DNA of 64,000 nt from Nocardia spumae (GTDB lineage: Bacteria > Actinomycetota > Actinomycetes > Mycobacteriales > Mycobacteriaceae). Under the pieces are notes generated by a model. That model had not been told where the DNA came from, searched no databases, and worked only from the letters and a program-made list of their open reading frames with translations. Positions 1 to 64,000 of the stretch are shown one piece after another; position 1 is the first letter of the stretch; each line of letters opens with the position of its first letter. The stretch is from assembly GCF_020733635.1 (NCBI RefSeq), contig NZ_JAJFZL010000001.1:4216001-4280000 (forward strand), written 5' to 3'. Both the position numbers and the translations under genes were made by a program.

Positions 1-1121
1 GCGGTGGCCAGCTGCCGTCCGATGGTGGCGTCGTCCTCGGCGTCACCGTCGACGAGATCCAGCTCGCGCAGCGCCCGCGCGACCGGCCGGAAATCGCCGT
101 CGATGGCGCTGGCGTGGAACAGTGCGCGCACGAAGGCGCGCCACTGCGGAGTCATTGTGCCGACGATGCCGAAATCGAGCATCGCGGCACGACCGTCGTC
201 CAGCAGCCACAGATTGCCGGCATGCACGTCGCCGTGGAAGAGTCCGTGTACCACAACGCTTTCCACCCACGCCTTGACCAGGCGGCGGATCAGCAGTTCG
301 GGATCGGGATGAACGGCGCGAATATCGTCGAAGCGGTCCAGCGGCATACCTCGCATCCGCTCCATGCACAGCACCCGGGGACCGCAGTACTCCCAATACA
401 CCTCGGGGATCGCGACGCCGGCATTGTCGCCGAACGCGGCCAGATCGGCGCGGGCCTGGGCCTGATTCCGGGCCTCGTTGCGGAAATCCAGCTCGGCCAC
501 GGTGGTGTCGTACAGATCCCGCACCACGCCCTCGGCATTGGCGATCCGTGCATTCTCCGATCGCTTGGTCAGCACCCCGGCCAGCCGGTAGGCCGCGCGC
601 AGATCGACGATCATGCGGCGCGCGATATCCGGGCGCTGGATCTTCAATACCGCGGGCCGGCCGTCGGCGAGCACACAGGCGTGCACCTGCGCCACCGACG
701 CCGCCGACAGCGGGGTGTCGTCGAATTCGCGGAACAGCTCCTCGACCGGGGCGCCGAGATCGGCCTCGATCACCGCGCGGGCGTCGGTGGAGGGGAACGG
801 CGGCACATCGTCGAGGCAGCGCAGGCAGGCATCGGCGAGTTCGTCGGGAAACGAGGCCGGTGACGAGGCGATGAGCTGGCCCAGCTTGACGAACATCGGG
901 CCCAGCACCTCGAAGCCGTCGACCGTCCCGTCCGCCATCGCGCGGCGGCGCCGCGCGGGACGCATCCCCTCACGCAGCACTCGACGGGCCACCCGACTAC
1001 CGATCACCGTGCCGATGGCGGCGGTGCGCCGGAATTCGGAGAAGCCGAATTTCTCCAGCGGGGGTACCGGCGGTGGCGTGTCCGCACCGGACCCGGCTGC
1101 GGTCTCGGTGGCCGCCGTCAC
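1..1121 (-). CDS. AarF/UbiB (ABC1) family atypical kinase, 3' end outside window
   Basis: The gene reads leftwards and runs off the left edge, so only about the first 373 codons are visible. Reading from GTG at 1121, the protein has the hallmarks of the ABC1/UbiB kinase-like family: an N-terminal stretch with FVKLGQ (the KxGQ motif), the alanine-rich AxxxQVH segment, VLKIQRP with the ATP-binding lysine, and the catalytic loop HGDVHAGN followed by the metal-binding LDFG. Family members are ATP-dependent proteins tied to quinone or lipid homeostasis; the substrate here cannot be told. The GTG start overlaps the stop of the upstream DoxX-type gene (GTGA, 1118-1121), so the two were built as a translationally coupled pair. 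Good match to the family; the C-terminus is unseen. Confidence 0.85.
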   Translation of the reverse strand, partial: MTAATETAAGSGADTPPPVPPLEKFGFSEFRRTAAIGTVIGSRVARRVLREGMRPARRRRAMADGTVDGFEVLGPMFVKLGQLIASSPASFPDELADACLRCLDDVPPFPSTDARAVIEADLGAPVEELFREFDDTPLSAASVAQVHACVLADGRPAVLKIQRPDIARRMIVDLRAAYRLAGVLTKRSENARIANAEGVVRDLYDTTVAELDFRNEARNQAQARADLAAFGDNAGVAIPEVYWEYCGPRVLCMERMRGMPLDRFDDIRAVHPDPELLIRRLVKAWVESVVVHGLFHGDVHAGNLWLLDDGRAAMLDFGIVGTMTPQWRAFVRALFHASAIDGDFRPVARALRELDLVDGDAEDDATIGRQLAT

Positions 1122-1627
1122 CGCTGGTCTCCGCCGACCGCCTGCTGACCTGCCCGAATCATTCGTCGCGACCGTCCCATCGTCGTAAGCGTAAGTGCAC
1201 AGTCTACGTCCGCCCCGCCGGCTCGCCCGTGGACGCGGCCGACCGCGAGCGCGGCGTGGATATTGGCGGGCAGCATCACCGCGAACAGCGCCACCACACC
1301 GAGTGCGGCCCGGCGGCGGGTCGCGGTGAGTGCCATCCCGGCGGCGCCCAGCAGTTCCAGCACACCGGTCGGATACACCATGGCGTCTACACCATGGCGT
1401 CGGGGAAGGGAACAGGCGGCGGCACCATCGGCACCAGATCGCCGTGAGTGGGTGCGGGACCGCCGGCCAGCGCGTCCGGCAGAAAGTGGGTGGTACCGGT
1501 CATTACCAGCATCGCCGCCAGCGCATGGGGCGGCGCAACTGTGCCAGGTGGCGAAGCGCCGGACGCCGAGAGCGCCGGCCAGTCGCAGGATCAGCAGGAC
1601 GGCGCCGAGGAGGAACAGGGTCTGCAT
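1118..1627 (-). pseudogene. DoxX-type small membrane protein, probably scrambled by two compensating indels
   Basis: The N-terminal part (MQTLFLLGAVLLILRLAGAL, a membrane helix) and the later GVLELLGAAGMAL...LPANIHAAL part look like a DoxX-type four-helix membrane protein. About 45 codons between them are nonsense in this frame. In the neighbouring frame the same DNA encodes typical DoxX sequence (VMTGTTHFLPDAL, then LVPMVPPPVPFPDAMV). The frame appears to be lost at a run of four C on the coding strand (1527-1530) and regained at a perfect 14-bp tandem duplication (1374-1401), so indels of +1 and +14 cancel. The expected last helix is also not recognisable. The gene remains open for 169 codons and overlaps the AarF-like start. 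It is probably inactive or strongly altered; a base-call error in the C run would change the details but would not explain the duplication. Confidence 0.65.
1374..1401. repeat. Perfect 14-bp tandem direct repeat inside the DoxX-type gene
   Basis: The 14-mer TACACCATGGCGTC occurs at 1374-1387 and again immediately at 1388-1401. Removing one copy rejoins the DoxX-like frame (PFPDAMV-YPTGVLELL), so it looks like a recent slippage duplication rather than a functional repeat. Confidence 0.9.
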
Positions 1628-1757
1628 GTCATACCTTCGGGAATGGCGTAGCGAATGTCGCGACTGTGGTCATGGCCCCAGCATCGGCCCAGATACCAGG
1701 GAATCGACAGCCATACGACGCACATCGGTGAAATCCGACATCGGATAGGATTCCGCG

Positions 1758-2726
1758 GTGGATTCCCATACCACCCTGGACGAGCTGGATCACCGGCTGA
1801 TCCATGCCCTGCAACTCGACGCGCGCGCCCCGTTCAGCCGGATCGCGGTCGTACTGGGCGTTTCGGACCAGACGATCGCGCGCCGGTACCGCAGACTGCG
1901 GACCACGAACGCGCTGCGGGTGGTGGCGGTACCCGACGCCCGGCAGCCCGGACATGTCGAATGGCTGGTCCGCATCCAGTGCGCCCCCGCGGCGGCCGCG
2001 GGTATGGCCGCCGGCCTGGCTCGCCGTAGCGATGTCTCCTGGGTCACCATCACCTCCGGCGGCGCCGAGATCACCTGTATCGCGCGGACCCGCTCACAAC
2101 GACACAGCGACGACCTGTTCCTGCAGAAGCTCTCCCGCACACCACGGTTGGTGAGTATCACCGCGCACCGGCTGCTGCGTTACCTGGTCGGTGTGGGCGG
2201 CTGGTCGGCCCGCACCTCGGCGCTGACCCCCGACCAGGTCGCGGCGCTGACCCCGGTCCGCGCCGCGACCAGGCCGATCGAGCCGTCCGAGGCCGACGAG
2301 AGATTGATCCGGGCGCTGGCCCGCGACGCGCGAGCGGATTACCGGACACTGGTCACGGCGAGCGGATATCCCGAATCGACCGTGCGCCGGCGCATCGATC
2401 AACTCCTCGATTCCGGTGCGATGTACTACGACGTCGATCTCGATCCGGCCGCACTCGGCTACGAGATCGAGGCCATGCTGTGGCTCACGATCTCCCCCGC
2501 CCAGCTCGGCGAGATGGCCTCAGCACTGCGGACCCACACCGAGATCGCCTTCGCCGCGGCCACCACCGGCCCCACCAATGTGGTCGCCTTCACCGCCGCC
2601 CGGGACGCCGACGCCCTGTTCGACTATCTGGCCACCGACCTGGGCGCCCTGCCCGGACTGCAGCGAGTGGAGACCGCACCGATCATGCGCACGGTCAAAC
2701 GCGCCGGCGCCACATTCCTGCCGTGA
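1758..2726 (+). CDS. Lrp/AsnC-family regulator with two Lrp modules
   Basis: This 322-residue cytoplasmic DNA-binding protein begins at GTG 1758, preceded by AGGA. Residues about 1-50 form an AsnC-type winged helix (LDELDHRLIHALQLDARAPFSRIAVVLG...), followed by an AsnC/Lrp effector-binding domain. A second HTH/AsnC unit starts near residue 175 (EADERLIRALARDARADYRTL). A typical Lrp protein is about 150 residues, so this is the tandem two-module form common in actinobacteria. It is divergent from the DoxX/aarF-like pair (start 130 bp away), which it may regulate. The effector is unknown. Confidence 0.88.
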   Translation: MDSHTTLDELDHRLIHALQLDARAPFSRIAVVLGVSDQTIARRYRRLRTTNALRVVAVPDARQPGHVEWLVRIQCAPAAAAGMAAGLARRSDVSWVTITSGGAEITCIARTRSQRHSDDLFLQKLSRTPRLVSITAHRLLRYLVGVGGWSARTSALTPDQVAALTPVRAATRPIEPSEADERLIRALARDARADYRTLVTASGYPESTVRRRIDQLLDSGAMYYDVDLDPAALGYEIEAMLWLTISPAQLGEMASALRTHTEIAFAAATTGPTNVVAFTAARDADALFDYLATDLGALPGLQRVETAPIMRTVKRAGATFLP

Positions 2727-2739
2727 ACCGGCCGCACTG

Positions 2740-3762
2740 TCACGCGGCGATACCCAGCCCGGCCGCCAGTACCGGCCACGAGCGCTTCAGCGCATCCTGC
2801 CAGTAGCCCCACGAGTGGGTGCCGGTCGGCTGGAAATCGAAGGTCGCCGGAATTCCCAGCTCCCCCAGCCGGCTCGCGAGATTGTGCGTGCACCAATCGG
2901 CCGCCGCCTCGATCACCCCGCCGATCACCAACTGGTCCAGATATCCGCGCGGACCGGGTTGCATGTGCTCACCGCCGTAGACGTCGTACATACCGGGCAC
3001 ACCGGTTCCGGTGGACACGAACAGGTTCAGCCCGCGCAGTCCATCGGCGTGCACGTACGGATCGTTGGCCACCCACATCGGATCGTCGTCGGGGCCGTAC
3101 ATATTGTCCACATCGCCACCGCCCCAGGTCTGCACCGACAGTTTCACGAACTCCCGGCCCATCGGATCACTGATCTGCGCGCATCCGGAGTAGGCGGCCA
3201 CCGAGCGATACAGTCCCGGCGCGGCGATCGGTAGTTGCAGCACCGAGGTGCCGGAGGTCGACAGTCCGGCCAGCGCGTTCGCCCCGGTGGTCCGGTACCG
3301 CCCGTCGATCAGCGGCGGCAGTTCCGCGGTGAGGAACGTCTTCCATTTGTACACACCGAGTTTCGGATCCGGCGCCCGCCAATCGGTGTAGTAGCTCCAG
3401 CGACCGCCGACCGGCTGCACCACGTAGGTCTGCTTACCGGACAGGAAGCCCGCGACGTCGGTATTGCGTTCCCAGGTCGCCGAATCCTGACCGCCGCCCC
3501 CGCCGTTGAGCAGATAGAGCACGGGCGCGGCGGAGTCTCGATCCGCCGGCAGCTGCACCTTGACCATGATGTCGGTGTTCATCGCCGCCGAATGCACGCG
3601 CAATTGCTCGGTGTGCGGGTCGAGCTGCCAGCTACCGGTGACCGTCGAGCCGTCGGCGGCGGCCGGCTCGGGCTGGGCGCCCGCCGGCGCGGCCGTCGGG
3701 ACCGCGCCCGTCAGACCGAGGACGACGGCAATGATGCTGCCGCGCATCATCTTTGCGAACAT
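2740..3762 (-). CDS. Secreted antigen-85/mycolyltransferase-like esterase (paralogue 1)
   Basis: A 340-residue secreted alpha/beta hydrolase of the esterase-D/antigen-85 superfamily. The start is ATG 3762, chosen because CCAGGAG lies six bases upstream and a Sec signal peptide follows (hydrophobic segment to about residue 29, Ala-rich cleavage region). Family landmarks are VLYLLNGGGGG (about 81-91), YYTDW (124-128), the nucleophile motif GLSTSG with Ser168, and a C-terminal histidine in GTHSWGYW. In Corynebacteriales these enzymes transfer mycolic acids onto trehalose or arabinogalactan outside the membrane; transfer versus simple ester hydrolysis cannot be settled from sequence. It is convergent with the Lrp gene (13 bp between stops). 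Four paralogues lie elsewhere in the window. Confidence 0.85.
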   Translation of the reverse strand: MFAKMMRGSIIAVVLGLTGAVPTAAPAGAQPEPAAADGSTVTGSWQLDPHTEQLRVHSAAMNTDIMVKVQLPADRDSAAPVLYLLNGGGGGQDSATWERNTDVAGFLSGKQTYVVQPVGGRWSYYTDWRAPDPKLGVYKWKTFLTAELPPLIDGRYRTTGANALAGLSTSGTSVLQLPIAAPGLYRSVAAYSGCAQISDPMGREFVKLSVQTWGGGDVDNMYGPDDDPMWVANDPYVHADGLRGLNLFVSTGTGVPGMYDVYGGEHMQPGPRGYLDQLVIGGVIEAAADWCTHNLASRLGELGIPATFDFQPTGTHSWGYWQDALKRSWPVLAAGLGIAA

Positions 3763-4008
3763 GAGTACTCCTGGAGTGAGGATCGAATCGGCCGCCGATA
3801 CGACGAGGCCCGCCGGGCGATGCGGTGTGAGGACATCGCCCGGCGGGCGAACCGCCGTGGGTGTGTGCACTCCGAGGCGCGGAGACGAGGTCGGCGTATC
3901 CTGCTCCGCGCTGGACCCCACGGCGGCGCGCGGCCCGCCGGAACACGATGGGAATGAAGGGCTTTCGCGTTCCGGCGGGCAGGTTCGAGGGTCAGAACAT
4001 CGTCAGGG

Positions 4009-5235
4009 TCACAGCTTCCCACCACCACCCAGCAACCACGGATTGAACGTGCACACCAAACCCGGAGACGCCACCGGATCCAACGCATTCAAAATAATCG
4101 ACAACGAACGCGGCGAATACATCATCGTCAAATGATCCGACAAATCCTGCTCACACCCGTCCTGCATCGTAATATTCCTCACCGTCGCCCCCGGCCCCGC
4201 CTTCAAAAACGTCAAATCATACGGATTCGTCACCTCGTCGTACCGACTCCCCACCACCGTGTAATCCACACCCGGCACCGTATCCCCACCCGCATTCAAC
4301 TGATTCACAAAATCCGAACCGATCGTCTGCTGAATCCCCGAATGACCCACGAAGATCTCCACCAAACCCAGCACATCGATCCCGAAATTATTCACCGCAC
4401 GACCCAACGCACCGATCCCGTCCAACGACGTCCCATGATTCGTCGCACCGAACGTGATCTCACGACGCACCTTCCCCGCACCACCATCGAACTTCAGATA
4501 CCACCGCGACATCGCACCCCCCTGCGAATGCGCCACGATATCCACCTTCCCCGACCCCGTCGCCGCCAACACCCGATCCACGAACTCCGCCAACTGCTTC
4601 GACGAATCCTGGATATACCCCGTCCCGTTCGCCCCCGGCAACACCGAACCCAAACCACCCCCCTGAATCACATTCGACCTACCATAATTGAACGTGAACA
4701 CGCAATAACCCGCATCCTTGATCGGCTGCGACACAAACGAAAAATTGTCATACGCGTTCTCCCACGTACCATGCACCAACACCACCGGCTCCGGATGCGC
4801 CGCACTCGGCTTACAATTCCAATCATTGGCCCCCGGCGGCGCCACATCCGGATGCAACAACCCATACCCGAACGCCGCCAAGAACGACGACTGCCCCGGC
4901 CCGAACCCCACCGTGTCACTCGACATCCCACCCGACGACCCCGAACTCGACCCCGACCCCCCATAACAATCCCCCGACCCGTTCCCCGACCCCGCACCAC
5001 TACCCGACGTACACGCCGACCCCGTCCCCGAACTCCCCGAATCCGCCACCGCACGCGCAGCCGGATCCTTCAAACCACGCGTGATCAACTCCGCCAACTG
5101 CCGCTCCCGCGCCTGATCACCCGGCGACGCGGTCGGATCGGCCTGGGCGGAGGGGCCCGCGAGGCCCAGGGCCGACAGCGAGATCACCGCCGCGAACACG
5201 GCATAGCGCGGCCAACGGCGAATGGTGGGCCTCAT
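4009..5235 (-). CDS. Secreted triacylglycerol lipase with Ser/Gly-rich linker
   Basis: A 408-residue protein from ATG 5235 (GAAAGG upstream). It has an Arg-rich N-terminus and Sec signal peptide (cleavage probably after PSAQA), then a short helical region. Next comes a linker of about 40 residues made almost only of Ser and Gly with two Cys (residues 66-105), then an EstA/LipA-like alpha/beta hydrolase domain. The oxyanion motif VHGTW is at 154-158, the nucleophile elbow AHSQGG has Ser237, and a C-terminal SDH histidine is near 379. It should hydrolyse acylglycerols or related esters outside the cell. Codons from about 4017 to 5120 are almost all G- or T-ending on the coding strand, unlike the signal-peptide codons and the neighbours. 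A longer reading from 5298 lacks a ribosome site. Confidence 0.85.
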   Translation of the reverse strand: MRPTIRRWPRYAVFAAVISLSALGLAGPSAQADPTASPGDQARERQLAELITRGLKDPAARAVADSGSSGTGSACTSGSGAGSGNGSGDCYGGSGSSSGSSGGMSSDTVGFGPGQSSFLAAFGYGLLHPDVAPPGANDWNCKPSAAHPEPVVLVHGTWENAYDNFSFVSQPIKDAGYCVFTFNYGRSNVIQGGGLGSVLPGANGTGYIQDSSKQLAEFVDRVLAATGSGKVDIVAHSQGGAMSRWYLKFDGGAGKVRREITFGATNHGTSLDGIGALGRAVNNFGIDVLGLVEIFVGHSGIQQTIGSDFVNQLNAGGDTVPGVDYTVVGSRYDEVTNPYDLTFLKAGPGATVRNITMQDGCEQDLSDHLTMMYSPRSLSIILNALDPVASPGLVCTFNPWLLGGGGKL

Positions 5236-5618
5236 ACGTGAACCTTTCGTCAGAACATCGGTGTTCTTCGTCGCGGTGGCGAGGGCGCGCCTCGGCACCG
5301 GAACCGACCTCAGACGCTAAAGTCGCGTACGAGTTGGCGATACCGGCTCGACCGGTGTCTTCGGAATCTCACGAGTGACCGATCACGTCACAGTGAAGTT
5401 GCACAAGCGCAGCGGGAAAGAACGCGGCCGGGAAACGATTACAAATCCCGGCATCGGTACCGTCACAACACAAATGGCATTCGAGCCGTGAAAATTCCAG
5501 CGATACAACCAATTACGACCCGATCACGAAAACATATCGGATTATCGAAACCGCGTTGTCCGCACCGGCCCGGGGCACGTCCCCACGTGACACGGCCCCC
5601 ACATCGTCTGGAGTCCTG
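5236..5618. other. Divergent intergenic region with a small palindrome
   Basis: This 383-bp gap separates the lipase start from the YdcF-like start and should hold both promoters. It is more A/T-rich than its surroundings (5460-5560). The only clear symmetry is GTGA-CCGA-TCAC at 5375-5386, followed by a GTCACAGTGA-like stretch. This is the sort of site bound by Crp-like regulators, but I cannot assign it. Confidence 0.4.
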
Positions 5619-6245
5619 ATGCCCGGCACTCGTACGTCCTTCCGGCTCAACGGAATTCGTCTCGTCGCCGCTACCGCGCTGGTCGTCGGCGCCCTCACCG
5701 CGGCAGTCGCTCCCCTCGCCGCCGCCGATCCGCTCTCCGACGCGGTCGGCGCTATCGAACAGCTCGGCGCCGTCGCGGATCCACTGCCTTTGATGCCTAC
5801 CCCGCACGGCCCGGGCACCGCGATCGTGGTGCTGGGCTACGGCCTGCTGCCCGACGGCAGCATGCGCCCCGAACTCATCGCCCGCCTGCAGGCCGCACTC
5901 GTCCAGGCGATGGTGTCGCCGGCCTCACCGATCATCGTGACGGGTGGCAATCCGCAGGCCGGCACCACCGAGGCCGATGCGATGGCGCGCTGGCTCATCG
6001 CCCACTCCATTGCCCCCGAACGGATCCACATCGAAAGCCGGGCCTCCGATACGGTCCAGAACGCCGTCAATTCGGCGGAGCTGATGCACGCCCTCGGCGC
6101 CGCTGACGCCGTGGTGGTCACCTCCGCCGACCATATGCCCCGCGCGGTAGCCGATTTCGTCGATGCCGGAGTACCGGTGGTGGGCACCGTCAGCCCACAG
6201 GACCTCCCGCTCGGGGTGCTGACCGCCTTCGGCCCACTGGAATGA
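5619..6245 (+). CDS. Exported YdcF/DUF218-like protein
   Basis: A 208-residue protein from ATG 5619, with TGGAG five bases upstream and a signal peptide (hydrophobic run to about residue 34, ending AAA-DP). The mature part carries the DUF218 fold: IVVLGYGLLPDG near the start, a VTGGNPQAGTTEADAM segment, RASDTVQNA, and VVVTSADHMPRA. Family members are DUF218/SanA/YdcF proteins linked to envelope functions or nucleotide binding, with no firm reaction. The neighbours are lipases and mycolyltransferase-like enzymes, consistent with a cell-envelope role. It ends 30 bp before the converging mycolyltransferase-like gene. Confidence 0.75.
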   Translation: MPGTRTSFRLNGIRLVAATALVVGALTAAVAPLAAADPLSDAVGAIEQLGAVADPLPLMPTPHGPGTAIVVLGYGLLPDGSMRPELIARLQAALVQAMVSPASPIIVTGGNPQAGTTEADAMARWLIAHSIAPERIHIESRASDTVQNAVNSAELMHALGAADAVVVTSADHMPRAVADFVDAGVPVVGTVSPQDLPLGVLTAFGPLE

Positions 6246-6275
6246 TCCGCGCGCTCCCGGCGGCGGGTCGGGCAC

Positions 6276-7346
6276 TCAGCGCGGACCCCATGTCCGCGAG
6301 ATCCCCAGGCCCGCCGCCAGTGCGTCCCAGGCCGAGGGCAGGGCGGCGGTGAAGTCCGGCCAGGAGTGGGTCCCCGCGGGGAGATAGCGCACGGTCGCCG
6401 GGATATCGAGCTGGCTCAATCGCGCGGCGAAGCGTTCGGTGCAGGTGCGCGCACCCGCTTCCAGAGCCACGCCACCGCCCGCCGAGCGCAGCGCGCCGGC
6501 CACATCGTGTGCCGTGGCGATCACGCCCAGATCCGGCGGGCTCGGCAAACCGGTGGCCGCCGACAGGTAGATCGGTGTCCCGCGCAAATCCTCGGCGCGG
6601 AGATAGCTGTCGTGCGCCGCCCATTCCGGCGAATTCGGCGGGCCCCACAGATTCTCGGGGTTGCCGCCGCGCGAGGCGACCGTGATACGGGTGACCGCTT
6701 GGCCGACCTCGTCGGAGGTGGAGTAACAGCCGCTGATCCCCGCCACCGCGCGATAGAAGCCGCGATGGCGCTGGGCCAGCATCATCGCGGCCTGTGCTCC
6801 CATCGATACGCCGGCGACAGCCCGGCGGCCGTCGGAACGCAGGTACTTCTCCACGATCGGCGGTAATTCGTCGACCAGAAAGGTTTCCCAGCGATTCAGT
6901 CCGAGGGTGCCGTCGTAGTGATCCCAGTCGGTGTACATACTGCCCACGCCGCCTCCGGGCAGGACTACATCGACCGGCTTACCCGCGAAGAACCGCGCGG
7001 CGTCACCATCGGTGAGCCAGCCGGAGGTCGGTCCGCCCTCCACACCGTCGAGCAGGTAGAGCGTGGGCCGGGGTTCGGTATCCGCCCCGTGCAGCACATC
7101 GATCGGCACCACGCGCCGCATGGCGGCCGATGCCACATACAACCGGTCCCAGCCGGGCCGCTGATTCTCGCTCCGTACCAGTGTGGTTCGGGTCACCGCG
7201 GGATCCACGGCCGGTGCGGGCACGGGTACCGGCGCCGGATCGGCGGACACCGATGCCGACACCATCGCGGTAGCGGCCACCGCCGCGGCCACACTCAGCG
7301 CCGCACGGCCGAGCACCGGCGCTGTCCGGCCGGTTCGTGGGCTCAC
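6276..7346 (-). CDS. Secreted antigen-85/mycolyltransferase-like esterase (paralogue 2)
   Basis: A 356-residue protein from GTG 7346. The start is fixed by the GTGA overlap (7343-7346) with the stop of the upstream PucR-type gene and by the signal peptide that follows. After a Pro/Ala-rich spacer (about residues 35-52) come LYLLDGVEGG, MYTDWDHYDG, the nucleophile motif GVSMGAQ with Ser181, and a C-terminal GTHSW histidine. It is the most divergent of the five paralogues here, with GVSMGAQA where most others read GISMAGTS. Expected role: acyl transfer or hydrolysis at the outer envelope. Coupling to the regulator suggests co-expression or feedback. Confidence 0.83.
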   Translation of the reverse strand: MSPRTGRTAPVLGRAALSVAAAVAATAMVSASVSADPAPVPVPAPAVDPAVTRTTLVRSENQRPGWDRLYVASAAMRRVVPIDVLHGADTEPRPTLYLLDGVEGGPTSGWLTDGDAARFFAGKPVDVVLPGGGVGSMYTDWDHYDGTLGLNRWETFLVDELPPIVEKYLRSDGRRAVAGVSMGAQAAMMLAQRHRGFYRAVAGISGCYSTSDEVGQAVTRITVASRGGNPENLWGPPNSPEWAAHDSYLRAEDLRGTPIYLSAATGLPSPPDLGVIATAHDVAGALRSAGGGVALEAGARTCTERFAARLSQLDIPATVRYLPAGTHSWPDFTAALPSAWDALAAGLGISRTWGPR

Positions 7347-8536
7347 GCGTACTCCTCGGTGCGAGAGTCGGTGCCGAGATCGAAGGCCAGCAATGCCAGG
7401 CTGGCGCGAGCGATACCGTCCGGGCGAGCCAACTCGATACCTGTCAGCCGTTCGATCCGCCGGACCCGATGCGAAAGACTGTTGGGGTGTATCGCGAGCC
7501 GCCCAGCGGTCGACTTGCGATCCAGTCCCGAGTCTACGTACGCCCGAAGAGTTTCCAGCAGTTCCGGATACGGTGTCAGCGGGCTCAGCACCGCCGCGAG
7601 ATGATCTCGTGCCGGTCCCGGCCTGGTCAATTGGTATTCCACCGCCACATCGGCGATGTCGTAGAGTCCCGGCGGGCGGCCCAGCGCACGCACCAACTCC
7701 AGCAATTCGTGTGCCTGCGCCGCGAGTTCCGGAATGCGCGCGGTCACCCCGGTGACCACGGCCGCGGTCAACGGTACCGAGGCCGCCGCCGACAGGACCT
7801 CGAGGGTATCGGCGGTGAGAACCGGCGCATCGATGCGCGCGGTCGCACCGGAGTCCGCGGGAACCAGGATGGTGCCGCCGTCGACCGACAGCAACGACAG
7901 TGCCCGGGAACCCAGCACAGGCGCGAGCGCACTCTGCAACCGTCGCAGTTTTCGGCGCGCGACGGTCTCGGCATTGCGCCGCGGATCGGTTTCGCCCGGA
8001 TGTGGCGCGATCGACAGCGCCACCACCTGGTAGGACGGCGCGACGGCGATTCCGGTGCGGCGCGCCAGAGCTGCCCGGCCGTGCCCGCTCAGCAGTGCGG
8101 TCACCAAGGTCTGGGCGGCGGTCTGATGATGCCGGGCGGCACACCGATGTTCGTCGAGATAGGCGGCCGAGGTGGCCACGGTCACCGTCTCGAGCAGCCG
8201 CAGGGCCTGGTCGGCGTCGGCGATCAGATTCCCGCCGTCGCCGCGACCGTCGGCGAGATCGATGAATGCCGTCCGTACCGCCTCGTGGTAGGCCCGCAGC
8301 ACGGTGTCGAGATCGACACCCTCGCGCGCCCACGCTCCCGCGCGACCGACGAGCTCGGCCAAGCGCGTGGCGTCGGCCGGCACCGGATCGGGTTCGACCA
8401 CGAGATCTGCGGCCAGTGCGAGGCATTCACGCACGCCGACGCCGAGCTCGGCGGTGGTATCGGTGCGGGTGACGGGGGCCTCGGCGCCCGCACCGCGAGT
8501 CAGGGTCGCCGCCAGGCTGGGTGCGGATGGTGTCAT
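7343..8536 (-). CDS. PucR/CdaR-type helix-turn-helix regulator (first in operon)
   Basis: A 397-residue regulator starting at ATG 8536 (TGGAG upstream). The C-terminus has the PucR-type HTH domain: PELLETLRAYVDSGLDRKSTA, then LAIHPNSLSHRVRRIERLTG. The central part (REGVDLDTVLRAYHEAVRTAF, then ARRKLRRLQSAL...LSLLSVDGGTILVP) is shared with two paralogues at 12338 and 51786. The N-terminus lacks a classical PucR purine-sensing domain, so the signal is unknown. It overlaps paralogue 2 of the mycolyltransferase-like genes by 4 bp and probably controls that operon. Triple CGGTGCCG half-sites lie about 250-285 bp upstream of its start. Confidence 0.82.
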   Translation of the reverse strand: MTPSAPSLAATLTRGAGAEAPVTRTDTTAELGVGVRECLALAADLVVEPDPVPADATRLAELVGRAGAWAREGVDLDTVLRAYHEAVRTAFIDLADGRGDGGNLIADADQALRLLETVTVATSAAYLDEHRCAARHHQTAAQTLVTALLSGHGRAALARRTGIAVAPSYQVVALSIAPHPGETDPRRNAETVARRKLRRLQSALAPVLGSRALSLLSVDGGTILVPADSGATARIDAPVLTADTLEVLSAAASVPLTAAVVTGVTARIPELAAQAHELLELVRALGRPPGLYDIADVAVEYQLTRPGPARDHLAAVLSPLTPYPELLETLRAYVDSGLDRKSTAGRLAIHPNSLSHRVRRIERLTGIELARPDGIARASLALLAFDLGTDSRTEEYA

Positions 8537-8957
8537 CGGGTCGCTCCAGAATCTTTCCCCGCGCGAGGTGTGCCCACCGGATGCCCTGGGGTGAAGGTGC
8601 ACCCGGCGGACGGTTCCACTGCTACGCACAGTCACCACGTCGAGGAAGGGGTTGGAAGTCCTGGTGCCGCAGCTCGAGCTGTACGTCGTGAGCGGCAAAT
8701 TCGAGTCTCGGGCGCCGCTCATCGGTGGCCGGCCCGACGCCGCACTGTCGACCTCCTTATCTCCCGAAGGTGCGGTGCGTCGGTGCCGAACGCGGCACCG
8801 TCCGCGCAAAAACCGGTGCCGCGTTCATATCACGGTACGGCCACGAATTCGCGTCGAGTCCGGGTCGTCGTTGATCCGATGACAATTCATGAACCGCACC
8901 GAGGGCGGCTGGGGTCCGGACACAAAAGCCCGTCGCTGTGAATGCGCGCAGTGCCGA
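8537..8957. other. 421-bp upstream region of the PucR operon, no gene
   Basis: No open frame here has convincing start signals or family resemblance. The region should hold the promoter of the PucR/mycolyltransferase operon. Its most striking content is the CGGTGCCG half-site cluster described separately. Confidence 0.5.
8781..8821. promoter_or_regulatory. Cluster of three CGGTGCCG half-sites, candidate regulator operator
   Basis: CGGTGCCG at 8781-8788 is mirrored by CGGCACCG at 8793-8800, a perfect 8-bp inverted repeat with a 4-bp spacer. A third copy of CGGTGCCG lies at 8814-8821. Inverted plus direct half-sites upstream of a self-contained regulator operon fit an autoregulatory operator. 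A small hairpin is an alternative. Confidence 0.5.
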
Positions 8958-10391
8958 TCAGCATTCGTCTGGTGCGGGCGCACCCTGCAACCGTTGATCG
9001 ACCCAGCTCATCGCCTCCGGATATCCGAGCCCGGCCGCGATGATGTGTTCGCCCGGCACACTGCGGTATATCGCTGCCACACCCATCGAACACTGATCGT
9101 GGTAGAGCTCACGCGCACCGGCGGCCGGAATCCAGAATTCCTGTTCGCCGTTGTAGACGTAGAGCGGTACAGCCGATTTCATGCCCTGCATGCGCGTGAC
9201 CCGGTAGATGTCGCCGGCCAGCGCGCTGTGCAGCGGATCAGGACTGTCCGCGGCGATATCGATGGGAAGCGACAGCACGCCGGGGACGGCGAATACACCC
9301 GCACAGGTGTCCTTGAGCGGCGACAGCGCCGCCCAGCGCGCGAGATTGTTCATCCGTGCCAGGATTTCGGGCCGCTCCCGTCCGACGCCGAAGGTGGCGG
9401 CCAGGAACACCCCGGATGCCAGATTGGCGTTCATGCTCGTCGACAGGATCTGATAGTCGGCGGGCACTCCGCCGAGGGCGGCCCCGACCACGACCGACGC
9501 CAGCTCCGGTGCGTAGGAATCGATCAGCGCCACCGCACCGCGGGTGGCGATGGCACCGCCGGAGTATCCGTGCATCGCGTATCGGCTGTTGCCGAAGTCG
9601 GCCGGCAGCGCCGAGCGCACCGCGCGAATCGAATCGAGTACCGCGTGCCCGGCGACGAAGGGTTCGGCATACGCCATCCGCGGACCCTCGTGATCGGGGA
9701 TCAGCACCGCGTAGCCGCGCAACAACGCCAATTGGGTTGTCGGTGGGACGAAATCGGTGGTGCCGGTATCACCGGTGAATCCGTGCGCGAGCGTGTAGCC
9801 GGGCGTGCACTTGCGGCCCAGCGCATCGATCGGCAGATTGTTCACCAGCACTGGCCGCGTGCCGGGACCCGCCCAGGGCGCTGCCGGAACGGCCAGTGTC
9901 GCAGTGGCATACGACGGCCCGTCATGGGCGTCGGTGGTGCGGAATTTCAGCTGCAGCGCGCGCTGTACCGGGACCACCAGCAACGGCGCCGCGGTCGGGG
10001 TCACATCGCGGGTGGTGATCACGTCGCCGGGACGGAACCGGTCCAGATCCGCGGGCCAGTCGTCCACCATCGGATCGCCCACCGGCGAAGGCATCACCGC
10101 GTCCTGCAGCCGGGCCAGATCCGGGGATACCCCGGCCTCGACACCGGCGGCCTGCTCCGGAGCCGGGATGGGAGGTGGCGGAATCAGGGCATCGATCCAC
10201 CGTTGCAACGGCGACTGTTCCGATCCCGTCGCCGGATCGGGCGTCGCCGGATTCGGCACCGGTCCCGACGGTAACGATATGGAGGGTAACGGCAACGCGG
10301 GCAAGGGTATCGGCGGCTGTGCCGTCGCGGTCCCCCACACGGGACCACAACCGATCAGCAGCATCGCGACCAGAGCATGCCGGATTCGCAT
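8958..10391 (-). CDS. Secretory lipase, LIP family (first of two)
   Basis: A 477-residue exported alpha/beta hydrolase of the LIP family (Candida LIP-like secretory lipases, common in Nocardia). The signal segment at residues 1-25 contains LIGC, which also fits a lipobox, so a lipid anchor is possible. A Pro-rich stretch follows (26-90). The catalytic domain has a GDVITTR strand typical of the family, IPDHEGPRMAY, the nucleophile elbow MHGYSGGAI with Ser277, and a C-terminal histidine in PGEHIIAA. The likely role is hydrolysis of host or environmental lipids outside the membrane. A second, distinct LIP gene follows on the same strand. Confidence 0.85.
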   Translation of the reverse strand: MRIRHALVAMLLIGCGPVWGTATAQPPIPLPALPLPSISLPSGPVPNPATPDPATGSEQSPLQRWIDALIPPPPIPAPEQAAGVEAGVSPDLARLQDAVMPSPVGDPMVDDWPADLDRFRPGDVITTRDVTPTAAPLLVVPVQRALQLKFRTTDAHDGPSYATATLAVPAAPWAGPGTRPVLVNNLPIDALGRKCTPGYTLAHGFTGDTGTTDFVPPTTQLALLRGYAVLIPDHEGPRMAYAEPFVAGHAVLDSIRAVRSALPADFGNSRYAMHGYSGGAIATRGAVALIDSYAPELASVVVGAALGGVPADYQILSTSMNANLASGVFLAATFGVGRERPEILARMNNLARWAALSPLKDTCAGVFAVPGVLSLPIDIAADSPDPLHSALAGDIYRVTRMQGMKSAVPLYVYNGEQEFWIPAAGARELYHDQCSMGVAAIYRSVPGEHIIAAGLGYPEAMSWVDQRLQGAPAPDEC

Positions 10392-10567
10392 GGCGCACCC
10401 CCACTAGAGCTCACCCCTGGTCTCCAAGTGCGCGCCCCGACCCGGGTTCCGCACCGAACCAAGTGTGTCGAGACTACCGGCGCGGATCCGGTTGCCCCAC
10501 TGGCGTGTTCGGATCGTGCGCGGTGCGAGTCCGCTTCGAGACCGAACCGCCGGCGCGGCCCCCGCGG

Positions 10568-11782
10568 TCAGCAGTTGCTGGGCACCGGCTGCGCGTGCAT
10601 CCGGCCATCCAGCCAGCCCAGGACCTGCGGCAAGCCCAGGACCGCGGCGGTGAGGTGGTCCGGTACCGGAATCGCCTCCGACTGCACCGTGACGCCGGCC
10701 TGGCACCAGCGCCGATCGGTGTTGACGATGGAGTCGACCGGAATGAGCCCGTCGATCGGCGAATGCCATTCGAAGATGGGCATATTCGGCACACTGTCGG
10801 TGTAGAGCTCGAGACTGTTGTCCTCGACCACCTTGCGCGCGACCGGATCCTCGGTCATCGAGGTGGTCTTGGCGAACTCGGTCACACCGTGTCCCGCACC
10901 GGTCGCCAGCAGGCCGTTGGTGCAGCTGTCGGCCATGGCCTTGCGTGCGGTCAGGCCCTTGTCGTTGAGCTGATCCGAGATCGGGAACCGGTCGGGATAC
11001 TCACGTTCGAGGCCGAGCCCGGCAGCGAATGCCAGACCGAAGGCCGGATGCGACCCGTAGCCCAAGCCCTCCAGCATCTTCACCATGTTCATCGGCACCC
11101 CTCCGGCCGCCGCGCCGGAGATGCGCAGTTCGGGCGCATAGACCGGGGCGAGCGCGGCCGCCCACGCGGTGGCCATCCCGCCGCCGGAGTAGCCGGCCAT
11201 CGCCACCGGGCTGTGCTCGAGCTTCAGTCCCGCGGCGCGCTGCACCGCGCGGATGCCGTCGAGAGTGATCTGGCCGCCCAGTCGCGCCGCGCCGTAGGCG
11301 AACTGCGGCCCGAGATGGTCGGGCATCGCGATACTCCACCCACGCTGCAGCACCACGTTGTAGGCCGGGGCCTCACGCACCATCAGATCCGGGTTGTTGG
11401 TGTAGAGCGTGTGGGAGATACCGCATTCGGTGCCCAGCCCGTTGATGATGGTCTGATAGGACAGCAACGGCCCGTCGGCCGCGCGATTGCGGGGCGTCAG
11501 CACGGTGGTGGTCGCCGCGATCGGCTTGCCCTCGGAGTTGGTGGAGCGGAACTTGATCAGCGTGATGTCGGTATCGGGGAAAATGGGCAGCGCCGGTAGC
11601 GTTTTGGTCGCCAGGACATCGCCCGGGTGATGCTCGGCGATATCCGCGGGCGCCGCGTAGAACGGGTCCGGATCCGGCGCCGGGTAGATCGGTTGCGCCG
11701 GTGCGGAAGTCGTGGCGGCGGCGATCAGCAGCAGTGTGCCGGCGGCGACGCACAGCGCCCGCCGGACCGCGGTAAGGCCCAT
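10568..11782 (-). CDS. Secretory lipase, LIP family (second)
   Basis: A 404-residue exported hydrolase read from ATG 11782, chosen because a signal peptide begins there (MGLTAVRRAL, then a hydrophobic run ending SAPAQ). The ribosome site is weak. Family landmarks are HHPGDVLATK, IPDHLGPQFAYGA-like MPDHLGPQ, the nucleophile elbow AGYSGGGM with Ser199, and VPDHL near the C-terminus. It is related to the gene at 8958 but not a recent duplicate: length and N-terminal architecture differ. The 176-bp gap between them has no obvious terminator, so co-transcription is possible. Confidence 0.84.
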   Translation of the reverse strand: MGLTAVRRALCVAAGTLLLIAAATTSAPAQPIYPAPDPDPFYAAPADIAEHHPGDVLATKTLPALPIFPDTDITLIKFRSTNSEGKPIAATTTVLTPRNRAADGPLLSYQTIINGLGTECGISHTLYTNNPDLMVREAPAYNVVLQRGWSIAMPDHLGPQFAYGAARLGGQITLDGIRAVQRAAGLKLEHSPVAMAGYSGGGMATAWAAALAPVYAPELRISGAAAGGVPMNMVKMLEGLGYGSHPAFGLAFAAGLGLEREYPDRFPISDQLNDKGLTARKAMADSCTNGLLATGAGHGVTEFAKTTSMTEDPVARKVVEDNSLELYTDSVPNMPIFEWHSPIDGLIPVDSIVNTDRRWCQAGVTVQSEAIPVPDHLTAAVLGLPQVLGWLDGRMHAQPVPSNC

Positions 11783-11958
11783 GAGCCAACAGACTATCGG
11801 GCGCGCGGAGGGCACCGAAATCCGACCGGCGCGTCCTGACAAATCACAAGACGCGCGCGCGAGCCCCTGTGTTACGCGATGAATTCCGGACTGAAACCTG
11901 TTCGGGTTACCGGCGAGTACGTAGCTTCGATCCTGCACCGATGCAAAGGAGCACGGCC

Positions 11959-12180
11959 ATGGACATTCCCCATCCGGTCCCCGAAGCGCCCACCCGCCGG
12001 ATCACCGTCTACTTCGACGGCACCGGTCCCGGCGACGAGCTCGTGCTCGAATACGCCGCCACGCGAGCCGAAGCCTGGGAGTTCGCCGCCGCGGCCGTGC
12101 ATTCCGGACTGGCGGTCACCGTCGACGGCATGATCCGCCCCGGATTGCGCCCGCTACCGTGCCGCCGATTGTGGCACTGA
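11959..12180 (+). CDS. Small hypothetical protein, 73 aa
   Basis: Unrecognised. ATG 11959 follows a good ribosome site (AAAGGAG, seven bases). The acidic first half (RITVYFDGTGPGDELVLEYAATRAEAWEFA) predicts strand-helix structure without a signal peptide, and the C-terminus is Arg/Pro-rich. A 7-bp-stem hairpin (12188-12210) follows the stop. It is divergent from the second LIP gene. Confidence 0.6.
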   Translation: MDIPHPVPEAPTRRITVYFDGTGPGDELVLEYAATRAEAWEFAAAAVHSGLAVTVDGMIRPGLRPLPCRRLWH

Positions 12181-12187
12181 GGAACGT

Positions 12188-12210
12188 CTCACAGTCCGGG
12201 AGCCTGTGAG
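12188..12210. terminator. Small inverted repeat after the 73-aa gene
   Basis: CTCACAG (12188-12194) and CTGTGAG (12204-12210) are perfect inverted arms with a 9-bp loop, 8 bp after the stop. No T-run follows. It could be a weak terminator or an operator of the PucR gene that starts at 12338. Confidence 0.35.
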
Positions 12211-12337
12211 GAATCACAACAACATGTCGACCTGGTTCGATTTCGGCACAGACGATTCGTGAAGCGCCCTCGCTTTCCGGGACGACAGTTAGCGTTAATC
12301 GCCGGAACAGATAGTTCGGGAGCGGAAGGAGTCAGCG

Positions 12338-13624
12338 ATGACAGTCGACAGCGCGAGCCGATCGAGTCTCACCTTCTCGGGACGGCCGATGTCGTCGCCG
12401 TTGAGGGATGTATGGTCCCTGTCCCGGCACATGGTCGGCCACTTCGTCGAAAACGTCGCACCCTGCGGCACCCTGCCCGGCGACGCCATCCACGGCGACA
12501 TCACCACCATCACCCGCACCTGCCTCGAACTCGCCATCAGCCTCCTCGACGGCCGCGACATCCCCGAAAAAACCGAACGCCTCAAAGACGCCGCCGCCGC
12601 CTGGGCCCGCGAAGGCGTCCCCATCGACACCATCCACCACGCCATCCACGAAGGCTTCAAAATCGGCTTCGACCTCGTCGTCACCAACGCCACCACCAAA
12701 AACACCAGCAATACCGGCAGCACCACCAGCGCGAGCACCGAACCCACACTCACCCTCACCCACACCGACTACACCAACCTCCTCCAAGGCGCCAAACTCC
12801 TCGTCGAAATCCTCGACACCATGACCACCGCCGTCTCCCACGCCTACGTCCGCGAACTCCGCGCCGTCGTCTCCGAACACCACAACGCCGTCCACACCCT
12901 CACCTCAGCACTCCTCGGCGGCCACCCCACCAGCACCATGGCCCGCGAATGCGGCATCGAAATCGCCGACAACTACCACATCCTCGCCCTCCACATCCCC
13001 CCACACCCCGACCAACACAACCCCCACCTCGACCCCACCATCATCGCCCGCCGCAAACTCCGACGCATCCAAGCCGCCCTCGCCACCACCACCCACACCA
13101 CCACACTCTCCCTCCTGTCCACCGACGGCGGCACCCTGCTCATCCCCACCACCCACACCACACCCACCGACCTCGACCCCCTCATCACCCACCTCTCCCA
13201 CGCCGCCCGCGTCCCCATCACCGCCACCACCACAACCACCACCACCACCGACATCCCCACCGCCACCGACCAAACCCACCAACTCCTCGACATGGTCACC
13301 CGCCTCGAATCCATCCCCGGCCTCTACCGATTCGACGACCTCGCCCTCGAATACCAACTCACCCGCCCCGGCCCCGGACGCGACCACCTCGGCACCCTCC
13401 TCAACCCCCTCGACCACCACCCCGAACTCCTCACCACCCTCCAAACCCACATCGCCAACAACCTCAACCGACAACGCACCGCCCGACTCCTCCACGTCCA
13501 CACCAACACCGTCGACTACCGACTCAAACGCATCGCCCAACTCACCGGCTTCGACCCCACCCAAGCCAGCGGACTCTGGTACCTCCGCTCCGCCCTCGTC
13601 GCACGCACCTACACCACCAACTGA
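12338..13624 (+). CDS. PucR/CdaR-type regulator with extreme C-ending codons and Thr-rich inserts
   Basis: A 428-residue regulator from ATG 12338 (GGAAGGAG upstream). It is a paralogue of the 51786 gene: both share EHHxAVHTLTSALLGGH, a MARECGI/LARECGI segment, ARRKLRR(I/V)QAAL, EYQLTRPGxGRD and the C-terminal HTH (RQRTARLLHVHTNTVDYRLKRI, GLWYLRSAL). From about 12430 to the stop the coding strand is extraordinarily C-rich and G-poor (36 C and 5 G in 13381-13440), wobble positions being nearly all C or A. The protein has matching low-complexity Thr runs (near residues 124-148, 252-258, 292-306) where the paralogue has ordinary sequence. Downstream is an APH-like kinase 89 bp away on the same strand. 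Confidence 0.82.
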   Translation: MTVDSASRSSLTFSGRPMSSPLRDVWSLSRHMVGHFVENVAPCGTLPGDAIHGDITTITRTCLELAISLLDGRDIPEKTERLKDAAAAWAREGVPIDTIHHAIHEGFKIGFDLVVTNATTKNTSNTGSTTSASTEPTLTLTHTDYTNLLQGAKLLVEILDTMTTAVSHAYVRELRAVVSEHHNAVHTLTSALLGGHPTSTMARECGIEIADNYHILALHIPPHPDQHNPHLDPTIIARRKLRRIQAALATTTHTTTLSLLSTDGGTLLIPTTHTTPTDLDPLITHLSHAARVPITATTTTTTTTDIPTATDQTHQLLDMVTRLESIPGLYRFDDLALEYQLTRPGPGRDHLGTLLNPLDHHPELLTTLQTHIANNLNRQRTARLLHVHTNTVDYRLKRIAQLTGFDPTQASGLWYLRSALVARTYTTN

Positions 13625-13713
13625 AAGCACAGGTGAAAGAACGTTTTCCGGACCAGGTGCGGAATCTCCGAGTCCGCTTGCCAGACCACCTCATTGGGGG
13701 TAAGTCTTCGAGG

Positions 13714-14541
13714 GTGACAGTCGATCGGGCGCAGACGTCGTCGCGCCGGCGTAACTGGGAAGAACTGCCCCCGGCCACCCGGGCGGCAGTCGAAGCGGTG
13801 ACCGGGCCGGTCGTGCGGGCCGATTCGGTGATCGCCGGATTCAGCAGTCAGTTGGCCACGGTGATCGAGACCGCGCGGGGCCGCACGTTCATCAAGGGTG
13901 TGCCGCAACGAGATCCGGAGGTCTGGACCCAGCACCGCGAGGCCACCCTCGCCCGGCATGTCACTCCGGTGGGCCCGCGACTGGAATGGCAGATCGCGGC
14001 GGGCGGCTGGAATCTGCTCGGATTCGAGTTCGTCGCAGGGCATTTCGCCGACTTCCGCGTCGACTCCGACCTCGAGGCCACCGCTGCCGCGATGGCGGCG
14101 CTGGGCCGGTTGCGCTGCCCCGGCGAGATCGAGCTCAAGGACGCCGAGGTCCGCTGGGGCTCCTATCTCGACGCGGACGCCGACACCGCGGTCTTCGCCG
14201 GCGACGCACTCCTGCACACGGACTGGAACTACAGCAACGTCATCATCGACGAACCCGCCGGCGCCCGGCTCGTGGACTGGCCGTGGGCGACCCGCGGCGC
14301 CGCGTGGATCGACCCCGGCTGCTGGATCGTCTGGCTGATCTTCGCCGGGCACGAGCCGGCGACGGCCGAGACGTGGGCGGCCCGAGTCCCCGCCTGGCAC
14401 AACGCCTCCGAGCGGGACCTGCGGATATTCTCCGGCGCGCTGGCCGCCGAATGGACCGCGACGGCCAATCGACGCCCCAACATCTGGACCCACGGCCTCC
14501 GCGACGCGGCCCGCCGATGGGCCGACCACCGCGGCCGTTGA
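13714..14541 (+). CDS. Aminoglycoside phosphotransferase (APH)-like kinase
   Basis: A 275-residue cytoplasmic protein of the APH/choline-kinase fold. It contains FIKGVP (ATP-binding lysine region), the catalytic loop LLHTDWNYSNV and the metal-binding LVDWPWA motif. Length is normal. GTG 13714 is the preferred start (VTVDRAQ); GTG 13634 would add about 27 residues of poor character, so the start is uncertain. The substrate is unknown; sequence does not show it to be a drug-resistance enzyme. Codon use returns sharply to normal relative to the PucR gene just upstream. Confidence 0.75.
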   Translation: MTVDRAQTSSRRRNWEELPPATRAAVEAVTGPVVRADSVIAGFSSQLATVIETARGRTFIKGVPQRDPEVWTQHREATLARHVTPVGPRLEWQIAAGGWNLLGFEFVAGHFADFRVDSDLEATAAAMAALGRLRCPGEIELKDAEVRWGSYLDADADTAVFAGDALLHTDWNYSNVIIDEPAGARLVDWPWATRGAAWIDPGCWIVWLIFAGHEPATAETWAARVPAWHNASERDLRIFSGALAAEWTATANRRPNIWTHGLRDAARRWADHRGR

Positions 14542-14563
14542 TCCGCCTGCGCCGAGCCGCGGG

Positions 14564-15406
14564 TCAGGACCGGACGCCGCTCGCCGCGGCGATCACGCCA
14601 TCCAGGTGACCTGCCGTGATCTGCCGGGCGGCATTGGAGACCGCGGTGATCATCGCGCTGCCGAACGCGCCGTCGCGATCGAACAGCGTGGCCGTGCCGG
14701 CCGCGATACCGTGCCGGCTCAGGTGGTTATCGGCCTCCACCCCGATCTCGGTGCCCTCGGGCATCCGCACCAGGGCCAGTGTCAGATCGGTATTGATGAA
14801 TCCCACACCGGCACTGGACCAGTTGGTGACCATACTGGTCTGCTCGGCGGCCATCGCCGCCACGACGAACGGCGACGGCCGTTCACCGTCGACCACATGC
14901 ACCGGATGCTGCCAGCTGCGCTTGCGGCTGCCGTTCTCATGTTCCGACGGCACCCGGGACCATTGCGCCGATTCGTCACTGTGCCACAGCGGGGCGGTGG
15001 GCCCGTCCGACGGTGGCGCCACCTCCAGCGACGGCGGCATCGGCTGCTGCTCCCGGGTCCAGATCTCGCCCGGAGGTTGCTCGGACGGCTGCAGCAGGAC
15101 CACCGAAGCGCGCGCCGCGGGTTCGCCGTCCTGGGTCACGACCGCATCTGCCAGCCGAATCCGTTTACCGCTACGCACGCGGGTGGTGGCGACCGACAAC
15201 TCACGCATGCGGGCCGGCTTGAACAGGTCGACGGTCAGGCGCACCGGTACGAATCCGTCAGTGGCGTGCTCGGTGTCCAGCGCACGCGCCAGCAGTCCGC
15301 ACAGCGCCGGTCCTACCACCTGATCGGCCGACCACTGGCTGGCCGCCATCGGGTGCGGGGCGAACCCCTGCCCGTCGACCGCGAAGTATCCCTGCGACCC
15401 GTCCAT
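14564..15406 (-). CDS. Acyl-CoA thioesterase-like (double hot-dog) protein
   Basis: A 280-residue protein from ATG 15406. It has two hot-dog halves typical of the TesB/4HBT_3 type thioesterases: an N-terminal half (FVPVRLTVDLFKPARM, RIRLADAVVTQDGEPAARA) and a C-terminal half (INTDLTLALVRMPEGTEIGVEADNHLSRHGIAAGTATLFDRDG). Members hydrolyse acyl-CoA thioesters in the cytoplasm; the acyl chain cannot be predicted. Frames extending further upstream are Arg-rich and lack a ribosome site. It ends 22 bp from the APH-like gene in convergent orientation. Confidence 0.75.
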   Translation of the reverse strand: MDGSQGYFAVDGQGFAPHPMAASQWSADQVVGPALCGLLARALDTEHATDGFVPVRLTVDLFKPARMRELSVATTRVRSGKRIRLADAVVTQDGEPAARASVVLLQPSEQPPGEIWTREQQPMPPSLEVAPPSDGPTAPLWHSDESAQWSRVPSEHENGSRKRSWQHPVHVVDGERPSPFVVAAMAAEQTSMVTNWSSAGVGFINTDLTLALVRMPEGTEIGVEADNHLSRHGIAAGTATLFDRDGAFGSAMITAVSNAARQITAGHLDGVIAAASGVRS

Positions 15407-15915
15407 TGCGCGTGCCCGTCTCCTCTGGTCGCCGTACCGGCGCGCGCCCTCGTTCCGGCCGCCTCCGCGACAGCCCGCGCTCGCCGGCGGCGACTGATCT
15501 TGCTGCTCATGGCAGATATAGCACGCCCCGTCACAACCAGCGCGCCGAGCTATGCTGCCATAACACATATATTTTCCGTTTGAACCACCCGTCCGGTCCG
15601 CTCGGAAACAGCGCAGCAAGCCATTCGCGGGATCGGCCTGGCATGATCAGGATGTTATCGTCGCCGCTATCGTGATCGGCATCCGGCGCATCCCGCAAAC
15701 GACGGCCGTGGCGGTCGTTCGCAGCAACTCGTCAGCACCCGAAATCCTTGCCCTGACCGGCGATTCGATGTTGCAGATGTGCTTGCATACGATCTGGACA
15801 GCGACCTAGACTCGAGCTGCAAGTCAAAGCAGGGGACTACCCGTGAGCCGCAGGGTGAACCGGAAGCCAATTTTCGCAGAAGGAAATCGTGCGGCCTGGC
15901 GTCAGGGGCGCACGT
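15407..15915. other. 509-bp intergenic region with A/T-rich promoter zone
   Basis: No credible gene. Around 15545-15580 it is unusually A/T-rich and holds the palindrome TATG-CTGC-CATA (15550-15561), probably the thioesterase promoter/operator. The rightward part (15775-15812) contains the shared TTGCAT-type promoter element for the 83-aa gene. Confidence 0.45.
15775..15812 (+). promoter_or_regulatory. Promoter of the 83-aa gene with a TTGCAT/TAGACT core
   Basis: TTGCAT (15783-15788), an 18-bp spacer and TAGACT (15807-15812) make a sigma-70-type promoter. The -35 half sits in CAGATGTGCTTGCAT, a near copy of the palindromic element found at 17614 and 17850. Confidence 0.55.
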
Positions 15916-16167
15916 ATGAACCAGCCAATGAGTCTCGGCCGGATCGGTCTGATGGATCGGGACCGGAGCGAGTCTCACCTCTATTCGCGGGAAACCGCAA
16001 CATGTTTCGTCATCGACGCGGTCGAGTCCACGGGCGCGGCGACACGGGACGATTTCGATATCGATCGCATCGTTGCCACTGCACACGCACTGGTCAACGA
16101 TTGGGATTTCGACGTGATGCAACCGGAAGCCTTCTGGCGCATCGCATCCAGTTGTATCAAGCAGTAA
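15916..16167 (+). CDS. Small hypothetical protein, 83 aa
   Basis: Unrecognised. ATG 15916 is preceded by AGGGGC at good spacing; an ATG-like start nine codons earlier lacks a site. The sequence (ETATCFVIDAVESTGAATRDDFDIDRIVATAHALVNDWDFDVMQPEAFWRIASSCI, given here only for its acidic helical character) has no signal peptide. A strong terminator follows, and its promoter shares an element with the 71-aa gene and the DUF397 gene, so they may be co-regulated. Confidence 0.6.
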   Translation: MNQPMSLGRIGLMDRDRSESHLYSRETATCFVIDAVESTGAATRDDFDIDRIVATAHALVNDWDFDVMQPEAFWRIASSCIKQ

Positions 16168-16176
16168 TCGAACACG

Positions 16177-16212
16177 ACAGTGGCCGCCGACCTTCGGGTC
16201 GGCGGCCACTGT
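16177..16212. terminator. Bidirectional terminator with perfect 16-bp stem
   Basis: Arms 16177-16192 and 16197-16212 are perfectly complementary with a TTCG tetraloop and are followed by TGTCTT. It sits between the converging 83-aa gene and the XRE gene and should serve both. Confidence 0.9.
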
Positions 16213-16242
16213 TGTCTTATCGGTGATCGTGCCGCAGGCGGC

Positions 16243-17142
16243 CTAGTCCTGATCGGGCAGCTCGGCCGCCGCCTGCTTCATCATCTCGCGCGAACGCTCC
16301 GGCGGTTCGGCCTGCACGCTGAGGCGATCCATGACCTGCCGGTACAGCTCGAGATCCTGCTGGCGATCCAAATACAGCGCGCTGGTGAGCTGTTCGAGAT
16401 ACACGATATCCGGCAGCTCGGGCTCGGCGAAGCGCAGCATCGTGAACGAGCTGCCCGCGGCCGCATGCCCACCGGCCGCGTACGGCAGCACCTGAATCGT
16501 CACGTTCGGCTTACTGGAAACCTCCACCAGGTGGTCGAGCTGATCACGAAGCACCTGCCGGCCGCCGATAGGACGGTGCAGCACCGCTTCGTCGATCACC
16601 GCCCAGAGGGTCGGCGCCCCGGGACGATCCAGGATTTCCTGGCGCTTCCGGCGCAGTTCCACCCGGCGCGCGGCCTCGGCGTTCTCATGACCGAGCGCCA
16701 CCACCGAGCGGGTGTACTCCTCGGTTTGCAGCAGGCCGGGCACCAACTGCCCCTCGAAGGTGCGAATGGACTTCGAGGCATGCTCCAGACCCAGGTAGGT
16801 CTCGAACCATTGCGGCAGTAGGTCGTTGTAGCGGTGCCACCATCCCGGCTGGTTCGCCTTGCTCACCAGATCGAGGAACAGCTCGCGATCCTCGTCGTCG
16901 GTGACGCCGTAGAGCGTCAGCAGATCGCGAACATCGCGTTCCTTGAATCCGGTGCGCCCCAACTCGAGTCGGCTGATCTTGGCGTGTGAGCCACGAATGT
17001 GCTCACCAGCCGCCTCGCGGGTGATGTTGGCGCCTTCCCGCAGTTTGCGGAGCTGTCCACCGACCGCGATCCGAAGCGCTGTCGGGCCGCGTTCGGCGAC
17101 AAGCGAATCCACACGGCCGATCCGGACGGGCTCTGCCATCAT
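16243..17142 (-). CDS. XRE-family regulator with DUF5753 domain
   Basis: A 299-residue protein from ATG 17142 (GGAG eight bases upstream; a second ATG follows directly). Residues about 20-80 form an XRE helix-turn-helix (LRKLREGANITREAAGEHI, then SHAKISRLELGRTGF). The remainder is the DUF5753 domain, recognisable from QPGWWHRYNDLLPQWFETYLGLE, VPGLLQTEEYTR, RRKRQEILDRP and VTIQVLPYAAGGHAA. This architecture is usual in actinobacteria beside a DUF397 protein, and the two are thought to act together in developmental or stress regulation. The DUF397 partner is 127 bp upstream on the same strand. Confidence 0.92.
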   Translation of the reverse strand: MMAEPVRIGRVDSLVAERGPTALRIAVGGQLRKLREGANITREAAGEHIRGSHAKISRLELGRTGFKERDVRDLLTLYGVTDDEDRELFLDLVSKANQPGWWHRYNDLLPQWFETYLGLEHASKSIRTFEGQLVPGLLQTEEYTRSVVALGHENAEAARRVELRRKRQEILDRPGAPTLWAVIDEAVLHRPIGGRQVLRDQLDHLVEVSSKPNVTIQVLPYAAGGHAAAGSSFTMLRFAEPELPDIVYLEQLTSALYLDRQQDLELYRQVMDRLSVQAEPPERSREMMKQAAAELPDQD

Positions 17143-17269
17143 GAGGTTTACTCCGATGCTCGACGATCACCGGCAATGAGGGTACAGCCATCGAGTGCAG
17201 CTGGTCGAACATCAGGTAACCCTGCCTCGTCGCGTACCGACACCGCGCCGAGTGCCATGCTACCGCCGA

Positions 17270-17506
17270 TCACGCCAGATCGTCGAACTCTCCGCTCTTC
17301 GCGCCGCGGAGGAACGCGTCGATCTCCGGGCGGGTGTAGACGAGGACCGCGCCCTCGGGATCACGCGAGTTACGAACGGCAACCAGGCCATTGGACAAAT
17401 CGGCCAATTCGACACAGTTCCCGCTCGGATTGCTGAACGTGCTCTTGCGCCACCCGGCCTCGGACAGGCGGCCGGCGGCAGTGGCAGTGGCAGTGGAATC
17501 GGTCAT
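17270..17506 (-). CDS. DUF397 family small protein
   Basis: A 78-residue protein from ATG 17506 (TGGAGA six to seven bases upstream). It has the DUF397 signature: WRKSTFSNPSGNCVELADL, then VAVRNSRDPEGAVLVYTRPEI and a C-terminal FLRGAKSGEFDDL. Function is not known in detail; DUF397 proteins (including the BldB group in Streptomyces) pair with XRE-DUF5753 regulators. The N-terminal dozen residues are Thr/Ala-rich and probably disordered. Confidence 0.9.
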   Translation of the reverse strand: MTDSTATATAAGRLSEAGWRKSTFSNPSGNCVELADLSNGLVAVRNSRDPEGAVLVYTRPEIDAFLRGAKSGEFDDLA

Positions 17507-17613
17507 GACTGTCTCCAGGTCTCGTGGTGGCCGAGTCCGGCCGCGATGGCCGGTTCTCGGCGATTCCGGATGATCGGGCCGATGCCAATCTTCAGCCCTT
17601 GCATATGTTCGAG

Positions 17614-17631
17614 CAAATGTACTTGCATTTG
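17614..17631. promoter_or_regulatory. 18-bp palindromic element upstream of the DUF397 gene
   Basis: CAAATG-TACTTG-CATTTG has perfect 6-bp inverted arms around a 6-bp centre. The 15-mer ATGTACTTGCATTTG (17617-17631) recurs identically at 17853-17867. It lies about 110 bp upstream of the DUF397 start and is a candidate binding site for the XRE protein. Confidence 0.6.
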
Positions 17632-17849
17632 AAACCGACGGTTTGAACGATAGCACGCAGATTGGCCCGGATCGAGCGCTCCGGGAAAAGAGAAAAAACC
17701 AAGGGCGACATGGACTTTTCCATTGACTCGTCATCTTTCGAACACGCCGTGAACCGCCCGAAAACACTGTCCAACCGGTCTGTTTTTCGGCCCGTTCACG
17801 GTGCCCATCCGCCCTGTGGCGCAACGAATCCGACGTACCGACGACTGTG

Positions 17850-17888
17850 CAGATGTACTTGCATTTGCTTCTTGCATCGCCGTAAACT
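17850..17888 (+). promoter_or_regulatory. Promoter of the 71-aa gene overlapping the palindromic element
   Basis: CAGATG-TACTTG-CATTTG (17850-17867) differs by one base from the 17614 site. Within it, TTGCAT (17859-17864), an 18-bp spacer and TAAACT (17883-17888) form a promoter of the same layout as at 15783-15812. Confidence 0.55.
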
Positions 17889-17996
17889 CGATCGCACGCC
17901 ATGGCCGGACCACACCGGAGCAGGCAGGCCGGCAGCAGCGGGAGGCCGTGGCGCGATATCGCTTCCGCATCCTCTCGCCAACGGTCAGGGCATCCC

Positions 17997-18212
17997 ATGA
18001 ACCAACTGCTTCAGCATTCCGGTACATGCGAGCACAGCACGTCCGAGCGCCGCGCGACCGGCGCCGATCCGGCCGGTGACTGCGCCACCGAACCCCACGG
18101 ACTGACCTACCCCCGTGCTCGCGCGATTCTCCATGCGCACGACCGGCATATGACCTGCCGGCAGTGGATCGCCGCGGCGGCGTATCTGTCCGCCGGCCTC
18201 GACGACGAGTAG
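17997..18212 (+). CDS. Small hypothetical protein, 71 aa
   Basis: Unrecognised. ATG 17997 has AGGG seven bases upstream. It contains three cysteines and several histidines (CEHS, GDCAT, HAHDRHMTCRQW), which might bind metal, but no known motif is complete. The promoter element is shared with the 83-aa gene and the DUF397 gene. Confidence 0.55.
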   Translation: MNQLLQHSGTCEHSTSERRATGADPAGDCATEPHGLTYPRARAILHAHDRHMTCRQWIAAAAYLSAGLDDE

Positions 18213-18375
18213 TCGAGGCGTTTCGACGAGCATTCGTCAAGACGGCTGAACGTCTCGAAACCGGTCGACGACACCGAGTTTCCGCGTCGGCGCTCGCAAT
18301 CGTCTGTCCCCGGGCCTGTTCCGGGATCTAGGATGGTCGGTGATCGCACCACACCCTCTCGAGAACGAGCACATC

Positions 18376-18657
18376 ATGATGCTTCTCGCGGTGCACGACG
18401 TCATAGTGGCCCAAGTCGGCAATCCGACGCCCGAAACTCCTCCGGCGGCGGACAAACTCCTGCAGCTGGTGCGCTACTTCACCTGGTTCATGCTGCTTTC
18501 GGGTACCAGCGCGATCATCTTCGCCGGCGGCCGGTTCGCCTGGGAGAAGTGGAGCGGCGGACGACTGGACTCGCCGAAGATGGTGGCCGGAGCGCTCGTC
18601 GGAGGCGCCATGGCCACGAGCGCCGGTACGATCATGAATTCCATTCTCGGGCAGTAG
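18376..18657 (+). CDS. Small membrane protein resembling TrbC/VirB2-like integral membrane peptides
   Basis: A 93-residue protein with an N-terminal export-like stretch (VHDVIVAQVGNPTPETPP), then PAADKLLQLVRYFTWFMLLSG and a second hydrophobic segment after a charged loop (WEKWSGGRLDSPKMVAGALVGG). This order (short leader, NP..PP..D, two helices) matches actinobacterial TrbC/VirB2-like membrane peptides often encoded with conjugation-type genes, but no other transfer genes are here. Start choice is open: ATG 18376 is used; GTG 18340 with AGGA upstream would add 12 residues. Confidence 0.55.
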   Translation: MMLLAVHDVIVAQVGNPTPETPPAADKLLQLVRYFTWFMLLSGTSAIIFAGGRFAWEKWSGGRLDSPKMVAGALVGGAMATSAGTIMNSILGQ

Positions 18658-18771
18658 ATTCCGACAATCCGGACGAATACCCCAGGTCGCCTGCGGATTC
18701 GTCCGCCATCTCGGCAATTGTGCCGCGGTACCGCACAATGGGAGCCGGATGAAGCTCGGCCCGAGGACATC

Positions 18772-19425
18772 ATGAATACACGCGTCACCCTGCTGATCGC
18801 CGCGATGATCGCGGCACCGTTGTCGACCGGTGGGTGCGCCCACCACCATTCGTCGCCGGTGAGCCCGGCCGCCCACCCGGCGCCGCTGGCCCGGAAGGAC
18901 GCTCCCGCGCCCGGCCCGGGGCCTTCCGGAACCTACACCGTGGCGCCACAGCCGGCGCCCGGCAGCTGCCACTACGGCAAGACCGGCGGTAACCAGCCAC
19001 TTCCCGATCCCCGGTGCACGCCGGGGGCGATCAATCCGAAGGTGACCCCGGAAACGATCCGGTCGACCATCTGCGTGGGCGGATATACCCAATCCATCCG
19101 GCCACCGGCATCGATCACGGACCGGGAGAAGCGGGCCAATGCCCAATCCTATGGCTACACCGGTGATCTGCGCGATGCCGAATACGACCACCTGATCTCC
19201 CTGGAACTCGGTGGCGATCCGAACGATCCGCGCAATCTATGGGTCGAACCACCCTCGCCCGACCACCGCTCCGGGGCCGGTCCGCGCAACCCCAAGGACA
19301 CGGTGGAGAACCAGCTGCACGAACTCGTGTGCTCCGGCGCCGTCGGACTGGCGGACGCGCAGAGCGCCATCGCCGCCGACTGGACCACCGCGCTGGCCGC
19401 GGTCGGGCACCCCGGCGGAAAGTAG
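18772..19425 (+). CDS. Exported HNH-nuclease-like protein, possible lipoprotein
   Basis: A 217-residue protein from ATG 18772 (GAGGA upstream). The leader ends TGGCAHHH, a weak lipobox, and a Pro/Ala-rich spacer follows (residues 22-65). The C-terminal domain has EYDHLISLELGGDPNDPRNLWVEP and KDTVENQLHELVC, the DH...L.LGG...NxxNLW pattern of secreted HNH-type nuclease domains. Whether it cuts DNA is not shown. The cysteines at CHY, RCT, ICVGG and LVC could form disulphides outside the cell. It is 114 bp after the TrbC-like gene. Confidence 0.68.
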   Translation: MNTRVTLLIAAMIAAPLSTGGCAHHHSSPVSPAAHPAPLARKDAPAPGPGPSGTYTVAPQPAPGSCHYGKTGGNQPLPDPRCTPGAINPKVTPETIRSTICVGGYTQSIRPPASITDREKRANAQSYGYTGDLRDAEYDHLISLELGGDPNDPRNLWVEPPSPDHRSGAGPRNPKDTVENQLHELVCSGAVGLADAQSAIAADWTTALAAVGHPGGK

Positions 19426-19450
19426 TCGCTTCGCGGTGATTTCGCGGCGC

Positions 19451-20869
19451 TCAGCTCGCTGCGGCCTCGCGCCGGCCCACCAGCCGGTTCACGATCGGGT
19501 ATCCGGCGCACACCAGCACCGCCCACACCAGGCCCACGATCAGCGCGGTGCGGCCGCTGTCGGTCCAGAACAGCAGCACCACGACCAGGCCGAGAAACAG
19601 CAGCGCCAGCACCGAGGTGACCGGAGCGCCCGGCAGGCGGTAGTCACTGGCGGGCAGCACGCCGCGGCGCACCCGGACACGGTAGATGAGGTGGCAGACC
19701 AGGATCATGCCCCAGACGAAGATGATGCCGATGGTCGACACCGAGGTGATGTAGTTGAACGCCTTGTCCGGTGAGATGACATTGACGACCACGCCGATCA
19801 CCATCATCGCCGCCGACAACACGATGCCGGCCCAGGGCACCCTGCGGGCACTGAGCCCGCCCAGCGAGCTCGGCGCCTCACCACGCAGCGACAGACTGCG
19901 CACCATCCGGCCGGTGGAGTAGATACCGGAGTTACACGACGACAGCGCCGCGGTCAGCAGCACGAAATTGATGATGCCGGCCGCACCGGGAATGCCGATC
20001 TGCTCGAACACCTCGACGAACGGGCTGCGGCCGGAATGGAACACCCGCCAGCTCGACACCGACATGATGACGATCAGCGCGCCGACGTAGAACAGCCCGA
20101 TACGCAAGGGCAGTGAGTTGATCGCCCGGCGCAGCGTCCGGCGCGGATCGGCTGCCTCCCCCGCGGTGACGCCCACCAACTCGACGCCCACATAGGCGAA
20201 CAACACGATCTGCAAGGCCAGCAGCGCCTGCCCGAATCCGTTGGGGAACACCCCGCCCTCGGACCACAGATTGGTCACCGTGGGATCGGGTGCGTGGCCG
20301 AAACCGAAGATCAGCACACCGATTCCGATGAGGATCATCGCCACGATCGCGGTCACCTTGATCGTGGAGAACCAGAATTCGCCCTCACCGAACAGTTTCA
20401 CCGAGATCAGGTTCGCGGCGAACAGCACACCCAGCACCACCAGCGCCGTCACCCACTCCGGGACCGCGAACCAATACTTGACGTACTTGCCGGCCACGGT
20501 GATCTCGGCCATGCAGGTCGCGACCCACACCGCCCAGTAGGTCCAGCCGGTGACGAAACCCGCGAAGCGGCCCAGGAATTCGTGCGCGTACTCGCCGAAG
20601 CTGCCCGACACCGGCCGGTAGGTGAGCAACTCCCCCAGCGCGCGCATGATCACGAAGATCGCCAGACCGGCTGCCAGATAGCACAGGATCAGCGCCGGGC
20701 CGGCCTGTTCGATGGCGCCACCGGAGCCGTAGAACAGACCCGTGCCGATCGCCCCGCCGATGGCGATCATCTGGATGGTGCGCGGGTTGAGGCCGCGCTG
20801 ATAGCCCTCTTCACCCGCGGTGGCGAGCGCCGGCGTACCCGTCGGCTCCGGTTTCCGGTCGGTCGTCAT
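19451..20869 (-). CDS. Amino acid permease, APC superfamily (AAT type)
   Basis: A 472-residue integral membrane protein with about 12 predicted helices. Diagnostic features are the N-terminal GLNPRTIQMIAIGGAIGTGLF segment (the unwound GAIGTG substrate site of helix 1), PVSGSFGEYAHEFLGRFAGF and GVELVGVTAGEAADPRRTL. It belongs to the AAT group with AnsP, CycA and GabP-like transporters; the exact amino acid cannot be told. It is expected to be proton-coupled uptake in the cytoplasmic membrane. It is divergent from the MFS gene with a 106-bp spacer. Confidence 0.88.
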   Translation of the reverse strand: MTTDRKPEPTGTPALATAGEEGYQRGLNPRTIQMIAIGGAIGTGLFYGSGGAIEQAGPALILCYLAAGLAIFVIMRALGELLTYRPVSGSFGEYAHEFLGRFAGFVTGWTYWAVWVATCMAEITVAGKYVKYWFAVPEWVTALVVLGVLFAANLISVKLFGEGEFWFSTIKVTAIVAMILIGIGVLIFGFGHAPDPTVTNLWSEGGVFPNGFGQALLALQIVLFAYVGVELVGVTAGEAADPRRTLRRAINSLPLRIGLFYVGALIVIMSVSSWRVFHSGRSPFVEVFEQIGIPGAAGIINFVLLTAALSSCNSGIYSTGRMVRSLSLRGEAPSSLGGLSARRVPWAGIVLSAAMMVIGVVVNVISPDKAFNYITSVSTIGIIFVWGMILVCHLIYRVRVRRGVLPASDYRLPGAPVTSVLALLFLGLVVVLLFWTDSGRTALIVGLVWAVLVCAGYPIVNRLVGRREAAAS

Positions 20870-20940
20870 ATCGCAGCACCGTACCGGGTCCGGCCGCAGG
20901 TGCGACTCCAGCGACCACGCAGTGAACTAGCTCACACCCC

Positions 20941-20989
20941 TTGCCTCGATTTAGTTGTGGTCTCACAATCATTGTGTGCCTACAACTAA
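20941..20989 (+). promoter_or_regulatory. Promoter and nested palindromic operator overlapping the MFS start
   Basis: TTAGTTGT (20951-20958) and ACAACTAA (20982-20989) are perfect outer arms. Inside lie TTGTG-GTCT-CACAA (20955-20968) and CACAAT-C-ATTGTG (20964-20976). TTGCCT (20941-20946), a 17-bp spacer and CACAAT (20964-20969) can form a promoter whose start would fall at or next to the GTG codon at 20976. The downstream MarR gene is the obvious candidate to bind here. Confidence 0.7.
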
Positions 20990-22352
20990 TTCGGCGCCGA
21001 GTTCACGCCACAAGACGATCGTGCTGGTCACCTGCTGTCTGAGCCTGCTGATCTCGTCGATGGACGCGACCATCGTGAACGTCGCGATACCAACCATTCG
21101 CTCGGACATGGACGCACCGCTGTCACGCCTGCAGTGGATCGTCGATATCTACACGCTGACGCTCGCCAGCCTTCTCATGCTCTCCGGCGCCACCGCCGAC
21201 CGCTTCGGACGTAAGCGCATGTTCCGCATCGGACTGGCCGTCTTCGCGCTCGGCTCACTGCTGTGCAGCCTGGCCCCGACCATCGATCTTCTGATCGGCG
21301 CGCGGTTCGTGCAGGCGATCGGCGGATCCATGCTGAATCCCATCGCGATGTCGATCATCACCACGGTCTTCACCGGGCGGATGGAGCGAGCGCGCGCGGT
21401 CGGCGTATGGGGTGGTGTGGTTGGCATCTCCACCGCGCTGGGCCCCATGGTCGGCGGTGTGCTGATCGATGCGCTGGGATGGCAGTCGGTGTTCTGGATA
21501 AACCTGCCGATCTGCGCGATCGCGCTGGTACTGACCACGATCTTCGTCCCGGAATCGAAATCGGCGACGGCTCGCGGTATCGATCCGCTGGGCCAGGGGC
21601 TGGCGATCGTCGTGATGTTCACGCTGGTCTTCGGGCTGATCGAACACCAGCCGGAAATCCTCGCGGTGACCGCTGTGGCCCTGGCCGGATTCGTCTACGT
21701 CGAGTGGCGGCATCACTCGCCGTTCATCGACCTGCGCTTCTTCCGCAGTGTCCCGTTCTCGGCGGCCACCCTGACCGCGGTCTGCGCATTCGCCGGGTTG
21801 GGCGCTTTCCTGTTCAGCGCCTCGCTGTATCTCCAAGGGGTCCGGCACTACTCGGCCGTGCACACCGGACTGCTGTATCTGCCGATGGCCCTGGGCATGC
21901 TGATCTGTTCACCGCTGTCGGGGCGGATGGTCGGGCGCCACGGAACGCGGCCGTCGCTGGTGGTGGCCGGCACGCTGCTGGCGGTCGCGGCCGCGTTGCT
22001 GACGACCTTGCGGGCCGATACCCCGATCTGGCAGCTGATCGTCATGTTCGCGATCTTCGGCATCGGATTCGGCATGGTCAACGCCCCCATCACGACGGCC
22101 GCCGTGAGCGGGATGCCGCTCGACCGGGCCGGAGCCGCGGCGGCGGTGGCCTCCACCAGCCGTCAGGTCGGGGTGAGCGTCGGTGTGGCCTTGTGCGGTC
22201 TGCTCACCGGGGCGGGACTGTGGTGGGTGGTCGCCGCCCTGGCCGCCTGCATCGTGGCACTGGGCATCGGCGCCAACACCGCGTGGGCGCTACGCTCGCG
22301 CGACCGAATCGCTCCCCTGCTCGAACACAAGGTGCCCGTCCATGCTCGATGA
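20976..22352 (+). CDS. MFS drug-efflux-type transporter, DHA2-like, probably leaderless
   Basis: A 458-residue membrane protein. It opens with a first helix ending SSMDATIVNVAIPTI, has the motif-A loop LMLSGATADRFGRKR and the motif-C region (GPMVGGVLIDALGWQSVFWINLP), all typical of the DHA2 (EmrB/QacA-like) proton-driven export family. The start GTG 20976 has no ribosome site and sits where a promoter at 20941-20969 would start transcription, so a leaderless mRNA is likely. The gene overlaps the MarR gene by 11 bp. Confidence 0.87.
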   Translation: MPTTNSAPSSRHKTIVLVTCCLSLLISSMDATIVNVAIPTIRSDMDAPLSRLQWIVDIYTLTLASLLMLSGATADRFGRKRMFRIGLAVFALGSLLCSLAPTIDLLIGARFVQAIGGSMLNPIAMSIITTVFTGRMERARAVGVWGGVVGISTALGPMVGGVLIDALGWQSVFWINLPICAIALVLTTIFVPESKSATARGIDPLGQGLAIVVMFTLVFGLIEHQPEILAVTAVALAGFVYVEWRHHSPFIDLRFFRSVPFSAATLTAVCAFAGLGAFLFSASLYLQGVRHYSAVHTGLLYLPMALGMLICSPLSGRMVGRHGTRPSLVVAGTLLAVAAALLTTLRADTPIWQLIVMFAIFGIGFGMVNAPITTAAVSGMPLDRAGAAAAVASTSRQVGVSVGVALCGLLTGAGLWWVVAALAACIVALGIGANTAWALRSRDRIAPLLEHKVPVHAR

Positions 22353-22785
22353 ACCCCCGTCCCCCCAGCCGGTGTCGTCCGCAGCACCGACTCCCGAGGA
22401 GGTCTGGCTGCTGCTGACCCATATCGTCCAGGACACCCGCGATCCGTGGAAGCGCGCGGTCACCGAGCGGATAGGCATGCCTTTCAGCAGGTTCCGTGTC
22501 CTGCGCCGGTTGCTGCCCGGACCGCTGCAGCTCAAGGAGCTGGCCCGCAGCGCCGCCATGGACGCGCCGGCCACCACGGTGGTGGTCAACGATCTCGAAC
22601 AGCGTGGGCTGGTGGCGCGCGAGATGGATCCGGCCGATCGGCGCTCGAAACTGGTCACCATCACCGACGCCGGCCGCGAGGTGGTCGCAGCGGCCAAGGC
22701 CACCCCGGATCCGCCGCCGCCCACCCTGTCGTCGCTGTCTGCCGACCAGTTGCGGACCCTGCGCGATCTTCTCGGCCTGCTCTAG
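22342..22785 (+). CDS. MarR-family regulator, probable repressor of its own efflux operon
   Basis: A 147-residue protein from ATG 22342. It has the MarR winged helix: RFRVLRRLLPGPLQLKELARSAAMDAPATTVVVNDLEQRGLVAREMDPADRRSKLVTITDAG contains the recognition helix and the DxRxxxLxxT wing. It overlaps the end of the MFS transporter, which fits an efflux operon controlled by its own MarR. The nested palindrome at 20951-20989 is the likely operator. Confidence 0.9.
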   Translation: MLDEPPSPQPVSSAAPTPEEVWLLLTHIVQDTRDPWKRAVTERIGMPFSRFRVLRRLLPGPLQLKELARSAAMDAPATTVVVNDLEQRGLVAREMDPADRRSKLVTITDAGREVVAAAKATPDPPPPTLSSLSADQLRTLRDLLGLL

Positions 22786-22795
22786 GCTCGACGGC

Positions 22796-23281
22796 GTGGC
22801 CGAAGAGAAAACTCCGGAGTGGGCGCCGGGCCTGTCGTCGGGCTTCGAGCTGGGCACCGACGGGCCGCGCGTGATCATGGTCGGCATCGATGGTTCGGAC
22901 GCCTCCTGGCGGGCGACCTCCTACGCCGCCGGTCTGGCTCGGCGGCAGAACGCCCTGCTGGCAATGATTTACGTGCAACCGTGGATGGCCATGGCCGGCG
23001 CCTACGGCGTCGATGTGCAGGGCGCGACCGCCGAGGTGGCCGAGGATCTGGCCCGCCAGATTCGCGAACACGCGGAGAAGGTCGAGGACGTCTACCGCAT
23101 CCGCTGGAAGTTCATCACCCGCCGCGGCGATCCGTTCACGGTGTTGTCCGAGGTAGCCGACGAACTGAAGGCCGACGGTGTGGTGGTCGGCGCCTCGGAG
23201 AAGGCCGGACATCGAATCATCGGATCGGTCGCGGTGCGTCTGGTGAAAGCCGGACGCTGGCCGGTTACAGTCGTGCCCTGA
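22796..23281 (+). CDS. Universal stress protein (single UspA domain)
   Basis: A 161-residue cytoplasmic protein from GTG 22796. After a short N-terminal extension it has a UspA fold: VIMVGIDGSDASWRATSYAAGLA, YVQPW, and the C-terminal VVVGASEKAGHRIIGSVAVRLVKAGRWPVTVVP. The nucleotide loop is GASEKAGHRIIGS, lacking the second Gly of the usual GxxG, so ATP binding is uncertain. It starts 10 bp after the MarR stop and may be the third gene of that transcript. Confidence 0.85.
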   Translation: MAEEKTPEWAPGLSSGFELGTDGPRVIMVGIDGSDASWRATSYAAGLARRQNALLAMIYVQPWMAMAGAYGVDVQGATAEVAEDLARQIREHAEKVEDVYRIRWKFITRRGDPFTVLSEVADELKADGVVVGASEKAGHRIIGSVAVRLVKAGRWPVTVVP

Positions 23282-23364
23282 GGCCCACCTCGCGTCTCGG
23301 GTGATTGAGACGCCGCATCGGGGGAATCCGCCGGAACGAGACCGTTGAGGAAGGGATTTTCCAT

Positions 23365-24378
23365 ATGTTGATTCGCCGCCTGGCCCGTCCGCTGCTCGCA
23401 TCGGTATTCGTCGTCGACGGCATCGACACTCTGATGCATCCCGAATCACGAACGCAGGCCGCCACCACCCTGGTGTCCCATGGTGAGCAGCGCCTGCCGG
23501 ATTCGGTATCGGCCAAACTCCCGGGCGACCCGGCGAAGGTCGTCCGGATCAACGCCGTCGTCCGGGTCGGCGCCGGAACCTTGCTGGCGCTCGGCCGTGC
23601 GCCTCGCCTGTCCGCCCTGGCCCTGGCGGCGAGCGTGGTTCCGGCCACCGTCACCGAGCAGGATTTCTGGAACGAATCCGATCCGCAGCATCGGGCCGCC
23701 AAACGCACCGCGTTCCTCAAGGACGTCGGGCTACTGGGCGGGCTGCTGATCGCGTCCGCCGATACCGAGGGCAAACCCTCGCTGGGCTGGCGCGGCCGGC
23801 GTGCCGCCCGCCGGGCCGCCGCCGCCCTGCCGTTCACCGCCACGACGACCGAGACCGTGCGCGATCGGCTGCAGCAGCAGGCCGTTCGCGGCAAGGAACT
23901 CGCCGCCGTGGCCGCCGACCGCGGCGCCGATCTGGCCGCCGTGGCCCAGTCACGCGGCGGTGAGATCGCCGAGGTAGCACGCGAACACGGCACCGAATGG
24001 GCGGATCTGGCCCGTAACCGCGGCGCCGAGCTGGCCGGGAACGCCCTCGACCATCGTGGTGAGTGGGCCGAGACGGCCAAACGCCACGGCGAGACCCTCG
24101 CCGCGGCCGCCCGTGAACACGGCGAGGACCTGGCCGAGATCGCCAAACGCAAGGGCACCGAGTTCGCCGCCACCGCCGGTGATCACCGTGGCGACTGGGC
24201 AGAGATCGCGCGGGCCCGCGGCGCCGAATGGGCCGAGGCCGCTCGCGAACACGGCGGCGAATGGGCCGAGGCCGCCAAGCATCGTGGTGCGGTGTTGTCC
24301 CACCTGGCCCGCGAGCGCGCCGAACACGCGGCCGAGACCGCGCGGCAGCGGCTCAACGAGGCCCGCGCGCACGAGTAG
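23365..24378 (+). CDS. DoxX-like membrane domain fused to a long 11-residue repeat tail
   Basis: A 337-residue protein from ATG 23365 (AGGAAGGG upstream). Residues 1-150 resemble a DoxX protein: RRLARPLLASVFVVDGIDTLMHPE, LALGRAPRLSALALA and FLKDVGLLGGLLIA. From about residue 178 to the end run roughly 14 imperfect copies of an 11-residue unit, consensus (R/H)G.E(W/L)AE.A(R/K).. (e.g. HGGEWAEAAKH, RGAEWAEAARE). Such hendecads form long amphipathic helices or coiled coils that lie on membranes or bundle. DoxX with an apolipoprotein/LEA-like tail suggests a membrane-tethered structural role. No partner gene is evident. Confidence 0.8.
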   Translation: MLIRRLARPLLASVFVVDGIDTLMHPESRTQAATTLVSHGEQRLPDSVSAKLPGDPAKVVRINAVVRVGAGTLLALGRAPRLSALALAASVVPATVTEQDFWNESDPQHRAAKRTAFLKDVGLLGGLLIASADTEGKPSLGWRGRRAARRAAAALPFTATTTETVRDRLQQQAVRGKELAAVAADRGADLAAVAQSRGGEIAEVAREHGTEWADLARNRGAELAGNALDHRGEWAETAKRHGETLAAAAREHGEDLAEIAKRKGTEFAATAGDHRGDWAEIARARGAEWAEAAREHGGEWAEAAKHRGAVLSHLARERAEHAAETARQRLNEARAHE

Positions 24379-24409
24379 GCGCATCAGGCGATCCGCGCGG
24401 CGCGGGCGA

Positions 24410-25243
24410 TCAGGCCTCGGTGAGGAACGCGGTGAGTTCGGCGGCCACGGCGTCGGGCCGGTCCAGCATAGAGAGCACATAGGCGTCGTCGAGCTCGACC
24501 AGCCGCCCCTGGGGCAGCAGTTCGGCGAGCCGGCGCCCGTGGCCGCGCGGCATCACCTTGCCCGCCGAGGACCACAGCACCAGCGACCTGCCCGGGAATT
24601 TGCGCAGCGCATCGGTATTCGCGATCAGCTGCTCCGGCGGCGGTAGCGACAGTCCGTACTTCCGGATATCGCGGCGGATCGCCGGCTCGCGCATCGCCGG
24701 CGTGGTCCAGCCGTCCATCAGGTCGTCGGGCAGCGGGCGGCGGGCCATCCGGCCGAACAGGAACGGTGCCCGGCGCAACCACCCGATGCGCAGCTGCCGC
24801 AGCGCGAGCGACAACCCGCCGGGTATCCGCGCGGCGAGCACCGCCAGTTTGCCGGGTACTCCCGGCGGGAAGTTGTCGAAGGCCTCGCAGGGCAGGGCCA
24901 CCAGCTGCGAGACACGTTCGTCGAGGCCGTAGGCGGTGAGGAACAGTCCCCCGCCCCAGTCCGAGTGCACGAGAGTGACGTCGTCGAGATCGAGGGCGGC
25001 GAGGAAGTCCGCGATGATCGCGTTCAATCCGGGCAGGCTCAGATCGGCGTCGGCGCGCATCGGCTCGGGGTGGGCCCCCAGGGGCAGCACCGGCCGCAGA
25101 TATCGAAATCCGCTGGGCAGCAGCGGCATCACCCGATCCCACACGGTGTGATCCATGATCAATCCGTGCAGCAGGACCACCGGCGGGCCCTGCCCCTCGT
25201 CGGCGTAATGAATCGGCCCGGCAGCGACGTCGATCACCGGCAT
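24410..25243 (-). CDS. Alpha/beta hydrolase with Asp nucleophile (haloalkane dehalogenase/epoxide hydrolase-like)
   Basis: A 277-residue cytoplasmic protein. ATG 25243 is preferred over 25261 because GGAGG lies nine bases upstream of it. It has the HG oxyanion motif (VVLLHGLIMDHTVWD) and the nucleophile elbow VHSDWGGG, where Asp replaces Ser as in dehalogenases and epoxide hydrolases. The usual catalytic His before the C-terminal DRPD is absent: the aligned positions read AYVLSML. This makes the catalytic mechanism doubtful. It is divergent from a TetR gene with a strong palindrome between them, so TetR probably represses it. Confidence 0.75.
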   Translation of the reverse strand: MPVIDVAAGPIHYADEGQGPPVVLLHGLIMDHTVWDRVMPLLPSGFRYLRPVLPLGAHPEPMRADADLSLPGLNAIIADFLAALDLDDVTLVHSDWGGGLFLTAYGLDERVSQLVALPCEAFDNFPPGVPGKLAVLAARIPGGLSLALRQLRIGWLRRAPFLFGRMARRPLPDDLMDGWTTPAMREPAIRRDIRKYGLSLPPPEQLIANTDALRKFPGRSLVLWSSAGKVMPRGHGRRLAELLPQGRLVELDDAYVLSMLDRPDAVAAELTAFLTEA

Positions 25244-25299
25244 ATCGGCCCACCTCCGCATCGCCCGCTATCCGGGCCTTGGAAAATCGCTCTCACCTG

Positions 25300-25331
25300 C
25301 TAGAACACTCGCTCTAGAGCGTTTGTTCTAG
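25300..25331. promoter_or_regulatory. TetR operator between hydrolase and TetR genes
   Basis: Outer arms CTAGAACA (25300-25307) and TGTTCTAG (25324-25331) frame a perfect 12-bp palindrome CGCTCTAGAGCG (25310-25321). The site ends 9 bp before the TetR start, as expected for autoregulation. Confidence 0.8.
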
Positions 25332-25340
25332 TATGGGAGC

Positions 25341-25928
25341 ATGCCCGAGATCGTGTCAAGCCCGACCGCCGAGCGCATCGTCACCGCGACCGCGGAGTTG
25401 ATGCGGCGGCAGGGGTACGGCGCCACCAGCGTCAAACAGATCACCACGGCCGCACATGCCCCCATCGGCTCGCTGTATCACCATTTCCCGCAGGGAAAAC
25501 AGCAGATCGCGGCAGCGGCGCTGCGCACCAGCGGTGCCGCCTACATCCAGCTGCTTCCGCTGTTGATGGACCCCCATCCGGATCTGCGCGAGGCGGTCGT
25601 CGCGGCGTTCACCGCGGCCGCCGAACAGATCGAGCAGTCCGGGTGGATGAACATGTGCCCGGTCGGCACGGTGGCCGGCGAGGTCGCCGACAGCGAACCG
25701 GCATTGCGCGAGGTCACCGCCGAGGTGATCGACTCCTGGATCGATCAGGGCGGTGCGTATTTCCGGTCACGCGGCCTCGCGGCGACGGCGGCGCACGACT
25801 TCGTGATCGCGGTGCTGGGCGCCCTCGAGGGTTCGTTCATCCTCAGCCGCACCCTGCGATCGACCACACCGCTCGCCTCGGCCGGGCAGGCGATGGCGGC
25901 CTACCTCGACACCCTGCCCAGGGAGTAG
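25341..25928 (+). CDS. TetR-family repressor, LmrA/YxaF-like
   Basis: A 195-residue regulator from ATG 25341 with GGGAGC upstream. The N-terminal HTH is ERIVTATAELMRRQGYGATSVKQITTAAHAPIGSLYHHFP; the C-terminal domain has MCPVGTVAGEVADSEPALR, typical of the LmrA/YxaF group. It very likely represses the divergent hydrolase and itself through the 25300-25331 palindrome. The inducer is unknown. Confidence 0.9.
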   Translation: MPEIVSSPTAERIVTATAELMRRQGYGATSVKQITTAAHAPIGSLYHHFPQGKQQIAAAALRTSGAAYIQLLPLLMDPHPDLREAVVAAFTAAAEQIEQSGWMNMCPVGTVAGEVADSEPALREVTAEVIDSWIDQGGAYFRSRGLAATAAHDFVIAVLGALEGSFILSRTLRSTTPLASAGQAMAAYLDTLPRE

Positions 25929-25945
25929 CCGTCCGCGAGAGTCGT

Positions 25946-28009
25946 TCAGCCCACGGTGAATTCGGCGGAGGTGCCGGTGAACGGGGTCGTCACGGCGCCG
26001 TCGCGCCGGTCGCCGCGATACTCGATGCGGTACCGGCCGGCCTCGGCCCGATCGGGCACCGTCCAGTGCACGGCGACCAGCGAGGCCGCGGGCTGCCCGG
26101 ACGGCCGCGACCAGTGCAGTTCGGTGCACCAGTCGTTGTCGTCGAAGACCGGCCGCCACCCTGATCCCTCGGCCCGCTGCACCTCGAAATACGTAGCGCC
26201 GGTGTGGAAATCATTGTTCGGATGGGCACCACAGAACTCCACGGTGACGGTATCACCGCGCCCGTAACCCGGCTTCGGAGCCGTCACCACCTCACCGAAC
26301 GCCCGGCCGGCCATCGGCATATCGGCGGGCACCGGTGGCAGCAGATTCGGCTGCGGGCCGGAGTTCCAATCAAGCGGCGCGGGCCCCCGCCCGAGATCGG
26401 TGCGCGCGGCGACCGCACGAGCCAGTCGATCGAATTCCTGCACATAGGCTGGTAGCGTCCACCGGCCGTAGAGGGTCTCGCCGCCCTCGTACTGCTGCGA
26501 CGCGTACTCTTCCGGAGTCGTCACATAACCGCAGTAGCCGTTCGAATATCCCTGCAGCAGTACATTTTCCAGCGGGACCGACAGCGCGTGCGCCACCACC
26601 CGCCGGATCCGCAGGCCCGAAACCACGGTGTACTCCGCCGGGCCCGAAGCCAGCACCAGATCTCCGATGCGCAGGATCTGGATGGGCACGGTCAGCGGCA
26701 CCCACGGGCGTGGCGGCAGTACACCGAGCGGCGCGACGATCAGCTTGGGCGCCTGCGCATCCCGCATCCACCCCTCGATCGGCCCGTCGAGCCCACCGAG
26801 GGCCGCAATCACCGGATTGGCCTCGCCCTCCTGCAGGAACGATAGCTGGGTCTTCCAGTTGTCCTCCGAACTCGTCGCCGCCGCGGCGGCACCCATCATC
26901 GCGGGGGCGGTGCGGGCGGGCTTGCCGTCAGGGGTATAGGAGCCGTCGATCGCGATGTCGGCCATGTTCAGGTACCGCAGCGCGGCATCGACTCCCCCGC
27001 TGCCCATCGGTCGCGCCGTATCGAAAGCCGCACGCCCGGCCTGATATTGGCGCTCGCCGATCAATGCGCAGTTGGCGCGGTTGTCCTCGGTGGGGCCGGA
27101 GGGATGCCACGGCGTCAGCGCGAGGTTCGGGGTCATATCGCCGGCGTTGGTCTGCGCGAACGCCGCCACGAACGCGGGTGTGCCGGCACCGTGGCGCACG
27201 CCCATCTCGTCGTGCTCCCAGCGGTAGCTGGCATAGCCCTTGTTGTCGGCCGAGATCAGCGTGTTGGCGTCGGTCAGCGAGGTGCCGTGGGTCGCGAACC
27301 AGGTGATCGCACCGATGTCCTTCGAGCCCTGCCGCAGGCGCAGGACCGTCACCTGCGGGTCGATGGCGTTCGGGAATTCCGCCTTGTCCTCGGGCGGGTT
27401 CAGGTCGAAGGCCACCCGGGAGCGGTTGGCGGAGGCGTCGTGAAGTTCGCCGTGCCCGAGCGACAGCGTGCCGGGCGCCAGATTCTCGTGCGCGGCCACG
27501 AGTGCGGCGACGATGCCGTCGACCTCGGCCTGATGGGAGTTGCCCTGAAATCCGTACGCGGCCAGCGAATACGCGTATTCGCGCGCGGTGCCACCACAGG
27601 AGTTGTGATTGTGCGTGGCGTTGAGATTGACATTGCGTTCGGTGTACAGCCCGCCGAAACGCTGTGCCAGCCGCTGCATCACGGCCAGGTGGACCGACTG
27701 GAACAGACAGGCGATATCGGCGCTGACGAACGCCACCCGGTCGCCGGTCGCCTGATCGACCACGACATAGGCCCGCGCCCAGGTCCGCATCAGCAGCCCG
27801 GTGGCGACCTGGTCCAGCTCGGAATAGCCCATCATGCCCTGGCCGGCGACCGCGCCGGTGACATCGGCGATTCCGGCGCCGACCAGATACCCCGCCCCCG
27901 CATCGGTCGCACGGCCCGGCGACGCCCCCGCGGAGCCGGTCGCCGTCATGCCTGCCGCCACTGCGGCGGTTACGGTACCGGCCAGCATCGATCGCCGGGT
28001 AAACGTCAC
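25946..28009 (-). CDS. Neutral/alkaline ceramidase, exported, with Thr at the nucleophile position
   Basis: A 687-residue protein from GTG 28009 (AAGGAG seven bases upstream). A Tat-like leader (TRRSMLAG, then Ala-rich) points to export. The catalytic domain matches neutral ceramidases, which cleave ceramide to sphingosine and fatty acid using zinc: VGAGIADVTG at the start, NATHNHNSCGG (zinc histidines), FATHGTSLTDANTLISADNKGY, and QTNAGDMTPN, where known enzymes have GDVSPN with Ser as nucleophile. Here the position is Thr. The C-terminal Ig-like domain (from about residue 540) is present, so length is normal. Bacterial homologues are tied to host sphingolipid degradation. Confidence 0.9.
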   Translation of the reverse strand: MTFTRRSMLAGTVTAAVAAGMTATGSAGASPGRATDAGAGYLVGAGIADVTGAVAGQGMMGYSELDQVATGLLMRTWARAYVVVDQATGDRVAFVSADIACLFQSVHLAVMQRLAQRFGGLYTERNVNLNATHNHNSCGGTAREYAYSLAAYGFQGNSHQAEVDGIVAALVAAHENLAPGTLSLGHGELHDASANRSRVAFDLNPPEDKAEFPNAIDPQVTVLRLRQGSKDIGAITWFATHGTSLTDANTLISADNKGYASYRWEHDEMGVRHGAGTPAFVAAFAQTNAGDMTPNLALTPWHPSGPTEDNRANCALIGERQYQAGRAAFDTARPMGSGGVDAALRYLNMADIAIDGSYTPDGKPARTAPAMMGAAAAATSSEDNWKTQLSFLQEGEANPVIAALGGLDGPIEGWMRDAQAPKLIVAPLGVLPPRPWVPLTVPIQILRIGDLVLASGPAEYTVVSGLRIRRVVAHALSVPLENVLLQGYSNGYCGYVTTPEEYASQQYEGGETLYGRWTLPAYVQEFDRLARAVAARTDLGRGPAPLDWNSGPQPNLLPPVPADMPMAGRAFGEVVTAPKPGYGRGDTVTVEFCGAHPNNDFHTGATYFEVQRAEGSGWRPVFDDNDWCTELHWSRPSGQPAASLVAVHWTVPDRAEAGRYRIEYRGDRRDGAVTTPFTGTSAEFTVG

Positions 28010-28126
28010 TGATCGCTCCTTCGGTACCGGCCGCCACACCGCGGCCGTCTCGTCCAACCGTGTGCACCGGAGATTACTGGTCACTCGTCCAGTATGCTAG
28101 CCCCGATTTCACACCGCCGGTGGCGA

Positions 28127-30532
28127 TCACTCGATCGGCGCGGTCAACGGCAGGGCGATGACCGAGGTACCGACGTGCACGGTGAACGGCCCGGATTCGG
28201 TCGCCCACCCCTCCTCGGTCCAATGCTGGAACGACCGCTGCGGCACCGTGATCCGCACCCGGCGCTGCCCGCCGGCCTCGATGGTGACCGCGGCGAACGC
28301 GGCCAGCCAGCGCACCGGCCGCTCGATCGCGCTGTCCTCACGCGACAGGTAGACCTGCACGACCTGTTTTCCGGTCCGTTCGCCGATATTGGCCACGCTC
28401 ACCTCGACCTCGCGGCCCTCGACCACCAGATCGCTCAGTTCCCAGACCGTGTAGCCGAGCCCGTGACCGAACGGGTAGGCCGGTTGCACCCCCTCGCGCA
28501 GCCAGGCCCGGTATCCGATGTGCACACCTTCGGAATAGGCGAGGGTGCCGTCGGCATCGGGAACCGTATCCGAGACCGGCACGTCCGCGAGTTCCTTCGG
28601 CCAGGTGGTGGGCAACCGGCCACCGGGCTCGGCCGCACCGGTGAGAACATCGGCCAGGGCGGCACCGAATTCCTGGCCAGGGAACCAGGTGAGCAGTACC
28701 GCCGCGACATCCTCGCGCCACGGCATCTCCACCGGCGCACCGGAATTCACCACCACGACCGTGCGCGGATTGGCCGCGGCCACCGCCGCGACGAGATCGT
28801 TCTGGCGGCCCGGCAGCGCGAGAGTGGTCCGGTCACGCCCCTCGCTCTCGAGCTGGTCGGTGGTCCCGACGACCACCACGGCGACATCGGCACCGCGTGC
28901 GGCCTCGATCGCGGCCGCGAATTCGGCCTCCGGTTCTCGCTGCGGGCGGGCGATGCCGAGTCCCACACCGAGGATCATGCCCAGCCCCGCGGCCGCCTCA
29001 CCGGCGCCGACGGTGATCCGAACCTGCACCGTCCGGTCGGCCTCGAGGTCGCGCTCGACGAAACGCTGCGGCGGATCCAGGAGTGCGGCAACCGGATCCG
29101 AGCCGTCGAAGGCGATCTCGGTATCGATCACGCGCTCGCCGTCCAGTTCCAGGACACAATGCCCGAGCGCGGCGACACCGATCCGCCACACACCGGCGAC
29201 ATCGGCCCGCAACCGCGCGCTCACCTCGATCGCGGTCGCGGCCGCCGCATGTGGATCGCCGAAAAGCACCAACCGCCCGGCGGTGCGGTGCTGAGTGTCG
29301 AGAACCCGGTCACCGTCGAGGTAGCGCAGGCACAGCCCGGGCGTTCCGGTGACCGGATCGGTGACCAGGTCCAGCGGGACAGGGCTCAGGTCCTCGCTCA
29401 ACCGGACGCCCGCGGTGTGGGTCACCGGCAATACCGCGGACAGACCCTCCATCGGGGTCACGGTGTGATCCGGGATCACGGTCGCACTCCCGCCACCCAT
29501 GTACCGCGGCTCGGCGGCGGCCGGACCGAGCAGGGCGACCGAGGTTCGCGGGGGCAGCGGCAGCACACCGTCGTTGTGCACCAGCACCATCGCCGCCGCG
29601 GCGGCACGGCGCACCAGCTCGCGGGCCCCTTCGTCGGTGATCTCCGCCTCCGGCCGCGCGGCCGCGGAGGTCCCGGGCGCCGGTGCCAGCCCGCCCACCC
29701 GCTCGGCGAAACGCAGGATGCGCCTGACCTTTTCGTCGACGGCGGCTTCCGGGACCGTCCCCGCGGCGATCGCGTCGGCCAGGTCGGCGCCCCACAGTGG
29801 GGAGGGGCCCGGCATGCAGAGATCGGTCCCGTGGGCGGCGCTCGCGGTGGTGCGTACCGCGGTCCAGTCCGACACCACCACGCCGTCGAATCCCCAACTG
29901 CCCTTGAGTGGTTCGTCCAGGAGTGGTGATTCGGTCATGGTGGCACCGGCGACGCTGTTGTAGGCGGCCATCACCATCCAGGTGCCCGCCTCGACCGCGC
30001 GCTCGAACGGATACAGGTACAGCTCGCGCAGGGCGCGCGCGGCGACCCGGACGTCGACGGTGAAGCGGTCGGTCTCGGAATCGTTGGCGACGTAGTGTTT
30101 CGGGCAGGCGCTGACGCCGTGGGCCTGCACCGCGCGCACATAGGCCGCCGCGATCTCGGCGGTGAGCATCGGATCCTCGGAGAAGCACTCGAAATGCCTT
30201 CCGCCGAGCGGAGATCGGTGCAGGTTGACGGTCGGGCCCAGGACGGCGTGGACCTTCTTGCGGTGCGCCTGCGCCGCGATCAGGGCGCCGATCTCGGTGA
30301 GCAGATCCCGATCCCAGGTGGCCGCCAGCGCGGTACCCGACGGCAGGCTCACCGACGGATCGCGTTCGTCCCAGTTCTCGCCGCGCACCCCAGACGGACC
30401 GTCCGATACCGGCATCTCGGCCAGACCGATGGCGGGATCGCCGGCCATGCGGAACATCCCGGCGCCGGAAATGAGTCGCAATTTCGCCGGAAGATCCAAT
30501 TGCGTTGCCAGCTGCTCGATCCGGTCTTCCAT
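28127..30532 (-). CDS. Glycoside hydrolase family 3 beta-glucosidase-type enzyme
   Basis: An 801-residue protein read from ATG 30532; ATG 30562 would add ten residues and is also possible. GH3 layout: N-terminal barrel with GPTVNLHRSPLGGRHFECFSEDP and KHYVANDSE, the nucleophile Asp in GFDGVVVSDWTAV, a C-terminal sandwich with a PA14-like insert (about residues 390-530), GRDRTTLALPGRQNDL, then the fibronectin-III-like end. No signal peptide is visible, so it is probably cytoplasmic. It should hydrolyse beta-linked glucosides or related sugars. It is the last gene after a TetR/89-aa operon, with a gap of about 90 bp. Confidence 0.9.
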   Translation of the reverse strand: MEDRIEQLATQLDLPAKLRLISGAGMFRMAGDPAIGLAEMPVSDGPSGVRGENWDERDPSVSLPSGTALAATWDRDLLTEIGALIAAQAHRKKVHAVLGPTVNLHRSPLGGRHFECFSEDPMLTAEIAAAYVRAVQAHGVSACPKHYVANDSETDRFTVDVRVAARALRELYLYPFERAVEAGTWMVMAAYNSVAGATMTESPLLDEPLKGSWGFDGVVVSDWTAVRTTASAAHGTDLCMPGPSPLWGADLADAIAAGTVPEAAVDEKVRRILRFAERVGGLAPAPGTSAAARPEAEITDEGARELVRRAAAAAMVLVHNDGVLPLPPRTSVALLGPAAAEPRYMGGGSATVIPDHTVTPMEGLSAVLPVTHTAGVRLSEDLSPVPLDLVTDPVTGTPGLCLRYLDGDRVLDTQHRTAGRLVLFGDPHAAAATAIEVSARLRADVAGVWRIGVAALGHCVLELDGERVIDTEIAFDGSDPVAALLDPPQRFVERDLEADRTVQVRITVGAGEAAAGLGMILGVGLGIARPQREPEAEFAAAIEAARGADVAVVVVGTTDQLESEGRDRTTLALPGRQNDLVAAVAAANPRTVVVVNSGAPVEMPWREDVAAVLLTWFPGQEFGAALADVLTGAAEPGGRLPTTWPKELADVPVSDTVPDADGTLAYSEGVHIGYRAWLREGVQPAYPFGHGLGYTVWELSDLVVEGREVEVSVANIGERTGKQVVQVYLSREDSAIERPVRWLAAFAAVTIEAGGQRRVRITVPQRSFQHWTEEGWATESGPFTVHVGTSVIALPLTAPIE

Positions 30533-30622
30533 CGGCTGCCCCGTTTCGTCTCGACTGCGCATCGGCCTCGACGCTACGGGACACAGCGGGGGCCGCGCCG
30601 CATTCGGATCGCGCGTCGGCGG

Positions 30623-30892
30623 CTACCGCGACTTCAATCGAACCATCGGCAACGTATCGACCGGTGCGCCGGTGGCTCGCTCGATCACCGCACGCGGCCG
30701 CTCCCACGCCCTGGGGCGCACCCGAATGTAATGGTCGAGGGCCGCAGCCGATTCCACGGCATCCATCGCGGCGGCCCGGGCCGGGATCGCGCGCCGCAGG
30801 CCCGCCCACACCCGCACGGACGGCTCGGCCTCGATAGTGCGGTACCACTGGGCGCGGGCGCCGAAGCCGGCGGCGGTATCGGCGAGCGTCAT
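30623..30892 (-). CDS. Small hypothetical protein in operon with TetR, 89 aa
   Basis: Unrecognised. ATG 30892 lies 2 bp after the TetR stop, with AAGGAG in the overlap zone, so it is translated from the same mRNA. The protein is helical and Ala/Arg-rich (AQWYRTIEAEPSVRVWAGLRRAI) without signal peptide or membrane segment. Confidence 0.65.
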   Translation of the reverse strand: MTLADTAAGFGARAQWYRTIEAEPSVRVWAGLRRAIPARAAAMDAVESAAALDHYIRVRPRAWERPRAVIERATGAPVDTLPMVRLKSR

Positions 30893-30894
30893 GG

Positions 30895-31464
30895 CTACTC
30901 CTTCGACGGTGGTTCGATTCCGGCCAGCCGGCCCAGTGCGGCGCCGGCATCCAGTGCGCGGACGCGCGGGTCGATGAGCCGATGCAGGACGAGTCCGTCC
31001 AGCGCGGCCACCAGCACCGCCGCGGTGGCCTCCGGATCGGCGACGGTGGTCTCGAGCCGGGCGGACAGGGTGGCGCGGAATTCGGCGAGGACACCGGCCA
31101 GTCCCGCGCGCAGCCGGTCGCGCCGGGTCGCGGCCAGCAGTGTTTCGCTGAAGATCCGGGTGCCGGCGGCGGCATCGTCGAATTCGGCGATGCGCGCCAG
31201 CAGTGCCGCGATGCCCGAGCCGGAATCATCCACGGCGGTGGCGGCCACGCCGTCGACGAGCCGGCGCACCGTCCGCAACGCGGCGTCGATCAGGAGATCG
31301 TCCACCGACCGGAAGTGGTAGTGCACCAGACCGGCGCGGACTCCGGCACGGTCGGCGACCAGCCGGGTGGTGACCGCACCCCAGCCCCGTTCGTCGATCA
31401 GGGCGACCGCGGCGTCCATCAGCCGGTCGCGGGTGTCGCGGCCCTGTTCGGCGGCGGTGACCAT
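30895..31464 (-). CDS. TetR-family regulator
   Basis: A 189-residue regulator from ATG 31464 (AGAGGAG six bases upstream). HTH: RDRLMDAAVALIDERGWGAVTTRLVADRAGVRAGLVHYHF. It leads an operon with the 89-aa gene and perhaps the GH3 gene. A 29-bp palindrome 38 bp upstream (31502-31530) is the likely operator; the divergent OafA-type acyltransferase could also be a target. Confidence 0.9.
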   Translation of the reverse strand: MVTAAEQGRDTRDRLMDAAVALIDERGWGAVTTRLVADRAGVRAGLVHYHFRSVDDLLIDAALRTVRRLVDGVAATAVDDSGSGIAALLARIAEFDDAAAGTRIFSETLLAATRRDRLRAGLAGVLAEFRATLSARLETTVADPEATAAVLVAALDGLVLHRLIDPRVRALDAGAALGRLAGIEPPSKE

Positions 31465-31501
31465 CGAGGCTCCTCTCCGCGAACAGGACTCGGCGGTCGC
31501 C

Positions 31502-31530
31502 TTGGGCGACCACCTTAGGTGAATGCCCAA
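31502..31530. promoter_or_regulatory. 29-bp palindromic operator upstream of TetR
   Basis: Symmetric about 31516: outer arms TTGGGC/GCCCAA and inner CACCT-T-AGGTG are perfect, with an imperfect stretch between. It lies in the divergent TetR/acyltransferase region. Confidence 0.7.
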
Positions 31531-31671
31531 ACCGTACCGTCACCAGGTCGGCGCAATCAAGATCCGAGGCACGACGCGCGCGCGGAGTTGGTCCGGGGTC
31601 CGGCCGGTGTGATAGGGAATTGTCGTGTCATCCGCCCCTTCCGTTCACTCCGTCGATACCGCTGCGCCGCC

Positions 31672-33753
31672 ATGCCCGCGACGGTGAGCGCGACGGCGAC
31701 CGAGCGGGCGGCACTCGCCTACCGCCGGGATCTGGATGGTCTGCGCGGTCTCGCGATCGCGCTGGTCGTGGTGTTCCACATCTGGTTCGGCCGGGTCTCC
31801 GGCGGGGTCGATATCTTCCTGGTGCTGTCGGGCTATTTCTTCACCGGTTCGCTGTTGCGGCGCGCCGTGAACGGCGACACGATCGGGGTCGGCGAGACGC
31901 TGCGACGCACCGCACGACGGCTGCTGCCGGCGCTGGTCGTAGTACTCGGCGCGGTTCTCGTGGCCACCGTCACGCTGCGGCCTTACACACAGTGGGGCGA
32001 CCTGGCCGGCCAGACGCTGGCCTCGCTGCTGTACTACCAGAACTGGCGGCTCGCGCTGACCTGGTCGGACTATCTGGCCGCCGATCCCTCGGTGAGTCCG
32101 CTGCAGCATCTGTGGTCGATGTCGGTACAGGGGCAGTACTATCTGGTGGCCCTGCTCGCGGTAGCGGCGACGGTCTGGACGTGCCGGCGCCTGGGGCGGC
32201 CCGGCGCGGTCCGCCCGGCCTTGGCCGCGGTGATCACGGTGGCCGCGATCGCTTCGTTCCTCTACGCCGCCCACGGGTCGGCGACCCATCAGGGCTGGAA
32301 CTACTACGACAGCGCGGCCCGGGCCTGGGAGCTCCTGGTCGGCGCCGGGCTGGCGCTGGCCGCGACCGCACTGCGGGCGCCGCGTGTGGTGCGGGTGATC
32401 CTGGCCGTCGCGGGTCTGCTGATCGTCGCGGGCGGCGGCTGGATCACCGACGGCGCGAACCAGTACCCGGGACCGGTCGCGCTGCTGCCGGTGGGCGCGG
32501 CCGTCGCGCTGATCCTGTCCGGTGCCGGAGTGGAGGCGGCGGGGCAGCCATGGCTGAACCGGCTACTCGCCTCAGCGCCACTGGTCGGACTCGGCGACCT
32601 CGCCTACTCGCTGTACCTGTGGCACTGGCCGCTGCTGATCTTCCTGCTGGCCGAGAGCGGCGGCGCCCACGCCGGCTTCGCCGGCGGGCTGATCGTGGTG
32701 GCCATCTCACTGGTGCTGGCCTTTCTCACACATCGCTACATCGAACAGCCGCTGCGGATCCGCCGCCCTCAGCAGGACTCCGCCGCACCGGCGTTCGGGC
32801 CGCGGTATCGCCGCACCGCCGGGGTCGCGCTGTCGGTGACGGCGGCGGTCGTCGCCTCGGCCGCGGTGGCGTGGAGTGCCGTCGTGCAGGCCCATCCGCC
32901 CCGCGCGGTCGGCATCCTCGATCCGGTGCTGTATCCCGGCGCCGAGGCCCTGGCCGACGGTGCCTCGGTACCTCGGGCCCGGATGCGGCCCACGCTGTAC
33001 GAAGCGCCGGCGGAACTACCCAGTCCGACCGTCGACGGCTGTATCGCCGACTGGGATCACCGCGATGTGGTGACCTGCACCTACGGTGTCGCCGATGCCC
33101 CGCACACCATCGCGGTCGTCGGCAACTCCCATGCCGAGCACTGGATGCCGGCGCTGCAACAACTGGCCGAGCAACACCGGTTCCGGATCCTGGTGCATCT
33201 GAAGATGGGCTGTCCGCTCACCCTCGATCCGAACGCGATGTACAAGGGCGAACCGAATCCGGACTGCCGTGACTGGTCACGTGAGGTGATCGACCTGCTG
33301 GGCAGCGAACAACCCGATTGGGTGTTCACCACCGGCACCCGCCCGGTCGACGCGGGAGGCGACGAGACCCCGCAGGATTATCAGGACGTGTGGAAAGCCT
33401 TGTCGGACAGGGGCATCAAGGTGATCGCCGTACGCGACACCCCGTGGCTGCGCCGCAACGGAGTCCGCTACCGCGCTATCGATTGCCTGGCCCGGCACGG
33501 CGATCGGATGAGCTGCGGGATGCGGCGTGCCGATGCCCTGGCACCGGTCGACCCGGCGCTGGACGCCTCGGCCGCCTTCCCGACCGTGTTCCCGATCGAC
33601 CTCACCGACGCCGTGTGCGAACCCGAGGTCTGTCCCGTCGAAGTCGGCAATATCCTCGTCTACCACGACGAGCATCACTTCACCGCGAGCTATGCCCGCT
33701 CGCTGAGCCCCGAACTCGGCCGCCGGCTGCAGCCCCTGCTGGGATGGTGGTGA
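31672..33753 (+). CDS. OafA-type acyltransferase with SGNH C-terminal domain
   Basis: A 693-residue membrane protein. Residues 1-380 form the acyltransferase-3 domain with about ten helices: RRDLDGLRGLAIALVVVFHIWF carries the conserved H, and HLWSMSVQGQYY is the second signature. The C-terminal 270 residues are an extracytoplasmic SGNH-like hydrolase fold with VVGNSHAEHW and DEHHFTASYARSL (DxxH). Such proteins O-acetylate or acylate cell-surface sugars. ATG 31672 has no clear ribosome site; GTG 31684 is an alternative. Its end overlaps the end of the converging GpgS gene by 74 bp. Confidence 0.88.
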   Translation: MPATVSATATERAALAYRRDLDGLRGLAIALVVVFHIWFGRVSGGVDIFLVLSGYFFTGSLLRRAVNGDTIGVGETLRRTARRLLPALVVVLGAVLVATVTLRPYTQWGDLAGQTLASLLYYQNWRLALTWSDYLAADPSVSPLQHLWSMSVQGQYYLVALLAVAATVWTCRRLGRPGAVRPALAAVITVAAIASFLYAAHGSATHQGWNYYDSAARAWELLVGAGLALAATALRAPRVVRVILAVAGLLIVAGGGWITDGANQYPGPVALLPVGAAVALILSGAGVEAAGQPWLNRLLASAPLVGLGDLAYSLYLWHWPLLIFLLAESGGAHAGFAGGLIVVAISLVLAFLTHRYIEQPLRIRRPQQDSAAPAFGPRYRRTAGVALSVTAAVVASAAVAWSAVVQAHPPRAVGILDPVLYPGAEALADGASVPRARMRPTLYEAPAELPSPTVDGCIADWDHRDVVTCTYGVADAPHTIAVVGNSHAEHWMPALQQLAEQHRFRILVHLKMGCPLTLDPNAMYKGEPNPDCRDWSREVIDLLGSEQPDWVFTTGTRPVDAGGDETPQDYQDVWKALSDRGIKVIAVRDTPWLRRNGVRYRAIDCLARHGDRMSCGMRRADALAPVDPALDASAAFPTVFPIDLTDAVCEPEVCPVEVGNILVYHDEHHFTASYARSLSPELGRRLQPLLGWW

Positions 33754-34636
33754 ACGGCGGCCGGTCCGCCGCCGACACCGGGGTCGACACCCGCCGCCAC
33801 CCCGGACCCTCGGGACGGAACTGCGTCAGCGCCACCCCCGAATCAGCGATACCGAGCCGCGCGAGCAGCGTCGCGATGATCTGTCGGCTCATCACCGCCA
33901 GTTCGTGGGTCGGCCGATTGCGGTGGACGCGAGTCCCCAGATCGGCCTCGCCGATCGCGGCTCTCCCGTAGCGATGCCACGCATCGATCAGAATGCCGAT
34001 CTCGACGCCGTAACCGGGAGCGAAGGGAATACCGGCGAGAAGCGCACGGGTTGCGGCATATTCACCGCCGAGTGGCTGGCGCACATCGGCCAGTTCGGGC
34101 GCGAGCGCGGTCAGCAGCGGACGTGCCACCAACTGGGTCACCCGGCCGCCGCCGTCGGTATCGCCGTGCGGATCGTCACCGAGCGGCCGCCGATAGAACC
34201 CCTTGACCAGATGCAGCCGCGGATCGCGCAGCAGCGGTGCGACCAGCGCGGGCACGAAACCCGGATCGGGATCGTGCAGATCGGAATCGATGAAGACCAC
34301 GATATCGCCGGTCGTCACCGCCAGCGATCGCCACAGCACCTCACCCTTGCCCGCCCGCACCGGCACCCCCGGCATCGCCTCCTCCCGGGTGTGAACGGCT
34401 CCGGCGCCGGCGGCGACCGCCCGCGCCATGGTGTCGTCGGTCGAACCGGAGTCGACCACCACGAGTTCGTCGACCAGACCTCCCACCAGGGGCCGGATCG
34501 AGGCGATCACCCCGGCGATGGTGTCGCGTTCGTTCAGCGCCGGTACGACGACCGACACGGTGCGCTCGCCCTTGGCGCGGATCAGGTCGGCCGCGCCGGG
34601 GCAGCGCGGTTCGGCGGCGGGAGCGGCATACGACAT
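33680..34636 (-). CDS. gpgS: Glucosyl-3-phosphoglycerate synthase-like glycosyltransferase (GT81)
   Basis: A 318-residue cytoplasmic GT-A enzyme from ATG 34636 (GAGGAG upstream). Motifs match GpgS: VSVVVPALNERDTI, the metal site FIDSDLHDP, LVKGFYRRPLGDD, RQPLGGEYAA, and the C-terminal HRNRPTHEL. GpgS joins glucose from a nucleotide sugar to 3-phosphoglycerate, the first step of methylglucose lipopolysaccharide synthesis in mycobacteria. Here the context is unusual: it follows a GT39-like and a PapA-like gene, so it may be a second GT81 enzyme for another glycoside. The last ~40 residues are Pro/Gly/Ala-rich and overlap the OafA-type gene antisense. Confidence 0.8.
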   Translation of the reverse strand: MSYAAPAAEPRCPGAADLIRAKGERTVSVVVPALNERDTIAGVIASIRPLVGGLVDELVVVDSGSTDDTMARAVAAGAGAVHTREEAMPGVPVRAGKGEVLWRSLAVTTGDIVVFIDSDLHDPDPGFVPALVAPLLRDPRLHLVKGFYRRPLGDDPHGDTDGGGRVTQLVARPLLTALAPELADVRQPLGGEYAATRALLAGIPFAPGYGVEIGILIDAWHRYGRAAIGEADLGTRVHRNRPTHELAVMSRQIIATLLARLGIADSGVALTQFRPEGPGWRRVSTPVSAADRPPFTTIPAGAAAGGRVRGSASGHSSR

Positions 34637-34646
34637 CGATATCTCC

Positions 34647-36182
34647 TCAGATTCCCGGGTCCAGAATGTTGGTCGTCAGCTCCGGCCAGATCCGCTCCCA
34701 GGCCGCGTGCGGACCGGTGCATCGCCAGATGGTCACATGGGCGTCGATCCCCGGGAAACCGCGGGGATCATCGAGCCGCACGACGGGTTCCACCTCGGAA
34801 AAGGTCCGGCGCAACCGTGATTCGGCGGCGTCGGTATCGACGAACAGGATCGTCGTGGCCGCCGGCGGCGGCCGTCCGAACGCCGCGAATCCGCGATCGG
34901 GGCTGTACACCGGTGGCAGGCGCGGATCGCGGGCGTGGGCCAGAGCCGCGGCCTGCCAGTAGGTCCGGGTCAGCACCGCGCCGTCCCGGTGGCCCGTTCC
35001 GGCGGCCCTCACCACACCGGCGACGAGCGCATCCCAGCCCGTGGTCCCCGATATCCGCATGCGCGTGGACAATTCGGCGCGTGTGCTCACCTGCCGTGGC
35101 GGTGCCTGCGAGGGCAGAGCCAGCACCACACCCCCGGCGATCGCGATCGATACGGCCGCCGCGACCGCGCTGACCGTCCGCCACCATCGCACCGGCGGGC
35201 GTTCGGTCAGCACGCACGCTCCGGCGGCGAACAGCACCGGCAGCAACCCGGCGAGATAGTAGGGCCGCCCACCCGCGACGACGACGAACAGCAGTACGAG
35301 GATCGAGGTGACGGCGAGGAAACGGTAGGGGCGCAGCCGCGCGCTCACGAGAGCGTAAGCGCCGCAGATCATCAGGACCGCTCCCAGCACACCGGCCATC
35401 GTCGCCATCTGCACCGGCAACCCCGCCGGTCCGCCGGTCGCGGCCTGTTGTTCGTCCCGGATCACCGCACCCATCGCCAGCTGTGGCCAGCCCTGCCGCC
35501 ACTGCCAGATCAAGGCCGGTAGCGCCGAGAGCGTCGCGACAGCGACGGCACACCACAGCGCCGGCCGGCGCACGATATCGCGCGGCCCGCACCAGGCGAT
35601 ACCACCGGCGACCGCGACCGCGAAGACCGGCAGCAGCAGTTTCACCTGCAGATCGATGACGGCCACGACACCGGCGGCCAGCAGCAGCCGGTCGCGACGG
35701 GTACGCACCCACCGCACGAGTAGCCACATCAGCACCGCGACCGCGGTTCCGTCGAGCGCGAAAGTCGACAGCGACGCGGTCTGGGTGATCAGATAGGGGC
35801 AGCTCGCGTATCCGAGCGCCGCCAGGATTCGAGCGGCCGGTCCGCCGCCGAATTCCCGTGCCAGCGCGGCGGATACGGCGATCGTCACGGCACCGGCCAG
35901 GATGGCCGGCAGCCGAAACACCGTCAGCGAATCCGGTGCGACGACGTCGGCCAGCCGCGCGAGCAGTGGAATCAGCGGTCCTTGATCGACATATCCGGCA
36001 GCCGGATGATGGCCCGCGGCAGAGAAATACAGCTCGTCGCCGAACCACCGATAGCGCGCGGCCCGCACCACCAGCACGACGGTCGCCACCGCCGCGATCA
36101 CGCCGACCCACACCGGAGCGGAAGGGGCTGTGCCGCGCGCCACCGGTGTCGTCGGCGCGGCGACTCCGTTCACTCGCACCAC
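34647..36182 (-). CDS. GT39/ArnT-like membrane glycosyltransferase
   Basis: A 511-residue protein with about 11 helices from GTG 36182. The first external loop has RWFGDELYFSAAGHHPAAGYVDQGPL, the acidic DE motif of the PMT/ArnT (GT-C) family. A soluble C-terminal domain starts near residue 400. GT-C enzymes take sugars from polyprenyl phosphate and work on the outer face of the membrane. It lies 10 bp upstream of the GpgS-like gene and 31 bp after the PapA-like gene, so all three form one operon. Confidence 0.82.
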   Translation of the reverse strand: MVRVNGVAAPTTPVARGTAPSAPVWVGVIAAVATVVLVVRAARYRWFGDELYFSAAGHHPAAGYVDQGPLIPLLARLADVVAPDSLTVFRLPAILAGAVTIAVSAALAREFGGGPAARILAALGYASCPYLITQTASLSTFALDGTAVAVLMWLLVRWVRTRRDRLLLAAGVVAVIDLQVKLLLPVFAVAVAGGIAWCGPRDIVRRPALWCAVAVATLSALPALIWQWRQGWPQLAMGAVIRDEQQAATGGPAGLPVQMATMAGVLGAVLMICGAYALVSARLRPYRFLAVTSILVLLFVVVAGGRPYYLAGLLPVLFAAGACVLTERPPVRWWRTVSAVAAAVSIAIAGGVVLALPSQAPPRQVSTRAELSTRMRISGTTGWDALVAGVVRAAGTGHRDGAVLTRTYWQAAALAHARDPRLPPVYSPDRGFAAFGRPPPAATTILFVDTDAAESRLRRTFSEVEPVVRLDDPRGFPGIDAHVTIWRCTGPHAAWERIWPELTTNILDPGI

Positions 36183-36213
36183 TCCGAGGCGGCGCCCGGG
36201 CCCTGGCGGACCG

Positions 36214-37635
36214 TCACGATAAGGCGGCCCCGACCCGCTCGGTGCCGGTCAGAGCGATATCGCGACAGCGGGTGGTCAGCGTCGACAGATACTTGTCGAT
36301 CGCCTCGTGCGCGCGGGGCGTATCCGGAAACACCATGGTGAGCGTCGTGATGTCGGGGAAGCGATTGATCCACAGGTAGACCTCGCTGGAGCTGGCCCGA
36401 TTGCCGTACAGCCCACCGTTGATACGGTCGAACATCTCCACCCCCGCCATCCGCCGGACGTCGACGTAGGAGACCATCGGCGCGGAGAATCCGAGCCGGG
36501 TGCGGATGCGGGGATCGTCGGCGGCCAGTTCGATCACCCGGTGCACACAGACCTCGGCCAGTTCCTTGGCCGCGTCGGTCTGCGCTTGGGCGCGCCCGAC
36601 CAGTGAGGTGAACCCGTCGTCCGGCCGCACCGCCACCGCGACCGGTACCAGGCTGGTGTACCAGCCGATCGACGCCTGCTCCCCCGGCGTGGACCGGGTG
36701 TTGACCGGCGTGAAGACGAAATAGCGGTCCCGGCCGGTCAATTCGTATTCGGTGAGTGCGATCGCCGCGAAGAGGCCGCCGAGGAACTTGCCGCCGAATT
36801 CCTGGCAGACCTCCTCGAACCGCACCGCCTCCGATTCCGCGAACAGCGGTACGGTGATCTGGGCGCCGTCGGTGAATCCGCCGCCGGGCGTCACCCCGAG
36901 GTCCATCGGAAACGACGGCACCGCGCCGTCGTGGCGGACCAGCAGATCCAGCCAGCGTCGCACCGGGGAGGATTCGGTGGTGAGCGCGGCATTGTGGGCC
37001 AGTTCGCGCTCGCAGTACGCCAGATGCCCATCCACCGGCTCGATACTCACCCGGCCGCCGGACAATTCGTTGCCGTAGAGCAGCAACAGGTCCACACACG
37101 ACAGCGCCTGCCCCACACCGTCGGTGTGCAGATGATCGACGGCGGCGTAGACGGTGAACGAGTCGCCGCGGTCGATGACGCCGAAACCGAAGCAGTCCCA
37201 GTCGAATACATCTCGCGCCTGGCGTTGCACATGATCGCGTACCGTCTGGCTGTCGACGCACTCGCCGTGGTCGGTGGGCACGAATTCGATATCGTCCGGG
37301 TCGGCGACGTGCCGCGCGATCCGGTCACCGGGCTCGTGCGAGAACCAACTCCAGAAGGTGTCGTGGCGGCGGGCGAACGCGGTGATCGTCCGGGTCATCG
37401 CCTCGCGATCCAGCGGACTGGGGAAGTCGAAGGCGATCATGCACAGCCGGGAGCCGCGAGATCCGCTGTCGCGCTGCCGATATGCCGCTCGCAGATATTC
37501 GCGCTGCTGGTAGGACGGGCCGATCGGATGCTCGGGCGCGGAGAGCACCGCCGCGCGTGAGTGCGGAGCGGGCGACCAGGCGATCAGCCTGCCGGGCAGC
37601 GGATGCCAATCGTCGAAGAAACCGAAACCGACCAC
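36214..37635 (-). CDS. PapA-like acyltransferase (condensation-domain fold)
   Basis: A 473-residue protein from GTG 37635 (GAGG seven bases upstream); a longer frame from 37683 has no ribosome site. It has the condensation/PapA fold: the active-site motif VDHLHTDGVG (HxxxDG), and C-terminal VFTPVNTRSTPGEQASIGWYTSLVPV and GNRASSSEVYLWINRFP segments. Polyketide-associated (PapA) acyltransferases esterify sugars or diols in mycobacterial glycolipids such as acyltrehaloses. Together with the GT39 and GpgS-like genes it suggests synthesis of an acylated glycoside. It is first in the operon and divergent from a mycolyltransferase-like gene. Confidence 0.8.
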   Translation of the reverse strand: MVGFGFFDDWHPLPGRLIAWSPAPHSRAAVLSAPEHPIGPSYQQREYLRAAYRQRDSGSRGSRLCMIAFDFPSPLDREAMTRTITAFARRHDTFWSWFSHEPGDRIARHVADPDDIEFVPTDHGECVDSQTVRDHVQRQARDVFDWDCFGFGVIDRGDSFTVYAAVDHLHTDGVGQALSCVDLLLLYGNELSGGRVSIEPVDGHLAYCERELAHNAALTTESSPVRRWLDLLVRHDGAVPSFPMDLGVTPGGGFTDGAQITVPLFAESEAVRFEEVCQEFGGKFLGGLFAAIALTEYELTGRDRYFVFTPVNTRSTPGEQASIGWYTSLVPVAVAVRPDDGFTSLVGRAQAQTDAAKELAEVCVHRVIELAADDPRIRTRLGFSAPMVSYVDVRRMAGVEMFDRINGGLYGNRASSSEVYLWINRFPDITTLTMVFPDTPRAHEAIDKYLSTLTTRCRDIALTGTERVGAALS

Positions 37636-37884
37636 GGATACCTCGTTTCGTCCAGAAGTGACGGACCGACCCGCACCGGCCACGCCGCCGGGTCACGCGG
37701 ACCGAGTCAACGCCCACCGAGCCCTCCGCGCCAACCGTCACCACCGAAGTTTGTGACCTTCCCCAGATCCGGTCGAACCCGATAGGCCCTCGGTCCCAAC
37801 ACTTGCCGGATCTCCTTGCGACCACCTCCTTCGCGGGCCTACGTTGGCCGCCGACCGAACCCGCCGGATCGAGAGAGGTACCGG

Positions 37885-38931
37885 ATGGATCGCCGTACAC
37901 TCCTCGCCGCCCTACCGGCGGCACTGCTGACCGTGGCCCTGTGCGCCGTCCCGGCCACGGCGGACGACCCGCCACCGGCGCCGGTGAGCATCGCCGCGCT
38001 GACCGCCGCCGCCCGGCCCGCCGCCGACGGCGCCCATCTCGTCGCCGTCGAGCAGGGCGAGGACGGCATGCTGAACGTGCGCGTGCACTCGTCGGCGATG
38101 AACCGCGAGATCGATGTGAAAGTGCTTCGGGCACCCGATGGTTCGTCTCCAGCGCCGGTGCTCTACCTGCTCAACGGGGCCAGCGGCGGATCGGAATCCA
38201 GCAGCTGGCCCGAGCAGACCGATGTCGTCGGCTTCTTCCGCGACAAACAGGTCACGGTGGTGACCCCGATGGGCGGCAACGGCAGCTACTTCGCCGACTG
38301 GCGCGCCGATGATCCCGTCCTGGGACGGCAGAAGTGGGCGAGTTTCCTCACCGCGGAACTCCCCCCGATCATCGATTCGGCCTTCTACGGTTCGGGAGCC
38401 AATGCGGTGGCGGGTATCTCGATGGCGGGGACATCGGTCTTCCAGCTGGCGCTGGCCTCCCCCGGGCTGTATCGGGCAGTCGGTTCCTACAGCGGCTGCG
38501 CCCGCACCAGCGACCCGCTGGGACAAGCTTTCGTCGACGGAGTCGTCGTGCGCTGGCACGGGGATCCGCTGAATCTGTGGGGTGCGCCCGATGATCCGCT
38601 GTGGGCGGCGCACGATCCGTACGTCAATGCCGATCGGCTGCGCGGTCTGGCGATCTACGTATCGACAGGTAACGGTGTTCCAGGCCCGCTCGACGGTCTC
38701 GACGGCCCCGGAATTCACGGCAACGGACACAAACTCGTCGAACAGCTCGTCTACGGCGGGGTCCTGGAGGCCGCGACACACAACTGCGCCATCACGTTGC
38801 GAGATCGGCTGGCGCAGTTGAGTATTCCCGCGACATTCGACCTACGCGCCACCGGCACCCATTCCTGGGGTTACTGGCAGGAGGATCTGCACCGCTCATG
38901 GCCGATGTTCCGGCAGGCGCTCGACCGCTAG
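37885..38931 (+). CDS. Secreted antigen-85/mycolyltransferase-like esterase (paralogue 3)
   Basis: A 348-residue protein from ATG 37885 (AGAGAGG six bases upstream) with a signal peptide (MDRRTLLAALPAALLTVALC, cleavage near ATA-DD). Landmarks: VLYLLNGASGG, YFADW at about 135-139, nucleophile motif GISMAG with Ser179, and C-terminal GTHSWGYW. It is closest to the 49361 and 50675 pair in length and wording (DKQVTVVTPMGG, NLWGAPDDPLWAAHDPY). Its codon use is normal throughout, unlike that pair. It is convergent with the antiporter gene, the two stops sharing CTAG. Confidence 0.86.
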   Translation: MDRRTLLAALPAALLTVALCAVPATADDPPPAPVSIAALTAAARPAADGAHLVAVEQGEDGMLNVRVHSSAMNREIDVKVLRAPDGSSPAPVLYLLNGASGGSESSSWPEQTDVVGFFRDKQVTVVTPMGGNGSYFADWRADDPVLGRQKWASFLTAELPPIIDSAFYGSGANAVAGISMAGTSVFQLALASPGLYRAVGSYSGCARTSDPLGQAFVDGVVVRWHGDPLNLWGAPDDPLWAAHDPYVNADRLRGLAIYVSTGNGVPGPLDGLDGPGIHGNGHKLVEQLVYGGVLEAATHNCAITLRDRLAQLSIPATFDLRATGTHSWGYWQEDLHRSWPMFRQALDR

Positions 38932-40091
38932 TCCGCCGCGGTGGCGGCCGAGCCGCGACCGGCCGCCCGGACCGGTCGCCCGGCGGCCACCGAGGCCCCC
39001 ACCGCGATCACGATCGTCACCAGCGCGCCCAGCATGATCGCCGCCCCCTCACCGCGGGCCAGTACGTGCAGCTGACTACCCACGGTCACCGCCGCGACCG
39101 GCACTCCGATCTGGGTGGCCGCCAGGGCGCCCAGCGTGATCGGCTGCCCGAGCACCCGCATCAGCAGGTGCGCGGCGATCGCGGCGAGGCCCAGCCCGAG
39201 ACCGAGCAGGATCAACTGTGGCCGGTCCGCGAACTCCCGCAGATTCAGCCGCGCGCCGAGCCAGATGAAGAACAGCGGACCGAGGAATCCCTCGGTGACG
39301 GCGAACAGTTGCCGCGCCAGCCGCCGGGGTTCGCCGATTCCGGCCACCGCCAGGCCGGCCGCGAATCCCGCCAGCATGATCGACACGTGGGTGCGGGTGG
39401 CGAGAGCCGCCAGCGCGAACACCGCGGCCAGGCTGATTCGCAGCTCCAACGCGAATTTCCGATCCTCGGACACTCGATGCGCCCGCCTGCGCAACCCGGA
39501 ACGTTCCAGCCACCGCAGCGCCACGAACAGCACCAGCGCCGCGGCCGCCACCGCCAGCGCGCCGAGTGCCGCCCGGCCGGCCTCGGCCAGATCGATCACC
39601 AGCGGCAGCGCGACGATCGAGGCGGTGTCGGCGATGGCCACCTGAGCGGTCAGTTCGAGCACCGACCTGCCCCGCAGCCCTTGCGCATCGATGATCGGCA
39701 GCACCAGCGCCGCGGAGGAGGATCCGATCAGCACGGCGTAGATCGCGCCGTGGCCGGTGCCGAACGCGGCGGCGAGCAGATATCCGGCCGCCGCCGCGAC
39801 CAGGCCGACCGACGCGGCACGCAACGCACCCACCCCGAGGGCCGGGCGGACTCGCGGATCACGCACCGGCACATGGGTTCCGGCGACGAACATCACGAGG
39901 GCGAAACCCATATCGGCGAGGAAGACGAACATCGGATCCGAGGCGTCGAGGATCCCGAATCCGGTGGTACCGACGATGATTCCGGCCGTCAGCTCGCCGA
40001 CGATCACCGGGATGTGCCACGCCGACCGCCACGCCAGCACCGGTCCGGCCAGGCCGAGCACCAGCACGAGGGCCAGCGTCGAGAAACTCAC
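38928..40091 (-). CDS. CPA2-type cation/proton antiporter
   Basis: A 387-residue membrane protein with about 12 helices from GTG 40091. A longer frame to 40229 overlaps the upstream gene and is not used. It has the Na+/H+ exchanger fold: IPVIVGELTAGIIVG, DMGFALVMFVAGTHV, and the paired-acidic core region around AIADTASIVALPLVI (the carboxylate here is D in IADTAS). The C-terminal TrkA-type domain is absent, so it is the short form. Expected role: K+ or Na+/H+ exchange for pH or ion balance. It lies 7 bp after the ParB-like gene, in operon. Confidence 0.82.
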   Translation of the reverse strand: MSFSTLALVLVLGLAGPVLAWRSAWHIPVIVGELTAGIIVGTTGFGILDASDPMFVFLADMGFALVMFVAGTHVPVRDPRVRPALGVGALRAASVGLVAAAAGYLLAAAFGTGHGAIYAVLIGSSSAALVLPIIDAQGLRGRSVLELTAQVAIADTASIVALPLVIDLAEAGRAALGALAVAAAALVLFVALRWLERSGLRRRAHRVSEDRKFALELRISLAAVFALAALATRTHVSIMLAGFAAGLAVAGIGEPRRLARQLFAVTEGFLGPLFFIWLGARLNLREFADRPQLILLGLGLGLAAIAAHLLMRVLGQPITLGALAATQIGVPVAAVTVGSQLHVLARGEGAAIMLGALVTIVIAVGASVAAGRPVRAAGRGSAATAAD

Positions 40092-40098
40092 CGCGCGC

Positions 40099-40539
40099 CT
40101 ACTTCCCGGATTCGCGCTTCTGGTCCGCGGGGGCGGCTGTCGGTCGTCCGTCACGCATCGGCACCAATTTGGCGGGAATCGGAATGTTCTCGTCCATGTG
40201 GTAGCAGGCGCACATCCGGTGATAGCCATCGGCGATCTGCAGCGGCGTTCCGGTGCGCAGATCGCCCTGCACCAGCAGGATCGGCGACAACGGCCGCCCA
40301 GTCAGGATCTTCGCCAGGTCCGCGCGGACGTGCGGATTGTCCGGCGGGACCAGCTCCAGCCGCGCCGCACGCAGAATATCCTTGGCCTTCTTGTGCACGA
40401 CGGGCGCCGCTTGCAGCTTCGCCACGAGGTCTCCGACGGTTTCGGGGTCGGCCAGCAGCCGGAGATAGTCGGCCGCCGCCGGATAATCGTGTTTCTGCGG
40501 CTCGTCCAGCCAGCGCACGGAAGTTGGTTCGCTCGACAT
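40099..40539 (-). CDS. Small ParB/Srx-like fold protein, hypothetical
   Basis: A 146-residue protein from ATG 40539. The C-terminal half has PLSPILLVQGDLRTGTPLQIADGYHRMCACYHMDENIPIPAKLVP, where IADGYHRM resembles the GxxRxxA-type ParB/Srx nucleotide motif (here GYHR). Function is unknown. It is translated just ahead of the antiporter and might sense something for it. Confidence 0.55.
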   Translation of the reverse strand: MSSEPTSVRWLDEPQKHDYPAAADYLRLLADPETVGDLVAKLQAAPVVHKKAKDILRAARLELVPPDNPHVRADLAKILTGRPLSPILLVQGDLRTGTPLQIADGYHRMCACYHMDENIPIPAKLVPMRDGRPTAAPADQKRESGK

Positions 40540-40685
40540 TCCGATACTGTCCACCGCCGAAATCCCTCCTCCATGCCGACACGCCGGTTGTCGCCGCACC
40601 CGCCCGGACGACTCCGGAGGCAGCCGTAGCACAGCCGTCACGTCGTCGCTACGAGCCGATATCGAACGCACAGCACGATCATCGA

Positions 40686-41162
40686 ATGACAGCCACCGTT
40701 GCATTCGCGGATCACTCCGCCGCCGGGCCGCACGGATCGATCGTCGAGGCCCGGTCTCGATACCGGAAGGTTTTCGGCGCGACCTGGTACGACGACCGGA
40801 TCGCCGCCCTGGTCACCCGCAACGATCACATCCGCGCGGTCATCGTGCCGGAGTTGCTCGGCGTCGCCGTACTCGCTTCGCTCGGGCCGCGATCCGGTCC
40901 GGTGATCAGTGTGGGCGGGCCCGATCGTTGTGTGTGGACCTTCCTGACCGAATGCCCGGGCACCCCGCCGGAGGAATCCAGGACCCGCTCGCTGGCGTTG
41001 TTCACCCGCTTCGTCATCCAGGCGGGGCCGGGAGCACTGCTCGCGCTGCCCACTCCCGGCAATCCCCGGCGGCAGTGGGTATGTGAACCGCGCGCCGCCG
41101 AACTGCCGGCGTTCGACCTCGTCGCGGACGCGGTCGTCGCCGCCGCCACACCACCGCGGTAA
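40686..41162 (+). CDS. Hypothetical protein, 158 aa
   Basis: Unrecognised. ATG 40686 opens a frame with normal codon use and no signal peptide. Visible features are RYRKVFGATWYDDRIAALVTRNDHIRAVIVPELLGVAVLASLG, then PVISVGGPDRCVWTFLTE and LPTPGNPRRQWVCEP. The wording (mixed strands, Trp-rich) suggests a globular cytoplasmic domain. It is divergent from the ParB-like gene and ends flush with the IclR stop. Confidence 0.55.
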   Translation: MTATVAFADHSAAGPHGSIVEARSRYRKVFGATWYDDRIAALVTRNDHIRAVIVPELLGVAVLASLGPRSGPVISVGGPDRCVWTFLTECPGTPPEESRTRSLALFTRFVIQAGPGALLALPTPGNPRRQWVCEPRAAELPAFDLVADAVVAAATPPR

Positions 41163-42053
41163 TCAGTCGGCGGAGACGATCCTCTGTGCGGCAGCGGTCA
41201 TTTCGCGTACGTACTCCGCACGGGCCGCGCGATCGACGGCGGGACACAACGGTCCGATCTGCAGTTCCATCGCCACCTGTCCTTCGCTGTCGAAGACGGG
41301 GACGGTGAGATAACTGATCGGCAGTTCGCGGTCGCTGTCCAGATCGGCGCGGGTGTGCGCGTGCCCGCCGATGGTGCCGAGCAGTGCCAGCACGCGTTCA
41401 CGCAGTGCCTTGCCCGCCGGATGGCCGGACAGATGGTCGACCACCTCGGCGAGGACGCGCATCGTCGGCAGACTGTCGGCGTCCAGGACCCATGCGCAAT
41501 ATCCCAGTGCCCGAACGGTTTCCAGGATCTGCTCGAATTCGGCCCGTCGCTCCGGCGGCGCCTGCTGCAACCAGGTCCGCTGATCGGGTAATCCGGCGTG
41601 CGCCAGCACGGCGGCGCCGGCGGGTGGGCGCAGCGGAATCCGGGTACCGGCCTCGATGCCGGCCGGAATCACGCCCGGACCGCCGGCGACCGCGACGAAG
41701 ATCACCTCGGCGCCCGCGATCGAGGTCAGGGCGGCACCGCACGCGACCCGCTCGGCGAGCCGGCGCAGCTCCCGGGTCAGATGTTCGTGGTCGCGCAGCC
41801 GAGCGCCCAGCCGCCCACCCAGCACCACCAGCGCCGGGCCGGGCACATAGCCGAGGTCCGGCAACCGCCGCACCCACCCGGATTCCTCGAGGGTGCCGAG
41901 GATCGCGCCGACGGTGGAGCGATTCAGTGCCAGCGCGTCGGCGATCTCCGCCGAGGTCAGCGAACCCTCGTGCGCGGCGAGCAGTTCCACGACCGACACC
42001 ACGCGCCGGGTCGGCGGCGAGCTTTCGGCCCGCCCGGTGTTGCCAGTCGGCAC
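41163..42053 (-). CDS. IclR-family regulator
   Basis: A 296-residue regulator from GTG 42053 (TAGGAGA upstream); reading from 42110 would run through the promoter repeats. HTH: RVVSVVELLAAHEGSLTSAEIADALALNRSTVGAILGTLEESGW. The effector domain follows (RRLAERVACGAALTSIAGAEVIFVAVAGG). Two direct repeats at 42072-42108 lie between it and the divergent secreted-protein gene and are the likely operator. Confidence 0.88.
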   Translation of the reverse strand: MPTGNTGRAESSPPTRRVVSVVELLAAHEGSLTSAEIADALALNRSTVGAILGTLEESGWVRRLPDLGYVPGPALVVLGGRLGARLRDHEHLTRELRRLAERVACGAALTSIAGAEVIFVAVAGGPGVIPAGIEAGTRIPLRPPAGAAVLAHAGLPDQRTWLQQAPPERRAEFEQILETVRALGYCAWVLDADSLPTMRVLAEVVDHLSGHPAGKALRERVLALLGTIGGHAHTRADLDSDRELPISYLTVPVFDSEGQVAMELQIGPLCPAVDRAARAEYVREMTAAAQRIVSAD

Positions 42054-42071
42054 GGGGTCTCCTAACCTGTC

Positions 42072-42108
42072 GCGATACGAGTAATCGAATTTTGCGATAC
42101 GAATAATC
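42072..42108. promoter_or_regulatory. Two 15-bp direct repeats, likely IclR operator
   Basis: GCGATACGAGTAATC (42072-42086) and GCGATACGAATAATC (42094-42108) differ by one base and are exactly 22 bp apart, two helical turns. IclR proteins bind as dimers of dimers at such spacing. The flanking genes start at 42053 (-) and 42125 (+). Confidence 0.75.
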
Positions 42109-42124
42109 ATATCGAGGAGTGCGT

Positions 42125-43579
42125 GTGCGAACTCGACGTCTTGCCGGGACCACGGTGACCTCGGCCGCGGCCGCCGTCGCGGCGATGCTGTTCATCGGCG
42201 CCGGAACCGCGAATGCCGCATTCGGCCCACCACCTCCGGTCAATCCCGCCCTCGGGCCGGTGGGGACGGCCACGATGCACGGCGATTCGGAATCCTCCGA
42301 CAGCACTCCCCTGCCCGGCGTGGGTACCGGCGGGGTGAATGCGCAGTTCCGGGAACTCGCCGCGGCATGTCCGACAATTCTGCAGGGCGGCGACGGGCTG
42401 CCACAAGCATTGTGCACCACCGTCACCGACCGCTCGCCCAAGGTATTCCTGATCAATCCCGGCAACGGCCAGCCGATGACCTCGCTGTCGCTGCCGAAGG
42501 GCGGCCTGCTCGGCGGGGTCTACGCCTATCTGGACCACCAGGATCGCATGGTCATGGTGGACGGCGACAACAATCTGGTGCGCATCGGCCACCACCGGGA
42601 CGGCAACGACTGGAAGCTGGCGATCGACTCGTCCACCCCGATCGGGTCCGCGGTCACCGGACACTGCGGCGGCAACGGCTGCGACAGCGTGGCCTCGCTC
42701 ATGCCCGATCAGCAGGGGCGGGTCTGGTTCGCCACCGCCAACGGCGCGGTCGGCGCGGTCGACCCGGAATCCGGTGCCGCACAGTCGATCGCGCTGTCCG
42801 GTGAGCACGTCGACAACAGTATCTCCACCGCACCCGAGGGCACCGCGGTGACCACCGATCACGCCACCTATCTGTTCACCGCGGACGGATCCGGTGCACC
42901 GCATCAGGTCTGGCGTCAGCCCTACGATCGCGGGCCGGCCCGCAAACCGGGACAACTCAGCTGGGGCAGCGGCGCCAGCCCGACCTTCTTCGGGCCGCGT
43001 GACGGCACCGACTATGTGGCGATCACCGACAACGCGGTGCCGCAGGAGAATCTGCTCGTCTACGACACCCGCAGCGGCCGGACGGTGTGCTCGGTGCCCG
43101 CGGTCGACGGCACCGAGAACTCCCCCATCGGGTCCGGTAACAGCGTCTTCGTGGCCAGCACCTACGGCTACCCGTATCCGGCGCTGCCGGACAACGCCGG
43201 TCCCAGCGATCCCGCGAAAGCCGATTTCACCGGCGGCATGGTTCGCATCGATGTGAACCCGGACGGCAACGGGTGCACGCGCGCGTGGACCAGTGACGTG
43301 AAATCGGCTGCGGTGCCCCGGCTTTCGCTGGCCGACGGGCTGATCTACACAGTGGCGCGCAAGAACGAGGTCGCCGGCATCGGCACCGGTAGCGCCGGTG
43401 CGGTGGTCGATTCCTATCACCTGGTCGCGATCGACGCCGAACGCGGCGCCGAGACCTCGAGCCACCTGATCGGAACCAGTACGGTCCACGACACCCTGCA
43501 GATGGTGGGCACCATCGCACCGGGGCGGGTGCAGTATCAAGGCACCACGACCGGACTGTTCCGGATCACCCCGAACTGA
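42125..43579 (+). CDS. Secreted beta-propeller-like protein
   Basis: A 484-residue exported protein from GTG 42125 (GAGGAG five bases upstream). The signal peptide has an RTRR start and ends TANAA-FG. The mature part has repeated blades with tryptophan or aspartate tips (DGDNNLVRIGHHRDG, DQQGRVWFATANGAVGAVDPESGAA, LLVYDTRSGRTVC, LVAIDAERGAE), as in PQQ/SMP-30-type propellers, with six or more Cys likely in disulphides. No catalytic signature is seen. It is probably controlled by the adjacent IclR; a strong terminator follows. Confidence 0.72.
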   Translation: MRTRRLAGTTVTSAAAAVAAMLFIGAGTANAAFGPPPPVNPALGPVGTATMHGDSESSDSTPLPGVGTGGVNAQFRELAAACPTILQGGDGLPQALCTTVTDRSPKVFLINPGNGQPMTSLSLPKGGLLGGVYAYLDHQDRMVMVDGDNNLVRIGHHRDGNDWKLAIDSSTPIGSAVTGHCGGNGCDSVASLMPDQQGRVWFATANGAVGAVDPESGAAQSIALSGEHVDNSISTAPEGTAVTTDHATYLFTADGSGAPHQVWRQPYDRGPARKPGQLSWGSGASPTFFGPRDGTDYVAITDNAVPQENLLVYDTRSGRTVCSVPAVDGTENSPIGSGNSVFVASTYGYPYPALPDNAGPSDPAKADFTGGMVRIDVNPDGNGCTRAWTSDVKSAAVPRLSLADGLIYTVARKNEVAGIGTGSAGAVVDSYHLVAIDAERGAETSSHLIGTSTVHDTLQMVGTIAPGRVQYQGTTTGLFRITPN

Positions 43580-43622
43580 GTCGATCCGGCGCGCCGCCGG
43601 GACGTCGATCACATTCGCCACG

Positions 43623-43655
43623 CCTGTGGCCCCGCCCTCGCGGCGGGGCCACAGG
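43623..43655. terminator. Strong terminator after the propeller gene
   Basis: Perfect 14-bp inverted arms 43623-43636 and 43642-43655 around CTCGC. It lies 44 bp after the propeller stop. Confidence 0.85.
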
Positions 43656-43681
43656 TGTTCCCGGCGACCGGAACGGGAACC

Positions 43682-43706
43682 ACTAGGTACTATCCGGGTA
43701 CGTAGT
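43682..43706. promoter_or_regulatory. BlaI-type operator upstream of the BlaI/M56 operon
   Basis: ACTAGGTAC (43682-43690) and GTACGTAGT (43698-43706) are inverted with one mismatch. The ACTA/TAGT ends resemble the TACTA-type half-sites of mycobacterial BlaI. The site lies 19 bp before the BlaI start. Confidence 0.6.
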
Positions 43707-43724
43707 CGAAGGTGGAGAGGTGCG

Positions 43725-44126
43725 ATGGCACATCGTTTCGGGGATCTGGAGGCGGTGGTGATGGACCGCATCTGGTCCGCACCCGACACCATCACCGTGC
43801 GGACCGTGTTCGAGGATCTGCTGCGCAGCCGCGACATCGCCTACACCACCGTCATGACCACCATGGACAATCTGCATCGCAAGGGGTGGCTGGAACGCGA
43901 ACGCGATGGCAAGGCGTATCGGTACCGGCCCCGGCTCAGCCGTGAGCAGTACAGCGCCCAGCTGATGCGCGAAGCGCTCGGCGGTGGTCGCGCCGACCTG
44001 GTACTGGCCCATTTCGTCGAGCAGATCTCCGAGGACGACACCGCCGCGCTGCGCAAGGTGCTGCGGAAGGTGCGCGCCAAGAACACCTCCACCGACAGCC
44101 GCTCCGGCTCCGGAGCCGCCGAGTGA
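43725..44126 (+). CDS. BlaI/MecI/CopY-family repressor
   Basis: A 133-residue regulator from ATG 43725 (GGAGAGG upstream). The winged helix (GDLEAVVMDRIWSAPDTITVRTVFEDLL, TTVMTTMDNLHRKGWLERERDGKAYRY) and the C-terminal dimer region are standard. It overlaps the M56 peptidase gene by 4 bp (GTGA). In such pairs the peptidase relays an envelope signal and inactivates the repressor, controlling beta-lactam or respiratory responses; no beta-lactamase is nearby. Confidence 0.92.
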   Translation: MAHRFGDLEAVVMDRIWSAPDTITVRTVFEDLLRSRDIAYTTVMTTMDNLHRKGWLERERDGKAYRYRPRLSREQYSAQLMREALGGGRADLVLAHFVEQISEDDTAALRKVLRKVRAKNTSTDSRSGSGAAE

Positions 44127-45136
44127 CCCTCGCGCTGTGCCTGCTGGGTTATTCGGCACTGGTCTGTGTGCTCGGCCCTCCCGTGCTGACCCGGCTCACC
44201 GCGCACGGAAGTGTGCCCCGCCTCGGCGTGCTGGCTTGGCTCACCGCGGTGGCTGCGGTCCTCGTCGCGTGGACGGCCGCGGCGGCCGCACTGGTCGTGC
44301 AGGTCGCCCATACCTGGAATCTGCCGATGGCGCATCTGTTCGACAACTGCGTCGTGGCCATGGAGGCCGCGGCCGAGGGCGGCCACGGTCCCGTTGCCCA
44401 GGCGATCGCACTGCTGTCGGCGCTGGTGGTCATCGGATTCGTATCCGCACGCGGGGCGCGGGTGGTGCGGACGGTGGTTCGCGCCCGCGGTACCAGTGCC
44501 CGCCATGCGCGCTCGGCGTCCATCATCGGGCGGCGGGTGACCGGGACCGAGCTGCCCGGAGCTGCCGACATGGTGATCATCGACGCGCCGCAGAAGGCGG
44601 CCTACTGCGTGGCCGGGCGACCCGGGACCGTCGTGGTCACCAGCGCCGCGGTCGCCGCGCTGGACCGTCCGCAGCTGGCGGCGGTGCTGGCGCACGAGCA
44701 CGCCCATCTGACCGGGCGCCATCATCTGATCCGGGCGTCGACGCGCGCCCTGGCGACGACACTGCCGCGGGTTCCGCTGTTCACGGCGGCCGACGATCGC
44801 ATCGCGCACCTGCTCGAGATGTGCGCCGACGACCGGGCGGCGGGGCGGCACAGCCGGACCACGATCCTGACCGCGCTGCTCACCCTCTCCGACGTGTCCG
44901 ATGAGGACGAGGATCACTCGGACGGCCCGCGCGCGGTCCCCGATATCGCACTGGGCACGAGCACACTCGCCGTCGCCGACCGGGTCGACCGCCTGCTCGG
45001 CACCGAGTCGCGGCTGCGGCGGGCCGGGCGCGGACTGCCCCTGGCGATAGTCGCGGCCGTCCTCGCCACCGTCCCGGCCTCGGGGTATGTGCTGGTGCAG
45101 CTCGGTATGGCGGGCTGTCTGCCGTTCATCTACTGA
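44123..45136 (+). CDS. M56-family membrane metallopeptidase (BlaR1-like, no sensor domain)
   Basis: A 337-residue membrane protein from GTG 44123. It has four or so helices and the zinc motif HEHAH (HExxH) in AAVLAHEHAHLTGRHH. It lacks the penicillin-binding sensor of full BlaR1, as is common in actinobacteria. Its likely substrate is the partner BlaI. A perfect hairpin terminator follows. Confidence 0.9.
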   Translation: MTLALCLLGYSALVCVLGPPVLTRLTAHGSVPRLGVLAWLTAVAAVLVAWTAAAAALVVQVAHTWNLPMAHLFDNCVVAMEAAAEGGHGPVAQAIALLSALVVIGFVSARGARVVRTVVRARGTSARHARSASIIGRRVTGTELPGAADMVIIDAPQKAAYCVAGRPGTVVVTSAAVAALDRPQLAAVLAHEHAHLTGRHHLIRASTRALATTLPRVPLFTAADDRIAHLLEMCADDRAAGRHSRTTILTALLTLSDVSDEDEDHSDGPRAVPDIALGTSTLAVADRVDRLLGTESRLRRAGRGLPLAIVAAVLATVPASGYVLVQLGMAGCLPFIY

Positions 45137-45153
45137 GCCGGGCGACCGGCGCG

Positions 45154-45183
45154 GCGGGGCCGGTTCCGGCGAACCGGCCCCGC
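45154..45183. terminator. Bidirectional terminator
   Basis: Perfect 12-bp arms 45154-45165 and 45172-45183 around a 6-base loop, between the converging M56 and secreted-protein genes. Confidence 0.8.
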
Positions 45184-45191
45184 ACTCACCC

Positions 45192-45818
45192 TCAGTTGTA
45201 GATCGCGCCGAACGACGGGACCGAAATCGTGCCCAGCTGGTACTGGAAACCGTCCGGGTTGGCAGCGGAGACCGGGACCGGCCAGCGGTGCCACAGGGTC
45301 CCGTACACCGCGGCCACGACCATCCCCGGGCCCGGATCGAAGACCGACGTGCGGATCGTGGTGTCCACCGGGACATCGTTGTGCTCGATCAACGTCTGGG
45401 TGCCGTTGCGGCCGTTGGACAGGTTGTACCAGACGACCTGCATATTCGCCCCGGCCTGATTGGGGGCGATGGTGCCCGGGCCGCCGAAGAAGCCGAGGCG
45501 GAAACCGTCGTAGTTCAGGGCGACGCCGGAGCCGTAGACGCCCGCGCCCGCACCGCGGCCGATATCGGACTGCGCGGGAATCTGGAACGGCTGGGCGGGC
45601 AGCGCCGCGTGCTCCACCGCGGGCCCCGACGCCGACAACCGGTCGATCGCCTGTTCGGCGGCGGGATTGCCGGCCGCGGCGGCGCGCAGATGCGCGGTCG
45701 CCGAGTTCCAGTCCACGGTCGCCGGATCCGCCGCGGCGGGACCGGCGACAACGACGGCCGCGGCCGCCGCTGTCGCGGCCACTGCGGTGAGACGACGGGT
45801 GACACTCAGTCGACGCAT
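45192..45818 (-). CDS. Exported hypothetical protein, 208 aa
   Basis: From ATG 45818 (GAGGAG upstream). The signal peptide (RRLSVTRR, then Ala/Val-rich, ending AAA-DP) precedes a mature domain with GSGVALNYDGFRLGFFGGPGTI, QVVWYNLSNGRNG and VVAAVYGTLWHRWPVPV. I do not recognise the family; the pattern suggests an all-beta secreted fold. It lies between the M56 and WYL genes in its own unit. Confidence 0.65.
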   Translation of the reverse strand: MRRLSVTRRLTAVAATAAAAAVVVAGPAAADPATVDWNSATAHLRAAAAGNPAAEQAIDRLSASGPAVEHAALPAQPFQIPAQSDIGRGAGAGVYGSGVALNYDGFRLGFFGGPGTIAPNQAGANMQVVWYNLSNGRNGTQTLIEHNDVPVDTTIRTSVFDPGPGMVVAAVYGTLWHRWPVPVSAANPDGFQYQLGTISVPSFGAIYN

Positions 45819-45888
45819 AACCAGTTCTCCTCGAGTTTTCCGGTACGGCTTGCTGAGAATTCGACACATCACGCTGTCGGGCCCGGAA

Positions 45889-46905
45889 TCACCGCCTGGG
45901 CGGCGAGACGCCGGATTCGGTCACCGTAACGCTCACCGATCGGTTCGGCGGCGCGGCACGCTGGAGACGTGCGCCCAGTTCGCGCACGTAATCGGCGACC
46001 TCTGCCGGACCGTCGACACGGAAGTCGTGACCGAGCTGGATCAGGCGAAACACCAGCCACGACAGGGTGTCGGCAGCGGTATGCACGCGGCAGCTGTGCT
46101 CGTCGACGGCCTCGATGTCACCGAGGTGCCCGGCCACACCCGCGACCGCGTCCGCCGCGGCGAAGACGGTGATCTCGGCGCGATAGACCGGAAGCAGTCC
46201 GTACATCGAGGCGCGGACGAAACTCGCCGCGTCGTCGGCGGGCAGTTCGCGGCGCTCGGCGGCCAGCCCGATCGGCCGCGGGCCGGTGATCCGATCGATG
46301 CGGAAGATCCGCCAGTCGTCGCGGTCGCGATCGAAGGCGACCAGGTACCAGCGTTGTCCGGCGGCGACCAGCCGATGCGGATCGACCAATCGCCGGGACT
46401 CGGCTCCGGCGTTCGAGCGGTAGCCGAAACGCACCTGCTCGGCCGTCGCGATCGCGGCCGCCAGCGCCGTCAGCACCGCGGTGTCGACCGGTGAGGAGGC
46501 CGGCGCGGTCAAGGTTTCGGTGGCCGCGCCGACCGCCCGCACCCGGGCCCGCAGCCGGGTGGGCAGCACCTGCTCGAGTTTCGCCAGCGCGCGCACGGCC
46601 GCCTCGTCGGCGCCGGTCAGCGCGTGTGCCGCGACGGTGCGCAAGCCGACCGCGGTCGATACCGCCTCGGCGTCGTCGAACAGCAGCGGCGGCATCGCGG
46701 CACCGGCGGCCAGGCGATAGCCCCCGTAGACGCCCATCGTCGCGTCCACCGGGTAGTCCAGTTCACGCAGTCGGTCGATATCGCGCCGGACGGTGCGGGG
46801 ACTGACCCCCAGCCGCTGCGCCAGCTCCGGTCCCGACCACTCGCGTGGGGTCTGCAGCAGCGACAACAGGGTCAGCAGGCGCTGTGTCGTATCGGTCACC
46901 GGCAC
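45889..46905 (-). CDS. WYL-domain (YafY-like) regulator
   Basis: A 338-residue protein with an N-terminal HTH_11 (RLLTLLSLLQTPREWSGPELAQRLGVSPRTVRRDIDRL) and a WYL domain (VRFGYRSNAGAESRRLVDPHRLVAAGQRWYLVAFDRDR, containing RWYL). It starts at GTG 46905 and is divergent from an alpha/beta hydrolase 83 bp away, its probable target. WYL proteins sense ligands such as nucleotides or damaged DNA; the ligand here is unknown. Confidence 0.9.
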   Translation of the reverse strand: MPVTDTTQRLLTLLSLLQTPREWSGPELAQRLGVSPRTVRRDIDRLRELDYPVDATMGVYGGYRLAAGAAMPPLLFDDAEAVSTAVGLRTVAAHALTGADEAAVRALAKLEQVLPTRLRARVRAVGAATETLTAPASSPVDTAVLTALAAAIATAEQVRFGYRSNAGAESRRLVDPHRLVAAGQRWYLVAFDRDRDDWRIFRIDRITGPRPIGLAAERRELPADDAASFVRASMYGLLPVYRAEITVFAAADAVAGVAGHLGDIEAVDEHSCRVHTAADTLSWLVFRLIQLGHDFRVDGPAEVADYVRELGARLQRAAPPNRSVSVTVTESGVSPPRR

Positions 46906-46987
46906 ATTCTCGCGCGGAAGTAGGACAGTTTCCGACCGCGAACGACCGGAGCGGTGAATTCGTGATCACCGCGCCGTCTTCAGGGGT

Positions 46988-47878
46988 ATGCAGACACACA
47001 CGCTGACCACGCCCGAAGCCGACCTCGTCTACGACGTTCGCGGACCACTGCCGGCCGCCGATGGACGGGTTCCGCTGCTCATGGTCGGCCAGCCCATGGA
47101 TGCCGGCGGTTTCGCCGCGCTGGCCTCGTATTTTCCCGATCGCACCGTGATCACCTACGACCCGCGGGGACTGGGCCGTAGCGTGCGCAAGGACGGGCGG
47201 ACCGATCATTCCCCGGTGGTACAGGCCGGGGATCTGCACGCGCTGATCGAGACATTCGGCACCGCTGTGGAGATCTTCGCCAGCAGCGGCGGCGCGGTCA
47301 CCGCCCTCGCGCTGGTAGCCGCGCACCCGGATGATGTGGCCACACTGGTCGCCCACGAGCCACCGCTGATCGACGTCCTTCCCGACGCGGCGGCGGCACA
47401 CCGCGCTCAGGCCGCGGTACGAGATATCTACGAGGCCAAGGGATTCGGGGCGGCGATGGCGGCCTTCATCATGATGGCGTCGTGGCAGGGCGAGTTCACC
47501 GACGACTTCTTCGCGCTGCCCGCGCCCGATCCGGCCCAGTTCGGCATGCCGGCCGAGGACGACGGCACCCGTGATGATCCGCTGGTGTCGGACCGTTCCT
47601 GGGCGGTGAGCGACTATCACCCGGACGTGCCCGCCCTGACCACCGCGTCGACCCACATCCTCATCGGCGTCGGCGAGGAGTCCTCCGGGGTGCTGACCGG
47701 ACGAACCGCCGAGGCCACGGCGGCGCTGCTCGGCTTGTCCGCCACCGTATTCCCCAGTCACCACAGCGGATTCGTCGGCGGCGACGAGGGATACGCGGGG
47801 CAGCCGGAGGCGTTCGCCGCGCGGCTGCGCGAGGTGCTCGACGCGCAACTCCAACGCAGGCCCGAAGATATTCCTTGA
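46988..47878 (+). CDS. Alpha/beta hydrolase, 296 aa
   Basis: A cytoplasmic hydrolase from ATG 46988. It shows YDPRGLGRS, the nucleophile elbow FASSGGAVTALAL (Ser in SSGG), and a C-terminal histidine in PSHHSGF. The reaction is unknown; the group includes esterases and acyl hydrolases. The divergent WYL gene is probably its regulator. Confidence 0.82.
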   Translation: MQTHTLTTPEADLVYDVRGPLPAADGRVPLLMVGQPMDAGGFAALASYFPDRTVITYDPRGLGRSVRKDGRTDHSPVVQAGDLHALIETFGTAVEIFASSGGAVTALALVAAHPDDVATLVAHEPPLIDVLPDAAAAHRAQAAVRDIYEAKGFGAAMAAFIMMASWQGEFTDDFFALPAPDPAQFGMPAEDDGTRDDPLVSDRSWAVSDYHPDVPALTTASTHILIGVGEESSGVLTGRTAEATAALLGLSATVFPSHHSGFVGGDEGYAGQPEAFAARLREVLDAQLQRRPEDIP

Positions 47879-47903
47879 CACGAATATTCATTACGGTGAA
47901 TAC
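47875..47903 (+). promoter_or_regulatory. Promoter with ArsR-type operator before the ArsR-SRPBCC gene
   Basis: TTGACA (47875-47880) is a consensus -35; a 17-bp spacer leads to GAATAC. TATTCA (47885-47890) and TGAATA (47897-47902) are perfect inverted arms 6 bp apart, overlapping the -10. Binding of the ArsR domain there would repress its own operon. Confidence 0.75.
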
Positions 47904-47911
47904 TTTGGGTC

Positions 47912-48712
47912 ATGGATCGGATCGTTTCCGCCCTCGGCGACAGCGCCCGGTGGCGCATCGTCGAACTGCTCGCCGAACAACCCCGCTCGGTCGGTGAACT
48001 CGCCGAACTGACAGGTTTGCGGCAGCCGCAGACCACCAAACACCTGCAGACGCTGGCGCGGGCGGAGGTGGTCTCGGTCTTTCCGCTCGGGCAGCGCCGC
48101 GTCTACGCACTCGACCCGCAGCCGCTGCGTGAACTCGGAGGGCGGTTGCGGGAATTGGCGGAAACCGCCGAGTCGCACGCCGGCGAGCGCGACGTCATCG
48201 CCCGCTATCGTGCGGCGATCGACGCGGAATCCCTTGCGGCCGAACATGACCGGTGGGCCGAGGGCCGGCGTTTCGTCTTCGACCGCACCCTGGCCGCCGC
48301 CCCGGAAGTGGTGTGGCGGCACTGGGTCGATCCGGATCTGCTGGCGGCCTGGTGGGTTCCGGCACCGCTGCGGATCACCGAATGTGTCCTCGAACCCCGG
48401 CCGGGTGGGCGCGCTGTCCTCGAGTACCACGATGCCGAGGGACACCGGTACCGCTCGGAAGGTCTGGTGCGGGCCGTGAGCCGCCACGACCGTCTCGTCT
48501 TCGAGCTGTCGGTGCTCGACCCGACCGGTGCGGTGATGTTCACCGGGCACTACACGCTCACCCTCGCCGCGGCCGCCGACGGCACCGACCTGCGGCTGGA
48601 ACTGACCATCGCCGAAACCACCGTCGCGGCGGTCTCCGCCATCGCCGGAATCGAGACCGGATGGAGCCGGGTCCTCGACAACCTCGCCGACGCCGTCGGC
48701 GTCACCCACTGA
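47912..48712 (+). CDS. ArsR-type HTH fused to SRPBCC (AHSA1) domain
   Basis: A 266-residue fusion from ATG 47912. Residues 1-90 form an ArsR winged helix (DRIVSALGDSARWRIVELLAEQPRSVGELAELTGLRQPQTTKHLQTLARAEVV). Residues 110-266 are an AHSA1/SRPBCC ligand-binding domain (FDRTLAAAPEVVWRHWVDPDLLAAWWVP). The fusion suggests a one-component sensor where a hydrophobic ligand in the SRPBCC cavity controls DNA binding. It is 41 bp ahead of the DHFR-like gene, in operon. Confidence 0.88.
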   Translation: MDRIVSALGDSARWRIVELLAEQPRSVGELAELTGLRQPQTTKHLQTLARAEVVSVFPLGQRRVYALDPQPLRELGGRLRELAETAESHAGERDVIARYRAAIDAESLAAEHDRWAEGRRFVFDRTLAAAPEVVWRHWVDPDLLAAWWVPAPLRITECVLEPRPGGRAVLEYHDAEGHRYRSEGLVRAVSRHDRLVFELSVLDPTGAVMFTGHYTLTLAAAADGTDLRLELTIAETTVAAVSAIAGIETGWSRVLDNLADAVGVTH

Positions 48713-48753
48713 ATCCGACCGGCGACGCCGGCACCCAGAACAGGAGTACGACC

Positions 48754-49353
48754 ATGTCCGAGTCGACCACACGCAAGGTGACCGCGAACATCAGCATCAC
48801 CCTCGACGGCCGCTACAACGGCCCCGGCGGCCCCGCCGATCTCGGCGCCATCGTGCCCTACGCGACCACCGAGGTCGCGCGCGATCAGCTCACCCGGATG
48901 TGCGCCGACGCGACCACGGCGGTGCTCGGCAGGGGTAATGCCCAGGGGTTCCTCGGATTCTGGCCGTCGGTCGCCGCCGATGACACGGCCGATCCACGCG
49001 ACCGCGGCTATGCGAAATGGCTGGTGGATACCGAGAAAGTGGTGTTGTCGACCACCCTGACCGAGGCCCCGTGGGAGCACGCCCGCATCGTCGACGCCCC
49101 GCTCGCCGAGGTCGTCGCCGAACTGCGCGCCTCCGGCACCGGCGACATTCTCGTCAACAGCAGCGCGAGCATCATCAAGGACCTGCTCGCCGCGGATCTG
49201 CTCGACCGTCTCTATCTCATCGTCTGCCCCGAGATCGCCGGCGCCGGACAGCGTTTGTTCGACGACGGCCTGCCCGGCACCCGATGGACGCTGACCCATC
49301 AGGAAACCGGAGAACTGGGTGAGATGGCACTGGTCTACGATCGGGTCCGCTGA
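48754..49353 (+). CDS. DHFR/RibD C-terminal-like reductase
   Basis: A 199-residue protein from ATG 48754 (AGGAG upstream). The fold is that of the DHFR/RibD family: VTANISITLDGRYNG, VVLSTTL, GDILVNSSASIIKDLL and DRLYLIVCPEIAGAGQRLF. It should bind NADPH and reduce an unidentified small molecule. A related but not identical paralogue lies at 56018. It is probably induced by the ligand of the ArsR-SRPBCC protein. Confidence 0.82.
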   Translation: MSESTTRKVTANISITLDGRYNGPGGPADLGAIVPYATTEVARDQLTRMCADATTAVLGRGNAQGFLGFWPSVAADDTADPRDRGYAKWLVDTEKVVLSTTLTEAPWEHARIVDAPLAEVVAELRASGTGDILVNSSASIIKDLLAADLLDRLYLIVCPEIAGAGQRLFDDGLPGTRWTLTHQETGELGEMALVYDRVR

Positions 49354-49360
49354 CGCGCGC

Positions 49361-50404
49361 TCACTGCCTCAGCGCGTCGGCGAACAGCTCCCACGATCGG
49401 TGCAGATCCTGCTGCCAATAACCCCACGAATGGGTGCCGGACGGACGAAAGTCGAAGGTGGCGGGCACATTCAATTGCCGCAGCCGATCGTGGAGCTGAT
49501 GGGTGCACAGATCGGTGACCGCTTCCAGCGCCGCACCGAAGACCAGTTGATAGGCCAGTTGCGTGGTGTCGCCGTGCGCACCGTCGAGGGTGTCGAGTGG
49601 GCCCGGTAACCCGGTCCCGGTCGAGACGTAGATCGCGGTGCCTCGCAACCGATCCGCGTGCAGATACGGATCATTGGCCGCCCACGCCGGATCCGTGGGC
49701 GGACCCCACATATTCACCGTGTTACCCATCCGCCCACCGACCACCGCATCGACGATCAACTGCCCCTGCGGATCACTGGTCCGCACACACCCCGAATACG
49801 AACCGATCGCCTTGTACAAACCCGGCGCCGCCAACGCCAACTGGAACACCGACGTCCCCGCCATCGAAATACCCGCGATCGCATTCACCCCACTACCACC
49901 GAAACCCGAATCGATGATCGACGGCAACTCCCTAGTCAGAAACGTCGACCACCGCTGCCGACCCAGCACCGGATCATCGGCACGCCAATCCGTGAAATAA
50001 CTACTCGCCCCACCGAACGGCACCACCACATTCACCTGCTTATCCGCGAAAAACGACGCCACATCCGTACGATCGGACCAGCTGCCGTCGCTGATGCCGC
50101 CGTTGGCGCCGTTGAGCAGATACAGCGTCGGCGCCGGACGATCCGGATCGGCGGCACGCAGGACCTGCACTCGCGTCACATTGCGCATCGCCGCCGAATA
50201 CACACCGACATCGAGGATCCGGTCGCCGCGGGTGCGGACGTCGTGGATGCGCGAACCGTCGGGAGCGCTCACCGCCGAGAAATCCCCGGCCGGATCCGCG
50301 GCGGCCCGCGCACCGGTGACGGTGGTCGCGGCCGCCACGGCGACCATCGCCGTCACGACGGCCACGACCCGCGCGATACGAATTCTCGGCGGGGGCCTGT
50401 CCAT
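49361..50404 (-). CDS. Secreted antigen-85/mycolyltransferase-like esterase (paralogue 4, inverted-repeat copy A)
   Basis: A 347-residue protein from ATG 50404 with a signal peptide (Arg-rich start, hydrophobic run, cleavage near ARA-AA). Landmarks: LYLLNGANGG, YFTDW (136-140), nucleophile motif GISMAG with Ser180, and C-terminal GTHSWGYW. Residues about 112-275 are encoded by the 491-bp inverted repeat and are identical to copy B; the N-terminal part and the last 70 residues are not. In the repeat, codons are mostly G/T-ending. It is divergent from copy B (starts 270 bp apart) and converges with the DHFR-like gene (7 bp). Confidence 0.87.
   Translation of the reverse strand: MDRPPPRIRIARVVAVVTAMVAVAAATTVTGARAAADPAGDFSAVSAPDGSRIHDVRTRGDRILDVGVYSAAMRNVTRVQVLRAADPDRPAPTLYLLNGANGGISDGSWSDRTDVASFFADKQVNVVVPFGGASSYFTDWRADDPVLGRQRWSTFLTRELPSIIDSGFGGSGVNAIAGISMAGTSVFQLALAAPGLYKAIGSYSGCVRTSDPQGQLIVDAVVGGRMGNTVNMWGPPTDPAWAANDPYLHADRLRGTAIYVSTGTGLPGPLDTLDGAHGDTTQLAYQLVFGAALEAVTDLCTHQLHDRLRQLNVPATFDFRPSGTHSWGYWQQDLHRSWELFADALRQ
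49581..50071. repeat. Left arm of a 491-bp perfect inverted repeat
   Basis: Reading its reverse complement from 50071 to 49581 gives the same bases as 51065-51555. By eye I find no mismatch, and sequence diverges abruptly at both ends. It covers the catalytic core of copy A. The arms are separated by 993 bp (50072-51064), which contain both promoters and both N-termini. Confidence 0.93.
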
Positions 50405-50674
50405 CCTCGTACTCCGATCTCGGACACCATTGTTCGCAACGTGGTCACGCGACAGCCGCCGACGATATTCGGGAGCCGGGATCGACGTTTTCGACCAGTC
50501 AACGGCGTCACTGCGAATACGTCATCCGATATCGCCGAATTTGTGGCCGATACCAGCGCCGCGCGGTACGTACTGGCATCCGGGCCAAACCTGGGTACCG
50601 GCAATTGCCGGGTATCGGCGCCCGCCCTATCGTCGGCGGCGATCGCGCAGTTCGTATCCGAGAGAAGGCGGCAC

Positions 50675-51823
50675 GTGGATTCTGCTGTCCGGCACGGCCT
50701 CTCCCAACTGTCGGGCCGGGCGGCCGCGGCGGCCTGCCTGGCGGCCGGTCTCGCGGTCACCGGTCCCGCCACCGCACAGGACCCGTCGGTGCCGCCGCCG
50801 GCCTCCGCACCCGCGAATACCGCTGCAGCAGCATCGATCTCGACCGACCGGGTGCGTTCGGCGGCCCGGCCCGCGGCCGACGGATCGTACCTCGCCGATG
50901 CCGTGGCCGGGTCGCCGCGCGCGCTCACCGTCACCGTGCACTCGGCCGCCATGAATGTGCCCGTGCGCCTGGAAGTTCTCGCGGCACCGGATCGTTCGCG
51001 TCCGGCACCCACCCTCTATCTGCTCAACGGCATCGACGGCGGAGCCGGCGGTAATTGGCTCAACCGTACGGATGTGGCGTCGTTTTTCGCGGATAAGCAG
51101 GTGAATGTGGTGGTGCCGTTCGGTGGGGCGAGTAGTTATTTCACGGATTGGCGTGCCGATGATCCGGTGCTGGGTCGGCAGCGGTGGTCGACGTTTCTGA
51201 CTAGGGAGTTGCCGTCGATCATCGATTCGGGTTTCGGTGGTAGTGGGGTGAATGCGATCGCGGGTATTTCGATGGCGGGGACGTCGGTGTTCCAGTTGGC
51301 GTTGGCGGCGCCGGGTTTGTACAAGGCGATCGGTTCGTATTCGGGGTGTGTGCGGACCAGTGATCCGCAGGGGCAGTTGATCGTCGATGCGGTGGTCGGT
51401 GGGCGGATGGGTAACACGGTGAATATGTGGGGTCCGCCCACGGATCCGGCGTGGGCGGCCAATGATCCGTATCTGCACGCGGATCGGTTGCGAGGCACCG
51501 CGATCTACGTCTCGACCGGGACCGGGTTACCGGGCCCACTCGACACCCTCGACGGACCCGGCATCCACGACAATCCCGCGACTCTGGCCGATCAGCTGCT
51601 CGTCGGCGGCGCACTCGAGACCGGTGCGGTGCGATGCACTCGCGAATTGCGGGACAGATTCACCGAACTCGGTATCCCAGCCACGATCGACATGCGCCCG
51701 GACGGCACCCACTCGTGGGGCTATTGGCAGCAGGATCTGCACCGGTCCTGGCCGATGATCGCCACCGCCGTCGGCGCGGACCCGGTCACGCGGGACGGCG
51801 CGTATCCTGATCGCCCGCACTGA
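50675..51823 (+). CDS. Secreted antigen-85/mycolyltransferase-like esterase (paralogue 5, inverted-repeat copy B)
   Basis: A 382-residue protein from GTG 50675 (AGAAGG upstream). The frame stays open far to the left, but the signal peptide (VDSAVRHGLSQLSGRAAAAA, cleavage near ATA-QD) and ribosome site fix this start. It has a Pro/Ala linker, RSAARPAADGSYL and LYLLNGIDGG; the core (residues about 131-294) is identical to copy A, with nucleophile Ser at about 199. The C-terminus keeps GTHSWGYW and adds a 14-residue tail. Its last 38 bp overlap the end of the converging PucR-type gene. Confidence 0.87.
   Translation: MDSAVRHGLSQLSGRAAAAACLAAGLAVTGPATAQDPSVPPPASAPANTAAAASISTDRVRSAARPAADGSYLADAVAGSPRALTVTVHSAAMNVPVRLEVLAAPDRSRPAPTLYLLNGIDGGAGGNWLNRTDVASFFADKQVNVVVPFGGASSYFTDWRADDPVLGRQRWSTFLTRELPSIIDSGFGGSGVNAIAGISMAGTSVFQLALAAPGLYKAIGSYSGCVRTSDPQGQLIVDAVVGGRMGNTVNMWGPPTDPAWAANDPYLHADRLRGTAIYVSTGTGLPGPLDTLDGPGIHDNPATLADQLLVGGALETGAVRCTRELRDRFTELGIPATIDMRPDGTHSWGYWQQDLHRSWPMIATAVGADPVTRDGAYPDRPH
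51065..51555. repeat. Right arm of the 491-bp perfect inverted repeat
   Basis: Mirror copy of 49581-50071. The coding (+) strand here is G/T-rich (26 G versus 10 C in 51241-51300), whereas the flanking codons of the same gene are C-rich, so the repeat stands out compositionally too. Confidence 0.93.
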
Positions 51824-53027
51824 GCCGGGCGATCAATGCCGAACGCAGATACCACAATCCGGTGGTCCGCGACGGATCGAACCCGGTCAGCTGCCCGATG
51901 CGCCGCAACCGGTAGTCGATCGTATTCGGGTGGATGCACAGCTGACGGGCCGCACGCTGCCGGTTGAGATCGGTGCCGAAGAAGACCTGCAAGGTCTCCA
52001 GCAGTTCGGGATGGGAATCCAGCGGCGCCAGCCGCGCATCGAGGATGTCGCGACCGATTCCCGGCCGGGTCAACTGATACTGCAATGCCAGCTCCGCGAA
52101 TCGGTGCACCCCCGGTCCGCGCCCCAGCCGCCGCACCGTATCGAGCAGATCGTGTGCCTGCTGGGCGGCCGCGGGCACCTCAGCGGCCGATGCGCTCACC
52201 ACGGCCGCGGTCAGCGGCACCCCGGCCAGCTCCGACAGCCGGGCGAACAGTTCGTCGAGGTCGGGCTCCGCACAGGCGGACTCGGGAACGAGGATGCTGC
52301 CACCGTCGACCGACAACATGGCCAGCGGGTTGTCGCGCAGCAGCTTCGCCAGCGCTGCCTGCACCCGGCGCAGCTTCCGCCGCGCGACGACCTGCTTGTC
52401 CAGCCGCGGATGGGTCTCGTCGGGATGCGGTGGAATCCATACCGCCAGAACGAAATACCGGTCCGCGATACGGATTCCGCATTCTCGCGCCAACTTCGTG
52501 GTGGCGTGCCCACCGAGCAGGGCCGAGGTGAGCGTGTGGACGGCGGTGTGGTGTTCGGCGGCATCGGCACGCCGCTCCTGGACATAGGCCTTGTTCACCG
52601 CCGCGGTGATGAGATCCAGCAGTTCCAGCGCGGTCGCGGTGCCCTTGATGACAAGTGCGGCATCGCTGGCGCGGGCGCGGGCGAACAGCAGGTCGAGTCC
52701 GGCCTTGAAGCCCTCGTGCACCGCGTGCACGACCACCTCGATCGGTATTCCGGCCCGGCACCAGCGCGCCGCGGCCGCCCGGAGCCGATCGGTTCGCTCG
52801 GGCAGGTCGCCACCGGCCACGCGCCGGACCGCCCACTCCACGCACAACCGCGCCATCGGGGAGACCTCGGTGGCCAGCACATCGGCCGGCAGGGTGGTGA
52901 ACGGTGGCACCACGGCGGCGAGGTGCGCGACCAGTTCACGGGCCATCTCGTGGGCGTCGCGCATCGATAGCGAGAGCGCGCGCCCGGATGTCGTGCGCTC
53001 AGCACCGACCGTGCTTGCTGTAGTCAC
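51786..53027 (-). CDS. PucR/CdaR-type regulator adjacent to the inverted-repeat mycolyltransferase pair
   Basis: A 413-residue regulator from GTG 53027 (AAGGAGG six bases upstream). The C-terminal HTH (RQRAARQLCIHPNTIDYRLRRIGQLTG) and GLWYLRSALIARL closely match the 12338 protein, which has quite different codons. The central ARRKLRRVQAALAKLL...AMLSVDGGSILVPE block is common to all three paralogues. Position suggests control of one or both mycolyltransferase-like genes. The 3' end overlaps copy B antisense. Confidence 0.85.
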   Translation of the reverse strand: MTTASTVGAERTTSGRALSLSMRDAHEMARELVAHLAAVVPPFTTLPADVLATEVSPMARLCVEWAVRRVAGGDLPERTDRLRAAAARWCRAGIPIEVVVHAVHEGFKAGLDLLFARARASDAALVIKGTATALELLDLITAAVNKAYVQERRADAAEHHTAVHTLTSALLGGHATTKLARECGIRIADRYFVLAVWIPPHPDETHPRLDKQVVARRKLRRVQAALAKLLRDNPLAMLSVDGGSILVPESACAEPDLDELFARLSELAGVPLTAAVVSASAAEVPAAAQQAHDLLDTVRRLGRGPGVHRFAELALQYQLTRPGIGRDILDARLAPLDSHPELLETLQVFFGTDLNRQRAARQLCIHPNTIDYRLRRIGQLTGFDPSRTTGLWYLRSALIARLSAGDQDTRRPA

Positions 53028-53639
53028 TCTGACCTCCTTGTCACGGACCGGATTTCGCGCCTGCGCGAAACCCGCCGCACGGTGATCGGGCGATTCCGAC
53101 ATCTCCCGCTCCCCGGCTATCTGTTACGTGTTGAAACGGTAATGCGAGTCCGCGCTCACCTTCTACTCCGTTTTGGCGATCGTCGACACCTCGGGGCAGG
53201 ACCTCTCACCTGCGGATACTCCACCCAACAGCGACCACGGGCGATATTCGCGGCCAAAAAATGGGGATCCGCTCACTTTTCACTCCGCTCCCGCGGCGAC
53301 CAGGGATTGCGGGAATCTCACCAAATCTCACCGCGCTGGGCTCCGCGTGGGGATACCGACATGAACAGGGCTGGCTGACCGGTGGTGAATCCGCTGGTCC
53401 GATTGCGAGCCCGGCCGCACCACCGGACACCAGCCGGGCGCTGTCCCGGGATCGGGTCACCGAGATCCGGGGATCGGATGCGCCGCTGCGAGAACGGGGG
53501 TTGTGGCGCCTTCTCTACGAATCCTCGGCACGCGCCGAGGAGGTGCCGATGCCGAATGCGCCCGATCTCGATACGGGTGTGGCAGATTGCCGCCCCACGT
53601 CATGAATGGTCCGCTGATCAGTACGGCTGAAGGGGTGGA
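53028..53639. other. 612-bp region without a supported gene
   Basis: Several short frames are open but have neither ribosome sites nor recognisable protein character. Two loosely similar stretches (CGCTCACCTTCTACTCCG near 53153 and CGCTCACTTTTCACTCCG near 53271) may be degenerate repeats in the PucR promoter. Confidence 0.45.
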
Positions 53640-54524
53640 CTATCCGTCGTGTGCTTCGAGTTCGGTCGCCGGCGTCTGCCGGGTGGCCGCCCACGACGCC
53701 AGGAGCGCTGAATTGTCAGCGGTCGGCGTGCCCGCGGGTGCGGTGTAGACGTTCAGGAGCAGGCCGGGCTCGGCGGGCAGTTCCAGGGACTCGACGTCCA
53801 GGTCGAGCCGGCCCACGATCGGATGGTGTACCCGCTTGCGTCCGGACCGGTGCAGCCGCACGTCCCGAGATGCCCACCGCTGCCGGAACAGCTCACTGCA
53901 CGTCGACAGTTCGCCGACCAGGGCGATCAGCTCCTCGTCGTGCGGATTGCGGCCGGCTTCCATGCGTAGCTTCGCGGCCACATCGCAGGCGATTCGGTCA
54001 TAGTCGACGAAGAACGATTGTGCCGCTTCGGGATTCAGATACACGAACCGCGCGGTGTTCGCCGGCCGTCGCGGGTCGGCCGGCACCGGTGAAAACAGCG
54101 CGCGAGCAAGGTGATTCATGGCCAGGACGTCATAGCGGCCGTTGCAAATCCAGGCCGGCGCCTCGGAGACGGCGTCGAGCACCTGCTGCAGCGCCGGGCG
54201 CACCGTCACGGCAGGCCTGAGCCGGCGTGGACCGCTGGGCGCCCTGGACTGCCGGGCAAGGTGGAACAGGTGGTCGCGCTCGGCCTCGTCGAGTTGCAAG
54301 GCAGAGGCCAACGCGTCGAGCACACCGTCGGAGGCGCCGGCGAGGCTGCCGCGCTCCATACGCACGTAGTAGTCGACCGATACCCCAGCCAGTAGAGCTA
54401 CCTCCTCGCGACGCAGGCCTTTGACCCGACGGTTGCCGCCGTGAGCGGGCAGGCCCGCTTGCTCTGGTGCGATGCGGGCGCGACGCGAGCTGAGAAACTC
54501 CCGGATATCGGTGCGTAGATCCAT
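53640..54524 (-). CDS. XRE/MmyB-like regulator
   Basis: A 294-residue regulator starting at ATG 54524, nine bases after GAGGGG; the ATG at 54533 is too close to that site. HTH: DIREFLSSRRARIAPEQAGL, then RVKGLRREEVALLAGVSVDYYVRMERG. The C-terminal MmyB-like ligand-binding domain follows (PAWICNGRYDVLAMNHLARALF, ARFVYLNPEAAQSFFVDYDRIACDVAAKLRMEAGRNP). Such proteins bind fatty-acid-like ligands. It is divergent from an aldo/keto reductase, its usual partner. Confidence 0.9.
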   Translation of the reverse strand: MDLRTDIREFLSSRRARIAPEQAGLPAHGGNRRVKGLRREEVALLAGVSVDYYVRMERGSLAGASDGVLDALASALQLDEAERDHLFHLARQSRAPSGPRRLRPAVTVRPALQQVLDAVSEAPAWICNGRYDVLAMNHLARALFSPVPADPRRPANTARFVYLNPEAAQSFFVDYDRIACDVAAKLRMEAGRNPHDEELIALVGELSTCSELFRQRWASRDVRLHRSGRKRVHHPIVGRLDLDVESLELPAEPGLLLNVYTAPAGTPTADNSALLASWAATRQTPATELEAHDG

Positions 54525-54692
54525 CGTGGCCATCCCCTCACCGTAAGCCCGGCCCGCAGCCCAGGGGAGGCACTGCGGGTACCCCACAGCACCGAGAACG
54601 CCACATGCGCAGAGTGTCAGGTCCATCAGGCAAGGGGTTCTCTCGGTACCTGTTTCACCAGGGTCTCCCTGCCGGCCGCAAGGCCTGCTTAA

Positions 54693-55751
<1,059 letters not shown>

Positions 55752-56017
55752 CCGCTCGAATTCTGCACCGGCCTCCGGGATCGTGCTCCCCCCAGCCACG
55801 ACGGGTCATCGATCTCCAGCTGCTCGGCGAGACATGCCGAGGTAGCGGACCGTCACGACCTGGACCGCGAACCCGAGCCTGTTGTGATCCTGGCGACGTG
55901 CCGCGATCGAAGAGCCGCTCCCACTCCACCCGCGACCTCGGAGGGGCAACGATGAATTCCGGGTACTCGCGCCGTCGGATCGAGCAAGAACGCCACACCG
56001 CACCATCGGGAGACATC

Positions 56018-56629
56018 ATGCGCAGGATCACCGCGGGCTTGTTCATCGCACTCGACGGAGTCGTCGAGAATCCACAGGACTGGCATTTTCCGTACTACAA
56101 CGACGAAATGGGCGTCGCGGTCGACGCACAACTGGGCAGCGCGGACACCCTGCTGCTCGGCCGCAAAACCTACGACAGCTTCGCCGGTGCCTGGCCCGAA
56201 CGCGAGCAGGCCGGCGGCCCCGATGCCGAGTTCGGCCGCAAACTGGGCGATGCCCGCAAGGTCGTGGTGTCGACCCAGGAGCTGACCTTCACCTGGCGCA
56301 ATTCCGAACGGCTGCGCGGCGATCTGATCGCCGGCGCCACCGCGCTCAAACAGGAATCCGGTGGTGATATCGGCATTTCCGGATCGGTCTCGGTGGTGCG
56401 CGCCCTGCTCGGCGCCGGGCTGATCGACGAACTGCACCTGCTGGTGCATCCGATCGCCGTCCGTTCCGGGCTGCGCCTGTTCGACGATGCCGACACGCCG
56501 CTGCCGCTGACCCTGCTCCGCTCGACCGCATTTCGCACCGGAGTCGTGCATTCGGTCTACGGACCGGGCCAGGCACTCCAGGGGGAATACGAGCAGGCCA
56601 AACTGCATCTGCCGCACGAGCGGAACTGA
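56018..56629 (+). CDS. DHFR/RibD C-terminal-like reductase (second)
   Basis: A 203-residue protein from ATG 56018 (GGGAG six bases upstream). It has RRITAGLFIALDGVVENPQDW, LLLGRKTYDSFAGAWP, KVVVSTQ, GDIGISGSVSVVRALL and IDELHLLVHPIAV, the standard pattern of small DHFR-like proteins. Substrate unknown. It stands alone with its own hairpin terminator. Confidence 0.85.
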   Translation: MRRITAGLFIALDGVVENPQDWHFPYYNDEMGVAVDAQLGSADTLLLGRKTYDSFAGAWPEREQAGGPDAEFGRKLGDARKVVVSTQELTFTWRNSERLRGDLIAGATALKQESGGDIGISGSVSVVRALLGAGLIDELHLLVHPIAVRSGLRLFDDADTPLPLTLLRSTAFRTGVVHSVYGPGQALQGEYEQAKLHLPHERN

Positions 56630-56665
56630 TCGCGCGCTGCTGCGGCGGCAGTGGGAGCCGATAGC

Positions 56666-56696
56666 GGCCCGGCAGCGAAAACCACGCCGCCGGGCC
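56666..56696. terminator. Hairpin between converging DHFR-like and monooxygenase genes
   Basis: GGCCCGGC (56666-56673) and GCCGGGCC (56689-56696) form an 8-bp GC stem with a 15-base loop, followed by ACCTTT. Confidence 0.55.
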
Positions 56697-56715
56697 ACCT
56701 TTCACCTGGGAGCGC

Positions 56716-58221
56716 TCACGACCGGATCGGTTCGGCCGCGACCTCGGCGACGGTCCCGGCGAGCGGGGCGAAGCTCAGCGCGGGCGGGCGGCGCAACATC
56801 CGGGCGTAGGTGCGCGCCGAAGCCGGCCACGGGTTGGTGACCGCCCCGGTGTGATGCTTGTACCAGCTCGGCACGCTCGACGACCAGACGGTCGCGGCGA
56901 GCGCCTCGTCGATCCACCGCCGGTAGGCCGCCATCGCGTCGGCGCGCACTTCGATCGCCGCCGCGCCGATCCTGTTCCGCCAGCGCAGACACCGCATGAT
57001 GTAGGCGATCTGCTCCTCCTTCATCCCCGGATTACTGCCGGCGGGATTGAACGAGTTCGGTCCCGCGATGAGGAAGGCGTTGGGGAATCCCGGCACCGCC
57101 AGTCCCATGAAAGCCTGTGCGCCCGAGCGCCATTGCTCGTGCAGCAGCACACCGTCGCGCCCGCGCACGGTGATCGGTGCCAGGAATTCCGCGGCGCGGA
57201 ATCCGGTGGCGTAGACGATGATGTCGGCCGCGTGCGCGACGCCGTCGGCGGTCTCGACGCCGTCGCGCGTGATCCGGGTGATCGGCGCGGTGATCAGTTC
57301 CACGTCGTCGCGGCAGACAGAACGGTAGAAGTGCCGGTCGAACACGATACGTTTGGCCCCGATCGGATAGTCGGGCGTGAGCCGGGCCCGCAGGACGGGA
57401 TCGGCGACCTCGCGCCGCAGATATCGCCGCGCAGCCCACTCCGCGGGCCGCGCCGGCCAGCCCCGGCGCATGATCGGCGCCAGCAACGAATCAGCAGCCT
57501 GCTGCAGCCCCCACCGGTAGGCGCGCTGCGCGCCGGGCAGCCGCAGTGCGGTGCGGGCGAGCCGGCCGAATTCGGTGGCCGGTTTGGGCAGAATCCAGTG
57601 GGGCGTCCGCTGGTATACCCGCACCGAGGCCGCAGACGTGGCGAGGGTCGGCAAACACTGTGCCGCGCTGGAACCGGTGCCTATCAGCGCGATCCGGCGG
57701 CCGGCGAGTTCGACGGAGCGGTCCCATTCGGTGGTGTGGAACGACGGCCCGGCGAAATCGTCCCGGCCCGGAATATCGGGGATATTCGGGCGGTGCAACT
57801 GCCCGACGGCGAAGACCACGATATCGGCCGTCATCCGAGTTCCGTTCGCGGTCGACAATTCCCAGCGGCCATCGGCCTCGGAGTAGGTGGCCGCGGTGAG
57901 CGCGGTTCCGGTACGCAGATGCGCGGGCAGGCCCTCGGCGGCCGCCACGGTGCGCAGATATTCCAGCGTCCGGCGGCGCCCGGGGTATCGGATGCGGGTG
58001 CTGCGATACGGGGCGAACGAGAAGGAATACAGATGGGCCGGTACATCACAGCTGCAGCCCGGATAGGTGTTGTCCCGCCATACTCCGCCCAGCTCGGGCG
58101 ATTCCTCCAGGATCAGGAAGTCCTCGATCCCGGCGCGGCGTAGTGCCGCTCCCATGCCGATGCCCCCGAATCCGGATCCGACGACGACCACTGTGCTGTG
58201 CAATCCCTCTACCACCTCCAT
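56716..58221 (-). CDS. Flavin monooxygenase, Baeyer-Villiger type
   Basis: A 501-residue cytoplasmic flavoenzyme from ATG 58221. It has the FAD motif VVVGSGFGGIGMG, the NADPH motif ALIGTGSSAAQ, and the Baeyer-Villiger fingerprint FAGPSFHTTEWD (FxGxxxHxxxW). The family inserts oxygen next to ketones or oxidises heteroatoms using NADPH and O2. Length is typical. The substrate cannot be told; no degradation cluster surrounds it. Confidence 0.9.
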   Translation of the reverse strand: MEVVEGLHSTVVVVGSGFGGIGMGAALRRAGIEDFLILEESPELGGVWRDNTYPGCSCDVPAHLYSFSFAPYRSTRIRYPGRRRTLEYLRTVAAAEGLPAHLRTGTALTAATYSEADGRWELSTANGTRMTADIVVFAVGQLHRPNIPDIPGRDDFAGPSFHTTEWDRSVELAGRRIALIGTGSSAAQCLPTLATSAASVRVYQRTPHWILPKPATEFGRLARTALRLPGAQRAYRWGLQQAADSLLAPIMRRGWPARPAEWAARRYLRREVADPVLRARLTPDYPIGAKRIVFDRHFYRSVCRDDVELITAPITRITRDGVETADGVAHAADIIVYATGFRAAEFLAPITVRGRDGVLLHEQWRSGAQAFMGLAVPGFPNAFLIAGPNSFNPAGSNPGMKEEQIAYIMRCLRWRNRIGAAAIEVRADAMAAYRRWIDEALAATVWSSSVPSWYKHHTGAVTNPWPASARTYARMLRRPPALSFAPLAGTVAEVAAEPIRS

Positions 58222-58627
58222 GTGCGAAGAGACATTCAGTAACCGATCGGCAACCCTACGTGCCGGTGGCGCGATTACCTAGCTGTCCGTCGACGCGCTC
58301 GGCAGCCGGGCGGGGAGCCGTTGCCTCCCGGCCGGTACCGCACACCTCGGTCGACGCTTACCGGCCCGTGGCACAACGACGACATTCCACGGCCGATCCC
58401 CCACCCCCGAGTCGCGAACAGCGTTGTCACACAGTGTGATGAATCGCAACAGCCGAGACCGCGCGCGAAGTCCGGCCCTCGCTACCACATCTCGCGGCGA
58501 CCGAATATTCCGTTCCTGCAACATCTTCCGCCGCGTCATCGAATCGCGGGTCTATACTCGCGTAATTCGCACCGACGACATGCCGCGCGGTTCGGCGGCG
58601 CCCACACATCACGGGAGCTCAACGCAT
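58222..58627. other. 406-bp divergent region with a 13-bp palindrome
   Basis: No credible gene. It contains TCACAC-A-GTGTGA (58427-58439), a perfect palindrome, and TATACT at 58553-58558 as a likely -10 for the methyltransferase gene. Confidence 0.45.
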
Positions 58628-59425
58628 ATGGCCATGGAGGATCCAGCACAGATCCGCACCGATATTCCGCATTCGGCGCGTATCTGGAATTTCTGGATGG
58701 GCGGGAAGGACAATTACGAGGTCGACCGTGTGGTCGGCGAGGCCAGTCTGCAGATCGATCCCGATATCTCGACGATGGCGGTGCAGTCGCGGCAATTCCT
58801 GATCCGCGCGGTCAGCTACCTCGCCGAGGAGGCCGGTATCCGGCAATTCCTGGATATCGGTACCGGACTGCCGACCATGCAGAACACCCACGAGGTGGCG
58901 CAGAGCATCGCGCCCGAGGCCAAGGTGGTCTACGTCGACCACGACCCGCTGGTGCTCGCCCATGCCCGGGCGCTCCTCACCAGCACCACCGCCGAGGGGG
59001 TGACGACGTATGTCAACGCCGATTTCCACGAGCCGGAGAAGATCGTCGCCGAGGCGCGCACGATCCTGAATCTGGACGAGCCCGTGGCTGTGATGTTCAT
59101 GGGCGTTCTCGGACACGCCCGCAGTTACGAGGATCTGCTGCGGATCGTGCGCACCGTCCTGGCGGCGGTCCCGTCCGGCAGTTATCTGGTGCTGTGGGAT
59201 GGCACCGACGACAGCCCGGCCTACGTCGAGCTGTGCGCCGAGTACGCCAAATCCGGTGGGACGCCGTATTATCCGCGCACCCGCGACGAAATCGCCGCCG
59301 CGTTCGACGGATTGGATCTGATCGACCCGGGCTATACCTGCATCACCCGGTGGCTGCCCGGCTCCAGCGAGGTCGGCTGCACCCCGGAGATCGCGGCCTT
59401 CGGCGGCGTCGCCCGCAAACCCTGA
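58628..59425 (+). CDS. SAM-dependent methyltransferase, DUF574 family
   Basis: A 265-residue protein from ATG 58628 (GGGAG ten bases upstream). It matches the actinobacterial DUF574 group: PHSARIWNFWMGGKDNYEVDR at the start, FLDIGTGLPTMQNTHE (SAM-binding glycine motif), and VYVDHDPLVLAHARALL. The group is abundant in Streptomyces and Nocardia, with unknown acceptors. It ends 10 bp from the converging oxidoreductase. Confidence 0.92.
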   Translation: MAMEDPAQIRTDIPHSARIWNFWMGGKDNYEVDRVVGEASLQIDPDISTMAVQSRQFLIRAVSYLAEEAGIRQFLDIGTGLPTMQNTHEVAQSIAPEAKVVYVDHDPLVLAHARALLTSTTAEGVTTYVNADFHEPEKIVAEARTILNLDEPVAVMFMGVLGHARSYEDLLRIVRTVLAAVPSGSYLVLWDGTDDSPAYVELCAEYAKSGGTPYYPRTRDEIAAAFDGLDLIDPGYTCITRWLPGSSEVGCTPEIAAFGGVARKP

Positions 59426-59435
59426 GCGGATATCG

Positions 59436-60473
59436 TCAGCGGGCTCGCGCCGAGTCGCGGGCCCGTTCGATGATCCGCAGCGTCGCAACGGCATCGGCGG
59501 GATCCACCGGCGGTGCGGCGCCGTCGAGCAGGGCGGCGGCCACCCCCGCGTAGAAGTCCGGATAGGCGCCGGGCGCGCTCGGCGCCGGTGCCAGCTCGCC
59601 ATCGGTGCCGAGCAGACCCCATTGCTCGGGATCGACTCTCCCCCAGGGCTGTCCGTCACCCGGCCGGCGCCCCGCACGCAGCGCGGCCTCCTGCGGATCG
59701 AGGCCGTAGCACACGTAGGCACGCTCGGAACCGAGCACGCGCAGACGCGGGCCCAGCTGCGCGGCGACGGCGCTCATCCACAACTGCGAGCGCACCCCAC
59801 CGCTGTGGGTGAGCGCGAGGAAGGCGTCGTCGTCGGCTCGCACTCCGGGGCGGCGGGCATCGAGCTCGCAGTACACCTCGGCGACCGGACCGAACAGGGT
59901 GAGCGCCTGGTCGATCAGATGGCTACCGAGATCGTAGAGGATGCCGGCGCCCTCCTCGGCGCCGCCGAGTTCGCGCCATCCTCCCTTCGGGCGCGGCCGC
60001 CAGCGTTCGAACCGGGATTCGAACCGCCACACCTGTCCCAGCGCACCGGTCTCGATCAATTGCCGCGCGGTACGAAAGTCGCTGTCCCAGCGGCGATTCT
60101 GGAAGACGGTCAGCAGCAGCCCGGCCTCGCGCGCGACGGCGATCACGGATTCGCCCTCCGCGGCGGTGAGCGCGAACGGTTTGTCGACCACCACCGGCAG
60201 CCCCGCCGCCAGCATCCGCCGCGCGAGTGGAGCGTGGGTGCGGTTGGGGGTGGCGACCACGACGAGATCGAGGTCCGTGCCGCCGGACAGCAGGTCGTCG
60301 ACGGTGGTGAATACCCCGGCCTGCGGATGTTCGGCCCGGGCCCGGTCGGCCCGCTCGGCGGAGGAGGTCACCACCGCGGCCAGCCGCATCCGGGGTTCGG
60401 CGGCGATCAGTGGTGCGTGAAAGACCGCACCGGCCAAGCCGAAACCGATCACCGCCACGTTCAGCACTGTCAT
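59436..60473 (-). CDS. Gfo/Idh/MocA-family oxidoreductase
   Basis: A 345-residue NAD(P)-dependent enzyme from ATG 60473. The Rossmann start is LNVAVIGFGLAGAVFHAPLI; the cofactor/catalytic motif is VVDKPFALTAAEGE (the EKP motif here is DKP), and LYDLGSHLIDQAL carries the catalytic histidine. It resembles scyllo-inositol or YhhX-type dehydrogenases acting on sugars or inositols. It is the last gene before a 114-bp gap to the MFS transporter on the same strand. Confidence 0.9.
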   Translation of the reverse strand: MTVLNVAVIGFGLAGAVFHAPLIAAEPRMRLAAVVTSSAERADRARAEHPQAGVFTTVDDLLSGGTDLDLVVVATPNRTHAPLARRMLAAGLPVVVDKPFALTAAEGESVIAVAREAGLLLTVFQNRRWDSDFRTARQLIETGALGQVWRFESRFERWRPRPKGGWRELGGAEEGAGILYDLGSHLIDQALTLFGPVAEVYCELDARRPGVRADDDAFLALTHSGGVRSQLWMSAVAAQLGPRLRVLGSERAYVCYGLDPQEAALRAGRRPGDGQPWGRVDPEQWGLLGTDGELAPAPSAPGAYPDFYAGVAAALLDGAAPPVDPADAVATLRIIERARDSARAR

Positions 60474-60587
60474 CGCCGCCCTTTCGGTCCCTCCCGCGGC
60501 GCGCACCGCCCGCGTCGCATCGTGCTCATCACAACACGACCGGATGCGTGGACGCGGCGACACTCCGGGCGTCCGGCCCGCGGGGTG

Positions 60588-62141
60588 TCAGTCCACGGCC
60601 GCCGGGGACGGCTTCTGCGCCTGCCCGGCCGGTTTCGGTCGGGTGCGAGCGGGCGCCCAGCAGCCGAGGATGGCGGCGACCGCGAGGGTGAACAGACCGA
60701 GGACGAGGGTGGCTTGGTGCAAGCCGTAGGCGAACGCCGATTCCGCTTGTGTGGCAAGGGGGTCGGCCTGTGGGCCCAGTCGCTCGGTGACCTGCAGCGC
60801 ACCGGCCAGCGAACCGGTGACCGGCCCCCGGATCGGTTCGGGGATCGACGCGGCGATCTCACCGATGCGACGGCTGTACCCGGCGGCCAGCACACTTCCG
60901 GCCAGTGCGATCCCCAGTGCCGCGCCCATCTCCCGGGCCGCGTCGTTCACCGCGGCCGCGACCCCCTGCTTGTCGTCCGGTGCGCCGTCGACGATCGCCG
61001 CGGTCGCGGGCGCGGCGGACAAACCGAGCCCGGTGCTCATGATCAACAACGGCCACAGCACGTCGACGAAGGTACTGTCGGCGGTCAGCCGGGACAGGCA
61101 CAGCAATCCGATACCGACGATCACCAGCCCCGCGGTGGTCGGCAGCCGCAGTCCGAATCGCTGGGCCAGCCACGGCGCGATCACCGACAGCGCGACCATG
61201 GGCACGATCATCGGCGCCATCGCCACCGCCGACAGCAACGGCGAATAGCCGAGGATCAACTGGAAGAACTGCACGATGAGCATGAACAACCCGAACGAGA
61301 CGAGGAACTGCACCGCGACCGACGCCGTACCGGCGCCGAAACCCCGCAGGGCGAACAGCCGCACGTCCAGGAGGGGCTGCTCGGCCCGCAGTTCGACCAG
61401 CGCGAACGCCGTGCCCACCGCCAGCGCCGCGACCACCGTGCCCAGGACGAACGGATCGGTCCAGCCCCGCTGCGGCGCCTCCAGCGCCGCCACGACGATC
61501 AACCCCACCGCGGCCGCCCCGGTGACCGCGCCCCAGGGATCGAAACGGGCCCGCACGCTGTCGTGGGATTCGGGAACCGTGCACGCCGCGATCGCCAGCA
61601 CCGCGCCCGATACCGCCATCGCCAGGGTGATCGACAACCAGGACCACCGCCAGAGCAGGACGCCGGAGCCGAGAATGCCCAGTACCGCACCGCCGCCGAC
61701 GGTGCCCGCCCAGATGCCGACCGCGACATTGCGGCGATCCGGCGGAGTTCCGGCGGTCAGCAGCGACAATGTCGACGGCATGACCAGTGCCGCCCCCACT
61801 CCGGCCAGCGCGCGGGCGCCGATCAGCCAGCCGGTTCCGCTGATCAGCAGTGGAACCGCGGAGGCGAGGGCGAAGATCACCAGTCCGCCGATCATGACGA
61901 TGCGCCGACCGTAGCGATCACCGAGTGCCCCGGCGGGCAGCACCAGACAGGCCAGCGCCAGGGTGTAACCGTCGATGATCCAGGTCAATTGGGACTGGGT
62001 GGCCCCGGTCGCCGACGCGATTTCCGGCAGTGCGGTGTACAGCGCCGCCATCGAGGCGACGACCAGTGCGACCGACATACAGGACACGATCACCACCCAG
62101 CGGCGGCGCACCACGACGGGCTCGGTCATGGTTGCGTTCAT
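60588..62141 (-). CDS. MFS drug transporter, DHA2 (14-helix) type
   Basis: A 517-residue membrane protein from ATG 62141 (GGGAGG five bases upstream). It has the first-helix MAALYTALPEIASATGAT, the QLTWIIDGYTLALACLVLPAGALGDRYGRR motif A, and about 14 helices, as in EmrB/QacA exporters. It is divergent from a TetR gene with an operator between, so a drug-induced efflux unit is likely. Confidence 0.9.
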   Translation of the reverse strand: MNATMTEPVVVRRRWVVIVSCMSVALVVASMAALYTALPEIASATGATQSQLTWIIDGYTLALACLVLPAGALGDRYGRRIVMIGGLVIFALASAVPLLISGTGWLIGARALAGVGAALVMPSTLSLLTAGTPPDRRNVAVGIWAGTVGGGAVLGILGSGVLLWRWSWLSITLAMAVSGAVLAIAACTVPESHDSVRARFDPWGAVTGAAAVGLIVVAALEAPQRGWTDPFVLGTVVAALAVGTAFALVELRAEQPLLDVRLFALRGFGAGTASVAVQFLVSFGLFMLIVQFFQLILGYSPLLSAVAMAPMIVPMVALSVIAPWLAQRFGLRLPTTAGLVIVGIGLLCLSRLTADSTFVDVLWPLLIMSTGLGLSAAPATAAIVDGAPDDKQGVAAAVNDAAREMGAALGIALAGSVLAAGYSRRIGEIAASIPEPIRGPVTGSLAGALQVTERLGPQADPLATQAESAFAYGLHQATLVLGLFTLAVAAILGCWAPARTRPKPAGQAQKPSPAAVD

Positions 62142-62177
62142 CGGGCCTCCCAGAAACGCTACTGCCGGTTTCGCTAT

Positions 62178-62192
62178 GATACTAGCGGTATC
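62178..62192. promoter_or_regulatory. TetR operator between MFS and TetR genes
   Basis: GATAC-TAGCG-GTATC is a perfect inverted repeat with a 5-bp centre in the 103-bp divergent region. A related but imperfect sequence (CTACTGCCGGTTTCG) precedes it by about 20 bp. Confidence 0.65.
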
Positions 62193-62244
62193 GTTTCTAT
62201 CTTATTCGGCCGGTGATCGCCGCCGAGGGGGAATCCTGGGAGTC

Positions 62245-62904
62245 ATGACCACACCGAGTGCCGCGATCGAATCCGACGACGATCCGCGCAAGGTTCGCTC
62301 GCGCCGCCGCCTGCTCGACGCCGCCACCGAGCTGCTGCGCGACGGCGGCCTGGACGCGGTCACCATCGACGCGGTCACCCGGCGTTCCGGGGTCGCGCGC
62401 ACGACGCTCTACCGGCATTTCGACACCGTCACCGAATTACGCACCGCCACATTGGAAGAGCTGCTACCGCCGGTGGTCGAGGTGCCGGTCGGGGGCGCGC
62501 TGCGGGAACGGCTGATCGAACTACTCGCCCGGCAGGCCCAGGGCATCAACGACGTACCGCTGCATCTGACCACGCTCGCGTGGCTGGCCACCGAGGACGA
62601 GCAGTCCGGCGGGGAGGGAATCCGGGCGGGTTCGCTGCGCGCCCACCTCATCGAGACCTACCGCCGGCCGTTCGACGAACTGTTCGACGACGACCATGCC
62701 CGGGCACTGCTGGGCGACCGGGATCTCACCGCGGTCCTGGCACAACTCATCGGCCCGATCGTGTTCGTGCGGCTGTCCGGAATCGGCCGGGCCACCCGTG
62801 CCGACTGCGCCCGCATCGTCGACGACTTCCTGGCCGCGTGCGCCGCCTCCGATCGCACCGCGACCCGCAATCGGCTGCGGGCGCGGCGATCACCCGCTCA
62901 GTAG
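62245..62904 (+). CDS. TetR-family regulator of the divergent MFS gene
   Basis: A 219-residue regulator from ATG 62245 (TGGGAG upstream). HTH: RSRRRLLDAATELLRDGGLDAVTIDAVTRRSGVARTTLYRHF. The C-terminal domain is of the TetR_C_11-like kind (LIELLARQAQGINDVPLHLTTLAWLA). Expected to repress the MFS exporter and itself. Confidence 0.9.
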   Translation: MTTPSAAIESDDDPRKVRSRRRLLDAATELLRDGGLDAVTIDAVTRRSGVARTTLYRHFDTVTELRTATLEELLPPVVEVPVGGALRERLIELLARQAQGINDVPLHLTTLAWLATEDEQSGGEGIRAGSLRAHLIETYRRPFDELFDDDHARALLGDRDLTAVLAQLIGPIVFVRLSGIGRATRADCARIVDDFLAACAASDRTATRNRLRARRSPAQ

Positions 62905-63575
62905 TACACCGGTCCGGGTACGCCACCGCCGGCCGCGATCGCGCCCCCGGTGATGGCGACGCTGCGGGGTGAGGCGAGAAAGGTCACGACGTCGGCGACC
63001 TCACGGGCATCGATGACACGGCGAATCGAATTGGCGGCCAGGCCGGATTCCAATGCCTCGATCGTGGTACCGGATTCGGCGGCCTGCGTGGTCAGTCGCG
63101 CATGCAGGCGCGCTCGGTCCGGGTGAGGCCGGGGTGGACCACCGTGTTCACCCCGTGCGGACCCAGCTCGTCGGCCAGATTCTTGGTCAAGGCGGAGACA
63201 CTGACGTTGCGCACCGTCTGTGCGATCGAATTCGCCTGTCGCGCACCGAGTCCGCTGATGTTGACGATCCGGCCCCAGCCCTGCGCGATCAGATGCGGCG
63301 CCACGGCACGGGCCGTGCGCAGATAGCCCAGCACCTTGATCTCGACCTCCCGGCGGACGATATCGTCGCTGGTGGCGCTCAGATCCGCGGGCGATCCCGC
63401 ACTCCAGGGGGTGGCAGCGGAGTTGACCAGGATGTCCACGCCGCCCAACTCGGCGACCGTGCGCTCGACCAGCTCCCGCACCCGCTCATCGTCTCCGGCG
63501 TCGGTGGGAATCGCGACGACGCGCGATCCCGTCTCGGCGCCCACCGCGGCTACGCGCGTCCCGCAGCTCGGTCGT
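62901..63575 (-). pseudogene. Short-chain dehydrogenase (SDR) remnant, truncated and frameshifted
   Basis: Three frames hold pieces of one SDR. The middle piece (63092-63544) has RVVAIPTDAGDD, GGVDILVNSAAT, GRIVNISGLGA and ALTKNLADELGPHGVN. It hits a stop after GLTRTERACMRD, but the adjacent frame carries on with RLHARLTTQAAESG, DAREVADVVTFLASPRSVAITGGAIAAGGG and ends near 62901, so there is a frameshift near 63105. Another shift lies near 63555 (ELRDA / AAVGAETGSR), and the N-terminal TGxxxGIG nucleotide-binding part is missing altogether. The piece also lacks YxxxK, though some SDR subgroups do so naturally. Not expected to make an active enzyme. Confidence 0.75.
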
Positions 63576-63727
63576 CGTCATCGACTCGATCTCGGCGCAC
63601 GACCGAGCCCGCTGTCGAACGGCGGTCCGATCGGCGAATCGCTACGGTGGATATCGCGCCGGACCCTGGGGCGACCCGATCGCACCGTCGGCGCGGACCG
63701 ACTACCCGAATCACCGGAGGTGACGAA

Positions 63728-64000
63728 ATGGCAAGCGGCACATCGTCCATCGAGGTTCGCACGCTCACCGACGCGGCGGATCTGCGCACCGCCGGCGCCA
63801 TCTTCCGCACCGCGATGGTCGGGTTGCCGCCACGGTCCGACGATCCCGACGGACTGGTGGAGCCGGGCCGCACCCTGGGCGCGCGTCTGAACGGGGAGCT
63901 GGTCGGGGGCGCGGATTCCTACACCAGCCGATTGGTGGTGCCGGGCGGACGATGGGTCCCGCACGCCGCGGTCACCCATGTGGGTGTCCTACCCACCCAT
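63728..64000 (+). CDS. GNAT acetyltransferase, Eis-like, 3' end outside window
   Basis: The first 91 codons of a gene that runs off the right edge. ATG 63728 follows an excellent ribosome site (GGAGGTGA). The visible part has IEVRTLTDAADLRTAGAIFRTAMVGLP, GELVGGADSYTSRLVVPGG and AVTHVGVLPTH, the strand preceding the acetyl-CoA loop, matching the Eis (enhanced intracellular survival) group of GNAT enzymes. Eis proteins acetylate lysines or aminoglycosides. Confidence 0.75.
   Translation, partial: MASGTSSIEVRTLTDAADLRTAGAIFRTAMVGLPPRSDDPDGLVEPGRTLGARLNGELVGGADSYTSRLVVPGGRWVPHAAVTHVGVLPTH

Follow-up and report, generated by a model that had tools for sequence, protein, structure and literature searches.

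A perfect inverted repeat with strong strand skew links two divergent mycolyltransferase-like genes of Nocardia: probable gene conversion and occasional inversion

Two divergent mycolyltransferase-like genes of Nocardia spumae share a perfect inverted repeat of 491 bp. The repeat is best read as a GRINS-like tract whose arms probably convert each other, by what may be a RecA-type route, and occasionally invert the DNA between them. GRINS are described, in passages of two papers on polyketide synthases, as near-identical repeats that go together with GC and TA skew (PMC10394414, PMC9899208). The repeat itself is real, and it has a feature that an earlier reading missed: most of each arm is strongly skewed in both GC and TA. 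This skew places the repeat beside GRINS-like tracts found elsewhere in the same genome.

The window, meaning the whole 64-kb stretch of DNA that was analysed, sits in a 6.98-Mb contig of a 7.07-Mb genome assembled in 5 contigs. The genes, their parts and their neighbours are arranged as follows.

48253..49353, plus strand: open reading frame with a RibD_C domain (PF01872), on the flank opposite the regulator
49361..50404, minus strand: gene 1 (N1-core-C1), an open reading frame of 347 amino acids, predicted Cmt1/antigen-85-like mycolyltransferase (PF00756, E 1.1e-30; PDB Cmt1 8qhf/4h18, 213 bits)
49361..49580, minus strand: C1, the C-terminal part of gene 1, which contains the THSW motif
49581..50071, minus strand: left arm of the perfect inverted repeat, within gene 1, 491/491 against the right arm
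50072..51064, no strand: spacer, with both N-terminal coding parts and the intergenic region, which would flip on inversion and is inverted relative to the PucR-type gene in genome G132 (locus L146)
50675..51823, plus strand: gene 2 (N2-core-C2), the divergent paralogue, about 382 amino acids from a putative GTG start at 50675 (PF00756, E 2.7e-30; PDB Cmt1, 221 bits)
51065..51555, plus strand: right arm of the perfect inverted repeat, within gene 2, 491/491
51556..51823, plus strand: C2, the C-terminal part of gene 2, which contains the THSW motif
51786..53102, minus strand: PucR-type regulator (PF13556), the flank that anchors orientation

The first-pass annotation described a perfect inverted repeat with abrupt ends, and this proved exact. 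The arms are reverse complements of each other at 491 of 491 bases, with sharp edges at which identity stops abruptly. On the outer side, similarity drops immediately to scattered matches. On the inner side there is a weaker stretch of 44 nt at 84% in a different register. A repeat finder reports one match of 528 nt at 97% that covers both arms and, apart from it, lists just two inverted pairs of 80 nt or more in the window. One of these (92 nt at 80%) consists of the C-terminal parts of genes 1 and 2, and the other measures 103 nt at 71%. The next-best full-length matches to the arm anywhere in the genome reach 70% and 66%. Chance is excluded because all 491 bases are identical, third codon positions included. 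GC content is only modestly lower in the arm (62%) than over the window (68%).

The spacer also has the extent and content first given for it: 993 bp that contain the 5' ends of both genes together with the intergenic region. Gene 1 and gene 2 use the same reading frame through the arms. Therefore, a swap of parts leaves both frames open, as had been claimed.

Each arm makes up most of the core of one PF00756 esterase-type gene. The core is the best-conserved part of the gene and contains the serine-motif region. Both genes are predicted Cmt1/antigen-85-like mycolyltransferases, which upholds the original naming. Besides PF00756, each has similarity to a solved mycolyltransferase over nearly its whole length (residues 16-345 of 347 in gene 1 and 16-365 of 382 in gene 2), and these are the features by which the class was assigned. 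Among solved relatives Cmt1 ranks best, followed by protein PS1 and antigen 85, and the serine-motif, glutamate and THSW regions can be aligned with Cmt1. Cmt1 is a corynebacterial mycolyltransferase, and the three aligned regions may correspond to the Ser, acid and His triad of antigen 85. The signal peptides of both genes were assessed by eye. At least three further mycolyltransferase-like genes lie in the 64 kb (2740-3921, minus strand; about 6531, minus strand; 37816-38931, plus strand), with diverged cores and without intense skew.

The skew is confined to the arms. On the coding strand, the arm as a whole has a GC skew of 0.275 and a TA skew of 0.254. In 150-nt windows from the arm start to about base 390, GC skew lies between 0.34 and 0.38 and TA skew between 0.21 and 0.38. 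The last 100 bases of the arm carry no skew, and the intense part covers about four fifths of each arm. Windows fully outside the arm range from -0.17 to 0.07 for GC and from -0.08 to 0.22 for TA. Two stretches stand out in these windows.

49741..50100, minus strand: intense-skew stretch of the left arm, coding strand rich in G+T (150-nt windows, both skews >0.25)
51061..51420, plus strand: intense-skew stretch of the right arm (150-nt windows), the sole one of 41 such stretches whose sign runs against its replichore

Two simple origins for the skew were considered and set aside. A codon-usage preference of the whole gene does not account for it, since no such skew is seen in the N- and C-terminal parts of either gene. 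Horizontal transfer of the core out of a genome with unusual codon usage is not favoured, as the core clusters with other Nocardia cores and its oddity is mainly one of strand asymmetry.

Related genomes provide the main evidence for gene conversion. The genus was searched in 148 and then 150 genomes, together with named loci, and the best 77 of 207 loci all belong to Nocardia. From these searches, 20 divergent pairs were picked and typed by their N-terminal (N1, N2) and C-terminal (C1, C2) parts. Opposed core pairs also occur outside the typed set, for instance in G112. Pair counts leave out one lone paralogue (L110) and a third paralogue in G132, while the trees leave out L110 and include the third G132 paralogue.

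It had been suggested that repeat identity be compared in related strains, and that comparison bears out identity in part. Near-identical cores, with 0-5 of 495 bases different, are found in 4 of the 20 pairs: the source genome, G132, G023 and G062. The remaining 16 typed pairs have diverged cores. At third codon positions, the two cores of one genome are 98.8% identical in the source genome, 98.2% in G132, 100% in G023 and 98.8% in G062, compared with 56-74% in the other 16 pairs. Between genomes the same measure gives about 86% for the source genome and G132, 75% for G023 and G062, 68% for the source genome and G023, and 64% for the source genome and G062. The core pair of the source genome has three differences, at core bases 1, 3 and 495, all beyond the arm. 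Within the arms, 0 differences at about 164 third positions put a 95% upper limit of 1.8% on divergence since the last homogenisation, against 14% between the source genome and G132. In the three other genomes, all of them in 1-2 contigs, the perfect arms are 467, 512 and 480 bp long, and each has its own sequence.

The core tree agrees with the earlier claim of conversion between the cores. Cores pair within the genome in the source genome (support 97/79), G132 (100/99), G023 (identical) and G062 (100/98), with a warning from the tree program about odd base make-up in the source-genome and G132 cores. Among the other 16 pairs, 12 cluster by gene, namely nine of the nova clade and three of the N. 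pneumoniae group. Only the C2 core groups by gene in N. veterana, N. bovistercoris and N. arizonensis, and the placement of both MAGbin16 cores lacks resolution. In trees of the N- and C-terminal parts, all four G132 parts cluster with their own N type or C type. These trees rest on short alignments, in which many inner forks lack resolution and the N. pneumoniae group has its C2 parts outside the C2 clade.

Traces that resemble conversion are also seen in the diverged pairs. In 8 of the 16, runs of 50 to 141 identical bases exceed the expectation from codon shuffling (reached in at most 3 of 2000 shuffles). In the nova clade these runs lie mostly at core bases 346-486, with one at 241-311. 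They may be short conversion tracts, and local conservation may contribute to them. Taken together, the homogenisation of cores within genomes suggests recurrent gene conversion. The four homogenised genomes represent two clades only and are not four independent cases.

Among the typed pairs, skew goes together with homogenisation. The arms of the other genomes have GC/TA skews of 0.289/0.277 in G132, 0.230/0.164 in G023 and 0.148/0.115 in G062. The profile sits at the same core position in G132 and G023 and is weaker in G062. At third positions of the first 435 core bases, G makes up 54-59%, C 14-31% and A 0-3% in the four homogenised pairs, compared with 28-44% for G and 32-60% for C in the remaining 16. 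The median skew of 124 distinct cores is -0.02/0.00. Skew thus accompanies identity in 4 of 4 pairs and 0 of 16 (p 0.0002), a test that ignores shared descent within two clades.

Single skewed mycolyltransferase cores also exist, in G049 (L140) and G040 (L130), and these are possible relics of a lost pair. The G049 core (L140:1003-1491), with skews of 0.24/0.19 and no better match elsewhere in its genome than one of 75%, counts against a simple link between skew and identity. So does the mild skew of the lone cores in G007, G071 and G117. Collapse of repeats in short-read assembly was considered for these three and rejected: the stretches continue past the gene without a partner, which a missing partner fits better.

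A further prediction of recombination between inverted arms is that the spacer may be found in either orientation. The first-pass annotation had also proposed looking for orientation differences in relatives, and one assembled genome, G132, does have the spacer inverted relative to the PucR-type gene. N1 is linked to C1 and N2 to C2 in 19 of the 20 typed pairs, source genome included. In G132 the links are N1-C2 and N2-C1, and its spacer is inverted relative to the PucR-type gene plus the C2 terminus (73% identity over query bases 2-990). The canonical orientation is seen in 10 of 10 other nova-clade loci that include the PucR-type gene; in an eleventh locus, the stretch holds no PucR-type gene. 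Identical arms are found in four genomes, of which G132 is inverted and the other three canonical. The orientation difference is known between species, from assembled genomes. The G132 arrangement may be a misassembly, as it comes from a single genome in which a perfect repeat of 467 bp could mislead an assembler. A link between core identity and inversion is suggestive: swapped pairs make up 1 of 4 homogenised and 0 of 16 diverged pairs, which is not significant (Fisher p 0.20).

The probable course of events starts with a strand-skewed, recoded tract in the catalytic core. This tract would stay identical through repeated homologous recombination between the arms, presumably performed by a RecA-type pathway. 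In most cases the result would be gene conversion limited to the core, since the flanking N- and C-terminal parts are too different to pair. If an event were instead resolved as a crossover, the 1-kb spacer would flip, and the promoter, signal peptide and N-terminal part of each gene would be joined in frame to the core and C-terminal part of the other. Such a crossover may have produced the arrangement in G132, and recombination between the arms probably persists today. The benefit might be new N/C combinations of a pair of cell-wall enzymes, or swapped promoters. Of the two options first named, a switch or ongoing conversion, the evidence points to conversion as the main process and to inversion as something that happens now and then; a regulated two-state switch is a less likely possibility.

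Such a reversible switch is the strongest of the other explanations, though we consider it unlikely. It would flip frequently within a culture, and selection would maintain arm identity in order to re-pair promoters and N-termini with C-termini. The perfect arms, the preservation of both frames and the one assembled relative in the opposite orientation all fit this model. The split of three canonical and one inverted among identical-arm genomes fits as well, but random flipping could also yield it. Conversion alone, however, explains the identity of the arms, and since the frames are open in either state, the gain from switching is hard to see. A Pfam scan of 18 selected ORFs, located between 37.8 and 62.9 kb, detected no recombinase domain, in keeping with the original statement that none is nearby. 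The scanned ORFs are a selection: the region from 36 to 64 kb has 58 ORFs of at least 180 amino acids, many of them overlapping.

A simpler model needs only a single recent conversion or partial duplication in each lineage. Nothing would be ongoing, and the orientation in G132 would be an accident or an assembly error. A single copying event would also yield 491 identical bases of 491, and G132 may indeed be misassembled. Still, repeated events account more easily for four homogenised genomes in two clades, for the long runs of identity that 8 of the 16 other pairs contain, and for skew confined to the arms. We therefore regard the single event as improbable.

Repeats of about 0.5 kb commonly provoke errors in short-read assembly, which raises the question of whether one arm is a false copy of the other. 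Such an artefact is very hard to reconcile with the position of the window within a 6.98-Mb contig of a 5-contig assembly, or with the perfect arms of 467, 512 and 480 bp, each of its own sequence, in three other genomes of 1-2 contigs. Finally, extreme selection on the active-site region with no recombination at all, which the serine-motif region in this best-conserved part might suggest, can hardly be entertained: it is refuted by third positions that are 98-100% identical within four genomes and 14-36% different between them, and cores are diverged in 16 of 20 pairs.

The preferred reading, conversion with occasional inversion, can be set against other skewed repeats in the genome. Two of these lie in the same window.

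3972..5130, minus strand: lipase gene tract, the window's third skewed repeat, 97-99.7% identical to a copy 0.76 Mb away
12363..13625, plus strand: PucR-type gene, the window's second skewed repeat, 99% identical to a copy 1.6 Mb away

Both tracts were first found by a scan for skew alone and were then shown to be near-identical repeats, and in both the ends of identity and of skew roughly coincide. The coding strand of this PucR-type gene (12363-13625) is strongly C/A-rich, with skews down to about -0.7/-0.5.

A wider sample of the genome comprised 100 stretches of 20 kb plus the window, or 2.06 Mb, drawn from the first 5.84 Mb of the 6.98-Mb contig. In this sample, 97 stretches lay on a fixed grid and three were shifted, two to take in partner copies and one to stay clear of the window. 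Four repeat pairs reach 85% or more over 250 bp, all with strongly skewed windows; two are present because the stretches with their known partners were chosen and one is the inverted repeat, which leaves only a PKS pair as independent. In that pair (L181:1854-3790 and 8079-10015), PKS modules form an 85.7% direct repeat over 1.95 kb with strong skew. Judged from its sequence, it is a classic GRINS in the same genome.

Skewed stretches overlap repeats in 15 of 41 cases, against a mean of 0.14 under random placement, and 12 of the 15 sit in the window or in the two chosen stretches. Two skewed stretches outside large ORFs (in L219 and L207) were chosen for a search of the whole genome for partners. 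The first, L219:11947-12603, has an 86% partner 17 kb away, and its longest ORF has no Pfam match. The second, a non-PKS stretch in L207, found no partner in that search. Large ORFs also hold skewed stretches, NRPS genes among them. As a background, intense-skew stretches are far from rare in relatives, whose 82 loci (1.05 Mb) contain 20 of them besides the arms of G132 and G023.

The sign of the skew appears to follow replication. Binned GC skew changes sign near 3.5 Mb, and the skew sign matches the replichore in 40 of the 41 stretches, whichever strand codes; the 41 fall into 17 clustered loci, the border comes from the same data, and sampling ends 1.1 Mb before the end of the contig. The right arm is the exception. 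Two identical arms in opposite orientation cannot agree with the replichore at the same time, so if the rule is real, at least one arm was skewed by copying. An inverted pair is in this way a natural test of the origin of skew, as its two copies cannot both obey a replication-strand rule.

From this arises a broader idea, which is possible and is offered tentatively. Skewed, recoded, conversion-prone tracts might be spread genome-wide in Nocardia instead of being peculiar to PKS genes, and mark pairs of lipase, regulator and mycolyltransferase genes for conversion over megabases. Their sign would follow the replication strand, and where two such tracts face each other they could serve as a switch, reshuffling promoters and enzyme halves by inversion.

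The repeat provides a compact GRINS-like example in a pair of ordinary enzyme genes; its boundaries are clean, and diverged relatives serve as controls. Its inverted geometry means that any crossover would leave a visible trace in the form of an inversion. Because of this combination, the frequency of recombination and the origin of the skew, from replication or from recombination, become testable. If the flip occurs in culture, it would give a mycolic-acid bacterium a recombinase-free means of re-pairing the promoters and N-termini of its cell-envelope enzymes. Among the titles and abstract starts of the matches listed, literature on Nocardia mycolyltransferase repeats, GRINS and intragenic inversions contained no report of this arrangement, and a search on RecA-dependent inversion in Actinobacteria gave no paper.

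At the level of the protein, the closest known systems are Cmt1 and antigen 85 (PDB 8qhf, 4h18, 1sfr, 1dqz). The Nocardia genes resemble them over nearly the whole length, with the serine-motif and THSW regions aligned. Unlike them, the Nocardia genes are a divergent pair with a common converted core, and they are known from sequence alone.

In the site-specific invertible DNA of phase-variation switches, inverted repeats flank a spacer that bears a promoter, and the repeats are short sites for a recombinase. The Nocardia repeat shares the inverted repeats around a promoter spacer, and in both cases inversion alters which sequences are joined. It differs in its arms, which are 491 bp long, and in its surroundings, where the 18 scanned ORFs hold no invertase or other recombinase domain. 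A diversity-generating element was also considered and dropped, since both copies are identical and the depleted letters clash with the signature of such elements.

The original GRINS abstract, from 2021 in PNAS, is said to mention other gene families. For GRINS as applied here, identity is >80% and often >90%, length is about 1 kb or at least 500 bp, and the partner lies within the same assembly-line PKS. Skew cut-offs are >0.25 for both GC and TA (PMC10394414) or a mean >0.15 (PMC9899208), in the passages concerned. Those passages place GRINS in megasynthases and give no mechanism for the origin of the skew. In identity the arms reach 491/491, and in length (491 bp perfect, 528 bp at 97%) they stand at the lower limit. 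Measured over the whole arm, the source genome and G132 pass both skew cut-offs, G023 passes the lower only and G062 passes neither. Conversion is indicated by the grouping of cores within the genome in four genomes. In their working the arms resemble GRINS. They lie in PF00756 genes and not in one PKS, and because of this home they are called GRINS-like and are not filed as GRINS. What the two have in common is near-identity within a genome, strong GC and TA skew, probable gene conversion and an actinobacterial host. In contrast to GRINS, the Nocardia repeat is inverted, measures about 0.5 kb and occupies two separate genes for single-domain enzymes instead of PKS modules. A further difference is that it can, in principle, invert DNA and shuffle promoters and N-termini.
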